Below, piece by piece: positions 1-64,000 of a DNA stretch of 64,000 bases. The stretch is from positions 1,227,001-1,291,000 of the forward strand of contig NZ_FXUY01000002.1 of assembly GCF_900182985.1 (NCBI RefSeq), in the 5' to 3' direction. Position numbers and translations under genes: made by a program. Positions within the stretch are counted from its first letter, which is position 1. Each line of letters starts with the position of its first letter. Below the pieces are notes generated by a model, which worked only from the letters and a program-made list of their open reading frames with translations, did not search any database and was not told the origin of the DNA. This stretch comes from Pseudomonas helmanticensis (lineage in GTDB: Bacteria; Pseudomonadota; Gammaproteobacteria; Pseudomonadales; Pseudomonadaceae).

Positions 1-2160
1 CGATAACCTCAGCGATCTGATGAACCGCCTGGTGAAAACCTGGGGCGTCTACGACCACTCAATGATCAACGGGCAAAGCCGCGCGATCGAAGGTGACGTC
101 TTCACCTGGTTGAGCGATTCGACCCGCGATGCCATGTTCGCGGAGGCCAGCCTTTCGTTGACCTCAAACGGCGATCTGCGCAAGCAACTGTGGATCGGTT
201 ATCTCAGCGCAGGTGTCAAAGTATTTGGCCCGATGGCAGTGGTCGGATGGCCGATAGCGCTTCCAGTGATCGGCGCCAGCATTGCCGGCATGGGTTTGAA
301 CATCGATCAGGCGGTCAACGGAAAAACCACCGCGCAACGCAAGGCCGGGATCCTCGGTGCAGTGCTCAACGGCATCGACATGCTGTTCAATCTCCTGGTG
401 CTCAAAGGGCCAGGGGCATTGACGGAGATCGGCCCTGAGGTCGATGCCGCAGAAGCTCGGGAAATGGCCGATCTGACTGGCGAATCTCCTGACATCGAAC
501 AACCCCCGCCTACTCCTGCGCAATTGCTCCCCGAGGCGATGGATTGGCCACAGATCAACACCCGGCCGCTGAGTTCCGCGTCATCGCTGGAAGACATCCC
601 GCGACCGCCGGTACCGCAACACTGGCAAGCCAACGAGCTGTTGGAAGGACTGACGCCGGGCAGCGAGCCCGGCAAGCTTCAGGGGATTTACCTGCTCGAC
701 TCCACGCCCTCCACCGCCATCATGATCGATGACTGCGCCTACTACGTACGTTACGAGTCCGACCTCAACGGTGGTGGGCACTGGGCCATAATCGACCCGG
801 AAAGCCCTGACAGTTTCACCCGTTCGGTTGCCGTACGCCTGAACGCCCAGGGTGAGTGGGAAACCATGCCGCGTGGCGGTCTCAAAGGTGGCGGAAAGAC
901 ACCGCGCAGGTTGGATCCAGCACGCAACGTCAGCCCGTCCCAGCGCCGACCAGTGCACTGCCGGCATCGGAATACGACATGCCCGCTGCCCTGAAATCGC
1001 ATCTGCAGCAAGGTGCTGCGGGGCTCGACGATGAGGCACTGCGCGATGTCTACGACAGCCTCAACGCGTTCGATGCCTACCGTGATTTCAAGGTCATCAG
1101 AAAACGTCTCTACCACGACGCGCTGCGGTTCTTTGCCACGCTGCAACTACCCGCTCGTCCTCCCATGCCGGTCCTGGCGGCGGATGCCTCTGCCGAGGAG
1201 ATCATTGACAGGATTTTGCAACATGCCCGAGGGTTGGTCATCGGTGAAAGTCATACCGCCATTGGCAGTAAACAGTGGCTGATCGAAAACATGGAGTTAC
1301 TCGCCAGCAAACAAGTGAAGACCCTGTACATGGAGCATCTGCTGACCGACTTTCACCAGGCGGCCCTCGACGAATTCTTCAGCACCGGGGTCATGCCCAG
1401 CGAGCTCGAGTCCTACCTCAACGCACTTGATGTCGGCAACATGACCGATCCGCTGCAGCGCTACACGTTTCTTGAACTGGTCAGGGAAGCCCGAAATCAA
1501 GGCATCCATATTCAGGCCATTGATTGCATGGCGAGCTACCGGCTTTACGGCATGGAGATCACCACCGCCCAGGCCCTTGCGATCGACGAGACAGCACGGC
1601 AGAAAATGATGAACTACTTCGCAAGGTCGGTCATTCGCGCCGATCAGACTGTGCGGGGGGCGCACAAGTGGGTGGCACTGATGGGCAACTCACACTCGAA
1701 CACCTTCGACGGCGTTGCCGGCGTCAGTGAGCTGGAGGAAGCCATCGGCATTCGTGTCGAGGATGTCGCCGAAGGAGTATCACGTGGCATCGAAGTCGAC
1801 CCGGGGAAAATCCTCCCTCTGGGCGGTACCGTGTTTGACCGCTCCGCACTGGTGCGAGGCGACCTGCGGCTACAAATGGAAACACCGTGGATCGCACAAA
1901 CCATGGCGGAATTCGAAACGCTGCTGCCGCGTTACGGCATGTACTCCTTGAAACAACAACCCAACATGACATTTATCGTGCATCGCAGTCGCAGCAAAGA
2001 ACTGGTGCGCACCATTATTGAAAATGACGGGAGACGCTTCTACATTGAACGCCCGCGCTGGCCTTCGGTCAGCGGCAAACGCTATGACAGCATCAAGACG
2101 TTGCTACAGGGACTGGATGAAATGGGCATGAGCCTCGCAGGCTGGTCGAAGCCGCTGTAA
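1..2160 (+). pseudogene. large dermonecrotic/MARTX-type toxin, 3' part, frameshifted
   Basis: The reading frame is open from the first base of the window, so the 5' part is missing. Frame 2 runs to a stop at 994, but from about 890-905 the protein-like sequence moves to frame 1 and continues to 2160. Joining GGLKGGG to KDTAQVGSS across GGCGGAAAGAC restores one continuous protein, so one base appears to be lost there. The first segment has a hydrophobic region (about residues 65-100) like the translocation part of large toxins. The second carries an EreA/ChaN-like domain: GESH, then MEH 27 residues later, then GNSH. The His...Glu...His spacing recalls the Ras/Rap1-specific endopeptidase effector of MARTX toxins. 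Family assignment is by motif only. The frameshift could be a true mutation or an assembly error. Confidence 0.7.
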
Positions 2161-2172
2161 CGCAGACACAAA

Positions 2173-2205
2173 AAAGCCGTGTGAAATCGAATTTCACACG
2201 GCTTT
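2173..2205. terminator. two-way terminator between toxin and the old guaA end
   Basis: A perfect 15-bp inverted repeat (AAAGCCGTGTGAAAT / ATTTCACACGGCTTT) with a 3-nt loop sits 12 bp after the toxin stop. On the minus strand it is followed by a T-run, so it fits best as a terminator for leftward transcripts. Before the element inserted it would have lain about 40 bp beyond the guaA stop. Confidence 0.85.
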
Positions 2206-2241
2206 CGGTGACAGCGCTCAAGCCATCAAGGCTTGTGCGGG

Positions 2242-2254
2242 ATCATTCCCACTC
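2242..2254. repeat. attL core (13-bp direct repeat)
   Basis: ATCATTCCCACTC, identical to 18632-18644, where it forms the end of guaA (reverse complement GAGTGGGAATGAT, encoding the final residues and the TGA). This copy lies between the toxin terminator and the element's first gene, and so marks the left end of the element. Confidence 0.85.
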
Positions 2255-2316
2255 TATTATCAATTAGCCATAAAACGTCAATATTTTCGGGTGAATATCA
2301 GTACGTTTTTATGCAG

Positions 2317-2334
2317 TACCATTGAAAATACCAT
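2317..2334. promoter_or_regulatory. putative integrase arm sites, left end
   Basis: Two TACCAT words at 2317-2322 and 2329-2334. The stretch CCATTGAAAATACCAT (2319-2334) recurs at the right end at 18339-18356 with two extra A residues. Its occurrence at both ends suggests binding sites for the integrase or an accessory factor. No binding data can be inferred from sequence. Confidence 0.5.
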
Positions 2335-2538
2335 TTAGCTCTTGTTTATTGCATCCTCTATGGGCAGGAGCGCTGAATGTGCGGTGTCCCGGCTAAACGC
2401 AAGGTTCAACTGGCGCAAAAAAATTTTAAGCTCAGCTTCGCTGCCGTCCCGCTGCACCTCTCGAAGTAGCGCGGCGACATAGCGGGGGTCAGTGCGGAAG
2501 ATTTCAGCCAATACCTCGTCATGGGACCGGTCTTTCAT
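2335..2538 (-). pseudogene. truncated XRE/COG3636-type antitoxin-like protein
   Basis: 67 codons. The first 45 residues (MKDRSHDEVLAEIFRTDP, then ELKIFLRQL) read like the N-terminus of the small HTH addiction-module antidote proteins common in Pseudomonas. The sequence then diverges and stops where the HTH should begin. It ends next to the left attachment site, so truncation by element formation or deletion is likely. I see no intact partner toxin gene beside it. The frame stays open upstream to 2925, but that stretch does not look like protein and overlaps the start of the patatin gene. Confidence 0.5.
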
Positions 2539-2701
2539 TCCAATGAACCTGTTATGTATCGAGGACCAATAGCCCCTCCGTCCTGATGAGCATCCCCCGG
2601 CACCAAAGCTCTCTCGCCATTTTACAGACCGGCGAGTAAGCTCAACGCTAGAGGCCAAAAGCCATCCGAAAAGATAAGCGGCAAAGGACGAATGATTAAG
2701 G

Positions 2702-5191
2702 ATGACCAGTGTACCGTCACCGTTGACCCCAGACCAGTTGGCCGCGCACTCCCTGCTATCCGAGCTCCGAACCCGCATTGCCGTGCAGCCGCTACCATAC
2801 CAATATGGGATTGAGACACGAGCATTGGAGAGCCTGTGGGAAATCTTTGGGCTGGCCAGAAATGTTATGAAAGCATTCCCTGGGTGCAAAGTTTTTTCAC
2901 AAATCACCACGGACATGCTGAACACTGAACTTCGCCCAGTGACGGCGAAGTGGCATAGGGCGCATCAAGCCGGAGTGTTGGACTCAAAAGACGGGGCCAA
3001 TGAATTTCGCATAGATCTTAATGCTCTAAGAGTTAAACTGATTGATTTCTGCGAACAGTTACAACTGATGGCCTATGGTGGAATTTGCAAGGATAAGATT
3101 ACCCCACCAGTAGTAAATTTTGACGACTTGGAAAAATGCTTCATCCCGATAGAATTCGGTATTCCGAATGATACAGTTGGAAAGGTAAATAATTTCTGCG
3201 ATATAAACACATCAGAAGCTGCTGAAATTCAATCCCGCCGAAAACATTACAGCATAAATAAAACTGAAAAAACTGACGCAGTTGGCTTATCGCTATCCGG
3301 AGGGGGTATCCGATCAGCGACATTTTGTCTCGGTGTCGTCCAAGTATTATCTGAAAAAAAGCTAATGAAAGACTTCGACTATCTTTCAACCGTATCCGGA
3401 GGCGGATACATAGGAAGCTTTATCACATCAACACTTAGTCAAAAAGAAGGCTACGAGGCAATAAGCAAGCCATACGGTCCAGACACAGACCCAGTCCGCC
3501 ACATCAGACAAAACGCAAAATATTTAAGCGCTGCAAATTTAAAGCAACGATGGATGATGGTAACGGGGGCCCTAGCAGGACTTATACTAAACCTATCAGC
3601 ACCGATAGGCATAATTGCAGCTATAGCTTTAATTAGCAATTATACTTCCATGCTAAACATCCCAAATTTTTGGCTTTGGATTGCTGGAGTTTCCGGTGGT
3701 GCTAGTATAATCGGAATAATCTCCTACGGTATAGGTTTGCGTTTCGGATGGGGTGCCAAAGCCGGAAGTATTATAGTTGCTGTAGGCTCAGGCACCATAA
3801 CAATCGCACTATTAACGTTCATAGTAAGCAAGGGATATGATTCACTGGGGAAGGTCACCTCCGATAACTGGAAGACTGCAACTTACTTAGCCGCGCTAGC
3901 ATTTGCAATCCCATTGATAGCGAAATTTATACCAATATTTAATAGCCTCCGCGCTAAAAACATACTTCTAAAATATTCCTTAATTTTAGCTGCTGTTATC
4001 GTCCCCCTAGTCTCACTTGCACTACTGTACAGTTTCAGAGCAGTGGGAAGTCTCTCCCAGGTTTCGACAATCTCTTGGCTTAGCGGGCAAGTGCTGCTTA
4101 TATTAATTATTGCAACCTGTTCCATTATTTCACTATGCCTGAACATAAATCTGACCGGCCTACACAAACTTTATAGAGACCAGCTCGCAAAGACATTTGT
4201 GGAAAATGATAACAAATCTGACGATCTGCCATTGGAATTTGTCAACACCAGTTATAGAGCACCGTATCATTTAATCAACACGACTGTAAACTTACCCTCT
4301 AGCAAAAATCGCACTCTTAGAGATCGACGTGGAGATTTCTTTATTTTTTCAAAACATTGGTGCGGTTCAGCAGCGACCGGCTATTCCTCTACAGGCCAAT
4401 GGAAAAGTAACGGTGCCGCAGTTGATCTAGCGACTGCAATGGCTATTTCCGGGGCAGCAGTTTCGCCCCAGATGGGCCCTAACTCTGTTTCTAGTGTGTC
4501 GGCACTGATGACATTATTGAACATAAGGCTGGGCTATTGGATAAGTAATCCTAAAATCGCAAGCAAGAATTCTCCCGGCTTTTTATGTCTTCTCCGTGAA
4601 ATGACCGGCATCGGCATGAATGAAAATAATCCTTGGCTGAACCTCTCAGATGGCGGACATATTGAGAACATGGGCCTCTATGAGCTTCTCCGCCGCCGTT
4701 GTAAATTTATCGTGTGCGTGGACGGTGAGGCCGATCCGCGCTCAACATTTGAGGGACAATTGACATTAGTTAGGCACGCTCAGATTGATTTTGGTGTACG
4801 ACTTGAACCGAGGCTTGATGACATCCGGCTTGATCCAAAGTCAACCCTTAGTAGAACTCACTCTCATCTTCTAAGAGTTCACTACCCTGACGCAGGGCCA
4901 GGGAAGCCGGAAGCTATTGGTCTGATGCTATACCTAAAACTATCGTTGACCGGAGACGAAACAGAACTGCTTAAGCGTTATCGCTCCATAAGCCCCGACT
5001 TCCCGCACGAATCTACTTTAGATCAATTTTACACTGAAGAGCAATTTGAAGCCTATAGACAGCTTGGGGTACACGTAGCGGAAGGAGTTTTCTCCAAAGC
5101 ATTGTTGGACGAAAACACGACCCCTGCCGATGTCAGAGAGTGGTTCAAACAATTAGCTAAAAACATGCTCGAATCCGCTGATAATATTTAA
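2702..5191 (+). CDS. patatin-like phospholipase with internal membrane domain
   Basis: 829 aa. Residues about 195-240 hold the patatin motifs: the glycine-rich oxyanion loop GGGIRS, and the nucleophile-serine segment YLSTVSGGGYIG. The catalytic Asp motif DGGHIENMG is at about 649-658. Between them, residues about 280-485 contain six or seven hydrophobic helices, so the lipase halves are split by a membrane-embedded insert. A helical N-terminal region (1-190) precedes the lipase core. Patatin-like phospholipases act as membrane-damaging effectors in several phage-defence systems; a similar role here is inference from the fold and neighbours. The gene is AT-rich compared with the chromosome and converges on the four-gene operon at 5250-8472. 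Start ATG 2702 is tentative because the nearest AGGA lies about 13 nt upstream. Confidence 0.8.
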   Translation: MTSVPSPLTPDQLAAHSLLSELRTRIAVQPLPYQYGIETRALESLWEIFGLARNVMKAFPGCKVFSQITTDMLNTELRPVTAKWHRAHQAGVLDSKDGANEFRIDLNALRVKLIDFCEQLQLMAYGGICKDKITPPVVNFDDLEKCFIPIEFGIPNDTVGKVNNFCDINTSEAAEIQSRRKHYSINKTEKTDAVGLSLSGGGIRSATFCLGVVQVLSEKKLMKDFDYLSTVSGGGYIGSFITSTLSQKEGYEAISKPYGPDTDPVRHIRQNAKYLSAANLKQRWMMVTGALAGLILNLSAPIGIIAAIALISNYTSMLNIPNFWLWIAGVSGGASIIGIISYGIGLRFGWGAKAGSIIVAVGSGTITIALLTFIVSKGYDSLGKVTSDNWKTATYLAALAFAIPLIAKFIPIFNSLRAKNILLKYSLILAAVIVPLVSLALLYSFRAVGSLSQVSTISWLSGQVLLILIIATCSIISLCLNINLTGLHKLYRDQLAKTFVENDNKSDDLPLEFVNTSYRAPYHLINTTVNLPSSKNRTLRDRRGDFFIFSKHWCGSAATGYSSTGQWKSNGAAVDLATAMAISGAAVSPQMGPNSVSSVSALMTLLNIRLGYWISNPKIASKNSPGFLCLLREMTGIGMNENNPWLNLSDGGHIENMGLYELLRRRCKFIVCVDGEADPRSTFEGQLTLVRHAQIDFGVRLEPRLDDIRLDPKSTLSRTHSHLLRVHYPDAGPGKPEAIGLMLYLKLSLTGDETELLKRYRSISPDFPHESTLDQFYTEEQFEAYRQLGVHVAEGVFSKALLDENTTPADVREWFKQLAKNMLESADNI

Positions 5192-5199
5192 TCCAAAAG

Positions 5200-5225
5200 A
5201 ATGCCCGAGCAATCCCGGGCATTTT
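5200..5225. terminator. terminator between convergent genes
   Basis: AATGCCCG / CGGGCATT stem with an 8-nt loop, followed by TTTTGT on the plus strand, 9 bp after the patatin stop. The minus-strand Nmad2 gene ends 25 bp away, so the hairpin may serve both directions. Confidence 0.7.
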
Positions 5226-5249
5226 GTAAAAAATCATCCTCAAAAAACC

Positions 5250-5888
5250 TTAAACCGTCACCTTATTATTTTCCGCCGAATAACGAGACTTCGCCAATTC
5301 GAAGTCATAAGGATCCCCATATAATCGATTGGCGTCATATTCACGTTCTAGATAATCAATTAGAGGCTGCGCCTGATGAAGCGGAAATTTACGATGATCT
5401 CTTCCATTAGCGTACCCCAGATCCTTAAGTATTTTTTCTGGAATTACAACCGCACCTGCGCCAAAGTAAAAAAAATAATCCGAAATTAAAACAACGTCAG
5501 TTTGCGTATCATTTTTTATATTGTGTGGATTAGGCGAGCCGTCTGGAAAGCTGTGATGCGAGTTAAGCTGCTGCCAGTTACCATCCTTTTTCCAATAGAT
5601 GTTGTCCCCTACAATCATTTTCTTACTGCCATTTCTCAACGGTTTTTTATCTTTATATAAAGGATTGCTCCAATAACCATCAAAAGTTTCCGAATGAGAG
5701 ACCTTCATTGCAAAAATACACTTACCAGTAGCCCTTAGTCTCCCTCCCCCCATCCCGACGATCCAGTCATTCACCTTGGCCACTCTTCGAGTACGAGGCT
5801 TACAGGTAGCTAACGTACAAAGACCATGGAACGGATTCGGAGCAAAACCAAAATCGCGATCCACTACATACATATATACTTTCGTCAT
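5250..5888 (-). CDS. Nmad2-like nucleotide modification associated protein
   Basis: 212 aa from ATG 5888, two bases after the TAG of the TIR gene, which implies translational coupling. The N-terminus (YMYVVDRDFGFAPNPF, then HGLCTLATCKPRTRR and DWIVGMGG) matches what I know of the nucleotide modification associated domain 2 family. That family was named from operons with DNA-base-modifying enzymes; its activity is not established to my knowledge. No signal peptide or membrane segment. Last gene of the four-gene leftward operon. A GTG nine bases further upstream (5897) is possible, but it would overlap the preceding stop. Confidence 0.7.
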   Translation of the reverse strand: MTKVYMYVVDRDFGFAPNPFHGLCTLATCKPRTRRVAKVNDWIVGMGGGRLRATGKCIFAMKVSHSETFDGYWSNPLYKDKKPLRNGSKKMIVGDNIYWKKDGNWQQLNSHHSFPDGSPNPHNIKNDTQTDVVLISDYFFYFGAGAVVIPEKILKDLGYANGRDHRKFPLHQAQPLIDYLEREYDANRLYGDPYDFELAKSRYSAENNKVTV

Positions 5889-5890
5889 CG

Positions 5891-6388
5891 CTAGCACTCT
5901 GAGTTCGCTGCTCCATTAACAGTGTCACGCACAGTTCCATCTGGATTTTGGAAAGCATTCTCCCCGGCATCAATAGCGCTCATAATACTATCTGAGTTCC
6001 AGCCAACTATTGCGGACGCATACTTCTCCAAACTTGCAGGTATATCCGACTCTTTGCCTCCCTGCTCGTAAACCCCCACAATCCGCTTACCCTGAGCGTG
6101 CGCTTGATCAATTTCCCAATTCACCCAAGGGCGCTGGTGTGTCTGCTGGCCAATCAAAACAACAACTGTTGATGCCCAGGAGACTTTCATTCGAAGAAGC
6201 CGCCTTATTGTCGATTCCCTGACCATTCCTTTATCAAGTCTTTCTTGGTTAGCAGGTTTGGCACGAATTGAGCTATTACGAATATCCCAACCCTTCGACC
6301 CAAGCAATTTGGCAAACTTGTCAACTAGCGCGTCGTCACGGTGGTGGTGACTTATAAACAAATGCCTACGACTTCCAGATTTGCTCAT
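5891..6388 (-). CDS. ThsB-like TIR-domain protein
   Basis: 165 aa from ATG 6388, which has a strong GAGGGG ribosome site 7 nt upstream; the longer TTG start at 6403 lacks one. RHLFISHHHRDD at residues 8-19 is the TIR-like beta-A/loop, and RPWVNWEIDQA (about 87-97, Glu92) fits the conserved Glu position of the MTH538/ThsB TIR-like family. ThsB proteins in Thoeris use NAD to make a signal molecule that activates ThsA. No ThsA-like SIR2/SLOG gene is present here, so this TIR either has another effector or acts directly. The extra C-terminal tail (about 125-165) has no motif I recognise. Confidence 0.78.
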   Translation of the reverse strand: MSKSGSRRHLFISHHHRDDALVDKFAKLLGSKGWDIRNSSIRAKPANQERLDKGMVRESTIRRLLRMKVSWASTVVVLIGQQTHQRPWVNWEIDQAHAQGKRIVGVYEQGGKESDIPASLEKYASAIVGWNSDSIMSAIDAGENAFQNPDGTVRDTVNGAANSEC

Positions 6389-6451
6389 TACCGTACCCCT
6401 CAAGGTTATCCATAACTTAATAAACGAGGAATCAATAAAACAAGAACCGCT

Positions 6452-7351
6452 TTAAACCATGCTAGACTCTTCACCTTCAGCATAAGTTATAGACCTAGAA
6501 TCCTGATCGATGAGTAATCGAGCACCATTAGATTTCAAAACTTTACGCCAAACTTCAAACCCGAGAAGAATAGCCTTCTGCCACTCTCCCGGCGAGCGCG
6601 CCTTCACTTCCAAAAGAGAAGTAACACCTTTGATAGTACGTAAGAGCTTATAGTCAAGCGCCGTTACCCCTTCAAGCCAATTGTGCTCTTTCGCATAATC
6701 GAACACGAGAGCAACAACAGCCTCATCTATAACCTGTGCGCGCCCTCCATCTTGCACTTCATCAATATCAGGTGCACTTTTTCTCTTACGCTTCATAAGA
6801 CTACGGATCACGGGCGACCACCCCAGAACTGCGATATAGGCAAGGTGAAATACATCATGAAATCGATAGCCGTCAGGATCATCTGCATTGTCAGTTAGAT
6901 AATCCCCAATTTGCACATCGTTCATTAGCATTCTTATCTTAACTTTACCCTCAACATTGACCTCATCCAACTTAATCTCAAATTTTCTAGGCAATTTTTC
7001 TTGTTCTGGAAAGCTTTCGTCAAATACCGTGGCACTGGTGTCGCCGTGTCCCCAACGCCCATTAGCCTTTTCTAGGTTTTTCTGCGCCACATCTTCAAGA
7101 CTGAGCCCAGACTTTTCGGCCACGTTCGCGATATACCAAAGCAAATCGCCCAACTCCTCACAAATCTTTTCTTTAAACCGCAAATGCGAATCGCCGTCTC
7201 GCAGACGTTTTTTATATTCGCTAAGAAGCTCTCCTGTTTCGCCGGCCAAACCAAGCAACGGAACCATCAAGTCAATCCCCGCTGCTCCTGCACTCTTTGA
7301 AGGAACACGATCAGTTAATTGAGCAAGCTGCTGATAATAGTTAAAGTCCAT
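6452..7351 (-). CDS. MazG-like NTP pyrophosphohydrolase with extra C-terminal domain
   Basis: 299 aa from ATG 7351, with GGAG 8 nt upstream; a GTG at 7360 would overlap the preceding gene. Residues about 36-75 hold the MazG metal-binding signature: GLAGETGELLSEYKK, then KICEELGDLLWYIANVAEK. These all-alpha enzymes hydrolyse (d)NTPs to the monophosphate and PPi. The second half has its own conserved-looking helices (YRFHDVFHLAY; RAQVIDEAVVALV), consistent with the MazG C-terminal domain seen beside thymine hypermodification enzymes. It starts 2 bp after the stop of the upstream gene, so the two are surely co-transcribed. Confidence 0.8.
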   Translation of the reverse strand: MDFNYYQQLAQLTDRVPSKSAGAAGIDLMVPLLGLAGETGELLSEYKKRLRDGDSHLRFKEKICEELGDLLWYIANVAEKSGLSLEDVAQKNLEKANGRWGHGDTSATVFDESFPEQEKLPRKFEIKLDEVNVEGKVKIRMLMNDVQIGDYLTDNADDPDGYRFHDVFHLAYIAVLGWSPVIRSLMKRKRKSAPDIDEVQDGGRAQVIDEAVVALVFDYAKEHNWLEGVTALDYKLLRTIKGVTSLLEVKARSPGEWQKAILLGFEVWRKVLKSNGARLLIDQDSRSITYAEGEESSMV

Positions 7352-7353
7352 TT

Positions 7354-8472
7354 TTAACACTCCAAGTTCAACGCTGCCTGGGTGGTAGCGCGAAAAGATG
7401 ATCGGCCCTCTGAAAACTCAAGCGATCTAAAATCTGCAGCAACCCGGTCATTGATCCCCCATTTAGGTGGATACCATGGCATGTCCAACGAGCCAGTCGG
7501 AGAAAACTTCTGTTTAATACGAGTACGCCCTGAGACACCTAAAATCTCTGGATGAGCAACACGGGCGTACTTATCAACTTCGCAAAAAACGTTCTGACAA
7601 TCTATTAGCTGAAGTGGCCTTCCCCACAATGAGTCAAACTCAATACCCAAGCGTTCAAATTCACGCTCCTGATTTTCAGCCATCATCCGTATTAGTTGAG
7701 CTTCATCGACCCCGGCTGTAGTTTTGAAGCATTTTTTTAAACCATCTAGAGCGCCAGGCCCAGGCATTACGAATTCCATTTCTGAAAAACATGTGACTTC
7801 AGAATAATTTATATCAGTCACAAATTGATATGCCAAAAAATTGCCGATAGTAGGATAGCTTCGGATGATTTCAAATGCTTTTTGCATATTGCCCAAGCCA
7901 TGCAAAATTTTCGGAAGTTTTTCATCCATCATTCGTTCAAGCAGTTTGAGATGATTCTGATGCTTCGATGGATATCCAAATGCGGAACTCCCCGGAGGCA
8001 TGATGTATGCGGCCGAGTAAATCCGTCCCCCTGCATGCATAGCTCGGCTTAGGACTCTATCGTATGTATCAAAACTATAACTTCGATACGTAATAGCTCC
8101 AATCTCTCTTTCCAAAAGCTCCCAAGTTTCGATTTTATTGAAAAACTTGAACAGCAGGATCCTGAAAACCACCTCCTCTGGAGAGTCGCAAAGATCAGTG
8201 CGATAAATTACATTCCTTATTAAATATTGGCTAACTCGATCTGAGGCGCGGTATGCGTTTGTGAACTTATGAGCCAAAATAACAGGATCAAAAGTCCAAG
8301 GCCCAGAAGATCCAATCAATCTTTTCCTAAAAACTTTTTGACGCTCAGCAGCAAACCTCCAATAGCTTTCATATACTGGAGTCACCTCAAGTTTTTTAGA
8401 CACCTCAGATGTGCTACTTTGAACATTTGAGCGCAACTCAAAATACTTACCGTCGAACTCAATTGCAACCAT
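7354..8472 (-). CDS. protein resembling 5-hmdU DNA kinase helical domain
   Basis: 372 aa from ATG 8472 (GGAG 10 nt upstream); an upstream ATG at 8523 would add 17 arginine/proline-rich residues that look non-coding. Recognisable blocks are FTNAYRASDRVSQYLIRNVIY, EEVVFRILLFKFFNKIETWE, YSAAYIMP, PTIGNFLAYQFVTDINYSE (about 205-224) and FVMPGPGALDGLKKCF. I associate these with the helix-hairpin-helix-like domain of alpha-glutamyl/putrescinyl-thymine pyrophosphorylases and 5-hydroxymethyl-dU DNA kinases of phages. There is no P-loop, so kinase activity is doubtful; binding or processing of a modified pyrimidine is a better guess. First gene of the operon. Confidence 0.65.
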   Translation of the reverse strand: MVAIEFDGKYFELRSNVQSSTSEVSKKLEVTPVYESYWRFAAERQKVFRKRLIGSSGPWTFDPVILAHKFTNAYRASDRVSQYLIRNVIYRTDLCDSPEEVVFRILLFKFFNKIETWELLEREIGAITYRSYSFDTYDRVLSRAMHAGGRIYSAAYIMPPGSSAFGYPSKHQNHLKLLERMMDEKLPKILHGLGNMQKAFEIIRSYPTIGNFLAYQFVTDINYSEVTCFSEMEFVMPGPGALDGLKKCFKTTAGVDEAQLIRMMAENQEREFERLGIEFDSLWGRPLQLIDCQNVFCEVDKYARVAHPEILGVSGRTRIKQKFSPTGSLDMPWYPPKWGINDRVAADFRSLEFSEGRSSFRATTQAALNLEC

Positions 8473-8593
8473 CACGCGCCATCTCCATTGTGGTGGACTC
8501 GCCGTGGCGAATCGAGGCATCACCTACCAATATACTCTTCCCTGCATACAAGCGTGCGACGTAATCTGCAACACTTCCAGCCGAACCTTCCCA

Positions 8594-9011
8594 TCATGTG
8601 CACCCTGTAAAAACAGCACGTAACTGCCTCAGCGCCGATTCACATCGGTTCCAGTACACCATCGCGTTCGTTGCTGCATGGATACCAGCTTGCAGCTCTC
8701 CAAACTCCACCATCACTAGCTCTACGTCAACCGCATTTGCGCGTTGGCTTCGCTTCTCTAAAAGCCGAAGCTTCAGCGGTCCAGTGCCCTGTCGGAGGTC
8801 GACAGTCACCTTGGCCAGATCAGCCCCTGCGGTATGGTCAACCACCGACCGGATGGGCGTGCTTAAACCGAGAGACGCAGGTAGCCCGACAAGGGCATAC
8901 CAGCCTTGTTTGCCTTATCTGTGATCGCAGCCCTTTCCTCAGCATTTGCCGAACCTCAATTGACTTACCACCTCGGCAAGCCGGTGCCTTTTCTTTGGTG
9001 TCGGCTGTCAT
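8594..9011 (-). pseudogene. traJ: degenerate traJ (oriT recognition protein)
   Basis: Reads leftward from ATG 9011 as three traJ-like pieces in different frames. The first is MTADTKEKAPACRGGKS. After a shift near 8948 comes NAEERAAITDKANKAGMPL. After another near 8866-8872 comes IRSVVDHTAGADLAKV, running to a stop at 8594. The middle piece parallels the RP4 TraJ segment AIEEKAAAAGMSLSAYL, and the third the GVVDYEHVRELA...LLKL segment. Position and direction (directly left of oriT, divergent from traK) are as in RP4. The gene should follow into traI, but the defence operon begins instead. Confidence 0.65.
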
Positions 9012-9066
9012 GGTGCTTCTGTTGTTGCCGTTGCGGTTTTTCCCTTAGACGCGGCAGCGGCTGCTG

Positions 9067-9166
9067 GCCTCGCAGAGCAAGATCCGTCGAGCCGCAGGCG
9101 AGTAAGGGTAGGTGGTGGAGGCCCTAGCTGCGGAGCAGCGTAGGCCTACAACACACATCTTGCCGT
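9067..9166. other. oriT: RP4 (IncP)-like origin of transfer with nic site
   Basis: Ordered matches to the RP4 oriT from memory: GCCTCGCAGAGCA (9067-9079), GCG(A/G)TAAGGG-like block at 9098-9108, an imperfect inverted repeat around GCTGC-GGA-GCAGC (9118-9146), GGCCTAC (9143-9149), then exactly 7 nt, as in RP4, to the nic hexamer. The hexamer is ATCTTG at 9157-9162, where RP4 has ATCCTG. The predicted nick is between G9162 and C9163 on the plus strand. It lies between the traJ remnant and traK, as in RP4. Confidence 0.78.
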
Positions 9167-9221
9167 CCGATTCGACGCTAACGCATGCGTATCTCTGCGA
9201 ACGGATCATATCTAGCATTCT

Positions 9222-9293
9222 TACGCATATCTGCGCATCTATACGCTGGATTACGCATGACAAGTAACTAATTTTTTGCGCATACTTGCGCAA
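9222..9293. repeat. helically phased TRCGCAT repeats upstream of traK
   Basis: Six copies of TRCGCAT or one-to-two-base variants start at 9222, 9232, 9242, 9252, 9277 and 9287. The spacing is 10, 10, 10, 25 and 10 bp, so the first four lie on one face of the helix. A palindrome ACGCATGCGT precedes them at 9181-9190. In RP4, TraK binds the region between nic and its own gene and bends it; these repeats are the obvious candidate binding sites here. Confidence 0.6.
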
Positions 9294-9315
9294 CCATGCT
9301 TAAGGGGAGTTTGCG

Positions 9316-9681
9316 ATGATGAAGACACCAAAAGAAGGGCTTACTGGCGCGGGGCGGGTGGCTTTTTTAGCGCGCCTCGATGAATTTCGGGGTCTCATTC
9401 AAGCCGGTTGGCCGGTGACGGTCGTTTATAAGAACCACGGCGGAGATAACACGGGGCTGAGCTACAGCCAGTTCGCTCGGTACGTAGGAAAGTACATCCG
9501 CAAGCCGACCAAACGTGGCGCCCAGCAGCCCACAATTCCCGACGAAATAACAATTCCGGTAGCGCCGGTGCCAGAACAAATGCAGTCCGGCACCCCAACG
9601 GTACCAGCCCCTATGTCGAAGCCCCGACCTGGGTTCCGGCATGACCCAAGCAGCGGCAACAACCGTGATGATCTTATATAG
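9316..9681 (+). CDS. traK: TraK-family oriT-binding protein
   Basis: 121 aa, start ATG 9316 with GGGGAG 6 nt upstream. Residues about 10-60 match the TraK/relaxosome accessory pattern: GRVAFLARLDEFRGLIQAGWPVTVVY, then LSYSQFARYVGKYIR. A proline-rich basic tail follows. TraK helps TraI and TraJ form the relaxosome by wrapping oriT DNA. Here traK is intact beside an oriT-like sequence, while traJ is decayed and traI is absent, so any relaxase must come from elsewhere. About 230 bp separate it from trbJ. Confidence 0.8.
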   Translation: MMKTPKEGLTGAGRVAFLARLDEFRGLIQAGWPVTVVYKNHGGDNTGLSYSQFARYVGKYIRKPTKRGAQQPTIPDEITIPVAPVPEQMQSGTPTVPAPMSKPRPGFRHDPSSGNNRDDLI

Positions 9682-9910
9682 CCTTCTAAGGGTTTAGCCT
9701 TTTCGGCTGCAAATCTTTCAAGCGGCCCGAAGCACGTACTGCAAGTAGAAGCCCAATATTCGGAACATTCCGAAAAGGGCGGATTGAACAAATAATCGCC
9801 ACGAATTGATCTTCCCCATGTCAACCTAATTAGCCAATCATTCCATCGATGCAACCGGCATGTCCGGGCACGATCAGGCACTGATCAAAGTGACTGACAG
9901 AGGCCGGGAA

Positions 9911-10753
9911 ATGCACCAAAAAATCATAACGTTCATGATCGGCAAAACGCCGCTGGCAACAATTCCCCTGCGCAAAACGACCGTTTCTCCTGCTTGGAAA
10001 TTCCGTCGTCAGGCGGCCTATGGAGCCAAAATTGCCGTAGCCGCCTTTTTCGGATTGGCCATGTACATCGTTCCACCGCCGGCTTACGCCATCTATTGCT
10101 CGAACTGCTCGACGTTCTATCAGCAGATGTTCGAGTACGTCGAGGCCGTTGATACCGCCTTGAACACCGCCGAGACATTACAGACCCAGATTCAGCAGTA
10201 TCAGAATATGGTCACTCAAGGCACCGGCTTGCCCAGCTCAATGTTCGGCAGCATCGCGGCCGATCTCAAAAACGTGGCCAACATCTACAACCGCTCGCAG
10301 TCCCTAGGCCGACAGATCCAGAACATGGACTCGCAGTTCAACACAGCTTTTCCTGGCTTTCAGTTCTACCTAAATCAAGCTGCAAACTCGGCGGAAGTAC
10401 CAGCGCGTGAGCGCTATCAGAAGTGGTCAGAGCAAAACCGCGACAGCGTAAAAGCGGCCCTTGAAGCGGCCGACCTCAACACCAGCACTTTCGAGTCTGA
10501 GGATACCCAGCTCGATCACATGGTGGCTCGCTCACAGTCGGCCGTGGGCCGGATGCAAGCCATTCAGGCAGGCAACGAGATAGCCTCGCAGAACGTTCAG
10601 CAGTTGCAAAAACTGCGCGATCTACTGGCCACGCAAATAAACATGCAAGGCAACTATATGGCTCAGCAGGGCGACCGGAAGGCTGCTAGCGAAGCTGCAG
10701 AGCAAAAGTTTGAGGCCCGTAAAAATAACTGGGGGCCTTCCGAGGATTTCTAA
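9911..10753 (+). CDS. trbJ: P-type conjugal transfer protein TrbJ
   Basis: 280 aa from ATG 9911, which has GAGG 7 nt upstream; the longer start at 9860 has none. An N-terminal hydrophobic stretch ending PPPAYA (about residues 40-62) looks like a signal peptide, followed by IYCSNCS. The rest is helical and glutamine-rich (TLQTQIQQYQNMVTQGTGLP), typical of TrbJ/VirB5-like minor pilus-tip components exported to the periplasm. The last 14 residues, FEARKNNWGPSEDF, are repeated at the end of the next gene. Confidence 0.82.
   Translation: MHQKIITFMIGKTPLATIPLRKTTVSPAWKFRRQAAYGAKIAVAAFFGLAMYIVPPPAYAIYCSNCSTFYQQMFEYVEAVDTALNTAETLQTQIQQYQNMVTQGTGLPSSMFGSIAADLKNVANIYNRSQSLGRQIQNMDSQFNTAFPGFQFYLNQAANSAEVPARERYQKWSEQNRDSVKAALEAADLNTSTFESEDTQLDHMVARSQSAVGRMQAIQAGNEIASQNVQQLQKLRDLLATQINMQGNYMAQQGDRKAASEAAEQKFEARKNNWGPSEDF
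10709..10753 (+). repeat. duplicated C-terminal tail/RBS cassette, copy A
   Basis: Encodes FEARKNNWGPSEDF-stop at the end of trbJ. The GAGG within the SEDF codons serves as the ribosome site of the next gene. Copy B is at 10897-10941, 188 bp downstream, with the same peptide and several synonymous differences. Confidence 0.8.
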
Positions 10754-10755
10754 AC

Positions 10756-10941
10756 ATGTTTATATCTAAAACTCTGATCGCTGGGTTATACATCGTCTCT
10801 GCTCTTGGTGGCTCTGCTCTATCTGGGTTCATTGTTTCTATCCGCACCGATTGCGTGGCTGTTGAGCGGTCGATGCAATCAGATACGGATAAGAACTTTG
10901 AAGCACGGAAAAACAACTGGGGCCCGTCTGAGGATTTTTAA
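10756..10941 (+). CDS. small membrane protein in trbK position
   Basis: 61 aa. One hydrophobic helix (about residues 5-28) is followed by a short polar part ending in the same FEARKNNWGPSEDF as TrbJ. RP4 has trbK, the entry-exclusion lipoprotein, between trbJ and trbL. This protein holds that place and size but lacks a clear lipobox, so a TrbK-like role is inferred from position. Starts 2 bp after the trbJ stop, using the GAGG inside the trbJ tail. Confidence 0.6.
   Translation: MFISKTLIAGLYIVSALGGSALSGFIVSIRTDCVAVERSMQSDTDKNFEARKNNWGPSEDF
10897..10941 (+). repeat. duplicated C-terminal tail/RBS cassette, copy B
   Basis: Same 14-residue peptide as copy A (10709-10753). Its GAGG lies 10 nt before the trbL ATG at 10944, so this copy provides trbL's ribosome site, as copy A does for the trbK-position gene. 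Confidence 0.8.
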
Positions 10942-10943
10942 CT

Positions 10944-12554
10944 ATGCAACGCTCAGCATTTCTACTACTCGTTAGTGCAATACTCTTGCTTTCGGCCGGT
11001 AGCGCGATGGCAGCAGGAGATGTAACTCAAAGCAATGAAATGAACGGGCTTTTGCGGATGCTCTATCAAGCCGCAAGTGAATGGTCACCACGGCTTCAGG
11101 GTTATGCACTCCACTTACTAGCATCTCTCGCTCTTATCCAATTGGTTTGGACGTTCATGCCTTTAGTGATGAAACAAGCGGACTTAGGCGAAGTTGTCGG
11201 TGAACTGATCCGCTTCTTCATGGTCATTGGCTTTTTCTACGCAGTCATTGAGCATTCCGTTCCATGGGCGACAGCCGTAGTGGACAGTTTCCGAGAAGCT
11301 GCGGGTACAGCTAGCGGATTGGGCCGTGCGCTTCAGCCTGGTGATATGTTCGCGGTGGCCGTCAACTTCTCACGCACCATCGTGGAGGGAATTTCACTTT
11401 TTTCTCCGGGTAAAGCAGTCCTTATCGCGCTTGTTGGCTGCTTGGTTTTACTGTGCTTCGCTTTTATCGCGGCATTCATGTTTGTGACGCTTGTAGAGTC
11501 ATACGTCATCATCAATGCCTCCGTGCTGTTCTTCGGTTTCGGTGGTTCGCAATGGACTCGCGATTTTGCAATTGCACCACTCCGCTTCGTTGTTGCAGTA
11601 GGTGCCAAGCTGTTCGTCTTAACATTGATCGTAGGAATTATTGTCACGTCGGCTAAGTCCTGGTTAGCGGCTTATACCAATGACGAAGCGTCTCTGATGA
11701 CCTTGGCGGGTTTGGCTCTGGTATGCGCCTATCTGACCAAGACTATTCCCGAACTGATTGGCGGGATGATCAGCGGCACGTCGATGGGCGGAGGTTCGGC
11801 CATTGGCGGAATGGCTGCGGCTGGCGCAGCCGGTGCTGCTGCCGCAGTCGCCACCATCGCCACGGCCGGTGCCGCAGCGCCCGTCGCCGCTGGTGCGCTT
11901 GGCGCTGCCGGTGGTGGTGCAAGTACCGCAGGGGCGGCTGGTAGTGGAGGATTGGCTGGCGCTATCAACTACAGCTTTGCAGGTGCGGCAAACTCCGGCA
12001 CCGGTGCAGCATCGTCAATGGGCAACGCCGCATCCTCTGGAGTGGGTGCCAGCACTGGTGGCGGCGCAGCCCTCAAGGGCTCTACATCAGCAGGATCGAG
12101 CGTAGGGGGCAGTACCGCTAATGCGAGGCCTAGTCCTGCCCAGCAACATAACAGCGGCGTACAGCAGGCCGCCAAGCAGGCTGGAAAGGCAATGCAAAAC
12201 AACGACGGCAAAGACAAACAGCAAGAGACACCAGAAAGGGGTACTGAAGGACCGGGAAATGTCCTTTCTCAAGCGGCGAATGGAGGTGCGAAGGTGCTCG
12301 GGGTGATGGCTTCAATGGCTGTACCGGGCATGGATAATGCGCACGGCCTATCCCTTGGTGCTGGATCAACCCCACCTTCAAATAGCGAGGCCAGTTCGGC
12401 CGCTCCAAACAGCGGCGGAGAGTTAGCCGCTAACTCCGAGCAGGGGGATTCCAACGTGATCCGTCCAGCCTCAGACGCAAGCCCTACTAATGGTCGCCTA
12501 GCCTCGCTGAGTGTGCCGGGTACGGCCTCCAACAACGAAAAAACGGAGAAATAA
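10944..12554 (+). CDS. trbL: P-type conjugal transfer protein TrbL
   Basis: 536 aa. A cleavable-looking signal (LLLVSAILLLSAGSAMA) is followed by about six hydrophobic helices up to residue 275 (for example LHLLASLALIQLVWTF, AVLIALVGCLVLLCFAF and FVVAVGAKLFVLTLIVGIIV). A long Gly/Ala/Ser-rich C-terminal tail ends at 536. This is the TrbL/VirB6 architecture of the inner-membrane channel of P-type T4SS. Translationally coupled to the preceding small gene. Without TrbB-I in the element it can only act with a helper's machinery. Confidence 0.88.
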   Translation: MQRSAFLLLVSAILLLSAGSAMAAGDVTQSNEMNGLLRMLYQAASEWSPRLQGYALHLLASLALIQLVWTFMPLVMKQADLGEVVGELIRFFMVIGFFYAVIEHSVPWATAVVDSFREAAGTASGLGRALQPGDMFAVAVNFSRTIVEGISLFSPGKAVLIALVGCLVLLCFAFIAAFMFVTLVESYVIINASVLFFGFGGSQWTRDFAIAPLRFVVAVGAKLFVLTLIVGIIVTSAKSWLAAYTNDEASLMTLAGLALVCAYLTKTIPELIGGMISGTSMGGGSAIGGMAAAGAAGAAAAVATIATAGAAAPVAAGALGAAGGGASTAGAAGSGGLAGAINYSFAGAANSGTGAASSMGNAASSGVGASTGGGAALKGSTSAGSSVGGSTANARPSPAQQHNSGVQQAAKQAGKAMQNNDGKDKQQETPERGTEGPGNVLSQAANGGAKVLGVMASMAVPGMDNAHGLSLGAGSTPPSNSEASSAAPNSGGELAANSEQGDSNVIRPASDASPTNGRLASLSVPGTASNNEKTEK

Positions 12555-12556
12555 TC

Positions 12557-12877
12557 ATGATCGGCTTTCTGATGTTCGCTGGATTCGTAGTCTTCGCCTT
12601 TACGTTCGCCATCGGCATGTGGGCACTCGGCCGGTGGCTGCGTAGCAAGGGTTACGGACCGCAGCTAGATAAGTTGGATCGTCAGTACACGGCGTTGCAG
12701 CTTCGCGTTAGCCCGCTCGCCCTGTCAGCTTCATATCGCATGTTTGTCGGGGCAGAGGCTCTGAATCGCCTACCTTTGCTGGGCAACAAGAATAACGCCA
12801 TCTTGAACCAGCAAGTTTTGATGGCCATCCGAACTGCACAGGAAGCACAGAAGCGAGAGAACACTGACAATTTCTAA
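12557..12877 (+). CDS. small membrane protein after trbL
   Basis: 106 aa with one N-terminal hydrophobic helix (FLMFAGFVVFAFTFAIGMWAL) and a soluble helical remainder (LDKLDRQYTALQLRVSPLALS). It begins 2 bp after the trbL stop, so it belongs to the trb operon. I do not recognise the family; the location suggests a mating-pair accessory protein. Confidence 0.65.
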   Translation: MIGFLMFAGFVVFAFTFAIGMWALGRWLRSKGYGPQLDKLDRQYTALQLRVSPLALSASYRMFVGAEALNRLPLLGNKNNAILNQQVLMAIRTAQEAQKRENTDNF

Positions 12878-13368
12878 TCACTGGCCTGCGTCACAGACGC
12901 CCCGTCCAAGTGCTTGGATTTGGTTGCTCGCCCTAGATCTATCAGGCCGCTGTAGGGCGGTGTGGGACTATTTCGATTCCCTGATGCCCATCAAATAAGC
13001 TCCTTAAGATCGAGCGGTTTGGGCCGATCCAGCGGCGCTTCTGCAAATACGTTAGACGAATCTGTACATAGCTCTACGCTCTTTGGCAAGGGCAAGACCT
13101 GACCTCGCCAGCGCATTTTTATACCGCTATCGGCGTCCAGGATCAGTCCGAATGACCGGTGTGAGACAGACAGCGGACCTTGACATGATTCGAGCTTGCG
13201 TAGGCACAGTGATATCAGTGATCCTTCAGCAGATGCACTTGGAAGAGCCTTTTCTTCCTGGGGCGCCTAACCGTAGGGATTGTCCTGCCAATGCCATCGT
13301 CCTCGCCATTGCGTGAGGTTGGCCAGCGTACAAGGCGCAAACTCTGCGCTCTGGGAGATAGAACTGAT
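12878..13368. other. gene-poor 490-bp stretch with a possible minus-strand remnant
   Basis: No intact gene is supported. On the minus strand a frame of about 88 codons without a start is open from about 13264 to 13001. It contains SFGLILDADSGIKMRWRGQV and ends PKPLDLKELI-stop, then overlaps an ATG that opens only 7 codons. It reads more like protein than neighbouring frames and may be the tail of a deleted gene. I could not identify it. Confidence 0.3.
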
Positions 13369-14055
13369 ATGGCGACATGCACAGCACCTAGAAACGGCCA
13401 CCGCTCCGCGAGCGCGGCAGCTAATTGTCCCGCATGCAGAAATCGCTACAGTAGCTATGGGGCGCGCTCGCAACCCTACCCATCCTCAACATCATCCTCG
13501 TCGCGGGGTGGCGGTGGCGGTGGACGGACGTCGCGCGTACTGTCTAGTGCGGTGCCGGAAATATATCGGCGTCCACTATCAGAAGTACCAAGCCTCGTGC
13601 GTAGCGACGTTCCAACGCCGGCACAATCTGACGGGCAAACCTATGACGTATTCGTATCTCATGCGTCTGAGGACAAAGACGATTTTGTCAGGCCCCTTGC
13701 CAATGCCTTGGTTGCTGCTGGCCTCAAGGTGTGGTTCGACGAGATGACCCTACGCATAGGGGATAGCCTAAGACAGAAGATTGATAAAGGCCTCGCCAAT
13801 AGCCGCGTAGGGCTTGTCGTTCTCTCCCCCGCCTTCATCAAGAAGGGATGGACCAACTACGAGCTTGACGGAATTGTCACCCGCTCTGTTTCAGGTGAAC
13901 AGGTTCTTCTGCCGATTTGGCACAACATTACGAAGCAGCAGGTGATGGATTTCAGCTCCTCGATCGCTGATAAGGTAGCCCGTAGCACCGCGGTACATAC
14001 CATTGATGAGATTGCTTCTGAGATCGCAGATTTGCTGAAATCTAGTGATGCGTAG
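13369..14055 (+). CDS. TIR-domain protein, predicted NADase type
   Basis: 228 aa from ATG 13369. The N-terminus CTAPRNGHRSASAAANCPAC (residues 4-23) with HRSASA and CPAC is a small probably metal-binding head, followed by a Ser/Gly-rich linker. The TIR domain spans about 90-228: YDVFVSHASEDKD, WFDEMTLRIGDSLRQKID, VVLSPAFIKKGWTNYELDGIV. Glu165 of WTNYE is the expected catalytic glutamate of NAD-consuming TIRs. It is a different subfamily from the ThsB-like TIR at 5891-6388. It stands alone between the trb genes and the repeat array. Confidence 0.82.
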   Translation: MATCTAPRNGHRSASAAANCPACRNRYSSYGARSQPYPSSTSSSSRGGGGGGRTSRVLSSAVPEIYRRPLSEVPSLVRSDVPTPAQSDGQTYDVFVSHASEDKDDFVRPLANALVAAGLKVWFDEMTLRIGDSLRQKIDKGLANSRVGLVVLSPAFIKKGWTNYELDGIVTRSVSGEQVLLPIWHNITKQQVMDFSSSIADKVARSTAVHTIDEIASEIADLLKSSDA

Positions 14056-14194
14056 GATCGCTAGCGTCGCCGCTACTAGCAGCTATCGGATTGGGCGTCC
14101 TGATCGGTAGAAGAAACGTATACAGACGGAGAAGTGGAGCACGATCTTCCGTCTGGTTGTGCCCGACAAAACCTGGAGAGCCTCTCCGCTAGTA

Positions 14195-14433
14195 GTAATA
14201 CGCACGTACTTTGAACACCTTTCAGTCCCCCTATTGCCACACCTGAATATCCTCTGGGTCAATGCCAATGGGCAGCCCTCAACAGCACGGAGGCTTCGCC
14301 ATTAGTAATACGCACGGACTTGTGCCAGCTACAAGTGCCCCCCTCAACAAACCTAAACCCGTTCTGGGGTAGCTTGGGCTGGCCCAGATCAACAGCCTCA
14401 AGACTTCGTTCTGGGTAATACGCATGGACTTGT
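14195..14433. repeat. three 110-bp-spaced direct repeats
   Basis: GTAATACGCACGTACTT at 14195, GTAATACGCACGGACTTGT at 14305 and GTAATACGCATGGACTTGT at 14415, each exactly 110 bp apart. The sequence between also aligns loosely (CTGGGGT and AACAGC blocks, then CTTCG), so the units are probably diverged tandem copies. The third copy lies inside the 3' end of the primase gene, coding for TSPCVL; the other two repeat that coding end beyond the stop. They could be decaying duplications or protein-binding sites near a replication gene. Confidence 0.65.
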
Positions 14434-15768
14434 CTCAGGCTCTACCACTACTGGTTTACCTGCTCGATACCAACTCCGGCGACTCATCCCAAGTGTCTCC
14501 CAAGGTTTTTGGCGGCTCAGGGAGGTAGATTCATAGGTCTGACGGTCTACGGCCCCGGCTGCGCGTCTGCGGCCTTCCTCGCGCCTCCTGTGACGCTCTG
14601 CGGCTTCGGCATGGCTAACGATAGTCTTTAGCTGCCGCTGCTCGTCTGCAGTGATTCTGAACAGGTTTATCAGGGTGTCGTTCTTGGGCGTGTAGAGCGG
14701 TGCGTATTCCTTCCCTCCGAAGCAGACCCGCTCCCCCGATTCGTAGGCTTTGGCCTTGCTGAATAGGGTCATCAGTTCTTGAGAGCGGCTATTCCACTGC
14801 GGATCTAGCTCGCGGGCCAGTGCCGAGGCTTCGTGATACATCTGCTTGCTGTTGGTCGCGCCCGACAGTAGCAGGAAGTTCAAACGCCAAAATAGGTGCT
14901 GCATCCGGCTGCCTTCGTTGACGCCGCCGCGCAGCTCGGCGAGCTTGCGGAGGTCTTCGAGGCGATCCCAGGCAAGCTGGCGGCCCGAGAATCCGCGGAG
15001 ATGGTCAGCTTTACCGCCGGGCACCAAAAGGAAGGGCTTAAGCTTGCGTTTGACCCGCTCGGCCTGTTCCTGCCGCTGCTGCTCTATTGTCCAGCGGGCA
15101 GTTGGTAGCAGGGCCTCGGCCAGATACTCGAAGTTGTATCGGACAGGCTGACCATCGGTGTCGTTGGTGACGTGAACAACGCGACAGACTTCGCCGCTCT
15201 TGCTGTTGACTGTCTGGATGGTTCGCAGAACGCGGCTTGCGTCTTTGGCCATCGGATCGGCACCGACGTGTGCGAGGCGATCTACTAGGTAGCGTTGGCA
15301 CGCATTCCAGCGGGGCAATGCCTGACGCGGGATAGTACCGTCGAGTAGCCATTTCGCTTGGATACCCCGGCCGCTGTAGATCAGTACGGACGGTTCCGGC
15401 AATCCTTCTTCGGCGCAGAAATACAGCACCGACATCGCCAGTTGGTCAGGCGTGCGACCGGCGAGAGCCGGTATGCGGTAGGTGTCAAGATCGGTGAACA
15501 ACAGCCCCAAACGGGCAAGGTTCACGACCCGTCGGTTGGGCCGGATGAACTCTGCCTGTGACATCCATGTGTCGCGGGTTTTATCCACCAAATTGAGAAC
15601 GGCGGGCATGTCCGCTAACCGGTGGGAGGACTGGCGTTTTTCGCCACGTACGTCAACCAGCAGCGAGAAGAAACCGCTCCTGCTGCTGTCGTGGTACATC
15701 CGCGCCTCGCCGTGAGAACTGAACAGCGCAAGCTGCGATATGGGCCCTACGTCGGGCCCGATCCGCAC
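14398..15768 (-). CDS. AEP-type replication primase/initiator
   Basis: 456 aa from GTG 15768, chosen because GGAG sits 8 nt upstream. Residues about 85-190 carry archaeo-eukaryotic primase-like signatures: LLFTDLDTY (the acidic pair), IYSGRGIQAKWLL, and AKDASRVLRTIQTVN. Such enzymes start replication of plasmids and integrated elements. The C-terminal third is highly charged and ends WETLGMSRRSWYRAG, like a winged HTH. It follows alpA in one operon, with stop and start 3 bp apart. The family is recognised by motif only, and the exact replication role is inferred. Confidence 0.68.
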   Translation of the reverse strand: MRIGPDVGPISQLALFSSHGEARMYHDSSRSGFFSLLVDVRGEKRQSSHRLADMPAVLNLVDKTRDTWMSQAEFIRPNRRVVNLARLGLLFTDLDTYRIPALAGRTPDQLAMSVLYFCAEEGLPEPSVLIYSGRGIQAKWLLDGTIPRQALPRWNACQRYLVDRLAHVGADPMAKDASRVLRTIQTVNSKSGEVCRVVHVTNDTDGQPVRYNFEYLAEALLPTARWTIEQQRQEQAERVKRKLKPFLLVPGGKADHLRGFSGRQLAWDRLEDLRKLAELRGGVNEGSRMQHLFWRLNFLLLSGATNSKQMYHEASALARELDPQWNSRSQELMTLFSKAKAYESGERVCFGGKEYAPLYTPKNDTLINLFRITADEQRQLKTIVSHAEAAERHRRREEGRRRAAGAVDRQTYESTSLSRQKPWETLGMSRRSWYRAGKPVVVEPETSPCVLPRTKS

Positions 15769-15771
15769 TAT

Positions 15772-15993
15772 TCAGGCTCCAACTCCGGGTCTGGGAGCCG
15801 GGCCTGAACCCTTGCAAGCATCAATCCATTCTTCGACCTCAGCCAAATCCCAGACCACCTTACGACTGCTGATCGCAATGCGGCGAGGAAATCGACCTTT
15901 GCTTTCAAAGTTGTAAATCGTGCGCTCACACAGCGGGATCATCGCTAGAAGCGTCTTCTTGTCGATGAGCGTTCTGTTCGTCGATACGTGCAT
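15772..15993 (-). CDS. AlpA-family regulator/excisionase-like
   Basis: 73 aa. TLIDKKTLLAMIPLCERTIYNFESKG is the MerR-like winged HTH of the AlpA/excisionase group, followed by WDLAEVEEWIDACK. GAGG lies 7 nt before the ATG. AlpA proteins activate integrase/excision functions of P4-like elements, which fits the P4-type integrase at 17116-18324. Confidence 0.82.
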   Translation of the reverse strand: MHVSTNRTLIDKKTLLAMIPLCERTIYNFESKGRFPRRIAISSRKVVWDLAEVEEWIDACKGSGPAPRPGVGA

Positions 15994-16076
15994 ACCTTAG
16001 CCTCTATCAGTCACAGCAAATGTGTGCCTGATCGTGCCCCTATGTGCCGCTTGCTTCGACGGAATAATTGGCTAAA

Positions 16077-17051
16077 ATGGTTGACATGAAAAATTGCTCA
16101 GCCATCGCCATTTGGAAGGGATGCGACCCAACCGTCGCAGATGCCATCAGACGATTTCGAGATTGCTGGGAGCCGTACTCCGCAGCATCGAAGCGTTACC
16201 CTATCGCTCGCCTTGTAGAAGAACTCATCGACCCCGTTGTTGCTACGTATACGGCAACACTCCCGTCGCGCTATCTAGGGCACGTACCAGGAGCCGGTAC
16301 CGGCGTAGCATTCAGTGAGATCATGCGATTGGTTGGTGCTGAAGCAATGGTTCGCGTACAGCACCGATTGCTAAGAGCTTTTGTCTTAACAGAAGACCAG
16401 CAGTCCAAGAGAGATCAGCGATTTATCGCCACACTCGAAACGCTGATAGAGCTGGTATGGGCATGCAAGCGCAAGCAACCAGCGAAAAGAAATGTTCGTG
16501 GTTTGAATGGTCAACGCTTAAAAGTTTTTTGTAGATTTTGCGGCAAGCTTGCGGAGCTGGCCTCATTCGCCGAATCCGGCAATGACAATGACCAACGCGG
16601 CATGGATGAAAAACTGCGGCTCAGCAACCTGTACTGCGCGACTCATCGTCCTAAGTTGCCGGATGGCGAGTGGAATCCCGAGTACAGGAAAGCGAAACGG
16701 TCTGTAGCGCAATTCGACCTCGAGTTAATCAGGCTCAGCCGACAATGCGCCTCGCGAGTTACTCTGCAAGCGGAATCAGGGGACGAGCTGGTGGACGGCT
16801 ACATACACAACTACATGCTTGGCCAAACGTTAACGCTAGCAGACGAAGCAGAGCTAAGGAACCTAGCGAGGCTGATGGTGGACTCGAGGCTGTCGGACAG
16901 AAAAAAACAAATACTGATGCTCCAACGGTTTGACTTAAATCAATCAGCGATTGCGCGGAGACTGGGTATCGAACGCCAAGCGGTTTCCAAAGCTGTCGCG
17001 TCAATTCCAGAGATATTTCGCCTGAGTCGGCCACAACGATCCGATAATTAG
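16077..17051 (+). CDS. putative zinc-binding HTH regulator of the element
   Basis: About 324 aa; starts at 16068 (TTG), 16077 and 16086 are all possible. In the middle, FCRFCGKLAEL and later NLYCATHRP give a CxxC...CxxH zinc-ribbon pattern. The C-terminus LNQSAIARRLGIERQAVSKAV is a helix-turn-helix. It diverges from alpA and converges with the integrase, so a control role for the element is likely. I cannot place it in a named family. Confidence 0.6.
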   Translation: MVDMKNCSAIAIWKGCDPTVADAIRRFRDCWEPYSAASKRYPIARLVEELIDPVVATYTATLPSRYLGHVPGAGTGVAFSEIMRLVGAEAMVRVQHRLLRAFVLTEDQQSKRDQRFIATLETLIELVWACKRKQPAKRNVRGLNGQRLKVFCRFCGKLAELASFAESGNDNDQRGMDEKLRLSNLYCATHRPKLPDGEWNPEYRKAKRSVAQFDLELIRLSRQCASRVTLQAESGDELVDGYIHNYMLGQTLTLADEAELRNLARLMVDSRLSDRKKQILMLQRFDLNQSAIARRLGIERQAVSKAVASIPEIFRLSRPQRSDN

Positions 17052-17115
17052 ATTGTTTAGTGTCAACCAAAATAAACAACCAATAGAAATTCACCAGTCG
17101 AATCGGACTTTTAGA

Positions 17116-18324
17116 TCAAACCTTCACTCGTGGTTTCTTTAGCGTCCATTCATCAATCATATCCGCCCAGTCCTGCAACATCGCCCGACGCTGATCACGG
17201 TATTCAGCCTTGTTGTAAACGGCACGTACGCCCTTCTGCTCGTGCGCAAGGCACTTCTCAATCCAATCTGAGTTGTAACCCGCCTCATGCAGCAGCGTGC
17301 TCGCTGTGCGCCTCAAATCATGCGGTCCGAACTTGCTCAACGGCTGCCCTTCTTTCTGCGCAAGCCGGTAGGTCAGCGTCAGCACCTGATTGATCGTCGC
17401 GGTACTCATCGGCAAATCAGAATCGTACCGAGAGGGAAAGACGTAATCCGAACCACCGGCAAACGTCTTCAGAGCAATGAAGAAATCCAGCGCCTGCTGA
17501 GATAAGAACACCAAATGGGGATTGCGCCGCTTCATCCGCTCTTTCGGAATGGTCCACAGGGCTTCGCTGAAATTGATTTCGTTCCAGGTAGCGTTGGTCA
17601 ATTCACTTTTGCGAACCATGGTCAGCAACAGCAGCTTAGCGGCGACTCTCACGGATGAGGCAGTGCCGATGCGGTCCAGGTACTGATACATCAACGCGAT
17701 TTCGTCAGGCCCTAAAGCGCGGTCACGTGGCTCGAATTTAGCGATGCTTGCAGGACGCACCAGATCAGCCGGATTCTCAACCTTCTGCCCACGCTCTATC
17801 GCCCATCGGAACACCTGCATCACAATCTCGCGGGAGTGCACGGCCGTGGCTGGAGCTCCACGCTCCACAATTGCATCTGTCAGGGTACGCAGATCCTCAT
17901 GATTGATTTCCACCAGTTTCTGATTACCGAAGTGCGGCTTTAGCTCGCGCTCGTAAACCGATCGGCGCATGTCACGCGTCGAGTCAGCCATCTGATACCC
18001 ACGCAGCCATTTCTCCGCCCACGCATCAAACGTCTCTGCCCCTTTGGTGCGTGCCTTGGCACGGGCTTTCTCTTTGGCAGGTGACTTACCCGCCGAAACC
18101 ATCTTTTTAGCCTCGCCCAAGCGCTCTCTGGCTTCCGCAAGTGTGATGCCACCCACGCCATAACGACCGAACGTGATGGTCTCCTGACGGCCATTGATTG
18201 AGTAGTTGTAACGAAAGGAGATGGAACCGGCAGCAGTGACGGCCACGTACAGCCCGTCACGGTCGTTCACCTTGTAGAGTTTTTCTTGCGGTTTGAGGTT
18301 ACGCAGCTTGGTATCGGTCAGCAT
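17116..18324 (-). CDS. P4-type tyrosine integrase
   Basis: 402 aa from ATG 18324 (MLTDTKLRNLKPQEK, the usual start of this family); an ATG at 18342 is also possible. An N-terminal DUF4102-like arm-binding domain is followed by a SAM-like domain (about 115-200) and the catalytic domain. The last has the Arg of LLTMVRKSEL, HDLRR, the His of CLAHEQ and Tyr of RAVYNKAEY. It lies at the guaA end of the element, pointing away from the attachment site, and it should catalyse integration at the guaA 3' end. Confidence 0.93.
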   Translation of the reverse strand: MLTDTKLRNLKPQEKLYKVNDRDGLYVAVTAAGSISFRYNYSINGRQETITFGRYGVGGITLAEARERLGEAKKMVSAGKSPAKEKARAKARTKGAETFDAWAEKWLRGYQMADSTRDMRRSVYERELKPHFGNQKLVEINHEDLRTLTDAIVERGAPATAVHSREIVMQVFRWAIERGQKVENPADLVRPASIAKFEPRDRALGPDEIALMYQYLDRIGTASSVRVAAKLLLLTMVRKSELTNATWNEINFSEALWTIPKERMKRRNPHLVFLSQQALDFFIALKTFAGGSDYVFPSRYDSDLPMSTATINQVLTLTYRLAQKEGQPLSKFGPHDLRRTASTLLHEAGYNSDWIEKCLAHEQKGVRAVYNKAEYRDQRRAMLQDWADMIDEWTLKKPRVKV

Positions 18325-18350
18325 GGCAGTTACGGATTCCATTGAAAAAA

Positions 18351-18499
18351 TACCATGCTCAGAAAAGCACTCATGCACCACGATAAAACCCAATGAAACC
18401 GGGCTGATGATGAGATTTGATACCATGCCCTGCCCTACTAGGGCGACATGGTATCGAGCACCGAACATGGCATTTGGCTCAGTCAATGCCCCGTACCAT
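18351..18499. promoter_or_regulatory. TACCAT arm-type sites, right end
   Basis: TACCATGC at 18351-18358, TACCATGC at 18421-18428, inverted ATGGTA at 18448-18453, and TACCATGC at 18494-18501, all between the integrase start and attR. The same word occurs twice at the left end (2317-2334). Repeated words flanking both attachment cores are typical arm-binding sites of tyrosine recombinases; they may also allow the integrase to regulate its own promoter. Confidence 0.55.
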
Positions 18500-18564
18500 G
18501 CCATACAAACACGGTGCTTGGCGATGCACAAAGCTGCCAGAATTTGCCAAACCCAAAAAGCCAA

Positions 18565-18586
18565 AAGCCCGCAATTACGCGGGCTT
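18565..18586 (-). terminator. terminator supplied to guaA by the element
   Basis: AAGCCCGC / GCGGGCTT stem with a 6-nt loop, followed on the minus strand by TTTTGGCTTTTT. It lies 46 bp beyond the guaA stop but inside the element, replacing the original terminator now at 2173-2205. Confidence 0.8.
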
Positions 18587-18631
18587 CAGGGCATTTCTTG
18601 CTAGATCGTGCCGGACAATGCCGGACGCCCA

Positions 18632-18644
18632 ATCATTCCCACTC
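18632..18644. repeat. attR core within guaA 3' end
   Basis: ATCATTCCCACTC, overlapping the guaA stop codon and last residues (reverse complement GAGTGGGAATGAT). Identical to attL at 2242-2254. Confidence 0.85.
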
Positions 18645-20210
18645 AATGGTCGCTGGCGGCTTGCTCGACACGTCGTAAGTGACGCGCGAAATACCTTCGA
18701 TCTCATTGATGATGCGGCCGGAGACGGTTTCCAGCAGTTCGTAAGGCAGGTGCGCCCAACGTGCGGTCATGAAGTCGATGGTTTCTACGGCACGCAGGGC
18801 TACAACCCAGGCGTAACGACGGCCATCGCCAACCACGCCAACCGATTTCACTGGCTGGAACACCACGAAAGCCTGGCTGACTTTGTGGTACCAGTCGGCC
18901 TTGCGCAGCTCTTCGATGAAGATGTGGTCGGCGCGACGCAGCAGGTCGGCGTATTCCTTTTTCACTTCACCGAGGATGCGCACGCCCAGGCCCGGGCCCG
19001 GGAACGGGTGACGGTAGACCATGTCGTACGGCAGGCCGAGTTCCAGACCCAGACGACGGACTTCGTCCTTGAACAGTTCGCGCAGTGGCTCGACCAGTTT
19101 CAGGTTCATCTCTTCCGGCAGGCCGCCCACGTTGTGGTGCGACTTGATCACGTGAGCCTTGCCGCTTTTCGCGCCAGCCGATTCGATCACGTCCGGGTAG
19201 ATGGTGCCCTGAGCGAGGTACTTGATGTTGTCCAGTTTGTTCGACTGGGCATCGAATACGTCGATGAAGGTACGACCGATGATTTTGCGCTTCTTCTCCG
19301 GATCGGCTTCGCCGGCCAGGTTGTTGAGGAATTGCTCTTCAGCGTTGGCGCGGATCACCTTGACGCCCATGTTCTCGGCGAACATGGCCATCACTTGCTC
19401 GCCTTCGTGCAGACGCAGCAGGCCGTTGTCGACGAAGACGCAGGTCAGTTGGTCGCCGATGGCTTTGTGCAGCAGCGCAGCGACTACCGAGGAGTCAACG
19501 CCGCCGGACAGACCCAGCAGCACGTTGTCGGTGCCGACCTGGGCGCGGATGTTGGCGATGGCGTCTTCAGCGATCTTCGACGGCGTCCACAGGGCTTCAC
19601 AGCCGCAGATGTCGAGAACGAAGCGCGACAGGATGCGACCGCCCTGTTTGGTGTGGGTCACTTCCGGGTGGAACTGCACGCCGTAGTAGCCGCGAGCGTC
19701 GTTGAACATACCGGCGATCGGGCAGCTTGGGGTGCTGGCGAGGACGTGGAAGTCTTCCGGCATCTTGGTGACCTTGTCACCGTGGCTCATCCATACGTCG
19801 AGGCCGAACAGGCCGTCAGCGTCGATGTGGTCTTCGATGCCGTCGAGCAGGCGGCTCTTGCCGACCACGTCTACGCGGGCGTAACCGAACTCACGCAGTT
19901 CGGAACCTTCAACCTTGCCACCCAGTTGCTCGGCCATGGTCTGCATGCCGTAGCAGATACCGAAAACCGGTACGCCCAGATCGAACACTGCCTGTGGGCA
20001 GCGCGGGCTGTCGGCGACGTGTACGGACTCGGGGCCGCCGGCGAGGATGACGCCTTTAGGAGCGAATTCGCGGATCGCATCTTCGTCCATGTCGAACGGG
20101 TGCAATTCGCAGTACACACCGATCTCGCGCACGCGGCGGGCGATCAGTTGGGTGTATTGCGAACCGAAGTCGAGGATCAGGATGCGGTGAGCGTGAATAT
20201 CGAGGGCCAT
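18633..20210 (-). CDS. guaA: GMP synthase (glutamine-hydrolysing)
   Basis: 525 aa. Makes GMP from XMP, glutamine and ATP in the cytosol. The N-terminal class-I amidotransferase has the nucleophile loop FGICYGMQ (about residue 85) and HPEVTHT. The N-type ATP pyrophosphatase has LSGGVDSS (about 231). The C-terminal dimerisation domain ends ATIEWE. The reading frame is intact despite element insertion because the attachment repeat rebuilds the last codons. It follows guaB after about 100 bp. Confidence 0.98.
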
Positions 20211-20309
20211 GATTCAGTCTCGTCTAAGTCATTCAGAAACAGTCGTGATTCAGAAACAACTCGGGGCTGAATCAAACAGCCCCGGTTGCTTACTTTATTG
20301 CTTGAAGGC

Positions 20310-21857
<1,548 letters not shown>

Positions 21858-21885
21858 CTAATTGATATACGGAAAAACCCGCGCC

Positions 21886-21973
21886 CTGTAGGAGCTGCCG
21901 AAGGCTGCGATCTTTCGATCTGGTTTTTAACAAACAACGTCAGAAGATCGCAGCCTGCGGCAGCTCCTACAGG
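21886..21973. repeat. REP-type palindromic pair (family A)
   Basis: CTGTAGGAGCTGCCGAAGG...GCAGCTCCTACAGGG: two inverted REP units around a short spacer, between guaB and the zinc-ribbon gene. Same family at 24425, 46510, 49181 and 55698. Extragenic, Pseudomonas-type. Confidence 0.85.
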
Positions 21974-21986
21974 GAATGTTTGGGGG

Positions 21987-22535
21987 TCAGAGTTCGACTT
22001 TTACCCAACTGACGGGCAGGTCGAGCCAGTCGGCGAATTCGTCGAGGAAGCTTTGCTTGAAACCGGCCTCGAGCCAGTTGTTGAAGATGAAGCCGAGGTT
22101 GGAGAACCCGCACTCCTGCAAGTACAGGAAGCCATTGATGTCGTCTTCGTGACCGCATTCCGGGCAGGTGAAGTTGTCGGTGCGCCCGGGCATCCAGTCC
22201 TCCAGGCTTTCGAACAGAGCTTCGCCGATCTCGCGGCGGCACTCGGCGCAGCCGGCCTCTTCAAGAAAACCTTTGGCCGGGGTGTATATGCAACGCTTGG
22301 TGACAATCTCCAACCCATTGATCGGCTCACCGAACGGCAACGCCTGCGGGTGCAGCACCACGGCCCGCGCGCCATCGGCGATCGCGTAAGCCATGCGATT
22401 GCCGGAGCGGCCACAGGTGCTCAGCTCTTCCTTGACGATGTTTTTGCGCACCAGCCAGCGCACGATCGCCCGCGCCCGGGGTTCGTGCACCGGCAGGGTG
22501 GAGATTTTCGGGACGATGATGCTTTGTGAATTCAT
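21987..22535 (-). CDS. conserved zinc-ribbon protein of unknown function
   Basis: 182 aa, cytosolic. Two CxxC pairs, AGCAECRRE (about residue 95) and FTCPECGHED (about 122), form a probable zinc site. The rest shows no catalytic motif. Pseudomonas homologues are sometimes labelled sugar ABC transporter ATPase, but there is no Walker motif here, so that name should not be used. It stands alone between two REP elements. Confidence 0.75.
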   Translation of the reverse strand: MNSQSIIVPKISTLPVHEPRARAIVRWLVRKNIVKEELSTCGRSGNRMAYAIADGARAVVLHPQALPFGEPINGLEIVTKRCIYTPAKGFLEEAGCAECRREIGEALFESLEDWMPGRTDNFTCPECGHEDDINGFLYLQECGFSNLGFIFNNWLEAGFKQSFLDEFADWLDLPVSWVKVEL

Positions 22536-22563
22536 GGAAAGTCCTGCGGTGTGGCTGCTGACG

Positions 22564-22633
22564 CCTTCGCGAGCAAGCCCGCTCCCACACTTTGAAATGC
22601 ATTCCGAATGTGGGAGCGGGCTTGCTCGCGAAG
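22564..22633. repeat. REPIN-like palindromic pair (family B)
   Basis: TTCGCGAGCAAGCCCGCTCC...GAGCGGGCTTGCTCGCGAA, two inverted units. Same family at 26789, 32836 and 61268. Confidence 0.85.
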
Positions 22634-22674
22634 ATGCCCTAAAGGCCGGCAGCTTAATCCCTGACGAAATCCGG

Positions 22675-23442
22675 TCAAGTGCTGAGGTAACGCCCGATCA
22701 ACGCCAGCCCGCTCGCCAGCACCAGCCACGTCACCAGCCGCACAAACGCCTCGCGCGACATTTTCATGGTCAACCGTCGCCCGACCCACAACCCCAGAGC
22801 CATGGCCGGCAACAGACACAACGCCAACATCAACAAGGGTAGCTCGGCATACACACCAGCGATGGCAAACAGGCTCAAACGCACCACCGTGCTGCAACTG
22901 ATCAGCGCACTTTGCGTAGCGCGGGCCGCGTCCTTCGATAGTCGGCTGTTCAGATAAATCGCATAGAGAAAGCCGCCACTGCCAAACAGCGCACCGAACA
23001 ATCCGCCGACCGTGCCCATCGGCAACGCCCAGGCGGCGGATAACTGCTCAGGTCGCTTTTTCACCCCCAAGCTGTAAATCGCATAAGCGCTGATGAACAA
23101 CCCCATCAACAGCAGCAACAGATCGGATTTCAGATTCAGCAGAAAAATCACTCCCAGCGTGCAGCCCACCGCCATGCACGGCAGCAGCCGCCACAACTCG
23201 GGCTTGACCACATCCCGCCGCGACGGCAGCAGGTTGCCGAACGCCGCAACGAAATCCAGCAACACCAGCAGCGGCACAATCTTCGACAAAGGCATGAACA
23301 GAATCAAAATCGGCCCGGCCACCAGCGCCGTTCCAAATCCGGCAATCCCGAACACAATGTAAGCCAAGGCGATGCCCAGCCCGATCACCGCCCAACCGCC
23401 GACGCCCCACGACCACTCGCTCAATAATCCCACCACGCTCAT
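22675..23442 (-). CDS. TauE/SafE-family sulfite or anion exporter
   Basis: 255 aa, about eight hydrophobic helices, beginning VIGLGIALAYIVFGIAGFGTALVAGP; FGIAGFGTAL and GLFGALFGSGGFLYAI are the paired family repeats. Predicted inner-membrane permease for sulfite, sulfonates or related anions; the substrate cannot be told from sequence. It is divergent from a LysR gene 99 bp away, which probably controls it. Confidence 0.85.
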   Translation of the reverse strand: MSVVGLLSEWSWGVGGWAVIGLGIALAYIVFGIAGFGTALVAGPILILFMPLSKIVPLLVLLDFVAAFGNLLPSRRDVVKPELWRLLPCMAVGCTLGVIFLLNLKSDLLLLLMGLFISAYAIYSLGVKKRPEQLSAAWALPMGTVGGLFGALFGSGGFLYAIYLNSRLSKDAARATQSALISCSTVVRLSLFAIAGVYAELPLLMLALCLLPAMALGLWVGRRLTMKMSREAFVRLVTWLVLASGLALIGRYLST

Positions 23443-23541
23443 CGATCTACTTCCTTAATAAGCCTGAGATGACTTTAGCCAGCGCCGAGCGTTGCGACTA
23501 ATATCTTCAAAGCCGACAAGTCATCTCAAAAAGGCATACCT

Positions 23542-24429
23542 GTGCTTTCAACCCGTCAATTGCGCTACTTCGTGGAAATCGCTGAATGCGGCAGCTTCAG
23601 TGCGGCGGCCGAGCGCCTGTTTATCGCGCAGTCGGCGCTGAGCCGGCAGATCAAGGACATGGAGACGCGCCTGCAGACCCCGTTGTTCGAGCGCACGGCA
23701 CGTCAGCCACGCCTCACCGCAGCGGGCGAAGCGTTTTTGCCTCGCGCACGCAATCTGCTCATCGAACTGAACAAGGCCAGCGTCATGGCCACCGAAGTCG
23801 GTAACGGGCAGCTCGGCACGTTGCGTTTAAGCCATTCCAGCACCGTTTCGATCAGCGGTCGTTTGCTCAGTGATATCGGCGCTTATCTTCAGCAGCAACC
23901 CGGCGTTTCGCTGGATATCGGCAAGCTGTCTTCTGAAGCGCAACTGGAGGAGTTGGCCGAGGGACGCCTTGATGTCGGTTTGCTGCGGTTGCCGGTTTTG
24001 CGCCAGCGCGAAGGCATTCAGATCGTGCCGCTATTCAGTGAACGTCTGCTGCTGGCTGTGCCGGCGGATCATCGATTGGCAACCTTGGAGACCGTCGAGC
24101 TGGCGCAACTCAGGGACGAAGCATTCATCTCCATTCCCCATCCGCAGCGCGGCGGCCTCAGCTATTTGTGCGCCGATCTGTGCATGCGCCAGGGTTTCTT
24201 CCCGAAAGCGTCGCGGGTGATGTCGCGTAAAACCACGCAGTTACAGTTAATTCAGGGCGGATTCGGCATCGCGCTGCTGCCGGAATCAATGCAAGACATT
24301 GCACCGAGCGGGGTACGATTTCTACCGCTGAGCGATCCGAACTGCGAAAGCACCGTCGCCCTCGCCTATCGCTATAATCCGCCCCCGCTGATTCAACACT
24401 TCATTCAGAACTTCACCCCTCCCCTGTAG
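23542..24429 (+). CDS. LysR-family transcriptional regulator
   Basis: 295 aa from a GTG start. N-terminal winged HTH (TRQLRYFVEIAECGSFSAAAERLFIAQSALSRQIKDME, split over residues 3-40) and a C-terminal periplasmic-binding-like effector domain. Divergent from the TauE/SafE exporter, so regulation of that gene is the simplest reading. The effector is unknown. Confidence 0.9.
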   Translation: MLSTRQLRYFVEIAECGSFSAAAERLFIAQSALSRQIKDMETRLQTPLFERTARQPRLTAAGEAFLPRARNLLIELNKASVMATEVGNGQLGTLRLSHSSTVSISGRLLSDIGAYLQQQPGVSLDIGKLSSEAQLEELAEGRLDVGLLRLPVLRQREGIQIVPLFSERLLLAVPADHRLATLETVELAQLRDEAFISIPHPQRGGLSYLCADLCMRQGFFPKASRVMSRKTTQLQLIQGGFGIALLPESMQDIAPSGVRFLPLSDPNCESTVALAYRYNPPPLIQHFIQNFTPPL

Positions 24430-24516
24430 GAGCTGCCGAAAGCCGCGATCTTTTGACCTGGATCTCAAAAACCAGATCAAAAGATCGCAGCCTCGTTGCA
24501 CTCGACAGCTCCTACG
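24425..24516. repeat. REP-type palindromic pair (family A)
   Basis: TGTAGGAGCTGCCGAAAGCC...CGACAGCTCCTACGGGG. It overlaps the last codon of the LysR gene and sits upstream of xseA. One arm carries a CTCGTTGCACTCG variant. Confidence 0.8.
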
Positions 24517-24559
24517 GGGATCGTGCAATGATCAGGAGAATGCCTTTAAACTGCGCCCC

Positions 24560-25939
24560 ATGATTAAAGATCCCTTTGCAAGACTTGGCCTGGACCGTGA
24601 AGTCCTGACCGTCAGCCAGCTCAACGGCCGCGCGCGGGTGTTGCTCGAAGACGTGTTCAGCAACATCTGGGTCGAAGGCGAAATCTCCAACCTCGCCCGT
24701 CCGGCGTCCGGGCACATCTATTTCACCCTCAAGGACAGCGGCGCGCAGGTGCGTTGCGCATTGTTCCGACAGAACGCGGCGCGCGTGCGCCAGGCGCTGA
24801 AGGATGGCCTGGCGGTGAAGGTGCGCGGCAAGGTCTCGTTGTTCGAGGGCCGCGGCGACTATCAACTGATTCTCGACACCGTCGAACCTGCAGGTGATGG
24901 CGCCCTGCGCTTGGCCTTCGATGCGCTGAAGGAAAAACTCAGCGCCGAAGGCTTGTTCAGTGCCGAACGCAAAGTACCGTTACCGGCGCATCCACAACGC
25001 ATCGGCATCATCAGTTCGCCAACCGGCGCGGTGATTCGCGACATCATCAGTGTGTTCCGCCGCCGTGCGCCGCAGGTGCAACTGACGTTGATTCCCACCG
25101 CTGTGCAGGGCCGCGAAGCCACTGCGCAAATCGTCCGTGCGCTGAAAATGGCCGATGCCCGTGGATTCGACGCGCTGATCCTCGCCCGAGGCGGCGGCTC
25201 GCTGGAAGACCTCTGGTGCTTCAACGAAGAAGCCGTGGCACGTGCCGTTGATGCTTGCGTGACGCCGATTGTCAGCGCGGTTGGCCATGAAACCGACGTA
25301 TCGATCAGCGATTTCGTTGCCGACGTACGCGCACCGACGCCTTCCGCCGCCGCCGAGTTACTCGCGCCCGATTCCAGCCATTTGATCCGTCAGGTCGAAA
25401 GTCTGCATCGCCGTTTGGTGATGCGCATGCGCGACCGTTTGATGCGTGATCGTCTGCGCCTCGAAGGCATGGCGCGTCGCCTGCGGCATCCCGGCGAGCG
25501 TCTGCGCCAGCAAGCGCAACGTCTGGACGATCTGGACATGCGCATGCGCCGCGCCTTCGAGCGCAGCCTCAATACTCGTCGCGAACGGCTGATTCGCCTG
25601 GAAACTCGTCTCGCCGGGCAACATCCGGGCCGCCAGTTGGCGATGTTGCGCCAGCGCCTCGACAGCCTCGCCGAACGTCTGCCGCGCGCCATGCGCGAAG
25701 GCCTGAAAAACCGTCGCCTGCAACTGCACAGTCAAATGCAGACGCTGCATGTGGTCAGCCCGTTGGCAACGCTCGGTCGGGGTTACAGCATTCTGCTCGA
25801 TGAACGCGGCCACGCGATCCGCAACGCTGCGCAAACCCACACCGGCCAGCGTTTGAAAGCCAAACTGGGCGAAGGCGAACTGCAAGTGCGCGTCGAGGAT
25901 AATCACCTGACGCCTGTCACTCTCTCTTTACTGGACTGA
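24560..25939 (+). CDS. xseA: exodeoxyribonuclease VII large subunit
   Basis: 459 aa. The N-terminal OB fold (SQLNGRARVLLEDVFSNIW) is followed by the catalytic segment ALILARGGGSLEDLWCFNEE (about 210-232) and AVGHETDVSISDFVADVRAPTP. A long arginine-rich coiled coil binds the XseB small subunits. Degrades single-stranded DNA in both directions. Followed 3 bp later by the peptidase gene, with which it is probably transcribed. Confidence 0.96.
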   Translation: MIKDPFARLGLDREVLTVSQLNGRARVLLEDVFSNIWVEGEISNLARPASGHIYFTLKDSGAQVRCALFRQNAARVRQALKDGLAVKVRGKVSLFEGRGDYQLILDTVEPAGDGALRLAFDALKEKLSAEGLFSAERKVPLPAHPQRIGIISSPTGAVIRDIISVFRRRAPQVQLTLIPTAVQGREATAQIVRALKMADARGFDALILARGGGSLEDLWCFNEEAVARAVDACVTPIVSAVGHETDVSISDFVADVRAPTPSAAAELLAPDSSHLIRQVESLHRRLVMRMRDRLMRDRLRLEGMARRLRHPGERLRQQAQRLDDLDMRMRRAFERSLNTRRERLIRLETRLAGQHPGRQLAMLRQRLDSLAERLPRAMREGLKNRRLQLHSQMQTLHVVSPLATLGRGYSILLDERGHAIRNAAQTHTGQRLKAKLGEGELQVRVEDNHLTPVTLSLLD

Positions 25940-25942
25940 TCC

Positions 25943-26764
25943 ATGCCGCGTTTTCTGGCTCCACTGTTTTTGCTGTGCCTGACGTTCAATGCCCACGCCG
26001 ACAGTTACATCACCCGGCTGCTGAACAAGCCTGTGCCGGGCGGCGTGGCGGTGGTTGATCTCGGCGCTGGCGCACAGGCGCCGAAAGCCACGTATCAAGG
26101 CAAACCGCTGCTGGTGGTAAAAGAACAGAACAATTGGCTGGCGATTGTTGGTGTGCCGTTGACCGTGAAGCCTGGCTCTCAGCAGATCAGCAGCGGCGGG
26201 CGTAATCTGCCGTTCACCGTGGGTAACAAGAAATACCCGGAGCAGCGCATCACCCTGAAGAACAAGCAGCAAGTCAATCCGGATCAGTCGAACCTCAAGC
26301 GCATCGAAGGCGAATTGGCCGAGCAGATCAAGGCTTACCGCAGCTTCAGCCCGAATACGCCGAGCAATCTGTTGCTGGACAAACCAGTGAACGGGCCGCT
26401 GTCGAGCAAGTTTGGTGTGCGCCGCTTCTTTAATGGTGAAGAGCGCAATCCCCACGCTGGCCTCGATTTCGCGGTGCCGGCAGGCACACCGATCAAGACT
26501 CCGGCGGCGGGTAAGGTGATCCTCACCGGCAACTACTTCTTCAACGGCAACACGGTATTTGTCGACCATGGGCAGGGCTTCATCAGCATGTTCTGCCATA
26601 TGTCGAAGATTGACGTGAAGGTCGGCGATCAATTGGCGCGTGGCGCGGTGGTGGGCAAGGTTGGCATGACCGGTCGGGCGACCGGGCCGCACATGCACTG
26701 GAATGTCAGCCTGAATGATGCGCGGGTGGATCCGGCGATTTTCATTGGTGCGTTTCAACCTTAA
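25943..26764 (+). CDS. periplasmic M23 (LytM) peptidase
   Basis: 273 aa with a signal peptide (RFLAPLFLLCLTFNAHA). The C-terminal lysostaphin-type domain has the zinc ligands NPHAGLDF (about 168) and GPHMHWN (about 250). Expected to cut peptidoglycan cross-bridges or act as a divisome/elongasome activator. The N-terminal 120 residues are a beta-rich region without a known name to me. Confidence 0.9.
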   Translation: MPRFLAPLFLLCLTFNAHADSYITRLLNKPVPGGVAVVDLGAGAQAPKATYQGKPLLVVKEQNNWLAIVGVPLTVKPGSQQISSGGRNLPFTVGNKKYPEQRITLKNKQQVNPDQSNLKRIEGELAEQIKAYRSFSPNTPSNLLLDKPVNGPLSSKFGVRRFFNGEERNPHAGLDFAVPAGTPIKTPAAGKVILTGNYFFNGNTVFVDHGQGFISMFCHMSKIDVKVGDQLARGAVVGKVGMTGRATGPHMHWNVSLNDARVDPAIFIGAFQP

Positions 26765-26788
26765 GAAATTGAGTGAGGCTGATGGCCT

Positions 26789-26866
26789 CTTCGCGAGCAA
26801 GCCCGCTCCCACACTGGATTTGTGTTGAGAACACGCTCAACTGTGGGAGCGGGCTTGCTCGCGAAG
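26789..26866. repeat. REPIN-like palindromic pair (family B)
   Basis: TTCGCGAGCAAGCCCGCTCC...GAGCGGGCTTGCTCGCGAA in the 297-bp gap between the peptidase and the leuA leader. The rest of the gap (26870-27055) holds no gene and probably the leuA promoter, which I cannot place exactly. Confidence 0.85.
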
Positions 26867-27061
26867 GCGGCCTAGCCACCCCACAAACACCCCTGACACC
26901 CAACCACCCTCAATTGCGCCCGGATCTAACCTCACGCAAACATCGACAAGATCCACCGACTAAAGCGCAATAAAATCCTGCAAAATCCCGCTTTCCGGGT
27001 ATTCCTCTCAATTTTTTTCGACTGCTTGCCATCCTCTGCCCTCGCGGTTAGGGTTGAAGGC

Positions 27062-27139
27062 ATGAAAACCTCTCACACCCTCATTCAGCTTCGCCAGCAC
27101 CGCAGCCTGTGCCTCGTCAGCGCACGACTGCCGGGCTGA
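27062..27139 (+). CDS. leuA leader peptide
   Basis: 25-codon frame 89 bp upstream of leu[13 protein letters not shown], then [13 protein letters not shown]. Five of 25 residues are Leu, with CTG-TGC-CTC near the end. A GGCCG/CGGCC hairpin with a T-rich loop follows (about 27191-27208). This arrangement suggests leucine-dependent attenuation or ribosome-sensing control of leuA. Confidence 0.6.
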
Positions 27140-27227
27140 ATCGCTGCGCCTCGTCCGACGTTTTCCCACAACATTCGTTACACCGGCAGGCCGCCTCTTT
27201 TCGGCCCAGACAATAAGGAATTTCCCG

Positions 27228-28907
27228 ATGAGCATGCTCAAAGATCCGTCTTCGAAATACCGCGCGTTTCCTGTCATCAATCTGCCGGATCGTACCTGGC
27301 CGTCGAAAACCATCGACACCGCGCCGATCTGGTGCAGCTCCGACCTTCGTGACGGTAACCAGTCGCTGATCGAGCCGATGGACGCGGTGAAGAAGCTGCG
27401 CTTCTGGAAAACCCTGGTTCAGGTCGGTGTGAAGGAAATCGAAGCGTCGTTCCCGGCCGCTTCGCAAACCGATTTCGACTTCGTGCGTACTCTTATCGAA
27501 GAAGGCCACATCCCGGACGACACCACTATTCAGGTGCTGACCCAAGGTCGTGAAGACCTGATCGAGCGTACTTTCGAATCCCTGCGCGGCGCGAAGAAAG
27601 CCATCGTTCACCTGTACAACGCCACCTCGCCTTCTTTCCGTCGCATCGTCTTCAACCAGGACAAGGACGGCATCAAGGCCATCGCGGTCAACGCGGCCAA
27701 ACTGTTCGTCAAATACGCCGCCATGCAGCCGGACACCGAGTGGACCTTCGAATACTCGCCGGAAACCTTCAGCGCTACCGAGCTGGAGTTCGCCAAGGAA
27801 GTCTGTGACGCGGTGATCGAGGTGTGGAACCCGACGCCTGAGCACAAGATGATCCTCAACCTGCCCGCCACCGTTGAGTGCGCGACGCCGAACATCTACG
27901 CCGACCAGATCGAGTGGTTCGGCCGCAACATCAACCGTCGTGACAGCGTGATCATCAGCCTGCACACCCACAACGACCGCGGCACTGGCGTTGCCGCCAC
28001 CGAGCTGGGTCTGATGGCCGGCGCTGATCGCGTCGAAGGCTGCCTGTTCGGCAACGGCGAGCGTACCGGCAACGTCGACCTCGTCACCGTCGCGCTGAAC
28101 ATGTACACCCAGGGTCTCGACCCGCAGCTGGACTTCTCCGACATCGACGGCGTGCGCAAAGTCGTCGAAGAGTGCAACCAGATTCAGGTTCACCCGCGTC
28201 ACCCGTACGTTGGCGACCTGGTCCACACCGCGTTCTCCGGTTCGCACCAGGATGCGATCCGCAAAGGCTTCTCCCAGCAGAAACCGGATGCACTGTGGGA
28301 AGTGCCGTACTTGCCGATCGACCCGGCCGACATTGGTCGCAGCTACGAGGCGGTAATCCGCGTCAACAGCCAGTCGGGCAAGGGCGGCATCGCTTACTTG
28401 CTGGAGCAGGAATACGGCATCAGCCTGCCACGTCGCATGCAGATCGAGTTCAGCCAGGTGGTGCAGCGTGAAACCGATCGTCTCGGCCTGGAGATGACGG
28501 CCAAGCAGATTCACTCGCTGTTGATCAGCGAATACCTGCAAGCCAACACCCCGTACGCGCTGGTCAGCCATCGCCTGCAGGAAGAAAACGGCAACAGCAA
28601 TGTTGAAGTGGAAGTGGCGAGCAAAGGTCAGGGCGAAACCAACCTGCACTGGCGCGGCAAGGGCAACGGTGCGCTGGAAGCACTGGTCGCCGGCCTGCCG
28701 ATTCCGGTGGAAATCATGGACTACAACGAACACGCGATCGGCGCGGGCACCAACGCCAAAGCGGCGGCCTACATCGAGCTGCGCGTGAACGGTGAACGTG
28801 CGGTGCACGGCGTGGGTATCGATGAAAACATCACCACGGCCAGCTTCAAGGCACTGTTCAGCGCGCTGAACCGCTCGCTGAGCCAGCCTGAGGCGAAAGC
28901 GGCGTAA
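27228..28907 (+). CDS. leuA: 2-isopropylmalate synthase
   Basis: 559 aa, the long (LeuA type 2) form. First committed step of leucine synthesis: acetyl-CoA plus 2-ketoisovalerate. The TIM barrel has [13 protein letters not shown] (about residues 36-48) and the metal motif [11 protein letters not shown] (about 244). The C-terminal LeuA regulatory domain (about 430-555) binds leucine for feedback inhibition. Preceded by the leader peptide at 27062 and followed by a strong terminator. Confidence 0.97.
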
Positions 28908-28923
28908 TCGACTGCTGAAATGC

Positions 28924-28959
28924 AAAAGGCCCCGGCGTTTAAACGCCGGGGCCTTTTTT
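28924..28959 (+). terminator. leuA terminator
   Basis: Perfect palindrome AAAAGGCCCCGGCGTTT / AAACGCCGGGGCCTTTT followed by TTG, 16 bp after the leuA stop. Confidence 0.92.
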
Positions 28960-28961
28960 GC

Positions 28962-29063
28962 GATCGTTCCCATGCTCCGCGTGGGAATGCCTCAAGGGAC
29001 GCTCCGCGTCCAGTGACGCGGAGCGTCACGGGCTGCATTCCCACGCAGAGCGTGGGAACGATC
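28962..29063. repeat. REP-type palindrome (family C)
   Basis: GATCGTTCCCATGCTCCGCG...CGTGGGAACGATC with an inner GACGCTCCGCGTC/GACGCGGAGCGTC hairpin. A single copy of this family is seen in the window. Confidence 0.75.
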
Positions 29064-29070
29064 GGCTGCC

Positions 29071-29862
29071 TCAGGTGAGCTCGAACGTGTCGGCATCCAG
29101 ATTCGCCGGGAAACGCTCGCGATAAGCCGCCAGTGGTGCGGCCTCCAGCACGACTTTGAACACGCCGTCCGCCTCCCCCGCCGCCAGCAAGGTTTCGCCC
29201 TGGAAATCCAGCACCTGACTGTCACCGGTGTAGGCAAAACCCTTGCCGTCGGTACCAATGCGATTCACCGCCGCCACATAACAAAGGTTTTCAATGGCTC
29301 GCGCCGGCAACAGGCGATTCCAGTGCAAACGCCGCGCACCCGGCCAGTTCGCGGTGTACAGCAGCAAATCGGTGTCCTGTGCATCACGGCTCCACACCGG
29401 GAAGCGCAGGTCATAGCAGATCAGCGGACGGATGCGCCAGCCCTTGAGTTCGAACTGCACCTGGCGTTCGCCGGGGGTGTAATGGTTGTGCTCGCCGGCC
29501 ATGCGGAACAGATGACGCTTGTCGTAATGCAGCACTTCTCCATCCGGCCGCGCCCACAGCAGGCGATTGCGGTGGCTGCCGTCAGCGGCCTGAATGATCA
29601 CGCTGCCGGTAATCACTGCATCGAGTTTCGCCGCCTGAACCCGCAGCCATTTGCTGGTCGGGCCGTTCTCGGCTTCGGCGAGGGTCTCGGACTCCATCGA
29701 AAAGCCGGTGGTGAACATCTCCGGCAGAATGATCAGGTCCGCACCACGCGCCTGCTCCAGCAATTGCTCGAAGTGCTCAAGGTTGGCCTGGCGATCATGC
29801 CAGGCCAGGGTGGTCTGGATCAGCGCCAGATTGAGATCGGGTAACGCACTCAGATCGCGCAT
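29071..29862 (-). CDS. omega-amidase, nitrilase superfamily (YafV-like)
   Basis: 263 aa. Glu-Lys-Cys triad of carbon-nitrogen hydrolases: IILPEMFTTGFS, HYDKRHLF, LICYDLRFPVWS. YafV-type enzymes hydrolyse alpha-ketoglutaramate and alpha-ketosuccinamate. The start overlaps the stop of the upstream aminotransferase by 13 bp; together they make the glutamine transaminase/omega-amidase pathway. Confidence 0.85.
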   Translation of the reverse strand: MRDLSALPDLNLALIQTTLAWHDRQANLEHFEQLLEQARGADLIILPEMFTTGFSMESETLAEAENGPTSKWLRVQAAKLDAVITGSVIIQAADGSHRNRLLWARPDGEVLHYDKRHLFRMAGEHNHYTPGERQVQFELKGWRIRPLICYDLRFPVWSRDAQDTDLLLYTANWPGARRLHWNRLLPARAIENLCYVAAVNRIGTDGKGFAYTGDSQVLDFQGETLLAAGEADGVFKVVLEAAPLAAYRERFPANLDADTFELT

Positions 29863-30998
29863 AGTTTTGCCGCCGCTTCACGCAGCGTCTCCTCGCGTTT
29901 GGCGAAGCACAGCCGCACCAGGCGCTGGCCTGCGGGTGGGTTCTGATAGAAGACCGATACCGGAATACTTGCCACGCCGTGCTCACGGGTCATCCACATG
30001 GCCATTTCGACGTCATTCAAGTCCGGGCGGATCTGCGAATAATCGACCAGCTGGAAATAGGTGCCGGTGACACGGCTGAAAGTGAAGCGCGATGGCGTCA
30101 GCAAATCGCAGAACAGGTCACGCTTGGCCTGATAGAAACCCGGCAGCTCTTCGACGTGTTCAGGGTGCTCGGCCATGTAATCGGCCAAGGCGTATTGCAG
30201 CGGTGTGACACCACAGAAACTGACGTATTGGTGCACCTTGCGCAGCTCGGCGGTCAACGCCGGCGGCGCGACGACGTAGCCGGTTTTCCAGCCGGTAACG
30301 TGGTAAGTCTTGCCGAAGGAGCTGACTACGAAGGCGCGCTGATACAGCTCTTCGTGCGCCAGCACGCTGACGTGCGGCACGCCGTCGAACACCAGGTGTT
30401 CGTAGACTTCGTCGCTGATCAGATAGATGTCGCGATCACGGATCAGCGCCGCCAGTTGATCCAGCTCGGCACGGCTGATCAAGGCGCCGCTGGGGTTGTG
30501 CGGGGTGTTGATGACGATCATTTTCGTGCGCGGACTCAGGGCCGCGGCGAGCTTGTCGAAATCAATGGAGAAGTCGTCCGGGTTCAACTGCACATGCACG
30601 CAACGACCGCCCGCCAATTCCGTCGCCGGTTCGTAGCTGTCGTAACAAGGATCGAACACGATGACTTCGTCGCCGCTGTGGATAACCGCCTGAATCGCAC
30701 AGAAGATCGCCTGGGTCGCACCCGGCGTGACCGTCACTTCGCTGTCGGCATTGACCTGCACGCCATAACTGCGAGCGATTTTCAGCGCAATCTGTTCGCG
30801 CAGCGCCGGCAGGCCAGTCATCGGCGAATACTGGTTATGGCCACTGGCAATATGCCGACCGACCGCGTCACGCAGCGACTGCGGGCCGTCAAAATCAGGG
30901 AAACCCTGGGACAGGTTGATGGCTCCGGTTTGCGCCGCGAGCTGAGACATCTGCGTGAAAATAGTGATGCCGACATTCGGCAGCTTACTGGTGATCAT
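29850..30998 (-). CDS. methionine/glutamine-type aminotransferase (YbdL-like)
   Basis: 382 aa from ATG 30998; the frame extends to 31169 but that part is repetitive DNA. Class-I PLP aminotransferase: TPGATQAIF, the Schiff-base lysine in SSFGKTYHVTGWKTGY, and RLCFAKRE. YbdL prefers methionine and aromatic amino acids with 2-keto acids. Coupled to the omega-amidase by a 13-bp overlap, fitting methionine salvage with glutamine as amino donor. Confidence 0.86.
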   Translation of the reverse strand: MITSKLPNVGITIFTQMSQLAAQTGAINLSQGFPDFDGPQSLRDAVGRHIASGHNQYSPMTGLPALREQIALKIARSYGVQVNADSEVTVTPGATQAIFCAIQAVIHSGDEVIVFDPCYDSYEPATELAGGRCVHVQLNPDDFSIDFDKLAAALSPRTKMIVINTPHNPSGALISRAELDQLAALIRDRDIYLISDEVYEHLVFDGVPHVSVLAHEELYQRAFVVSSFGKTYHVTGWKTGYVVAPPALTAELRKVHQYVSFCGVTPLQYALADYMAEHPEHVEELPGFYQAKRDLFCDLLTPSRFTFSRVTGTYFQLVDYSQIRPDLNDVEMAMWMTREHGVASIPVSVFYQNPPAGQRLVRLCFAKREETLREAAAKLCAI

Positions 30999-31060
30999 CG
31001 GGGGTTCCCTGCTCAACACCCGGCTCTGACGACGGCGCGGGAGAGCCCGAGGATAGCCCA

Positions 31061-31097
31061 TCCGGCGCCCATAAAAAAAGGGCGCCGGATGGCACCC
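31061..31097. terminator. long hairpin with A/T-rich loop
   Basis: CCATCCGGCGCCC / GGGCGCCGGATGG with the loop ATAAAAAAA. It lies between the der stop and the aminotransferase start on the same strand. The T-run of a leftward transcript falls inside the loop, so termination efficiency is uncertain. It might instead be an mRNA-stabilising stem. Confidence 0.5.
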
Positions 31098-31122
31098 TTC
31101 TCTCATTCGTACAACACCAAAC

Positions 31123-31259
31123 ACTGTGGCGAGGGGATTTATCCCCGTTCGGCTGCGAAGCAGTCGCAAACCCTATCAATGCGGAGTGCCTGTTACACCT
31201 TCGCCACAGGTTTTGGGGCCGCTACGCGACCCAACGGGGATAAATCCCCTCGCCACAAA
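31123..31259. repeat. REP-type palindromic pair (family D)
   Basis: TGTGGCGAGGGGATTTATCC...GGATAAATCCCCTCGCCACA, two inverted arms around a 90-bp spacer, downstream of der. One copy in the window. Confidence 0.85.
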
Positions 31260-31280
31260 AGCCCGTCAGCAAGCGGCGAT

Positions 31281-32750
31281 TTACTTCTTGTCGCGGCGCT
31301 TTTTGTCGGCTTTCTTGCTGTGCGACATCATCCGACGCTTCCTGTTGACCTGGCGGTCGGTCAGCGTGTTTTTGTTGCCTTCGTACGGGTTCTCGCCGCC
31401 TTTGAACTCGATGCGGATCGGCGTACCGACCAGCTTGAGCACACGACGGTAAGTGTTCTCCAGATAGCGCACATACGACTTCGGCACTTTCTCGATCTGG
31501 TTACCGTGGATCACGATGATCGGCGGGTTGGCACCACCCAAGTGAGCGTAACGCAGCTTGATCCGGCGGTTGTTGACCATCGGTGGCGCGTGCTCGCCAA
31601 CCGCGTCTTCGAGAATCTGGGTCAGACGGTTGGTCGGCCAGCGGGTGACCGCCGACTTGAACGAGTTCTGTACGGACGCGTAGAGGTTGCCCACGCCGGT
31701 ACCGTGCAGTGCCGAGATGAAGTGGATGTCGGCGTAATCAACGAAGAACAGACGACGCTGCAGCTCGACCTTGACGAAGTCGCGCTCGCTCGGCGTCATG
31801 CCGTCCCACTTGTTGATCGCGATCACCAGCGCACGACCCGACTCGATGGCGAAGCCCAGCAGGTTGAGGTCGTGATCGACCACACCTTCGCGGGCGTCCA
31901 TCACGAAGATCACCACGTTGGCGTCTTTGATCGCTTGCAGGGTTTTCACCACGGAGAATTTTTCGACTTCTTCGTGGATCTTGCCGCGCTTGCGCACACC
32001 GGCGGTGTCGATCAGCGTGTACTTCTCTTCATTCCGTTCGAACGGGATGTAGATACTGTCGCGCGTGGTACCGGGCTGGTCATAAACGATTACCCGGTCT
32101 TCACCGAGCATGCGATTGACCAGGGTCGACTTGCCGACGTTCGGACGGCCGATGATGGCGATCTTGATGCCGTCTTTTTCGCTTGGGCCAGGAATGCGCT
32201 TGGCTTCCTCGCCTTCGGCAACGATTTCTTCTTCGCCGTCTTCCGGGTCTTCTTCGTCTCTCGGGAAATCACCCAGGGCGATTTCCAGCATCTGGGTGAT
32301 GCCACGGCCGTGAGCACCGGCGACAGGAATCGCGTGGCCCATGCCCAACGGAGCGAATTCAGCGCGGGCCATTTCCGGGTCGATGTTGTCGACCTTGTTG
32401 GCTACCACGTAGGAACGCTTGTTACGTTTGCGCAGGTGTTCGGCGATCATCTGGTCGGCGGCGGTGAAACCGGCCTTGGCATCTACCAGGAACAGCACGA
32501 CATCTGCTTCTTCAATGGCCAGCAGCGACTGCTCGGCCATTTTTTCGTCCATACCGTGCTCGTCACCGGAGATACCACCGGTGTCGACCAGAATGTAGGA
32601 ACGCCCTTGCCACTTGGCCTCACCGTACTGGCGATCACGGGTCAGACCGGACAAATCGCCGACGATGGCGTCGCGAGTCCTGGTCAGGCGGTTGAACAAG
32701 GTGGACTTGCCGACGTTCGGTCGGCCCACCAGGGCGATTACGGGAACCAT
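31281..32750 (-). CDS. der: ribosome biogenesis GTPase Der (EngA)
   Basis: 489 aa from ATG 32750. Two GTPase domains in tandem, each with a P-loop ([30 protein letters not shown]) and DxxG switch, then a KH-like domain and a lysine-rich tail. Needed for 50S subunit assembly. Last gene of a long leftward cluster that begins upstream with hisS-yfgM-bamB; a family-B REPIN separates it from bamB. Confidence 0.97.
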
Positions 32751-32835
32751 GCGGCTCTCCACTTCGTTATTTCAGAAAATACAAAAGCCGCTGCGAGGCA
32801 GCGGCTGGTGCTCGGGGCAACACTGTGGGTGTTCT

Positions 32836-32935
32836 CTGTGGGGCGAGCCTGCTCGCGAAAAACGCCAAGGCACCGAGTTTATTCAGGCCGTCTGCGTAAT
32901 CGTTGACGCCCATCGCGAGCAGGCTCGCTCCCACA
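32836..32935. repeat. REPIN-like palindromic pair (family B)
   Basis: GGGGCGAGCCTGCTCGCGAA...CATCGCGAGCAGGCTCGCTC in the der-bamB gap. A small CCGCTGC/GCAGCGG hairpin at about 32788-32805 precedes it on the der side. Confidence 0.8.
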
Positions 32936-32986
32936 TCCACACTCACAAGTGAAGCTGCCTGGGGGTGTTAACCCCAAGCATAGTTG

Positions 32987-34138
32987 TTACTTGATGGTCA
33001 GGGCTTCCAGTTTGCCGCTGTTGCCATATACATAAATCGTGTCACCCACCACCAGCGGACGGGCACGCAGGCCGTCGCTGTCGATGCGCTCACGGCCGAC
33101 GAAACGACCGTCAACCTGGCTCAGCAAGTGCAGATAACCTTCCAGGTCACCGACTGCAACGTAGCTGGAGAACACTTCCGGAGCCGACAGTTGACGACGA
33201 GCCAGCGAATCGTTGCTCCACAATGCTGTGGTGGAACGTTCGTCGACGCCTTCAACGGTGCCCGAGGACAGGCTCACGTAAACGCTGCCGAAACCCTGAG
33301 CAATACCGGCGTAGCTCGACGCATCGCGCTGCCAGAGTTGACGACCGCTTTCCAGATCCAGTGCCGCAACGCGACCCTGATAGCTGGCAACGTACAGCGT
33401 GCCGCCGGACAACAGCAGACCGCCGTCGATGTCGACCACGCGCTCCAGTTCCGAACGGCCTTGTGGAATCGCGATCCGTTGTTCCCACACCGGCACGCCG
33501 TTGGAAATGTCCAGAGCGACCACTTTGCCAGTCGACAGGCCAGCCACCGCGAGGCGGTTGGTGACGAGCGGCGCACTGGTGCCACGCAGGGTCAGGACGG
33601 CAGGCGTGCTGTCATAGACCCAGCGCTGAGTACCGGTGGAGGCATCCAGACCGATCAGACGATCGTCCTGAGTCTGCACCACCACGACGTCGCCGTTGTT
33701 GGCCGGCGGCGCGAGGACTTCGCTGTTCACACGAGCGCGCCACTTCTCTTCACCGTTGATGGTGTCCAGAGCAACGACTTCGCCACGCAGCGTACCGATC
33801 AGAACCAGACCGTAACCCACGCCAACAGCGCCGGAGACTGGCAGATCAAGATCCTTTTTCCACTTCACATCGCCGTTGCCACGATCCATGGCCATCACCA
33901 CGCCGGTCACATCGGCCGCGTAGATGGTGTCACCGTCGATCGCCGGCACCAGCATGTTGTAGGTTTCGCCCTGACCGTCACCGATCGAACGACTCCACTG
34001 CTTCTGCAGAACCACTTCTTCTTTGAAGTCGGTCAGTTCGGCCGGTGGCAATTCTTTCTTGCTGTTGCTGCTGCAACCCGCGGCCAGAAGGGCCAGAGCC
34101 AGCAATGCTGCATGCTTCCAACGGATCACGTCACGCAT
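32987..34138 (-). CDS. bamB: outer-membrane assembly lipoprotein BamB
   Basis: 383 aa from ATG 34138, overlapping the yfgM stop by 8 bp. Lipobox LLAAGCSSN gives a lipidated Cys near residue 19. The rest is an eight-bladed beta-propeller of PQQ-like repeats (GDVKWKKDL, GEEKWRARV, GTQRWVYDS, GRQLWQRDA). Helps BamA fold outer-membrane proteins. Confidence 0.95.
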   Translation of the reverse strand: MRDVIRWKHAALLALALLAAGCSSNSKKELPPAELTDFKEEVVLQKQWSRSIGDGQGETYNMLVPAIDGDTIYAADVTGVVMAMDRGNGDVKWKKDLDLPVSGAVGVGYGLVLIGTLRGEVVALDTINGEEKWRARVNSEVLAPPANNGDVVVVQTQDDRLIGLDASTGTQRWVYDSTPAVLTLRGTSAPLVTNRLAVAGLSTGKVVALDISNGVPVWEQRIAIPQGRSELERVVDIDGGLLLSGGTLYVASYQGRVAALDLESGRQLWQRDASSYAGIAQGFGSVYVSLSSGTVEGVDERSTTALWSNDSLARRQLSAPEVFSSYVAVGDLEGYLHLLSQVDGRFVGRERIDSDGLRARPLVVGDTIYVYGNSGKLEALTIK

Positions 34139-34772
34139 CCCCTTTGGCCAGGTCGTCGAGCTTGATTTGAAGGCCACCGACCGCCGCTTCATCCGACAGT
34201 GCCGCCTTGGCTTTTTGATACGCCTTGTTCGCGTCATCGGTGCGGCCCAACTGCACCAGCAGGTCGCCCTTGAGTTCTTCGCGAGTGGCCAGGAACGCTT
34301 TGTCGGCGTCGCCGTCGAGCAGTTTCAGGGCATCTTCAGCCTTGTTCTGCGCGCCGAGCACCTGCGCCAGACGCTGACGGGCGATTTCGCCCAGCGCCGG
34401 GTTGGCCGGTTTGTCGACGATGGCTTTCAGTTCGGTCGCGGCGTCGTCCAGCTTGCCGCTGTCCACAGCCACTTTGGCCACGAACAGGCTGCCGTATTGC
34501 GCGTAGGCAGAACCGCCGAATTCGCTGTTGAGCTTGCCGGCCAGATCAGCCACGCGCGCTGCATCAGGCTTGCCGTCAGGCGTCAGCGTGGTTTCCAGCA
34601 GTTGCTGATAGAGCACCGAGGCGCCTTGCGACTGGTTGCTCTGATACTTGTGAAAAGCCTGCCAGCCGAACACGATGACCAGCGCCAACAGGCCGCCGGT
34701 GACCAGAGGTTTGCCGTTGCGTGTCCACCAGTCCTTCAAATCCGCCAACTGTTCGTCTTCGGTACTCGACAC
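34131..34772 (-). CDS. yfgM: YfgM-like TPR membrane protein
   Basis: 213 aa. One N-terminal membrane helix (LVTGGLLALVIVFGWQAF) followed by TPR-like helices. E. coli YfgM contacts SecYEG/PpiD and the periplasmic chaperone network. Position between hisS and bamB is conserved in gammaproteobacteria. Confidence 0.88.
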   Translation of the reverse strand: MSSTEDEQLADLKDWWTRNGKPLVTGGLLALVIVFGWQAFHKYQSNQSQGASVLYQQLLETTLTPDGKPDAARVADLAGKLNSEFGGSAYAQYGSLFVAKVAVDSGKLDDAATELKAIVDKPANPALGEIARQRLAQVLGAQNKAEDALKLLDGDADKAFLATREELKGDLLVQLGRTDDANKAYQKAKAALSDEAAVGGLQIKLDDLAKGDA

Positions 34773-34813
34773 CCCAATACTCCTTAATCGCTAAATCGGC
34801 TGTTTGGACAGCT

Positions 34814-36103
34814 TCAACCCTGCACGACGCAGGTGGCCAGGTGAGCGGCGAGCGCATCCCAGGCAATGCTTTGTTGTTCGCCCTGGCCACGCAGGGGTTT
34901 GAAACCTACCACTTGCTGGGCCATTTCGTCGTCACCGAGGATCAGTGCGTACAGCGCACCGCTCTTGTCGGCCTTCTTGAACTGGCTTTTGAAGCTGCCG
35001 GCGCCGGCATTGACTTGCAGGCGCAGGTTTGGAAGTTGATCACGAACACGTTCAGCCAGGGCCAGACCGGCCAATTCAGCCTCTTCACCGAAGGCGCAGA
35101 GGTAGACGTCGACCTGACGGGAGATTTCTTCCGGGATCTGCTCAAGGGTTTCGAGCATCAGCACCAGACGCTCGATGCCCATGGCGAAACCGACGCCGGT
35201 GGTTGGCTTGCCGCCCATCTGCTCGACCAGACCGTCGTAACGGCCGCCCGCGCAGACAGTGCCCTGAGCGCCGAGCTTGTCGGTGACCCATTCGAAAACG
35301 GTTTTGCTGTAGTAGTCGAGGCCGCGCACCAGCTTCGTGTTGAGCACGTAAGGAATGCCGACGGCATCCAGACGCGACTTCAAGCCTTCGAAGTGTGCAC
35401 GCGACTCCTCATCGAGGTATTCGGCCATTTTCGGCGCATCGACCAGCACCGCTTGAGTCTCGGCATTTTTCGTGTCGAGCACGCGCAGCGGATTGGTTTT
35501 CAGGCGACGCTGGCTGTCTTCGTCGAGCTTGTCGTGGTGCGCCGAGAGGTACTCGACCAACGCTTCACGATAACGCCCACGGGATTCGCTGGTGCCCAGG
35601 CTGTTGAGTTCGAGCTTGACCGCATCACGGATACCCAGCTCGCCCCACAGGCGCCAGGTCATGATGATCAGTTCGGCGTCGATGTCCGGACCGTCGAGAT
35701 TGAACACCTCCAGACCGATCTGGTGGAACTGACGATAACGGCCTTTCTGCGGACGCTCGTGGCGGAACATCGGGCCGATGTACCAGAGTTTCTGCACCTG
35801 GCCACCGCCAGTGATGCCGTGTTCGAGCACAGCACGCACGCACGCCGCAGTGCCTTCCGGACGCAGGGTCAGGGAATCACCGTTGCGGTCTTCGAAGGTG
35901 TACATCTCTTTTTCGACGATGTCGGTCACTTCGCCGATCGAGCGCTTGAACAGCTCGGTGAACTCGACGATCGGCATGCGGATCTGCTTGTAACCGTAGT
36001 TATCCAGCAGACGTGCAACGGTGCCCTCGAAATAACGCCATAGCGGGGTTTGTTCGGGCAGGATGTCGTTCATGCCACGAATGGCTTGCAATGACTTGCT
36101 CAC
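34814..36103 (-). CDS. hisS: histidyl-tRNA synthetase
   Basis: 429 aa class-II synthetase. Motif 2 [17 protein letters not shown] (about 110), the histidine-A motif [15 protein letters not shown] (about 258), motif 3 GFAMGIERL. The C-terminal anticodon-binding domain ends the protein. It lies 37 bp downstream of ispG, in the same direction. Confidence 0.97.
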
Positions 36104-36140
36104 TTTAAATCCTTAAATTCGTTCGGCTCTTCAGTCAGGG

Positions 36141-37250
36141 TCAGCCGCGCGCAATTACGGCAGCGTCAGCTTCGACCTTTTCGGCCGCTTTCTGGCGGAT
36201 CAGCTTTTCCAGGTGATCCACCAGATTTTCATTCGTCAGTTTCTGCGCCGGCTTGCCGTCGATGTAAATCAGGTTTGGCGTGCCGCCGGTCAAGCCGATA
36301 TGGGCTTCCTTGGCTTCGCCGGGGCCGTTGACCACACAACCGATCACCGCGACATCCAGCGGCACCAGCAGGTCTTCAAGGCGCCCTTCCAGTTCGTTCA
36401 TGGTTTTCACCACATCGAAGTTCTGCCGCGAGCAGCTCGGGCAGGCGATGAAGTTGATGCCACGGGAACGCAGATGCAAAGATTTGAGAATGTCGTAACC
36501 GACCTTCACTTCCTCGACCGGGTCGGCCGCCAGCGAGATGCGAATAGTATCGCCAATCCCTTCGGCGAGCAGCATACCTAGGCCCACGGCGGATTTCACT
36601 GTGCCCGAACGCAATCCGCCGGCTTCGGTGATGCCGAGGTGCAGCGGCTGGACGATTTCTTTCGCCAGCAAGCGGTAGGCTTCGACGGCCATGAACACGT
36701 CGGACGCCTTCACGCTGACCTTGAAGTCCTGGAAATTCAGGCGTTCGAGGTGTTCAACGTGGCGCAGAGCGGACTCAACCAGAGCAGCCGGGGTCGGCTC
36801 GCCGTATTTCTTCTGCAGGTCTTTTTCCAGCGAGCCGGCGTTGACGCCGATGCGGATCGGGATCCCGCGATCACGCGCAGCATCGACCACCGCGCGAACA
36901 CGGTCTTCACGACCGATGTTGCCCGGGTTGATGCGCAGGCAATCCACGCCCAGTTCGGCCACGCGCAGAGCGATCTTGTAGTCGAAGTGGATGTCGGCAA
37001 CCAGCGGCACTTTGACCAACTGCTTGATCTTGCCGAATGCCTCGGCGGCGTCCATGTCCGGCACCGAAACACGGACGATGTCGACGCCAGCAGCTTCCAG
37101 GCGATTGATTTGCGCGACAGTGGCGGCAACGTCATTGGTGTCGCTGTTGGTCATACTCTGCACAGCGATAGGCGCATCGCCGCCCACCGGCACATTACCG
37201 ACCCAGATCTTGCGCGAGACGCGACGTTTGATTGGAGATTCGCCGTGCAT
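36141..37250 (-). CDS. ispG: 4-hydroxy-3-methylbut-2-en-1-yl diphosphate synthase
   Basis: 369 aa. Iron-sulfur enzyme of the MEP isoprenoid pathway. TIM-barrel N-terminus; the 4Fe-4S ligands are in [13 protein letters not shown] and [10 protein letters not shown] (about 270-310). Separated by 3 bp from rodZ. Confidence 0.97.
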
Positions 37251-37253
37251 GAC

Positions 37254-38288
37254 TTATTGACCCAACTTCAGGCGAGCAGTCTCGCCACTGGTGAACGGAG
37301 CGATATCGACCGGCTGGCCGTTGTAGCTGACCTGTGCAGCGCGGGCAACACCCAGACGCACGCTGAGCGGTGGCTTGCCGGAAACTGATACGTTGTCGCC
37401 TTTATGCTTCAGGCCGCTGAACAACACCTTGCCGCGACCATCGGTAACCTGAGCCCAGCAATCGGCGTTGAACTGCAGTTGCACCTGACCGTCGCCAGCA
37501 ACCGGAGCGGCCGCTTCTGCGGTGGGTGCAGGCGCAGCAGGAACGACTGGCGCAGTGACAGTTGGCGCTGGCGTAGCAGGAACGTTTGGCGCTGGCGTGG
37601 CCGGAGTGGCGACAACCGGCGCTGGCGTATGTACCGGAGCGGTTGGCGTAGCAACCGGTGCAGTTGGTGCGGTTACCGGGGCGACCGCTTCAGCACCGGT
37701 CGATTCAGCAGTGGTTTCAGACTGAGGCAGGGCCAGCGCAGTCGACGTATCGGCTTGATTCTCCTCGACAGCCTGGTCTTCCGGCTCATCGATCGGGTGA
37801 ATCTGCGTCGTGCCGTCGGCACCCTCGACTTCAACGTGTTCAGGCGTCAGGCCGATCAGGTCCTTGGTCCGCAGCGAGGTCTGGTCCTGCCACCAGACGA
37901 AACCGCCGCCGATGACTGCAATCAGCAGCAACAAGCTGACGATGCGCAAGATGGTGTGGGAAACCCGCACCGGCTCTTCGATACGGCCGAGGGCGTGGAC
38001 GTTGCTGCCCTGGGAATCGGTGCCGGTGGACTGGTCGAACTGCTGGACCAGAACGGTCTGGTCCATGCCGAGCAACTTGGCGTAGGCGCGAATGTAACCG
38101 CGAGCAAACGTGTGCCCCGGCAGCTTGTCGAAAGCGCCGGTTTCCAGATTGCTCAGGGAGGTCACGGTGAGGTTGAGCTTGAGGGCCACTTCGGCCAGCG
38201 ACCAGCCATTGCTTTCGCGGGCCTGGCGCAGGGTCTCACCGGGATTAACGCGATTCGCTGCTACAACTTCGGGATGCGCCGCTTTCAT
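37254..38288 (-). CDS. rodZ: RodZ-like cell-shape protein
   Basis: 344 aa from ATG 38288 (or 38291, adjacent ATG). An N-terminal XRE-like HTH (GETLRQARESNGWSLAEVA) in the cytosol binds MreB in known homologues. A membrane helix (RIVSLLLLIAVIGGGFVWW) is near 115, then a long Pro/Ala/Thr/Val repeat linker (about 190-265), and a periplasmic DUF4115 domain at the end. The start overlaps the pilF stop. Confidence 0.92.
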   Translation of the reverse strand: MKAAHPEVVAANRVNPGETLRQARESNGWSLAEVALKLNLTVTSLSNLETGAFDKLPGHTFARGYIRAYAKLLGMDQTVLVQQFDQSTGTDSQGSNVHALGRIEEPVRVSHTILRIVSLLLLIAVIGGGFVWWQDQTSLRTKDLIGLTPEHVEVEGADGTTQIHPIDEPEDQAVEENQADTSTALALPQSETTAESTGAEAVAPVTAPTAPVATPTAPVHTPAPVVATPATPAPNVPATPAPTVTAPVVPAAPAPTAEAAAPVAGDGQVQLQFNADCWAQVTDGRGKVLFSGLKHKGDNVSVSGKPPLSVRLGVARAAQVSYNGQPVDIAPFTSGETARLKLGQ

Positions 38289-39046
38289 CATTGCTCCGAC
38301 AGGTATTGCTGATATTCCGGCGTACCGGGATAGAGTCGTTTTAATTGCAGGCCGTAACTGGCGGCCTTGTCGCGATCTTCAAACACTTTTGCCAGCCGAA
38401 CGCCGAGCAATAGACTACGTGCATTTTGTTCGGTTAGCAGGCTGAAACGGTCGTAATAGTCACGTGCGGGCACATAATGCCTGTCTTCGAAGGACAACTC
38501 AGCCATTTCCAGCAAGGCACGTGGCTGCTGGCGGTTCAAACGCAGGGCCTTTTCCAGCTGTTGCTGCGCCAGATCACGCTGCCCCAGCTTCGAAGCTGTC
38601 ATGCCGAGGTTCTCGAACACGCGCGAACGCTCAGGATACAGGGTATCGGCGGCGGCCTGTTCAAAACGCTCGTAGGCTTCCTTGTAACGCTGTTCTTCGT
38701 AGAGAAAACTGCCGTAGTTATTGAGGATGCGCGCATCGGCGGGACGGGAAGACAAGGCTTTGCGGAAATGCTCGTCAGCAAGTGCTGGCTCCAATTCGGC
38801 CTGAAACACCAGCCCGAGGGCCGCGTTGGCGTCGGGATCGGAGCTGTCCAGCTCCAGCGCTTTCTTCAGTGGAACCTTGGCCCGCTCGGTCATGCCTTGC
38901 TGCAAGTATCCCAGCCCCAGCTGCACATAGGCAGCCCGCGCTTCATCGCGGCCCTTGCTGGTCTTCATCGGGTTGTAGTCACCCGACAGGACACAACCAG
39001 CACACAGGCTGGCCAACAGCAACAGCAGCGCAAAGCGCAGGGACAT
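38288..39046 (-). CDS. pilF: type IV pilus biogenesis lipoprotein PilF/PilW
   Basis: 252 aa. Lipobox LCAGCVLSG, then six TPR repeats (ARAAYVQLGLGYLQQGM and so on). PilF is the pilotin that brings the PilQ secretin to the outer membrane. Conserved neighbour of rlmN and rodZ in Pseudomonas. Confidence 0.93.
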   Translation of the reverse strand: MSLRFALLLLLASLCAGCVLSGDYNPMKTSKGRDEARAAYVQLGLGYLQQGMTERAKVPLKKALELDSSDPDANAALGLVFQAELEPALADEHFRKALSSRPADARILNNYGSFLYEEQRYKEAYERFEQAAADTLYPERSRVFENLGMTASKLGQRDLAQQQLEKALRLNRQQPRALLEMAELSFEDRHYVPARDYYDRFSLLTEQNARSLLLGVRLAKVFEDRDKAASYGLQLKRLYPGTPEYQQYLSEQ

Positions 39047-39058
39047 AGAGATCCTCTC

Positions 39059-40207
39059 TTAGTTAGTGTTCGCGGCGTTCTGTGCCAGATCGCTGTCGGC
39101 GTTCAACTCACGCACGGCGATGTAACGTTCGCTGCGACGGGTGCGATCCAGCACCTGCCCTACCAATTGACCACATGCGGCGTCGATGTCTTCACCACGG
39201 GTAGTGCGGACAGTGACGTTGAAACCGGCCTGATGCAACTGATCCTGGAAACGACGGATCGCGTTGTTGCTCGGACGCTCGTACCCGGAATGCGGGAACG
39301 GGTTGAACGGAATCAGGTTGATCTTGCACGGAATGTTCTTCAGCAGCTCGACCATCTCGACGGCGTGTTCAACCTTGTCGTTGATGTCTTTGAGCAAGGT
39401 GTACTCGATGGTCAGCACTCGCTTCTCGCCCAAAGACGACATGTAGCGCTGGCACGACTCGAGCAGCATCTTAAGCGGATATTTCTTGTTGATCGGCACC
39501 AATTGGTTACGCAATGCGTCATTCGGTGCGTGCAGGGACAACGCCAGCGAGACGTCGATGTGCTTGGCCAGCTCATCGATCATCGGCACCACGCCCGAAG
39601 TGGACAGGGTTACGCGGCGCTTGGAAATCCCGTAGCCGAGGTCATCCATCATCAGATGCATGGCGGCGACGACGTTGTCGAAGTTCAGCAGCGGCTCACC
39701 CATGCCCATCATCACCACGTTGGTGATGGCACGGTCGACGGTTGCCGGGACACTGCCGAAAGATTTGTTGGCAATCCACACCTGGCCGATGACTTCGGCG
39801 GCGGTGAGGTTGCTATTGAAGCCTTGCTTGCCGGTGGAGCAGAAACTGCAATCCAGGGCACAGCCTGCCTGGGACGAAACGCACAAGGTGCCGCGCTTGC
39901 CCTGCGGAATGTACACGGTCTCGACGCAGCTGCCGGACGCCACACGCACCACCCACTTACGGGTGCCGTCGGTGGAGATGTCCTCGCTGACCACTTCCGG
40001 ACCACGGACCTCAGCAATAACCTTGAGCTTGTCGCGCAAGGCCTTGCTGACGTTCGTCATGGCGTCGAAATCATCGACACCAAAGTGGTGAATCCATTTC
40101 ATTACCTGACCGGCACGGAAACGCTTCTCCCCGATTGAGTCGAAGAATTTTTCCATTTCCTGTTGAGTCAGACCCAGCAGGTTGGTTTTTACAGTCGATG
40201 TAGTCAT
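39059..40207 (-). CDS. rlmN: 23S rRNA/tRNA A2503/A37 C2-methyltransferase
   Basis: 382 aa radical-SAM enzyme with the cluster motif [12 protein letters not shown] (about 116-127) and the conserved C-terminal Cys in [10 protein letters not shown], which forms the methyl-transfer intermediate. Modifies A2503 of 23S rRNA and A37 of some tRNAs. 28 bp after ndk. Confidence 0.96.
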
Positions 40208-40235
40208 GGATTCACCTTCACTCTTAAGCCAATGC

Positions 40236-40661
40236 TTAGCGAGTGGTTACTTCAGTAGCTGCGAAGAAGTACGAGATTTCACGAGCAGCTGCGGCTTCGG
40301 AGTCCGAACCGTGAACAGCGTTGGCGTCGATGGAATCAGCGAAGTCAGCGCGGATGGTGCCGGCAGCAGCTTCTTTAGGGTTGGTAGCGCCCATCAGCTC
40401 ACGGTTCAGAGCGATAGCGTTTTCGCCTTCCAGAACCTGAACAACAACAGGACCGGAGATCATGAAAGCAACCAGGTCGCCGAAGAAACCACGAGCGCTG
40501 TGCTCAGCGTAGAAGCCTTCAGCTTCAGCTTTGGACAGTTGCTTCAGTTTCGAAGCTACAACGCGCAGGCCGGCTTTTTCGAAACGAGTGGTGATTTCGC
40601 CGATGACGTTTTTTGCAACAGCGTCAGGCTTGATGATGGAGAAAGTGCGTTGAACAGCCAT
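40236..40661 (-). CDS. ndk: nucleoside diphosphate kinase
   Basis: 141 aa. Phosphorylates NDPs to NTPs via a phosphohistidine: [12 protein letters not shown] holds the active His near residue 117; [13 protein letters not shown] is the conserved start. A hairpin separates it from iscX. Confidence 0.97.
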
Positions 40662-40697
40662 GGTGTAACTCCAGAAACGGTAATTTGCGAAAAATTA

Positions 40698-40720
40698 AAC
40701 CCGCGAATTATACGCGGGTT
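40698..40720 (-). terminator. terminator after iscX
   Basis: AACCCGCG / CGCGGGTT stem with a 7-nt loop, followed on the minus strand by TAATTTTTC. It separates the isc operon from ndk. Confidence 0.7.
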
Positions 40721-40749
40721 CTTGGGTATTGCCTAACCTGCGAGGACGA

Positions 40750-40950
40750 TCAGTCCAATTCTTCAGCCCAGAGCGTCTGAACCGCTTCCAACACCTTCTC
40801 GCCAACTCGACCAGAGGTATTGTCAAAATCAGGCAGCTCTTTGATCCATTGCTGCAGATCGACGAAATTGACAGAAAACGGATCTACACCCGGCTTGGCC
40901 TCGGCCAACTCTTCTGCAATACGTTGAACATCATTCCAACCGTAGCTCAT
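40750..40950 (-). CDS. iscX: Fe-S assembly protein IscX
   Basis: 66 aa acidic protein (WNDVQRIAEELAE, then DPFSVNFVDLQQWIKELPDF), typical IscX. Binds IscS and modulates iron delivery. Last gene of the isc operon. Confidence 0.95.
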   Translation of the reverse strand: MSYGWNDVQRIAEELAEAKPGVDPFSVNFVDLQQWIKELPDFDNTSGRVGEKVLEAVQTLWAEELD

Positions 40951-40964
40951 GACAGTCTTACCAG

Positions 40965-41306
40965 TCAGTGCGGCGCTTCAGCCGCATGGTTAAGCGAATA
41001 TTTCGGAATCTCGACGGTGATGTCTTCTTCACCGACGATGGCCTGACAGGCCAGACGCGATTGCGCTTCCAGACCCCAGGCACGATCGAGGAAGTCTTCT
41101 TCCAGCTCGTCGGCCTCTTCCATCGAGTCGAAACCCTCGCGGATGATGCAGTGGCAGGTGGTGCAAGCGCAGACGCCGCCGCAGGCGCTTTCCATCTCGA
41201 TGTGGTGTTCGTGGGCCAGTTCGAGAATCGATGTGCCGGGCGCAGCCTCGACCACCATGCCTTCAGGGCAGAACTTCTCGTGGGGCAGAAAAATGACCTG
41301 CGGCAT
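40965..41306 (-). CDS. fdx: ISC-type 2Fe-2S ferredoxin
   Basis: 113 aa. Cluster ligands in SACGGVCACTTCHC and the later LACQA. Donates electrons during Fe-S assembly. The start codon abuts the hscA stop, a coupled pair. Confidence 0.96.
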   Translation of the reverse strand: MPQVIFLPHEKFCPEGMVVEAAPGTSILELAHEHHIEMESACGGVCACTTCHCIIREGFDSMEEADELEEDFLDRAWGLEAQSRLACQAIVGEEDITVEIPKYSLNHAAEAPH

Positions 41307-43171
41307 CAGATATCCTCGATTTCATTCAGATTGCGCCCCGACAGAGCGGCTTTCACCGTCAGATCCATGCGGCGGGCAGCAAAAGCATCGGTCACTTGCG
41401 ACAGACGCTTGGTCTGCTGCTCGATGGCGTAACCATCAGTACCTTTCATCAGTTCAGCCAGTTCCTGCAGCTGCAGGTCGATGACCATGCGCTCTTCGGC
41501 GTCGAGCAAACGCTCGCCATCAACCTCCAGAGCACCCTGCACAGCTTCGATCAGGCGCTGGGCATCGACTTGCTGCTCGCGCAGAACGCGGGCGACTTTA
41601 TCGTCATTGGCATGCTGGAACGAATCTTTGAGCATTTTGGCGATTTCGCCGTCGGTCAGACCGTAGGACGGCTTGACCTGAATGCTCGCCTCAACGCCCG
41701 AACCCAGTTCACGGGCAGAAACACTAAGCAGACCGTCGGCATCGACCTGGAAGGTCACGCGAATTTTCGCCGCACCCGCCACCATCGCTGGAATGCCACG
41801 CAATTCGAAGCGCGCCAGCGAACGGCAGTCACTGATCAGCTCGCGCTCACCCTGCAGGACGTGGATCGCCATGGCTGACTGGCCGTCTTTGTACGTAGTG
41901 AAATCCTGTGCGCGAGCGACGGGGATGGTGGTGTTGCGCGGAATCACCTTTTCCATCAAGCCACCCATGGTTTCCAGCCCCAGGGACAGCGGAATCACGT
42001 CGAGCAGCAGCAGTTCGCCGCCATCGCGCTTGTTGCCAGCCAGGGTATCGGCCTGAATCGCGGCACCAATGGCCACCACTTGATCCGGGTCGATTTCAGT
42101 CAGAGGTTGACGACCGAAGGCTTCGGCAACGGCTTCGCGAACACGCGGCACGCGCGTCGAACCGCCAACCATGACCACAGCATGTACGTCGTCAAGCTCG
42201 ATGCCGGAATCGCGAACGGCACGGCGGCAGGCTTTCAGGCTGCGCGCGACCATTGGCTCGATCAGCGTATCGAAGGCTTCACGGGTCAGCGGTGCTTTCC
42301 AGTCGCCGTAAGCCACTTCAACGCTGGCCGCATCGGTCAGGGCTTCTTTGGCCGCGCAAGCAGTTTGCAGCAGATTGCGTTGTGCGCCCGGATCGAGATC
42401 GGCGGACAGGCCCGCGCTCTCGATGATCCAGCCGGCAATCGCGTGATCGAAGTCATCGCCGCCCAGCGCGCTGTCGCCGCCAGTGGCCAGAACCTCGAAA
42501 ACACCGCCAGTCAGACGCAAAATCGAAATATCGAAGGTACCGCCGCCGAGGTCATAAATCGCGACCAGGCCTTCAGCGTGCTGATCCAGACCGTACGCCA
42601 CAGCGGCCGCAGTCGGTTCATTGAGCAGACGCAGCACGTTCAGCCCGGCGAGTTTTGCCGCATCTTTGGTGGCTTGACGCTGAGCATCGTCGAAGTAGGC
42701 CGGAACGGTAATCACCGCGCCAACCAGTTCGCCGCCCAACGTCGCTTCAGCGCGCTGACGCAGCACCTTGAGGATATCGGCGGAGACTTCGACCGGGCTT
42801 TTCGGGCCTTGCACGGTGTCGATGAACGGCATGTGCGATTCGCCACCGACAAAGCGGTATGGCAGTTGCTCGCCCAATTGCTTGACGTCGGACAGACCAC
42901 GACCCATCAAGCGCTTGACCGACAGCACGGTGTTCAAGGGATCGGAGGCGGCAGCCAGCTTGGCCGACTCGCCGACTTCAACGCGATCAGCGTGATAACG
43001 CACAGCGGACGGCAGGATGACCTGCCCGTTTGCGTCGGCCAACGGCTCGGAAAGACCACTGCGCAACGCAGCGACCAGCGAATTGGTAGTGCCCAAGTCG
43101 ATACCCACAGCCAGACGACGCTGGTGCGGTTGAGGACTTTGGCCGGGTTCGGCGATCTGCAGTAGGGCCAT
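41306..43171 (-). CDS. hscA: Hsc66 Fe-S chaperone
   Basis: 621 aa Hsp70-type ATPase: [13 protein letters not shown] near 22, [29 protein letters not shown]. The substrate domain recognises the LPPVK motif of IscU, which is present here in the IscU sequence. Works with HscB. Confidence 0.97.
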
Positions 43172-43222
43172 CGTGATCAGGACTTATCTGTATATCAGGC
43201 GTGCGACCGGAGCGGCACTGGG

Positions 43223-43744
43223 TTAATCGTCGAGGCGCTCTTCTAACTGGCGCACTTCGTAGGTGAGCTTGTCGAGGAACTGCATGCGCCGCATCAGGCG
43301 TTCGGCCTGTTCGCGTTGCGCCGCATCATTCCAACAGGCTGCGAAGCTTTCGTTGAGTTCTTCCTGAGCCACTTTCAAGCGCCGCTTGAACACCGCGACA
43401 CCGTCGAGGTCGGCACTGTCCTGGAGGTCTTCAAGCTCTTCGCGCCATTGCATCTGCTGCAGAAGAAACTCGGGATCATGGACAGTGACTTCCATCGGCA
43501 CTTCATGCCCGCTGATGGTCAGCAGGTAGCGTGCGCGCTGGGCCGGACTCTTGAGCGTCTGATAGGCGTCGTTGAGACGTGCAGACTGCTCGAGTGCCGT
43601 CCGCTGCTCACGCTCGGAAGCGTCGGCAAAGCGGTCAGGATGAACGCCGCGCACCAACTCACGATAGCGCGTGGCCAACTGCTCGAGATCCAGACGGAAA
43701 CTCGGTTGCAGCTCGAATAAAGCGAAATGACAAGGAATACCCAC
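43223..43744 (-). CDS. hscB: Fe-S co-chaperone HscB
   Basis: 173 aa from GTG 43744 ([14 protein letters not shown] is the family start); a longer frame to 43783 overlaps iscA and is rejected. J-domain with the HPD tripeptide ([10 protein letters not shown]) and a C-terminal three-helix bundle for IscU binding. Confidence 0.93.
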
Positions 43745-43752
43745 GACAAGCC

Positions 43753-44076
43753 TCAGATGTTGAAGCTTTCGCCGCAGCCACACTCACCGCGTACGTTGGG
43801 GTTGTTGAACTTGAAGCCTTCGTTCAACCCTTCCTTGACGAAATCGAGCTCGGTGCCGTCCAGGTAGGCGAGGCTTTTCGGGTCGATGATCACTTTTTCG
43901 CCGTGACTCTCGAACACCTGATCCTCTGCAACCACCTCGTCGACAAACTCCAGCACGTAGGCAAGGCCGGAACAGCCTGTGGTGCGAACACCCAGACGAA
44001 TCCCTTCACCTTTGCCGCGCCCGTCGAGGGAGCGCCGCACGTGTCGAGCAGCCGCTTCTGTCATGCTGATAGCCAT
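43753..44076 (-). CDS. iscA: A-type Fe-S carrier IscA
   Basis: 107 aa from ATG 44076. The three conserved cysteines are in TTGCSGLAY and GECGCGESF. Transfers clusters to target enzymes. Confidence 0.95.
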
Positions 44077-44110
44077 CGGTGACTCCTTACTCGTCGCCAA
44101 ATCTTGAAAG

Positions 44111-44497
44111 TCAGATCAAGCCTTTCTTCTGCTTGTAATCGCGAACTGCCGCTTTGATAGCGTCTTCTGCGAGTACGGAGCAGTGAATTTTCACTGGCGG
44201 CAGGGCCAGTTCTTCGGCCAGCTGAGTGTTCTTGATGGTTTCTGCTTCGTCCAGGGTCTTGCCCTTCATCCACTCGGTGGCGAGGGAGCTGGAAGCGATA
44301 GCCGAACCGCAGCCGTAGGTCTTGAACTTGGCATCTTCAATGATGCCAGCTTCGTTGACCTTGATCTGCAGGCGCATCACGTCGCCGCACGCCGGAGCGC
44401 CGACCATGCCGGTGCCGACATCAGGATCTTCCGCGTTCATCTTGCCGACGTTGCGCGGGTTTTCGTAGTGGTCGATGACCTTTTCGCTGTAAGCCAT
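44111..44497 (-). CDS. iscU: Fe-S scaffold IscU
   Basis: 128 aa from ATG 44497 ([15 protein letters not shown]). Cluster ligands in [17 protein letters not shown] and [11 protein letters not shown]; the HscA recognition motif LPPVK precedes the last. Confidence 0.97.
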
Positions 44498-44598
44498 GAT
44501 TCTCAATCCTCACTCATCAGGGCCGCTCTTCAGACCCTGCAACTGCGCTGCGTAAATCGCCGCGTCGCTACAGGATCTGTATCCGGCGGCTTCTATAT

Positions 44599-45813
44599 TT
44601 AGTGTGCCGCCCACTCGATTTTCGAGATATCGACGCCGTCTTTGTACATGTCCCACAGCGGCGACAGAGCGCGCAGCTTGGTAACGGCCTCGCAGACTTT
44701 CTGCGCGGCGTAGTCGATTTCTTCTTCGGTGGTGAAACGGCCGAAGGTGAAGCGGATCGAGCTGTGTGCCAGTTCGTCGTTGCGGCCCAGGGCGCGCAGT
44801 ACGTACGAAGGCTCCAGCGACGCCGATGTGCAAGCCGAACCGGACGATACCGCCAGATCCTTGAGCGCCATGATCAGCGACTCGCCTTCAACGTAGTTGA
44901 AGCTCAGGTTCAGGTTGTGCGGAACGCGGGCGGTCAGGCTGCCGTTGACGTACAGCTCTTCCAGATGCTCGACCTGCTTGTAGAAGCGGTCGCTCAACGC
45001 TTTGATACGAACGTTTTCGGCCGCCATGTCTTCTTTGGCGACGCGGAACGCTTCGCCCATGCCGACGATCTGGTGGGTCGCCAGGGTGCCGGAACGCATG
45101 CCACGCTCGTGACCGCCGCCGTGCATGGTCGCTTCGATGCGCACACGCGGCTTGCGGCTGACGTACAGCGCGCCGATGCCTTTAGGGCCGTAGGTTTTGT
45201 GGGCGGAGAACGACATCATGTCGACTTTCAGTTTCTGCAGGTCGATGTCGACCTTGCCAGTGGACTGAGCAGCGTCGACGTGGAACAGAATGCCCTTGGC
45301 GCGGAGCATCTCGCCGATCGCGGCGATGTCGTTGACGGTGCCGATTTCGTTGTTCACGTGCATCACGGAGACCAGAATGGTGTCTTCGCGCAGTGCCGCT
45401 TCAATCATCGCCGGAGTGATCAGGCCGTCTTCAGTTGGCTCGAGGTAAGTCACTTCGAAACCTTCACGCTCCAGTTGGCGCATGGTGTCGAGGACAGCCT
45501 TGTGCTCAATCTTGGAGGTGATCAGGTGCTTGCCCTTGGAGCCGTAGAAATGCGCCGCGCCCTTGATTGCCAGGTTGTCGGATTCGGTAGCACCGGAGGT
45601 CCAGACGATTTCGCGCGGATCGGCGTTGACCAGATCGGCCACCTGACGACGGGCGTTTTCGACGGACTCTTCAGCCTTCCAGCCGAATACGTGGGAACGG
45701 GACGCCGGGTTACCGAAGTTTCCGTCAACCAGCAGGCATTCACTCATTTTTTGCGCAACGCGCGGATCGACCGGGGTGGTCGCAGAGTAATCAAGGTAAA
45801 TCGGCAATTTCAT
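44599..45813 (-). CDS. iscS: cysteine desulfurase IscS
   Basis: 404 aa PLP enzyme: the Schiff-base lysine in [11 protein letters not shown] (about 207) and the mobile persulfide cysteine in [14 protein letters not shown] (about 328). Supplies sulfur to IscU, thiolation and other pathways. 47 bp after iscR. Confidence 0.97.
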
Positions 45814-45860
45814 GGACTATCTCCTAAATCAGGGCTGGCGTGCCGCTAGCTCTTTGGCTG

Positions 45861-46352
45861 TCATTCGACGGCGGACGCTTCAATCTTGTCCAGGCGTGGC
45901 GCCTTGCTGTTGCAACGGCGCTGGTCCTGACGCTGGGCTACTTCTTGCACCTCACGGCGAGTTACAAGATCAGCCAAGCTGATACCACTTAGAAATTCGT
46001 GAATCTGCAGGCTCAAATCGCACCACAGATGATGGGTCAGGCACGTGTCGCCGGAATGGCAATCGCCCTGGCCCTGGCATTTGGTCGCATCGACCGATTC
46101 GTTTACCGCATCGATCACCTGGGCGACCTGGATGCCCTGCATGTCGCGGGACAACTGATAGCCACCACCCGGACCGCGAACGCTGGAAACCAGGTTGCTG
46201 CGGCGCAGCTTGGCGAACAGCTGTTCGAGGTAGGACAGGGAGATGCCTTGGCGCTCGGAGATATCGGCCAGGGACACGGGCCCGTGCTGCGCGTGCAACG
46301 CCAGGTCAAGCATGGCGGTCACGGCGTATCGGCCTTTTGTAGTCAGTCGCAT
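45861..46352 (-). CDS. iscR: Fe-S responsive regulator IscR
   Basis: 163 aa Rrf2 family. [25 protein letters not shown] and the 2Fe-2S ligands in [20 protein letters not shown]. Represses the isc operon when loaded with a cluster; a matching site lies in its own promoter. Confidence 0.96.
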
Positions 46353-46390
46353 GGACAGTTACCACGGAGTTCAGAATGGGGCGAGTATGC

Positions 46391-46416
46391 AATTCCCGAG
46401 TATTTAAGTCAACTTT
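46391..46416 (-). promoter_or_regulatory. type-1 IscR box at iscR promoter
   Basis: On the minus strand AAGTTGACTTAAATACTCGGGAATT, close to the E. coli type-1 IscR site ATAGTTGACT(A/T)...TACTCGGGAAT and to the iscR promoter, where TTGACT is also the -35. A weaker similar stretch (CCTGACTAAAGTACTAGG, 46423-46440) lies just upstream and may be a second site. Confidence 0.75.
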
Positions 46417-46509
46417 AAGACCTAGTACTTTAGTCAGGATTACCCGCAAAAGAGCGCGCGAATGATAGCAGGCTCTGCGGCCTAATGGCACACCCGCTGA
46501 CGGATGCCA

Positions 46510-46594
46510 CTGCAGGAGCTGCCGCAGGCTGCGATCTTTTGATTTTGCTCTTTACCAGATCAACAGATCGCAGCCTTCGGCAGCTCCTACAGGG
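46510..46594. repeat. REP-type palindromic pair (family A)
   Basis: ACTGCAGGAGCTGCCGCAGG...TTCGGCAGCTCCTACAGGG between iscR and cysE. Confidence 0.85.
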
Positions 46595-46597
46595 GCG

Positions 46598-47377
46598 CTA
46601 GCTGGCCTTGGATTCGTCTTTGCCTTTGACGCAGGCGAAGTCTTCTTCACGCAGCTCAGGCAGATCTTTCGCACAGTAATTGCTGCCCAGATCCTTCAGC
46701 GCGCCACACATGCCTTCCAGACGCCCGTCCACCGCTTGCAGGTGATCGAGCAACTGACCGATGGCGCGCGCCACCGGGTCGGGCATGTCTTCGCTGACCC
46801 CGTAGGCATCAAAACCGATCTTCTCGGCCATGGCCTTGCGCTTGGTTTCCTGCTCTTCGTCGGATTTGACGATGATCCGCCCGGGAATGCCCACAACGGT
46901 GGCGCCCGGCGGTACTTCTTTGGTCACAACAGCGTTGGAGCCGACCTTGGCACCCGCGCCCACGGTGAACGGGCCGAGTACTTTGGCGCCCGCACCCACG
47001 ACCACACCATCACCCAGCGTCGGGTGGCGCTTGCCTTTGTTCCAGCTGGTGCCACCGAGGGTCACGCCCTGGTAAATGGTCACGTCATCGCCAATCTCGG
47101 CGGTTTCACCGATGACGATGCCCATGCCGTGGTCGATAAAGAAACGACGACCGACTTTGGCGCCCGGATGAATCTCGATGCCGGTCAACCAGCGACCGAA
47201 GTTCGACACCAGCCGCGCCAGCCATTTCAACTCGTTGCGCCACAGCATGCCGGCCAATCGATGAATCCAGATCGCATGCATGCCGGGGTAGCAGGTCAGG
47301 ACTTCAAAAGCGTTACGCGCCGCCGGGTCTCGATGAAAAACGCTCTGGATATCTTCACGCAAACGCTCAAACATCAT
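46598..47377 (-). CDS. cysE: serine O-acetyltransferase
   Basis: 259 aa (two adjacent ATGs). Left-handed beta-helix acetyltransferase: [49 protein letters not shown]. First step of cysteine synthesis. Its ATG directly abuts the trmJ stop. Confidence 0.93.
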
Positions 47378-48148
47378 TTAGTCCTTCCGCTTAAGAAGCT
47401 CACCACGGGCCGCTTTTTGGGTTTCCGTGAGGATGCCACGCAAAATATTCATTTCCGCCCGGCTGACCGAGCTGCGTCCGTACAACCGGCGCAGGCGCGC
47501 CATCAAGTGCCGTGGCTTTTCCGGATCGAGGAATTCGATGGCGACCAGCGTCTGCTCCAGATGCTCGTAAAAGCGCTCCAGCTCATCCATGGTCGCCAGC
47601 TCGGCGCTTTTCACCGAAGCCACTTCTTCTTTCTCGATCTTGCTCGGCTGACCTTGTGCGGCCAGCCAGGCCATGCGCACTTCGTAGCTCAACACCTGCA
47701 CCGCCGCGCCGAGGTTCAGCGAACTGAACTCAGGGTCGGAGGGGATGTGCACGTGAAAGTGACATCGCTGCAGCTCGTCATTGGTCAGGCCGGAATCTTC
47801 ACGACCGAACACCAAAGCAATTTCGGCGCCCTGCCCGGCCTCCTCGACCACTTTGGTGCCGCACTCGCGCGGATCCAGCAGTGGCCACGGAATGCGGCGA
47901 TCACGGGCACTGGTGCCGAGCACCAGATTGCAGCCAACCAAGGCGTCTTCCAGGGTGGCGACGACTTGTGCGTTTTCAAGGATGTCACCGGCACCGGAGG
48001 CGCGAGCATCGGCCTCGTGATGCGGAAACAGGCGCGGTTCGACCAGCACCAGTCGCGACAGACCCATGTTTTTCATGGCGCGCGCGGCCCCGCCGATATT
48101 GCCGGGGTGGCTGGTATTGACCAGGACGACACGAATGTTCTGCAGCAA
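47378..48148 (-). CDS. trmJ: tRNA Cm32/Um32 methyltransferase
   Basis: 256 aa SPOUT-family enzyme: VLVNTSHPGNIGGAARAMKNMG, ALVFGREDSGLTNDEL, NLGAAVQVLSYE. Methylates ribose 32 of tRNAs. Divergent from suhB, first of the trmJ-cysE pair. Confidence 0.93.
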   Translation of the reverse strand: MLQNIRVVLVNTSHPGNIGGAARAMKNMGLSRLVLVEPRLFPHHEADARASGAGDILENAQVVATLEDALVGCNLVLGTSARDRRIPWPLLDPRECGTKVVEEAGQGAEIALVFGREDSGLTNDELQRCHFHVHIPSDPEFSSLNLGAAVQVLSYEVRMAWLAAQGQPSKIEKEEVASVKSAELATMDELERFYEHLEQTLVAIEFLDPEKPRHLMARLRRLYGRSSVSRAEMNILRGILTETQKAARGELLKRKD

Positions 48149-48293
48149 GGGAGGCGCTCTCGGACACAGGAAAGGGGTGCAAATCTTACAGAACAGCCTA
48201 CCGTTAAGCTATGAAAGCGAACAGCGTCCTTCACCTGAAGAAAAGTTCTGATAGAATGCGCGGCTTTCTTTAACAACCTTAGGTGACACATCC

Positions 48294-49112
48294 ATGCAGC
48301 CCATGCTGAATATCGCGCTGCGCGCCGCCCGCAGCGCCAGTGAACTGATCTTCCGCTCCATCGAGCGCCTGGATACCATCAAGGTCGACGAAAAAGACGC
48401 CAAGGATTATGTATCCGAGGTCGATCGCGCCGCTGAACAGAAAATCATCGACGCGCTGCGCAAGGCTTACCCGAACCACTCGATCCGCGGCGAAGAGACC
48501 GGCATGCACGCCGGTACCGGCATCGAAGGCGAAGAGTACCTGTGGATCATCGATCCGCTGGACGGCACCACCAACTTCCTGCGCGGCATTCCTCACTTCG
48601 CTGTCAGCATCGCCTGCAAATACCGCGGTCGCCTGGAACACGCAGTGGTTCTGGACCCGGTTCGCCAGGAAGAATTCACCGCCAGCCGTGGTCGCGGCGC
48701 TCAACTGAACGGTCGCCGCCTGCGCGTCAGCGGTCGCACCAGCCTCGACGGCGCCCTGCTGGGTACCGGCTTCCCGTTCCGTGACGACCAGATGGACAAC
48801 CTGGAAAACTACCTGGGCATGTTCCGCGCCCTGGTTGGCCAGACTGCCGGCATCCGTCGCGCTGGCTCGGCGAGCCTGGACCTGGCTTACGTAGCTGCCG
48901 GTCGTTTCGATGCATTCTGGGAGTCGGGCCTGTCCGAGTGGGACATGGCTGCAGGCGCCCTGCTGATTCAAGAAGCTGGCGGCCTGGTGAGCGATTTCAC
49001 CGGCGGTCACGATTTCCTTGAAAAAGGCCACATCGTTGCCGGCAACACCAAATGCTTCAAGGCAGTGCTGACGGCGATCCAGCCGCACCTGCCGGCTTCG
49101 CTGAAGCGCTAA
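48294..49112 (+). CDS. suhB: inositol monophosphatase family protein SuhB
   Basis: 272 aa. Metal/phosphate motif IIDPLDGTTNFLRGIPHF (about 82-99) and WDMAAGALLIQEAGG (about 212). Besides phosphatase activity, SuhB homologues act in rRNA transcription antitermination. A strong terminator follows. Confidence 0.95.
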   Translation: MQPMLNIALRAARSASELIFRSIERLDTIKVDEKDAKDYVSEVDRAAEQKIIDALRKAYPNHSIRGEETGMHAGTGIEGEEYLWIIDPLDGTTNFLRGIPHFAVSIACKYRGRLEHAVVLDPVRQEEFTASRGRGAQLNGRRLRVSGRTSLDGALLGTGFPFRDDQMDNLENYLGMFRALVGQTAGIRRAGSASLDLAYVAAGRFDAFWESGLSEWDMAAGALLIQEAGGLVSDFTGGHDFLEKGHIVAGNTKCFKAVLTAIQPHLPASLKR

Positions 49113-49126
49113 GCGTTACGCGAAAC

Positions 49127-49154
49127 AAAAAAGCGCCCTTCGGGGCGCTTTTTT
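49127..49154 (+). terminator. suhB terminator
   Basis: AAAAAAGCGCCC-TTCG-GGGCGCTTTTTT, 14 bp after the suhB stop. Confidence 0.93.
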
Positions 49155-49180
49155 ATTGCCTGGAATCCTCCATCACACCC

Positions 49181-49268
49181 AGTAGGAGCTGTCGAAGGCT
49201 GCGATCTTTTGATCTTTGTTTTTTTAAAAACCAACATCAAAAGATCGCAGCCTTCGGCAGCTCCTACA
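49181..49268. repeat. REP-type palindromic pair (family A)
   Basis: AGTAGGAGCTGTCGAAGGCT...CCTTCGGCAGCTCCTACACAGG between the two terminators. Confidence 0.85.
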
Positions 49269-49297
49269 CAGGAATCGGGCTTTTGTAAGCACAAAAA

Positions 49298-49319
49298 AAG
49301 CACCCCGCAGGGTGCTTCT
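49298..49319 (-). terminator. terminator of the glycine-zipper gene
   Basis: AAGCACCC/GGGTGCTT stem with a CGCA loop; on the minus strand it is followed by TTTTTTTG, 18 bp beyond the stop at 49338. Confidence 0.85.
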
Positions 49320-49337
49320 TTCTAAACGGTCGGTCTT

Positions 49338-49886
49338 TTATTGACCTGGCTCATTCTGCGACAGGATCAGCTTGCCTTCCTTGTCGACCGGAATCTGGTT
49401 GCCCGGATCACGATCCATACGCACTTTACCTTCCTTGCCATCGAGCGAGTAACGCACATCGTAACCGACGACCTTGTCGCTGATGTCATTCACGGTGTTA
49501 CAGCGAGTCTGGGTCGTGGTGTAGGTGTCGCGGTTCTGCATACCTTCCTGCACCTTGTTACCGGCATAACCGCCACCGACCGCACCAGCCACCGTGGCAA
49601 TCTTCTTGCCGGTGCCGCCGCCGATCTGGTTACCCAGCAAACCGCCCGCTACCGCACCGATTGCAGTGCCGAGAATCTGATGCTGATCCTTGACCGGCGC
49701 CTGGCGGGTCACGGCTACATCCTTGCACACTTCACGTGGAGTCTTGATCTGTGTTTTAACCGGTTCGACGGCCAACACTTGCGCATACTCAGGGCCGCTT
49801 TTAACCAGGCTGTAGGTGGCAACAGCACCCCCGGCAGTCACACCGACAGCACCCAATACCGCACCAACCAGCAACGACTTGTTCAC
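49338..49886 (-). CDS. glycine-zipper 2TM surface-antigen-like protein
   Basis: 182 aa. N-terminal hydrophobic helix (SLLVGAVLGAVGVTAGGAVA), then a glycine zipper (GAVAGGLLGNQIGGG, GAVGGGYAGN, about 75-110) and a beta-rich C-terminus. Resembles the rickettsial 17-kDa-antigen family of envelope proteins. The exact role is unknown. Confidence 0.8.
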   Translation of the reverse strand: MNKSLLVGAVLGAVGVTAGGAVATYSLVKSGPEYAQVLAVEPVKTQIKTPREVCKDVAVTRQAPVKDQHQILGTAIGAVAGGLLGNQIGGGTGKKIATVAGAVGGGYAGNKVQEGMQNRDTYTTTQTRCNTVNDISDKVVGYDVRYSLDGKEGKVRMDRDPGNQIPVDKEGKLILSQNEPGQ

Positions 49887-49949
49887 ATGAACCTCCTGAC
49901 CATCACATGCGGGACATGCCCGCGCTTCTCCCAGCCTTGGAGCATAAAA

Positions 49950-49976
49950 AAAGGCGCGAGTTCAACTCGCGCCTTT
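49950..49976 (-). terminator. secF terminator
   Basis: AAAGGCGCGAGT/ACTCGCGCCTTT with a 3-nt loop, followed on the minus strand by TTTTA, 32 bp after secF. Confidence 0.9.
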
Positions 49977-50007
49977 GTTGGGCTGACAGCCGGAAAAACG
50001 ATGGCCG

Positions 50008-50922
50008 TTATGGACGGTCGTCGACTTCCTTCTCGGTGTTCGCCGGAGGAATCAGATCCTCGGTGCTCAGGTTCAGCCAGATCAGCACCACGTTCGCGAT
50101 GTAGATCGACGAGTAAGTACCCGCCAGCACACCGATGAACAGGGCGATGGAGAAACCGAACAGGTTGTCGCCACCGAAAAACAGCAGTGCCGAGATTGCC
50201 AACAGGGTGGAGATCGAAGTCGCCATGGTCCGCAGCAGGGTCTGAGTGGTCGAGATGTTGATGTTCTCGATCAGCGTTGCCTTGCGCAGCACACGGAAGT
50301 TCTCACGCACCCGGTCGAATACGACGATGGTGTCGTTCAGCGAGTAGCCGATGATCGCCAATACCGCCGCCAGCACTGTCAGGTCGAAAGTGATCTGGAA
50401 GAACGACAGGATACCGATGGTCACGATCACGTCGTGGATCAGCGAAACGATGGCGCCGACCGCGAACTTCCACTGAAAGCGGAAAGCCAGGTAGATCAGG
50501 ATGCCGCCGAGCGCCAGCAGCATGCCGAGGCCGCCCTGGTCGCGCAGCTCTTCACCGACCTGCGGGCCGACGAACTCGACACGCTTGACCGTCGCCGGGT
50601 TGTCACCGCCGAGTTTCTGCAGCGCTTCCGCGACCTGATGACCCAGTTGCGGGTCTTCACCCGGCATGCGCACCAGCAAATCGGTGGTTGCACCGAAGCT
50701 CTGCACGATGGCTTCGTGGTAACCCGAAGTCACCAGCTCTTCACGAACCTTGGTGACATCGGCCGGACGCTCGTAGGTCAGCTCAATGAGCGTACCGCCG
50801 GTGAAGTCCAGACCCCAGTTCATGCCCTTGTGGAAGACACTGAAAACAGCCAGTACCGTAAGAAACACTGTGACGCCGAACGCGAAGTTGCGAACGCCCA
50901 TGAAGTTGATTGTACGTAACAT
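50008..50922 (-). CDS. secF: protein translocase subunit SecF
   Basis: 304 aa, six membrane helices with a periplasmic loop; GLDFTGGTLIEL and FDRVRENFR are family signatures. With SecD it uses the proton-motive force to finish export through SecYEG. 9 bp after secD. Confidence 0.96.
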   Translation of the reverse strand: MLRTINFMGVRNFAFGVTVFLTVLAVFSVFHKGMNWGLDFTGGTLIELTYERPADVTKVREELVTSGYHEAIVQSFGATTDLLVRMPGEDPQLGHQVAEALQKLGGDNPATVKRVEFVGPQVGEELRDQGGLGMLLALGGILIYLAFRFQWKFAVGAIVSLIHDVIVTIGILSFFQITFDLTVLAAVLAIIGYSLNDTIVVFDRVRENFRVLRKATLIENINISTTQTLLRTMATSISTLLAISALLFFGGDNLFGFSIALFIGVLAGTYSSIYIANVVLIWLNLSTEDLIPPANTEKEVDDRP

Positions 50923-50931
50923 GGCAGCCCC

Positions 50932-52800
50932 TTAAATCCACAACTTCTTGAAGTCACGTCCGCCAAAGATCAGGTTGACCATTGCGCGGGTCACCATGAT
51001 GGCCGTGAACATCGAGGTAAAGATCCCGAGGGACATGGTCACTGCGAAACCTTTGACCGGGCCGGTGCCCATGGCAAAGAGAATCCCGCCAACCAGCAAG
51101 GTAGTCAGGTTGGCGTCGAGAATCGCGGTGAATGCCCGGCCGAAGCCTTCGTTGATTGCACGCTGCACGGTCATGCCGGCGGCGATCTCTTCACGAATCC
51201 GCGAGAAGATCAGCACGTTGGCGTCGACCGCCATACCCATGGTCAGCACGATACCGGCGATACCCGGCAGGGTCAGCGTTGCACCCAGCAGTGACATCAA
51301 GGCCAGCAGCAGCACCATGTTCACTGCCAGAGCGACAGTGGCAATGATGCCGAAGAAGCGGTAGATGGCGATGATGAACAGCGACACGAACAGCATGCCC
51401 CACAGCGACGCATCGATACCTTTGGTGATGTTGTCAGCACCTAGGCTCGGGCCGATTGTGCGCTCTTCAGCGAAGTACATCGGCGCCGCCAGACCACCGG
51501 CACGCAGCAACAGCGCCAGCTCGGAGGACTCGCCCTGACCGTTCAGGCCAGTGATGCGGAACTGAGCACCCAGTGGCGACTGGATAGTCGCCAGACTGAT
51601 GATCTTTTTCTCTTCCTTGAACGTTTGCACCGCGACGTCTTTCTCGACACCGTCGACCACTTGCTTGACGTAAGTGGTGACCGGACGCTGTTCGATGAAG
51701 ATCACCGCCATGCTGCGACCGACGTTCGAACGGGTTGCGCGGCTCATCAGCTCACCACCGTGACCATCCAGACGGATGTTCACTTCAGGCGTGCCGTGTT
51801 CGCCGAAACCAGCCTTGGCGTCAGTGACTTGGTCACCAGTGATGATCAGACCACGCTCGATCTGTGCCGGCGGACGCTTGCCTTCACGGAACTCGAAAGT
51901 TTCGGAGGTAGCTTTAGAAGCGCCAGGCTCTGCAGCCAGACGGAACTCAAGGTTGGCCGTCTTGCCGAGGATACGCTTGGCTTCGGCAGTGTCCTGCACG
52001 CCTGGCAGTTCAACCACGATGCGGTTGGCGCCTTGACGCTGAACGATCGGTTCGGCAACACCCAGCTCGTTGACGCGGTTACGTACCGTGGTCAAGTTCT
52101 GCTTGATGGAGTATTCACGGATTTCCGCCAGCTTGGCCGGGGTCATCGCCAGACGCAGCACCGGTTGACCGTTGAGGTCGGCCGGAACAATGTCGAAATC
52201 GTTGAAGTTCTTGCGGATCAGTGCACGGGCCTGTTCGCGGGAGTCTTCATCGCTGAAGCCCAACTGAATGGCACCGCCCAGTTGCGGCAGGCTGCGATAA
52301 CGCAGTTTCTCTTTGCGCAGCAGGCTCTTGACGTCGCCTTCGTAGACTTTCAGGCGTGCATCGAGGGCTTTGTCCATGTCCACTTCCAGCAGGAAGTGCA
52401 CACCACCGGACAAGTCCAGACCCAGCTTCATCGGGTGCGCGCCGAGGTTGCGCAGCCATTGCGGGGTGGTCTGTGCGAGGTTCAGCGCGACGACGTAGTC
52501 ATCACCCAAGGCCTTGCGTACAACGTCTTTGGCCGGCAACTGATCTTCAGCCTTGCTCAGACGGATCAGACCGCCCTTGCCGTTTGCCGCCAGCGTAGCT
52601 GCCTTGACGTTGATGCCGGACTCGTGAAGCGCGGTGCTTACGCGGTCCAGATCGGCTTGATTGACCTGCAGGGCCGTGCTGGCGCCGCTGATCTGAATGG
52701 CCGGGTCATCGGGGTATAGATTCGGAGCGGAATAAATCAGACCGATCGCCAGCACCGCCAGGATCAGAATGTATTTCCACAGAGGATATTTGTTCAGCAT
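50932..52800 (-). CDS. secD: protein translocase subunit SecD
   Basis: 622 aa from ATG 52800. GLDLSGGVHFLLEVD near 115, a large periplasmic P1 domain, and C-terminal membrane helices (PGIAGIVLTMGMAVDANVLIFSRIREE). Partner of SecF. Confidence 0.96.
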   Translation of the reverse strand: MLNKYPLWKYILILAVLAIGLIYSAPNLYPDDPAIQISGASTALQVNQADLDRVSTALHESGINVKAATLAANGKGGLIRLSKAEDQLPAKDVVRKALGDDYVVALNLAQTTPQWLRNLGAHPMKLGLDLSGGVHFLLEVDMDKALDARLKVYEGDVKSLLRKEKLRYRSLPQLGGAIQLGFSDEDSREQARALIRKNFNDFDIVPADLNGQPVLRLAMTPAKLAEIREYSIKQNLTTVRNRVNELGVAEPIVQRQGANRIVVELPGVQDTAEAKRILGKTANLEFRLAAEPGASKATSETFEFREGKRPPAQIERGLIITGDQVTDAKAGFGEHGTPEVNIRLDGHGGELMSRATRSNVGRSMAVIFIEQRPVTTYVKQVVDGVEKDVAVQTFKEEKKIISLATIQSPLGAQFRITGLNGQGESSELALLLRAGGLAAPMYFAEERTIGPSLGADNITKGIDASLWGMLFVSLFIIAIYRFFGIIATVALAVNMVLLLALMSLLGATLTLPGIAGIVLTMGMAVDANVLIFSRIREEIAAGMTVQRAINEGFGRAFTAILDANLTTLLVGGILFAMGTGPVKGFAVTMSLGIFTSMFTAIMVTRAMVNLIFGGRDFKKLWI

Positions 52801-52864
52801 CACGCCGCCCGTTATGACGCGGGGCGCCTTGCGCGCCCCGTCGATTGAGTAGAAGTTGTTGCCC

Positions 52865-53203
52865 TTAGATCGCTTTCAGCGTGCCTTTTGGCAGCGTGGC
52901 GGCGATGGCGCCTTTCTGGAACTTCATTTCCACGGTGTCGGAAACTTCCAGAACCACGAAGTCATCGGCAACTTTGGTGATCTTGCCGGCGATGCCGCCA
53001 GTGGTCACAACTTCGTCGCCCTTCGCAAGGCTGCTCAGCAGGTTCTTCTGCTCTTTGGCGCGCTTGGCCTGTGGACGCCAGATCATCAGGTAGAAGATGA
53101 CCAGGAAGCCGACCAGGAAAATCCACTCGAAGCCGCCGCCCATTGGGCCGGCAGCAGCCGGTGCAGCCGCGTCAGCCATGGCGTTAGAGATAAAAAAGCT
53201 CAT
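52865..53203 (-). CDS. yajC: preprotein translocase subunit YajC
   Basis: 112 aa. One membrane helix (FEWIFLVGFLVIFYLMIW) followed by the YajC domain (VTTGGIAGKITKVADDF). Associates with SecDF; conserved order tgt-yajC-secDF. Confidence 0.95.
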   Translation of the reverse strand: MSFFISNAMADAAAPAAAGPMGGGFEWIFLVGFLVIFYLMIWRPQAKRAKEQKNLLSSLAKGDEVVTTGGIAGKITKVADDFVVLEVSDTVEMKFQKGAIAATLPKGTLKAI

Positions 53204-53246
53204 TTAGCACTCCAGTTGCAAATGTTGAATCTTGGGGTCAGAAAAC

Positions 53247-55441
<2,195 letters not shown>

Positions 55442-55548
55442 GATGGGGTTCGTCTAGCAGGGCCGGAAAGTCTAGCGGAAATATTGAAAATTCTCTATGT
55501 ACCTGATTGACCGACGGTAATCTCATCTCTATACTTCGCCGCCATTGA

Positions 55549-55633
55549 GCCCTGATGGCGGAATTGGTAGACGCGGCGGATTCAAAATCCGTTTTCGAAA
55601 GGAGTGGGAGTTCGAGTCTCCCTCGGGGCACCA
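55549..55633 (+). tRNA. tRNA-Leu (CAA)
   Basis: 85 nt with an encoded CCA. Acceptor stem GCCCTGA/TCGGGGC, D arm, anticodon arm CGGATTCAAAATCCG giving anticodon CAA, long variable arm, T arm GGGAGTTCGAGTCTCCC. tRNA genes here are also common integration sites, but no integrase lies beside it. Confidence 0.95.
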
Positions 55634-55642
55634 AAATTAAGA

Positions 55643-55673
55643 AAGGTCTTGCTTAGCAAGGCCTTTTTTTTCG
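55643..55673 (+). terminator. tRNA-Leu terminator
   Basis: AAGGTCTTGC/GCAAGGCCTT stem with a TTA loop followed by eight T residues. Confidence 0.88.
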
Positions 55674-55697
55674 CCTGCAATAAAGCCTCCTATCCAT

Positions 55698-55731
55698 GTA
55701 GGAGCTGCCGCAGGCTGCGATCTCTTGATCT
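55698..55731. repeat. single REP unit (family A)
   Basis: TGTAGGAGCTGCCGCAGGCT followed by GCGATCTCTTGATC; one arm only, without the inverted partner. Confidence 0.7.
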
Positions 55732-55770
55732 TCAGCTTCTCGTCCGACGAAAAACCCAAGGATCAACACC

Positions 55771-56100
55771 ATGGAAACCTCTCTGGAAACAGTCGCCCTT
55801 TTCTCCCTCAAGCTCGCTTACGAGGAAGAAGGCCTGAGCCCGATCCTGCGGGACGATATGGTCATGGGTGATTACCAGAAAGACATTTTCGAGTTGTTGG
55901 TGAAACGTGGTGATATCGAGACCATTCAATTCAAGATGAATGAATGCCTGGATCTGGCGCTGGATGCACTGGGTGGTATCGATAAACCGCTCGGACGTGA
56001 ACTGCACAAGTTGTCAGCCGACTTCAGCCAGGCGCAGTCGCTGGAGCAACTCGATCAGCCGCTCCTCGCGCTCAAGGGTTATTTGAAGGACATTCTGTAA
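55771..56100 (+). CDS. conserved hypothetical helical protein
   Basis: 109 aa, acidic, predicted helical (DYQKDIFELLVKRGDIETIQFKM). No signal or membrane segment and no motif I recognise. Stands alone between tRNA-Leu and a convergent gene; ATG follows AACACC without a strong ribosome site. Confidence 0.6.
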   Translation: METSLETVALFSLKLAYEEEGLSPILRDDMVMGDYQKDIFELLVKRGDIETIQFKMNECLDLALDALGGIDKPLGRELHKLSADFSQAQSLEQLDQPLLALKGYLKDIL

Positions 56101-56151
56101 TCAGACGCGCAATCTTTTGCCCACACTCAGGCTGAAGAAAAAACCCGCAGA

Positions 56152-56907
56152 TCACTTGCGCACTTTTACCACTCGAATGTTGATCGGAAACCCACCCGCG
56201 CCCTTCAGTTTCTTCCATCCCACGTACTGGAATATCAAGTCCTCGTCGATGGGGTCGCCCCTCTCTACCATTGCTCCGCCCAGCACCGCGACTTCCTTAT
56301 AGACGGCGCAGCTGCCCGAATTGGGGCCGACGACGTAGACCACATAGGGTTTGACGTATTGCACGGCGCGCAAATGTCGGCCGCATTGCCAGTCGACCGT
56401 AATCATCAACGTCTTCAGATACGCTTCGCCATCCGTTTCCGATTCCTCGGCGAGTTCCTTGAGCTTGCCGATGCCGCCGACGTCGCTAAAGCCCAGAGCG
56501 CGGGCGCGTTTGTATTCCGGGGACTTCTCGTGTTCGGCCTGAGCTTTGAAGTATTGCTCCTGAAGCTCTGCGACCAGGACCGGCTCTTCCTTGTTCCGTA
56601 TCTCGAACGCCTGGGCGATGACGTTTTCGCAACGGGCATATTCGGGAGAGGCAAGGCTTGCCTGGGCGAGGTGATCGCGATGGACGTAAAGCGTGTGATT
56701 CAAGCTGTCGACGCGGTTCATCGCTTGTCTGGTCGTCATGGTCGCGCTTTGAACCTTGTTCACTACGTCCTGAAAACTCTGACAATCGGAGAGGTAGCCT
56801 TTCCAGGCGACCTCCGGGGTTTCATCCCAGCCGGCAAGCGCCGGAGTCATTACGGTGGCGAAGGTGATTGCGCAGAGCAGGCGCGAGGCTGAAGCGAAAG
56901 CGGGCAT
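56152..56907 (-). CDS. secreted protein of unknown function
   Basis: 251 aa with a signal peptide (LLCAITFATVMTPALA). The mature part has four Cys residues and a charged helical middle (EQYFKAQAEHEKSPEYKRA). No known domain recognised. Confidence 0.65.
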   Translation of the reverse strand: MPAFASASRLLCAITFATVMTPALAGWDETPEVAWKGYLSDCQSFQDVVNKVQSATMTTRQAMNRVDSLNHTLYVHRDHLAQASLASPEYARCENVIAQAFEIRNKEEPVLVAELQEQYFKAQAEHEKSPEYKRARALGFSDVGGIGKLKELAEESETDGEAYLKTLMITVDWQCGRHLRAVQYVKPYVVYVVGPNSGSCAVYKEVAVLGGAMVERGDPIDEDLIFQYVGWKKLKGAGGFPINIRVVKVRK

Positions 56908-56943
56908 GTGTATTCCGTTACGTGGATGAGGCAGTGGCGCGAC

Positions 56944-56967
56944 GCTACTATTTTGCTATCTTGCCGT
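56944..56967 (+). promoter_or_regulatory. shared upstream element, copy 1
   Basis: GCTACTATTTTGCTATCTTGCC upstream of the 402-aa gene; TATTTTGCTATCTTGCCG recurs at 58386-58403 upstream of the 262-aa paralogue. Probably a duplicated promoter or regulatory site. Confidence 0.45.
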
Positions 56968-57121
56968 CCACCTGCGCTGGACGGTTTATGTGGCTGTATC
57001 GCCGATGCGGTCGCTCTGTTTTTCGCTCTCGACTTTTAGTCTGTTTTGATATCTTGCCGACCATTCTTGCAACTGGCGCGAAAGTGCTGGCCGGTTATCG
57101 AAAGTTTAAGGAAAGGATTGA

Positions 57122-58330
57122 ATGGACACGCTGTGGGTATTGATGTTTTTCGTCGTCTGGGCGGGCATGTGGTATTGGGTCGTAAAGAACCGCGGGAGTT
57201 GGCCATTATGGTTCGGCCATATTGCCGGAATAGCGGCGGGTTTTATCGTCGCTTTCGTGATCTATATGATCGTGCGCGGGCTCACTCCTGGAGAGCCAAC
57301 AGCGCCTGCATCCGCGCCCACTGCCAGCAGCGTCAAGGCACCTGAAGCCAAAAACACCGACAGCACCAATAACGGCGAACTGCTGGGATTCGTTGCACAC
57401 GCACCGGCAAGCCATTCCTCTGGGCCGGACTCACCCCTGCTGCCGAGCGATAGCGAACGCTATCCGCGCCTTTCCACTCCCTTGCTGGCTTCAACGCTTG
57501 AGTCTGGCTGGAAAAGTGAATATGCAAAGTTGCGATCCGGTGCGGACATGGCCAAGGGTAACAATGGGCCGCTGGCCAATCTGATATGCCGGTCAGTGGC
57601 GAAAACCACACTGCGCTTTCCCGAGTCCGCCATATTCGACGATCTCGAGTACTACCGCTATGACAGCTTCAAGGCCCAGACCTATTCCGTCGTGAATAGA
57701 ATCAGCGGGCAAAACATGCAAGGTACGCAGGTTAACCTCGGATTCGATTGCGCCGTGCAATTCGTCTCGGGTAATGGGGTGAACGACGATCAATGGCGGT
57801 TGCTTGAATTGAACATGCGCGGTCAGCAAAGTCTTCGTCCGCCTTCAGGTAGTGCGCTGGATGAAGATTTGCCGGTGTATGTCGCCAAAAAGCACGACAA
57901 CCCAACGCCGTCAGCCGACTCTGGACTGCTAAACAATTATCGCGACGCCATACTCAGTTCGCGCTCCGAAACAGCGTTCGTTGAAAAAATGGACACTCAA
58001 CAGCGCGCGGCGCATGTGCAATTGCGTAAAAACATCGCGGGAGTACCCGACGCCAACAAACGCCTGCTCGCATTTTTAATGTGTCAGCCCTTTGTGCACA
58101 GCGCCCTGCAAATTCCCGAATCGGCACTGTTTGCTGACAGCAAATCACTCACGTCGCAACGCTACAAAGATCAAATCTACACCAGCGCTAACTTTATGAA
58201 GGTGAAGAACAGCGCCGGCAACTATGTTGGTTACCGCTTTGAATGCACGTTACAGGCATCACCCGACAAAACCGACGGCAATGACGACTGGAAGCTGCTG
58301 GACTTGAGATTCGAACAGAACGGCAACTAG
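57122..58330 (+). CDS. membrane protein with repeated C-terminal domain, paralogue 1
   Basis: 402 aa. Two N-terminal membrane helices flank FVVWAGMWYWVVKNRGSWPLW, then a low-complexity linker. There are two copies of a domain with an LICRSVAKTTLRFPESAIF or LMCQPFVHSALQIPESALF motif followed by YKDQIYT/FKAQTYS and F-D/E-C near its end. Each copy has two conserved Cys residues. The function is unknown. The RBS region (TTAAGGAAAGGATTGA) matches that of the next gene, so the pair arose by tandem duplication. Confidence 0.7.
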   Translation: MDTLWVLMFFVVWAGMWYWVVKNRGSWPLWFGHIAGIAAGFIVAFVIYMIVRGLTPGEPTAPASAPTASSVKAPEAKNTDSTNNGELLGFVAHAPASHSSGPDSPLLPSDSERYPRLSTPLLASTLESGWKSEYAKLRSGADMAKGNNGPLANLICRSVAKTTLRFPESAIFDDLEYYRYDSFKAQTYSVVNRISGQNMQGTQVNLGFDCAVQFVSGNGVNDDQWRLLELNMRGQQSLRPPSGSALDEDLPVYVAKKHDNPTPSADSGLLNNYRDAILSSRSETAFVEKMDTQQRAAHVQLRKNIAGVPDANKRLLAFLMCQPFVHSALQIPESALFADSKSLTSQRYKDQIYTSANFMKVKNSAGNYVGYRFECTLQASPDKTDGNDDWKLLDLRFEQNGN

Positions 58331-58385
58331 GCAGTTTGGGGCAAGGCAGGCCTGCGCATCGCTTTGTCCCGTGGCTCGACGCTTG

Positions 58386-58403
58386 TATTTTGCTATCTTG
58401 CCG
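58386..58403 (+). promoter_or_regulatory. shared upstream element, copy 2
   Basis: TATTTTGCTATCTTGCCG, identical in 18 bases to the stretch at 56949-56966, and similarly upstream of a paralogous gene; the first copy is 155 bp and this one 68 bp from the ATG. Confidence 0.45.
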
Positions 58404-58471
58404 AGCGTCGTCAGAATTCATGCTCAAGCGACTCAGCCTTGAGGCTTTTGAAGGGTTAAGGAAAGGATCGA

Positions 58472-59260
58472 ATGGAGTTTTTACGCTTACTGGCTTTTGT
58501 CGCAGTCTGGGGTTTCATGTGGCGCTGGGTGGTGAAAAACCGCGGTAACTGGAATATTTTCTACGGCAATATCGTTGGCGCGGCGGGCGGTGTCATTGTG
58601 GCCTTGGTGATGCTTTCCATCACGCTGTCGTTGTACCCGATGGCAGACGAACCGGAAAAAAACCAGGCCGAAAAAACCGTGGTGCAGAACCCCTCGCCCA
58701 ATGCGGTGATGCCTGAAGCCGAGCCCGCTCCTGTTGCAGCACCTGCTCCTGCACCTGTTTCAGTGCCAACACCTGCACCTGCGCCTGCGCCTGCTGCGTC
58801 GTCCAGCAACCTGCCGGCCTACGTTGCCAGCAAACCACAGAACGAGCCTTCCCCGCCTGACTCCGCGCTCATGCCTTTCTACAGCCAGCGCATGGCGACT
58901 TCGATGTCGGAAAAGAAGCTCGAAGACGGTTTGGGCAAAAACTTCACGACGTTGCGCCAGATGATGGGCACCGACCCAAATGCCGATAAATCGGTGATGG
59001 CAGCGGTCATGTGCGTTCCGTTCGTCCAGCGCGCCATGCGTTTTCCGGCAGCGGCGGCCATTACCCAGCAACCGAAAACCAACAGCAAATTGTTCAAGGA
59101 GCAGACCTACACCATCACCAATACCGTCACCGGTCGTAATATGCTCGGCGACGATGTTCTCTACCGTTTCGATTGCTCGATACAGCAGCTGCCAATCAAC
59201 GAGTCGGGATATGCCGACTGGCGCTTGCTGGATCTGAAGCTGCAGAAAGCGGGTTCTTAA
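58472..59260 (+). CDS. membrane protein with single C-terminal domain, paralogue 2
   Basis: 262 aa. N-terminus LLAFVAVWGFMWRWVVKNRG matches paralogue 1, then a second helix, a Pro/Ala repeat linker (PAPAPVSVPTPAPAPAPA) and one C-terminal domain (VMCVPFVQRAMRFPAAA, LFKEQTYTITN, YRFDCSI). Function unknown. Envelope location is likely. Confidence 0.7.
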   Translation: MEFLRLLAFVAVWGFMWRWVVKNRGNWNIFYGNIVGAAGGVIVALVMLSITLSLYPMADEPEKNQAEKTVVQNPSPNAVMPEAEPAPVAAPAPAPVSVPTPAPAPAPAASSSNLPAYVASKPQNEPSPPDSALMPFYSQRMATSMSEKKLEDGLGKNFTTLRQMMGTDPNADKSVMAAVMCVPFVQRAMRFPAAAAITQQPKTNSKLFKEQTYTITNTVTGRNMLGDDVLYRFDCSIQQLPINESGYADWRLLDLKLQKAGS

Positions 59261-59332
59261 GTCTCGTTTAAGAGTTCAAGGCGCCGGCTGCGTTATCATC
59301 GCCGACCTCTGCGCCTTGAGCTTTGATCCCGG

Positions 59333-61252
59333 ATGTCCACCCAACCTGATGACCTGAATTCGCTGCCTCCGGTTGTGGCCGGCCCGCTGCTGCGCCGGCT
59401 GGAGCCCACGCGACTGGTGCTGTGGCTGGTTGGCACGCGCGAACTGTCGCTGACCTTGCGTCTGCAAGGTGTAGGCGATATCCCTCTTGATGGCGGGAAA
59501 TGCACGGTCATTGCCGTAGGCCGTCAGGCGTTCATTCATCTCATCGATGTCAGTCTCGAAAGCGCCCTGCCCTTCGACACCTTTATCGACTACGACTTGC
59601 TCATCGATAACCAGCAACGCATCGCCGATTGGGCGCCACGCTTGCTGTATGCGAATGCCACTTGCCCGAACTTCGTCCTGCGTTCGCGGATTGATCAACT
59701 GCTTCACGGCTCCTGTCGCAAGCCGCATCACCCGGCGGCGGATGGCCTGCTTTGCGTCGATCAACTGTTGGCCGACGAGTCCGATCCGCGCCAGCGCCCA
59801 GCCCTGTTGATGATGAGCGGCGATCAGGTTTACGCCGATGACGTCGCCGGCCCGATGCTGCGGGCGATTCATGCCTTGATTGCGCGCCTCGGCCTGTTCG
59901 ACGAACACCTCGAAGGTGCGGTGGTCAGCGACAGCGCCAAACTCTACGAACACCCGGCCAGCTACTACCACCGTGCGGATTTGTTACCGGCGCTGGAGAG
60001 CAACGAGACATTGCGCGAGCGATTTTTCGGCGGTGCGCGTAAGCCGATTTTCACCAGCAGCAGCGCCGACAATCACCTGGTGACCTTCGCCGAAGTCATC
60101 GCCATGTACATGCTGGTGTGGTCGCCGATGGCATGGTCGCTGGTCAATCCGACAGCGCCGGCCCTGACACCTGAACGTCTCAAGCGCTACAGTCTTGAAC
60201 AGACGCGCATTGATGCCTTCAAGTCCGGCCTCGGCAATGTTGCCCGCGCACTGGCGCATCTGCCGAGCCTGATGATTTTCGACGATCACGACATCACCGA
60301 TGACTGGAATCTTTCCGCGCAATGGGAGGAAACGGCCTACGGTCATCCATTCTCCCGGCGCATCATCGGCAACGCGCTGATCGCCTATATGTTGTGCCAG
60401 GGCTGGGGCAACAATCCCGACGTCTTCAAGGAGCTATTGGTGAAAACCCTGGGGCTGAGCGCCAGCGGTGATGACCAGTATCTCGACCGCCCGTTGCAGG
60501 ACGATTTGATCGACGACCTGCTGCGCTTTCAAAATTGGCATTTCGTTTTGCCGAGCAGTCCGGCGCTGGTGGTCATCGACACCCGCACCCGGCGCTGGCG
60601 CAGCGAAATGACGCTCAAACAACCTTCCGGACTTCTCGATTGGGAAGCGCTGAGCGAACTGCAACAGGAACTGCTCGATCATCCGTCAGCGATCATCGTT
60701 TCACCGGCGCCGATCTTCGGCGTGAAGCTGATTGAAACGGTGCAAAAGGTGTTCAGTTGGTGCGGTTATCCACTGCTGGTCGATGCTGAAAACTGGATGG
60801 CCCATCGCGGCGCAGCGCAGGTGATCCTGAATATTTTCCGCCACTCGCGCACACCTGGTAACTACGTGGTGCTGTCCGGCGATGTGCATTATTCCTTCGT
60901 CTACGAAGTCCTTATCCGACACCGCAAGGCCGGCCCACGAATCTGGCAGATCACCAGCAGCGGCATCAAGAACGAGTTTCCGAAAACCCTGCTGGAATGG
61001 TTCGACCGCCTCAATCGCTGGCTCTATTCGCCGCGCTCACCGCTGAACTGGTTTACCAAACGCCGACGCATGCGCATCGTGCCGTACACGCCGGAACATG
61101 CTGAGGCTGGCGAACGCCTATGGAACTCAGCGGGGATCGGTCAGGTGTTTTTCAATGAGCAGGGGCAGCCGCGCGAGATCGTTCAGCACAATTCGAATGG
61201 CAAGGCGAAGACACGGATGCTGGCGCCGGATCTGGCGGATTATCCGGACTAA
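59333..61252 (+). CDS. PhoD-like metallophosphatase family protein
   Basis: 639 aa, no signal peptide. Metal-binding motifs LMMSGDQVYADD (about 162), IFDDHDITDDWN (about 318) and VLSGDVHYSFVY (about 517) are those of PhoD-like phosphatases. The substrate is unknown. A cytosolic member of the family seems likely because the N-terminus is not a Tat or Sec signal. Confidence 0.85.
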   Translation: MSTQPDDLNSLPPVVAGPLLRRLEPTRLVLWLVGTRELSLTLRLQGVGDIPLDGGKCTVIAVGRQAFIHLIDVSLESALPFDTFIDYDLLIDNQQRIADWAPRLLYANATCPNFVLRSRIDQLLHGSCRKPHHPAADGLLCVDQLLADESDPRQRPALLMMSGDQVYADDVAGPMLRAIHALIARLGLFDEHLEGAVVSDSAKLYEHPASYYHRADLLPALESNETLRERFFGGARKPIFTSSSADNHLVTFAEVIAMYMLVWSPMAWSLVNPTAPALTPERLKRYSLEQTRIDAFKSGLGNVARALAHLPSLMIFDDHDITDDWNLSAQWEETAYGHPFSRRIIGNALIAYMLCQGWGNNPDVFKELLVKTLGLSASGDDQYLDRPLQDDLIDDLLRFQNWHFVLPSSPALVVIDTRTRRWRSEMTLKQPSGLLDWEALSELQQELLDHPSAIIVSPAPIFGVKLIETVQKVFSWCGYPLLVDAENWMAHRGAAQVILNIFRHSRTPGNYVVLSGDVHYSFVYEVLIRHRKAGPRIWQITSSGIKNEFPKTLLEWFDRLNRWLYSPRSPLNWFTKRRRMRIVPYTPEHAEAGERLWNSAGIGQVFFNEQGQPREIVQHNSNGKAKTRMLAPDLADYPD

Positions 61253-61267
61253 GGCCTGCACCGAAAA

Positions 61268-61359
61268 TGTGGGAGCGAGCCTGCTTGCGAAAGCGGTCGA
61301 TCATCCAGCAGAGATGTCGACCGATAGTCCGCCTTCGCGAGCAGGCTCGCTCCCACAGT
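61268..61359. repeat. REPIN-like palindromic pair (family B)
   Basis: TGTGGGAGCGAGCCTGCTTGCGAAAG...TTCGCGAGCAGGCTCGCTCC between two convergent genes. Confidence 0.85.
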
Positions 61360-61374
61360 GCTACCTGCAAACAA

Positions 61375-62547
61375 TCAATGCGCGATCAGTGCTCGCCCCA
61401 CACCTCTGACAATCATCTCCACCTCCCGCTCATCAATCGTCAGCGGTGGCAGCAGCCGTATAGTCTTGCCGCGCGTGACGTTGATCAACAGCGCATGATC
61501 GCGTGCAGCGATCAGAGTCAGATCACGCACTGGTTGTTTCAGCTCGATACCGATCATCAAACCCTGCCCCCGAATCGCCAGCACATTGGGGTTATCCGCC
61601 AGTTCTGCATGCAGGCGAGTCAGCAGGCGCTCACCTTGAATCCGCGCGTTTTCCAGCAAACCCTGTTCTTCGATGATATCCAGTACCGTGCAACCGACCC
61701 GGCAGGCCAACGGATTACCGCCAAAGGTGCTGCCATGGCTGCCCGGCGTAAACAGATCCGCCGCCCTGCCCCGCGCCAGACACGCGCCGATCGGCACACC
61801 ATTGCCCAGCCCTTTTGCCAGCGTCATGACGTCCGGCACGATGCCTTCGTGCTGAAACGCAAACCAGCGGCCCGTGCGGCCGATTCCGGTCTGGATTTCA
61901 TCGAGCATCAAGAGCCAGGCGTGGCGATTGCACAATTCGCGCAGGGCCTTCAGGTAACCGGGTGGCGCCAGTTGCACGCCGCTTTCGCCCTGGATTGGCT
62001 CGACCAGAATCGCCACGATGCGCTCGCCATGTTTGTCCTGCAGCTGCTCCAGCGCAGAAAGATCACCGAACGGCACTTTGAGGAAATCCCCCGGCAATTC
62101 GTTGAAACCCAGGCGCACCGCCGGGCCATCGCTGGCCGACAAGGTGCCGAGTGTGCGGCCATGGAACGCGTTAGCCATGACCACCACCAGCGGCTGTTCG
62201 ATGCCTTTGCTCCATCCGTACAAACGCGCGAGTTTCAACGCCGTTTCGTTGGCCTCGGCGCCCGAGTTATTGAAGAACGCACGCTCCATCCCCGACAGCT
62301 CCGTCAGCCGTTTGGCCAGTTGTTGCTGCCAGTCGATGCTGTACAGATTCGACGTGTGCAGCAGCAATCCCGCCTGCTCGCTGATCGCCGCAACGATCCG
62401 CGGATGCGAGTGACCGACATTGGTCACCGCGACACCGGCGACCGCATCCAGATACTCGCGACCGGCCTGATCCCACAGGCGAGTGCCCAGGCCCTTGATG
62501 AAACTCAGGGCCAGCGGTTGGTAGGTGTTCATCAGGGCGGCGGTCAT
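61375..62547 (-). CDS. class-III aminotransferase, acetylornithine type
   Basis: 390 aa. [17 protein letters not shown], the pyridoxal aspartate in [15 protein letters not shown], and the Schiff-base lysine in [15 protein letters not shown]. Closest in look to ArgD/AruC-type acetylornithine or succinylornithine aminotransferases. Which substrate it uses cannot be read from sequence. Divergent from a LysR gene, its likely regulator. Confidence 0.82.
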
Positions 62548-62649
62548 GACTTCAAACTCCAGTGAAGGTCGGTGTGCTGGCAGTATGGTTAGCCACCCGA
62601 ACTGGATAAACTCGGCAAAACTTCAATCATTTAAAAGCAGAGCTTGATA

Positions 62650-63555
62650 ATGGACCTGTTTCAGTCGATGGGTGTTTACGTCAAAGTCGTCGAAGCCGGG
62701 AGCATGACGGCGGCAGCGTTGCAGTGCGACATGTCGACAACCATGGTCGGCAATCACCTGCGGGCGCTCGAACAACGGCTCGGCGTACAACTGCTGCAAC
62801 GCACCACCCGACGTCAGCGACTGACCGAGTTCGGCAGCGTTTACTACCTGCGTTGCCTGGATGTGCTGGGTCTGGTGGCGGACTCCGAACGCCTCGCCGA
62901 ACAAGCCCTCGATGAGCCGCGCGGCCTGCTGCGTATCACAGCGCCGCTGACCTTTGGCGTCGAACGCCTGGCCCCTGCGCTCAGCGAGTTTTCCCTGCAG
63001 TACCCGCAAGTCAAAATGGACGTGGTACTGACCAATAGTCGCCCGGATCTGCTCGAAAGCGGTCTTGATGTGGCGTTCAGGCTCGGTCATTTCGAGCAAT
63101 CGAATCTGATCGCTCGTCCGTTGATCGATTACACCCTGACCGTCTGCGCCTCTCCGGAGTACGTGGCGCGACGCGGCATGCCGAAAACCCCGGAAGACCT
63201 GCAGCAACATGATTGCCTGTCATTCGCCTATCCGGCCGGCGATGACTGGCAATCGGTGGAAAAACGCTGGCGCCTCGGCGGGCCGGACGGCGAAATCATG
63301 GTCGATGTCAGTGGCCCCATGTTGATGAATACCTCAGCCGGTCTGCATCAAGCTGCACGTACCGGAATGGGCATCGTGATGCTGCCCGACGCTCTCGTTG
63401 AACAAGACTTGCGCGACGGCAAACTGGTGAAGGTCATCCACGACTACCAACCGCCCAGCCGCCCTCTGCATCTGCTTTATGCACCGGATCGCTATCGCTT
63501 GCCGAAGCTGCGCCGATTTGTTGAATTCGCGATGCAGACGTGGGGTCGGTCCTAG
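62650..63555 (+). CDS. LysR-family transcriptional regulator
   Basis: 301 aa from ATG 62650; a TTG at 62644 is less likely. HTH with VYVKVVEAGSMTAAALQCDMS and a LysR effector domain (GLLRITAPLTFGVERLAP). Divergent from the class-III aminotransferase 103 bp away. Confidence 0.9.
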   Translation: MDLFQSMGVYVKVVEAGSMTAAALQCDMSTTMVGNHLRALEQRLGVQLLQRTTRRQRLTEFGSVYYLRCLDVLGLVADSERLAEQALDEPRGLLRITAPLTFGVERLAPALSEFSLQYPQVKMDVVLTNSRPDLLESGLDVAFRLGHFEQSNLIARPLIDYTLTVCASPEYVARRGMPKTPEDLQQHDCLSFAYPAGDDWQSVEKRWRLGGPDGEIMVDVSGPMLMNTSAGLHQAARTGMGIVMLPDALVEQDLRDGKLVKVIHDYQPPSRPLHLLYAPDRYRLPKLRRFVEFAMQTWGRS

Positions 63556-63585
63556 CGCGCAATGCACTTGAACTACGATCAGTGA

Positions 63586-63684
63586 AGGGCCGACAGGGAG
63601 TTGGGCGAAGGGGCCGAGGCATTTTTTGCCACCCTGGGTTTCGAGACGTCAGTGATTGCCATGGAGCGACCGAGGCTCAAGTAA
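63586..63684 (+). pseudogene. possible fragment of an acetyltransferase-like gene
   Basis: Open frame RADRELGEGAEAFFATLGFE, then TSVIAMERPRLK-stop, without a start; AEAFFATLGF resembles the C-terminal helix/strand of GNAT acetyltransferases. Too short to be sure; lies between the LysR gene and msrA. Confidence 0.25.
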
Positions 63685-63694
63685 CGAGCCTTGA

Positions 63695-64000
63695 TCAAGA
63701 CCCGTCCTTCACCAACACCGGTTTTTCCTGATAACGCTGCGCGAACACCTGCTTCAAGTTCGCCACTTTCGGCATGTCGTTGATCACGATGTAGGGATAG
63801 CTCGGATGCTCGGTCAGAAAATCCTGGTGGTAATCCTCCGCAGGATAGAAGCCGTTGTAGCTTTCCAGTTTGGTGACGATGGGTTTGCTGTAGGCATGAG
63901 CCGCATCCAGCTGGGCGATGTAGGCCTGCGCGACCTTCTGCTGATCGGCGTTGACCGGGAACAGTGCCGAACGATATTGCGTGCCGCTGTCCGGGCCTTG
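63695..64000 (-). CDS. msrA: peptide-methionine (S)-S-oxide reductase, 3' end
   Basis: The C-terminal 101 codons; the gene runs off the window's right end, so its N-terminus is missing. QGPDSGTQYRSALFPV and YNGFYPAEDYHQDFL are MsrA signatures. Reduces oxidised methionine in proteins. Confidence 0.9.
   Translation of the reverse strand, partial: QGPDSGTQYRSALFPVNADQQKVAQAYIAQLDAAHAYSKPIVTKLESYNGFYPAEDYHQDFLTEHPSYPYIVINDMPKVANLKQVFAQRYQEKPVLVKDGS

What the first reader, a model, noticed from the sequence alone, without database searches (positions are those of the whole stretch)
5250..8472. Four-gene TIR/nucleotide-modification operon, candidate new defence system
Seen: four same-strand genes. 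The 2-bp gaps at the first and last junctions imply coupling; a 63-bp gap separates mazG from the TIR gene. Products are a 5-hmdU-kinase-helical-domain-like protein, a two-domain MazG, a ThsB-like TIR and Nmad2. Known: HMUDK/aGPT-PPlase, MazG and Nmad proteins were grouped computationally with pyrimidine hypermodification; ThsB-type TIRs signal in Thoeris. Inference: the operon may sense or handle modified pyrimidine nucleotides (of a phage with hypermodified thymine, for instance) and trigger TIR output. It lacks ThsA, so it is not standard Thoeris. I do not know of a description of exactly this set.
Basis: partly seen in the sequence, partly recalled or inferred. Interest (0 to 1): 0.9.

Follow-up and report, generated by a model that had tools for sequence, protein, structure and literature searches.

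The report
TIR immune core with swappable enzymes
Four neighbouring bacterial genes form one version of a widespread, probably anti-virus module that pairs a TIR immune protein with a likely base-reading protein and with exchangeable enzymes that handle DNA building blocks; no experiment has yet shown what triggers it.

Summary
The four genes are real and tightly ordered: HMUDK_hel, MazG/MazG_C, ThsB-type TIR, Nmad2. The recurring unit is a core, TIR directly upstream of Nmad2, plus enzyme slots. Of 28 TIR-linked loci found through Nmad2 alone, 14 carry HMUDK, 12 a uracil-DNA-glycosylase-family protein, none both; 2 are cut off. A second slot holds MazG or thymidylate synthase (once radical SAM). 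Predicted folds, with modest scores, fit: HMUDK resembles base-transferring or base-removing enzymes, Nmad2 the YTH/EVE/ASCH base readers. All 40 TIRs next to Nmad2 have a cysteine in their last five residues. Patatin-type proteins lie near 8 of 37 linked loci (four being profile seeds), 0 of 67 HMUDK-only and 0 of 22 other Nmad2 loci; one is 58 bp from Nmad2 here. No SLOG-type ThsA was found in the genome (positive control), so it is not standard Thoeris. Novelty is limited: DefensePredictor (PMC13092281, parts read) reports 5-hydroxymethyluracil kinase and thymidylate synthase in validated E. coli defence units and predicts MazG, NMAD and UDG systems. Defence and trigger here are inferred.

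The parts
7354..8472 (-). HMUDK_hel protein (372 aa from ATG 8472; a longer GTG start at 8523 is possible). Predicted fold of the base-transferase / base-glycosylase kind; no P-loop kinase domain found
6452..7351 (-). MazG pyrophosphohydrolase domain plus MazG_C domain (ORF from 7360)
   Evidence: Pfam PF03819 8.6e-10 and PF18722 7.2e-77; HMUDK and MazG profiles hit one and the same ORF in L023 and L024
5891..6388 (-). ThsB-type TIR protein with WEI glutamate and C-terminal Cys (ORF from 6403)
   Evidence: PF08937 5e-20; PADLOC PDLC00418 1.1e-56; PDB 8wcf and ThsB 9b7d/6lhy; alignment of 40
5894..5896 (-). Codon of the last residue of the TIR, the cysteine found within the last five residues in all 40 TIRs next to Nmad2
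   Evidence: against 3 of 37 other TIR/TIR2 hits in the loci and 71 of 1017 neighbour ORFs of 100 aa or more
5250..5888 (-). Nmad2 protein, predicted PUA-like (YTH/EVE/ASCH) fold (ORF from 5897)
   Evidence: PF18753 1.2e-68; AF2 pLDDT 83.6, pTM 0.84; TIR directly upstream in linked loci
5200..5223 (.). Short G+C-rich inverted repeat between Nmad2 and the convergent patatin-like gene, a likely shared terminator (read by eye)
   Evidence: sequence; inference
2702..5191 (+). Patatin-like protein, 829 aa, six TM-like segments, convergent to the operon and 58 bp from Nmad2; possible effector or accessory part
   Evidence: PF01734 6.7e-08; TM-like segments and DGG; block 2408-8385 conserved in L001 at 73.8% nt; homologue within 100 bp downstream of an Nmad2 gene on the same strand in L092

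Best explanation
This is one architecture (HMUDK + MazG) of a modular TIR-Nmad2 immune system carried on mobile elements. Shown here: TIR and Nmad2 are a gene pair in one of two kinds of Nmad2 loci; they are joined by one base enzyme (HMUDK or UDG family) and mostly by a nucleotide enzyme (MazG or thymidylate synthase, once radical SAM); in this element and its Pseudomonas relative a patatin-like gene travels with them. Inferred: MazG and HMUDK act on a pyrimidine deoxynucleotide or on modified pyrimidines in invading DNA and yield a ligand, such as a freed or altered base or monophosphate; Nmad2, with a modified-base-reader fold, binds it; this releases the TIR, which consumes NAD+ or makes an NAD-derived signal; infected cells stop growing or die, here possibly through the patatin-like phospholipase. 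Order of steps and the identity of the ligand are guesses.
For: Nmad2 was found in 40 genomes by five sampled searches; 15 of these and 14 of 16 plasmid records are of the TIR-linked kind, one shared, so 28 loci. In the 26 of these 28 that are not cut off, exactly one of HMUDK (14) or UDG (12) is present. HMUDK/UDG labels change 6 times on the Nmad2 tree, at least 3 forced by well supported branches. Slot counts in 37 loci: HMUDK+MazG 13, HMUDK+TS 9, UDG+MazG 10 (one also with an rSAM hit), HMUDK+MazG+TS 1, HMUDK+rSAM 1, HMUDK with neither 1, cut off 2. One ORF hit by both HMUDK and MazG profiles in L023 and L024. Folds. No Nmad2 match at E 1e-5 in 50,697 phage records. Patatin-type association 8/37 against 0/67 and 0/22.
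Confidence: 0.45

Rival explanations
1. The set makes a modified pyrimidine nucleotide or base, as a poison incorporated into phage DNA, as a self mark, or as a decoy whose loss is watched by TIR-Nmad2, instead of sensing a phage modification.
For: Thymidylate synthase, thymidylate kinase, dCTP-deaminase-like, O-methyltransferase and radical SAM genes occur in HMUDK-type loci. Many HMUDK operons without TIR carry an HTH/M78-protease pair whose tested representatives resemble CapH/CapP. Nearest fold is a base-decorating transferase. A thymidylate synthase and a 5-hydroxymethyluracil kinase are in E. coli units reported protective, with dNMP kinase in the same figure legend (PMC13092281; the text does not say whether they form one unit).
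Against: The window operon has none of these synthetic genes, nor have the 10 UDG-type loci checked (of 12), apart from a TMK-profile hit in L092 and an rSAM hit on an unrelated maturase in L100.
Confidence: 0.25
2. A Thoeris variant: the TIR makes a known ADP-ribose signal and an effector other than ThsA, here the patatin-like protein, receives it; HMUDK, MazG and Nmad2 are the phage sensor.
For: TIR matches a PADLOC ThsB model over its length. One relative (L095) has a STALD/SIR2 ThsA-type gene directly downstream of the UDG gene (STALD 1.1e-56). TIR2 genes, some with a SLOG gene, lie beside several loci.
Against: No STALD or ThsA_Macro match in the whole genome (the second without positive control); among nine plasmid records with TIR-Nmad2 only one has STALD over the cut-off, two more are below it. 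Patatin-type genes are near only 8 of 37 loci. A C-terminal Cys is not a ThsB feature known to me (recalled).
Confidence: 0.15
3. A DNA-maintenance or base-modification set of the conjugative element, not an immune system; the TIR is a scaffold.
For: The operon sits beside trb conjugation genes, and 5 of 40 TIRs next to Nmad2 have lost TIR motifs in part or whole.
Against: Other defence-type genes stand close by on several plasmids (CapV-like phospholipase, ThsA-type gene, TIR-SLOG pairs), spread is patchy, and the WEI glutamate column holds Glu in 37 of 40 TIRs.
Confidence: 0.1
4. Chance neighbours on an island with no joint function.
For: Among the loci examined only window, L001 and L089 have the exact four-gene order.
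Against: Slot pattern in 26 of 26 uncut loci, shared ORF in L023 and L024, co-occurrence test.
Confidence: 0.03

Closest known systems
DefensePredictor systems (PMC13092281; abstract, sections 5, 7, 15 and passages of 8 and 14 seen; figures and supplement not seen)
   Same: Same protein kinds: 5-hydroxymethyluracil kinase and thymidylate synthase in validated E. coli units, dNMP kinase and NMAD in the legend of that figure; MazG, MazG-C, dUTPase, NMAD and (legend) UDG in predicted, untested systems
   Different: The held main text has no occurrence of TIR, Toll or Thoeris; which NMAD is meant and which domains share a unit is not told in the text; no slot exchange, reader fold, terminal Cys or patatin link in the parts I read
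Thoeris (ThsA/ThsB)
   Same: ThsB-type TIR with the WEI glutamate
   Different: No SLOG-type ThsA found in the genome; partners are base and nucleotide enzymes plus Nmad2
Phage thymine hypermodification enzymes (5-hmdU DNA kinase, aGPT-PPlase, PUGT; pathway roles partly recalled)
   Same: HMUDK_hel family and the predicted fold of PUGT
   Different: No P-loop kinase part; the 40 listed of 471 phage matches are at most 34% identical; host-side, linked to TIR and Nmad2; no Nmad2 match in phage records
Brig DNA glycosylase defence (PMC11078745, PMC13160076; passages seen)
   Same: UDG-type base removal as phage defence, conceivable in the UDG-type relatives
   Different: Brig1 acts alone and Brig3 with a glucosyl hydrolase; HMUDK models as another glycosylase fold; TIR-Nmad2 not mentioned in the passages seen
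CBASS CapV-type phospholipase effectors
   Same: A patatin-type phospholipase belongs to some loci; L089 has a CapV-like gene overlapping HMUDK
   Different: I made no search for a cyclase; the window protein is a larger patatin-like protein with TM-like segments and no PADLOC match

Membership tests
Thoeris | ThsB-type TIR protein | tested here: met
   PF08937 5e-20; PADLOC ThsB PDLC00418 1.1e-56
Thoeris | ThsA with SIR2/SLOG (STALD) | tested here: not met
   PF18185 0 of 1 in G000, where no control genome rang; the same search finds STALD in the L095 plasmid at 1.1e-56
Thoeris | ThsA of the Macro type | tested here: inconclusive
   PF20016 0 of 1 in G000, but no positive control rang
Thoeris | TIR makes an ADP-ribose-type signal | not testable with these tools
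   needs biochemistry
DefensePredictor units with 5-hydroxymethyluracil kinase | HMUDK_hel protein | tested here: met
   PF18723 1.5e-109; that the paper's kinase is of this family rests on its label '5-hmdU DNA kinase'
DefensePredictor units with 5-hydroxymethyluracil kinase | NMAD domain (if in the same unit, which the text does not say) | tested here: inconclusive
   Nmad2 present; the paper's text does not say which NMAD
DefensePredictor units with 5-hydroxymethyluracil kinase | thymidylate synthase and dNMP kinase beside it (if in the same unit, which the text does not say) | tested here: not met
   neither in the window operon; both occur in relatives such as L003
DefensePredictor units with 5-hydroxymethyluracil kinase | protection against phage | not testable with these tools
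   needs plaque assays
Phage thymine hypermodification pathway | HMUDK_hel / PUGT-like fold | tested here: met
Phage thymine hypermodification pathway | P-loop 5-hmdU kinase domain | tested here: not met
   only HMUDK_hel found at E up to 0.1, residues 48-327 of 389
PUA-like base readers (YTH, EVE, ASCH) | PUA-like fold of Nmad2 | tested here: inconclusive
CBASS | CD-NTase cyclase in the locus | not tested
   no search was made for it

The most novel reading that the evidence does not exclude
A new immune signalling chemistry: the base enzyme (HMUDK or UDG) frees a pyrimidine base from a deoxynucleotide or from foreign DNA, supplied in the deoxymonophosphate form by MazG or thymidylate synthase; the TIR, whose C-terminal cysteine tail docks on or reacts within Nmad2, joins that base to ADP-ribose in exchange for nicotinamide or is unlocked by it; Nmad2 is the receptor of the base or base-ADP-ribose, and patatin-like proteins are one of several outputs. 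The swap of HMUDK for UDG would then set which base is sensed.
Probability: 0.12. Interest if true: 0.92.

Novelty: new variant of a known kind. Interest (0 to 1): 0.68.

Why it matters
It joins two worlds usually described apart, TIR signalling and pyrimidine base or nucleotide modification, in one modular unit seen here in Pseudomonadota, Planctomycetota, Chloroflexota, Bacteroidota, Bacillota, Cyanobacteriota and Actinomycetota. The slot structure gives a direct experimental handle: swapping HMUDK for UDG on the same TIR-Nmad2 core should change which phages or bases trigger it.

Tried and rejected
Brig1 as the nearest relative of HMUDK: rejected; Brig1 is UDG-like by its authors' model (PMC11078745, passages), HMUDK models as the HhH-type glycosylase/transferase kind (the name HhH is recalled). 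Sequence search of PDB with HMUDK, MazG and Nmad2 singly, and with HMUDK and Nmad2 as profiles: nothing meaningful. DNA search of E. coli genomes with HMUDK in distant mode: no match, so I could not place the E. coli DefensePredictor locus. Iyer 2013 and Burroughs 2015, the likely sources of the Nmad and HMUDK names, are recalled only; the DOIs I tried are not held, nor a third paper. Paper searches on HMUDK/MazG/TIR, Nmad2 and kin names, Thoeris/MazG/TS, Brig1, PUGT, Thoeris/patatin, 'nucleotide modification associated domain', and TIR/UDG/MazG gave no description of TIR-Nmad2 in their listings; passages of PMC9503650 and a word search of PMC7159879 (no hits) gave none either. Subscription papers, figures and supplements are outside this.

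Considered and dropped: kinase activity of HMUDK (no kinase domain); a fixed four-gene operon (exact order only in window, L001, L089 among the loci examined). The first labelled tree wrongly labelled the two truncated loci L091 and L163 as HMUDK and was redone without them and without the solo rows. In that tree both Nmad2 genes of L092 are labelled UDG, although the UDG gene is next to only one of them. Rows dropped before counts: Nmad2 ORFs of 450 bases or less (L161, L169, L173, L174) and L175 (no ORF). L171 is a very distant Nmad2 match, and L157 is an Nmad2 of the linked type on the tree without a TIR found. One of the two Nmad2 genes of L152 has no TIR directly upstream. ORF starts in my scripts are simply the first possible start, so lengths and small overlaps are rough. 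The NMAD2 profile was built from HMUDK-linked loci, so its bit scores favour linked members; on the tree 22 of 24 solo sequences form one group (support 91/89), but three linked sequences (L065, L093, L164) are its sister, so the linked kind is not one clade on that drawing. The class counted was chosen because it holds a linked locus (G283), so its rate is not a fair estimate for bacteria. No library of predicted cellular structures was on hand.
Full report
Four minus-strand genes at 8472-5250 encode HMUDK_hel, MazG+MazG_C, a ThsB-type TIR and Nmad2, with strong Pfam scores and a near full-length PADLOC ThsB match for the TIR. Junctions are 2, 63 and 2 bp. The genome (G000, 6.53 Mb, two contigs) holds one HMUDK_hel gene, this one. 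To the right lie trb conjugation genes, TrbJ and TrbL, so the operon looks like cargo of a conjugative element. To the left, 58 bp from Nmad2 and convergent, is an 829-aa patatin-like protein with six TM-like segments. The stretch 2408-8385, patatin-like gene plus most of the operon, matches Pseudomonas guariconensis (L001) as one block at 73.8% nucleotide identity, while the other matches to that locus are separate pieces.

Linkage from the HMUDK side. Of 80 HMUDK loci from species genomes (the best 80 of 104 were kept), 13 have a TIR-Nmad2 pair in the locus and 7 have all four genes: L001, L020, L026, L046, L048, L065, L077. Most of the 80 stand in or near a different conserved operon: a protein without Pfam match (C1, 62 loci), an M78 protease (C2, 56), an HTH gene (C4, 39), a 4'-phosphopantetheinyl-transferase-like small protein (C3, 39), MazG, and dCTP-deaminase-like (37), thymidylate synthase (13) or thymidylate kinase (9) genes; these names rest on one representative of each cluster, of which C2 and C4 resemble CapP and CapH. 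In L023 and L024 HMUDK and MazG profiles hit one open frame.

Linkage from the Nmad2 side, which is not biased by HMUDK. Nmad2 (PF18753) occurs in 6 of 398 genomes of the phylum, 13 of 385 of the class of G283, 11 of 246, 10 of 296 and 1 of 194 genomes of the phyla of L077 (Planctomycetota), L062 (Bacteroidota) and L031 (Cyanobacteriota), 40 different genomes in all; in 16 of 72,556 plasmid records; and in none of 50,697 phage records at E 1e-5. The stretches around them fall into two kinds: Nmad2 with a TIR gene directly upstream and nucleotide enzymes around it, and Nmad2 with none of these. The TIR-linked kind comprises 15 of the 40 genomes and 14 of the 16 plasmid records, one shared, so 28 loci; the other 25 genomes, some with fragments only, and 2 plasmids are not linked. 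On a tree of 65 Nmad2 proteins 22 of the 24 solo ones form one group with moderate support, next to three linked ones. Of the 28 linked loci 14 have HMUDK, 12 a UDG-family gene, none both, and 2 (L091, L163) are cut off by the record or contig end. L100 and L177 are near copies, so the independent number is slightly lower. In the class of 385 genomes, 8 have HMUDK_hel and 13 Nmad2; 4 have both against 0.27 expected, P 5e-5, 3 of them within 6 kb; the fourth, G492, has HMUDK on another contig and UDG next to Nmad2.

Slots. Over 37 linked loci (HMUDK-found and Nmad2-found together) the counts are HMUDK+MazG 13, HMUDK+TS 9, UDG+MazG 10 (in one, L100, the profile also hits an unrelated rSAM maturase), HMUDK+MazG+TS 1 (L152; the TS hit is a 142-aa piece), HMUDK+rSAM 1, HMUDK with neither 1 (L007), cut off 2. 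L176 and L177, analysed apart, add two UDG+MazG. MazG and TS thus rarely occur together in linked loci. HMUDK and UDG labels are interleaved on the Nmad2 tree of 39 with 6 changes, at least 3 forced by well supported branches: partners have been exchanged on a lasting TIR-Nmad2 core. The deep branches of that tree are weak.

The TIR. It is of ThsB type; PDB relatives are 8wcf and ThsB 9b7d/6lhy. In 40 TIRs next to Nmad2 the WEI glutamate column holds Glu in 37; L026, L148 and L176 lack it, and L100, L148, L176, L177 are degenerate in the SH..DD region. All 40 have a cysteine within the last five residues; in the 38 counted by script it is the last residue in 23. Against this, 3 of 37 other TIR or TIR2 hits in the same loci (L045, L003:3525-4430, the second TIR of L144) and 71 of 1,017 neighbour ORFs have a Cys in the last five. 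Degenerate TIRs keep it, so its role is probably not tied to NAD+ cleavage; docking on Nmad2, in which Cys24 and Cys29 are invariant in 14 sequences, is one idea.

Output. Patatin-type proteins (profiles seeded with window and L092, and with L089 and L095) lie within 7 kb of 8 of 37 linked Nmad2 loci, of 0 of 67 HMUDK-only loci and of 0 of 22 other Nmad2 loci. Four of the eight are the seeds themselves and L001 is the window's near relative, so the independent support is L003, L090 and, for the N-terminal domain only, L020. In L092 the gene follows an Nmad2 gene on the same strand within 100 bp and is 35% identical to the window protein over its length. In L089 a CapV-like phospholipase gene overlaps the start of HMUDK. 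This link is the weakest of the claims.

Known or new. PMC13092281 (DefensePredictor, 2026; abstract, sections 5, 7 and 15, other passages) reports a 5-hydroxymethyluracil kinase and a thymidylate synthase among domains newly validated in E. coli defence units, lists dNMP kinase and NMAD in the legend of the same figure without saying which share a unit, and lists MazG, MazG-C, NMAD and (legend) UDG in predicted, untested systems. So nucleotide-modification-type defence is already in print, and the window operon is a new variant of that kind. What the searches did not bring up is the TIR-Nmad2 core, the HMUDK/UDG exchange, the terminal Cys and the patatin link. Thoeris membership fails on ThsA of the SLOG type.

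Mechanism. Shown: genes, order, conservation, slots. Inferred from folds: base enzyme and base reader. Guessed: that the ligand is a pyrimidine base or deoxymonophosphate, that it unlocks the TIR, and that the outcome is NAD+ loss or signalling with a phospholipase in some loci. The chief rival is that the set makes a modified nucleotide as poison or decoy; TS-type relatives favour that, the UDG-type and the window set do not.

Noticed in passing
L002-L080 (HMUDK loci, most without TIR-Nmad2): A second, commoner HMUDK operon: small protein, CapH-like HTH, CapP-like M78 protease, C1 (no Pfam match), HMUDK, MazG, phosphopantetheinyl-transferase-like protein; looks like a regulated conflict system of its own.
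   Followed up: partly
L023:7905-9884, L024:7902-9893: HMUDK and MazG/MazG_C profiles hit one open frame, evidence that the two proteins work together.
   Followed up: partly
window 13291-14055 +: A second TIR protein of another kind (TIR_2; PADLOC PDC-S66 5e-70) near the trb genes, without terminal Cys.
   Followed up: partly
L090, L092, L094, L095, L096, L099, L138: Beside several TIR-Nmad2 loci stands a TIR protein of about 380 aa (L095 copy: PADLOC ThsB PDLC00434), in L094, L095, L096 and L099 with a second protein that in L095 is SLOG cluster 3 (PF18180); perhaps a separate TIR-SLOG system.
   Followed up: partly
L139-L142, L149-L151, L153-L156, L158-L160, L165-L168, L170, L172, L178, L179: A group of Nmad2 genes without TIR, MazG, HMUDK or UDG hits nearby; function unknown, a natural control family.
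   Followed up: partly
window 20-2160 +: Two overlapping open frames (20-994 and 856-2160), the second with a weak ChaN/Tiki-type match below Pfam's cut-off; possibly one larger gene that is interrupted. Described only.
   Followed up: no
L100, L176, L177, L148: TIR-like genes next to Nmad2 that have lost the SH..DD motif, and in L148 and L176 also the WEI glutamate, but keep the terminal Cys and the UDG or HMUDK neighbours.
   Followed up: partly
L157 (8 kb around G401:C7:81896): An Nmad2 that groups with the TIR-linked ones on the tree but has no TIR or partner hit nearby.
   Followed up: no
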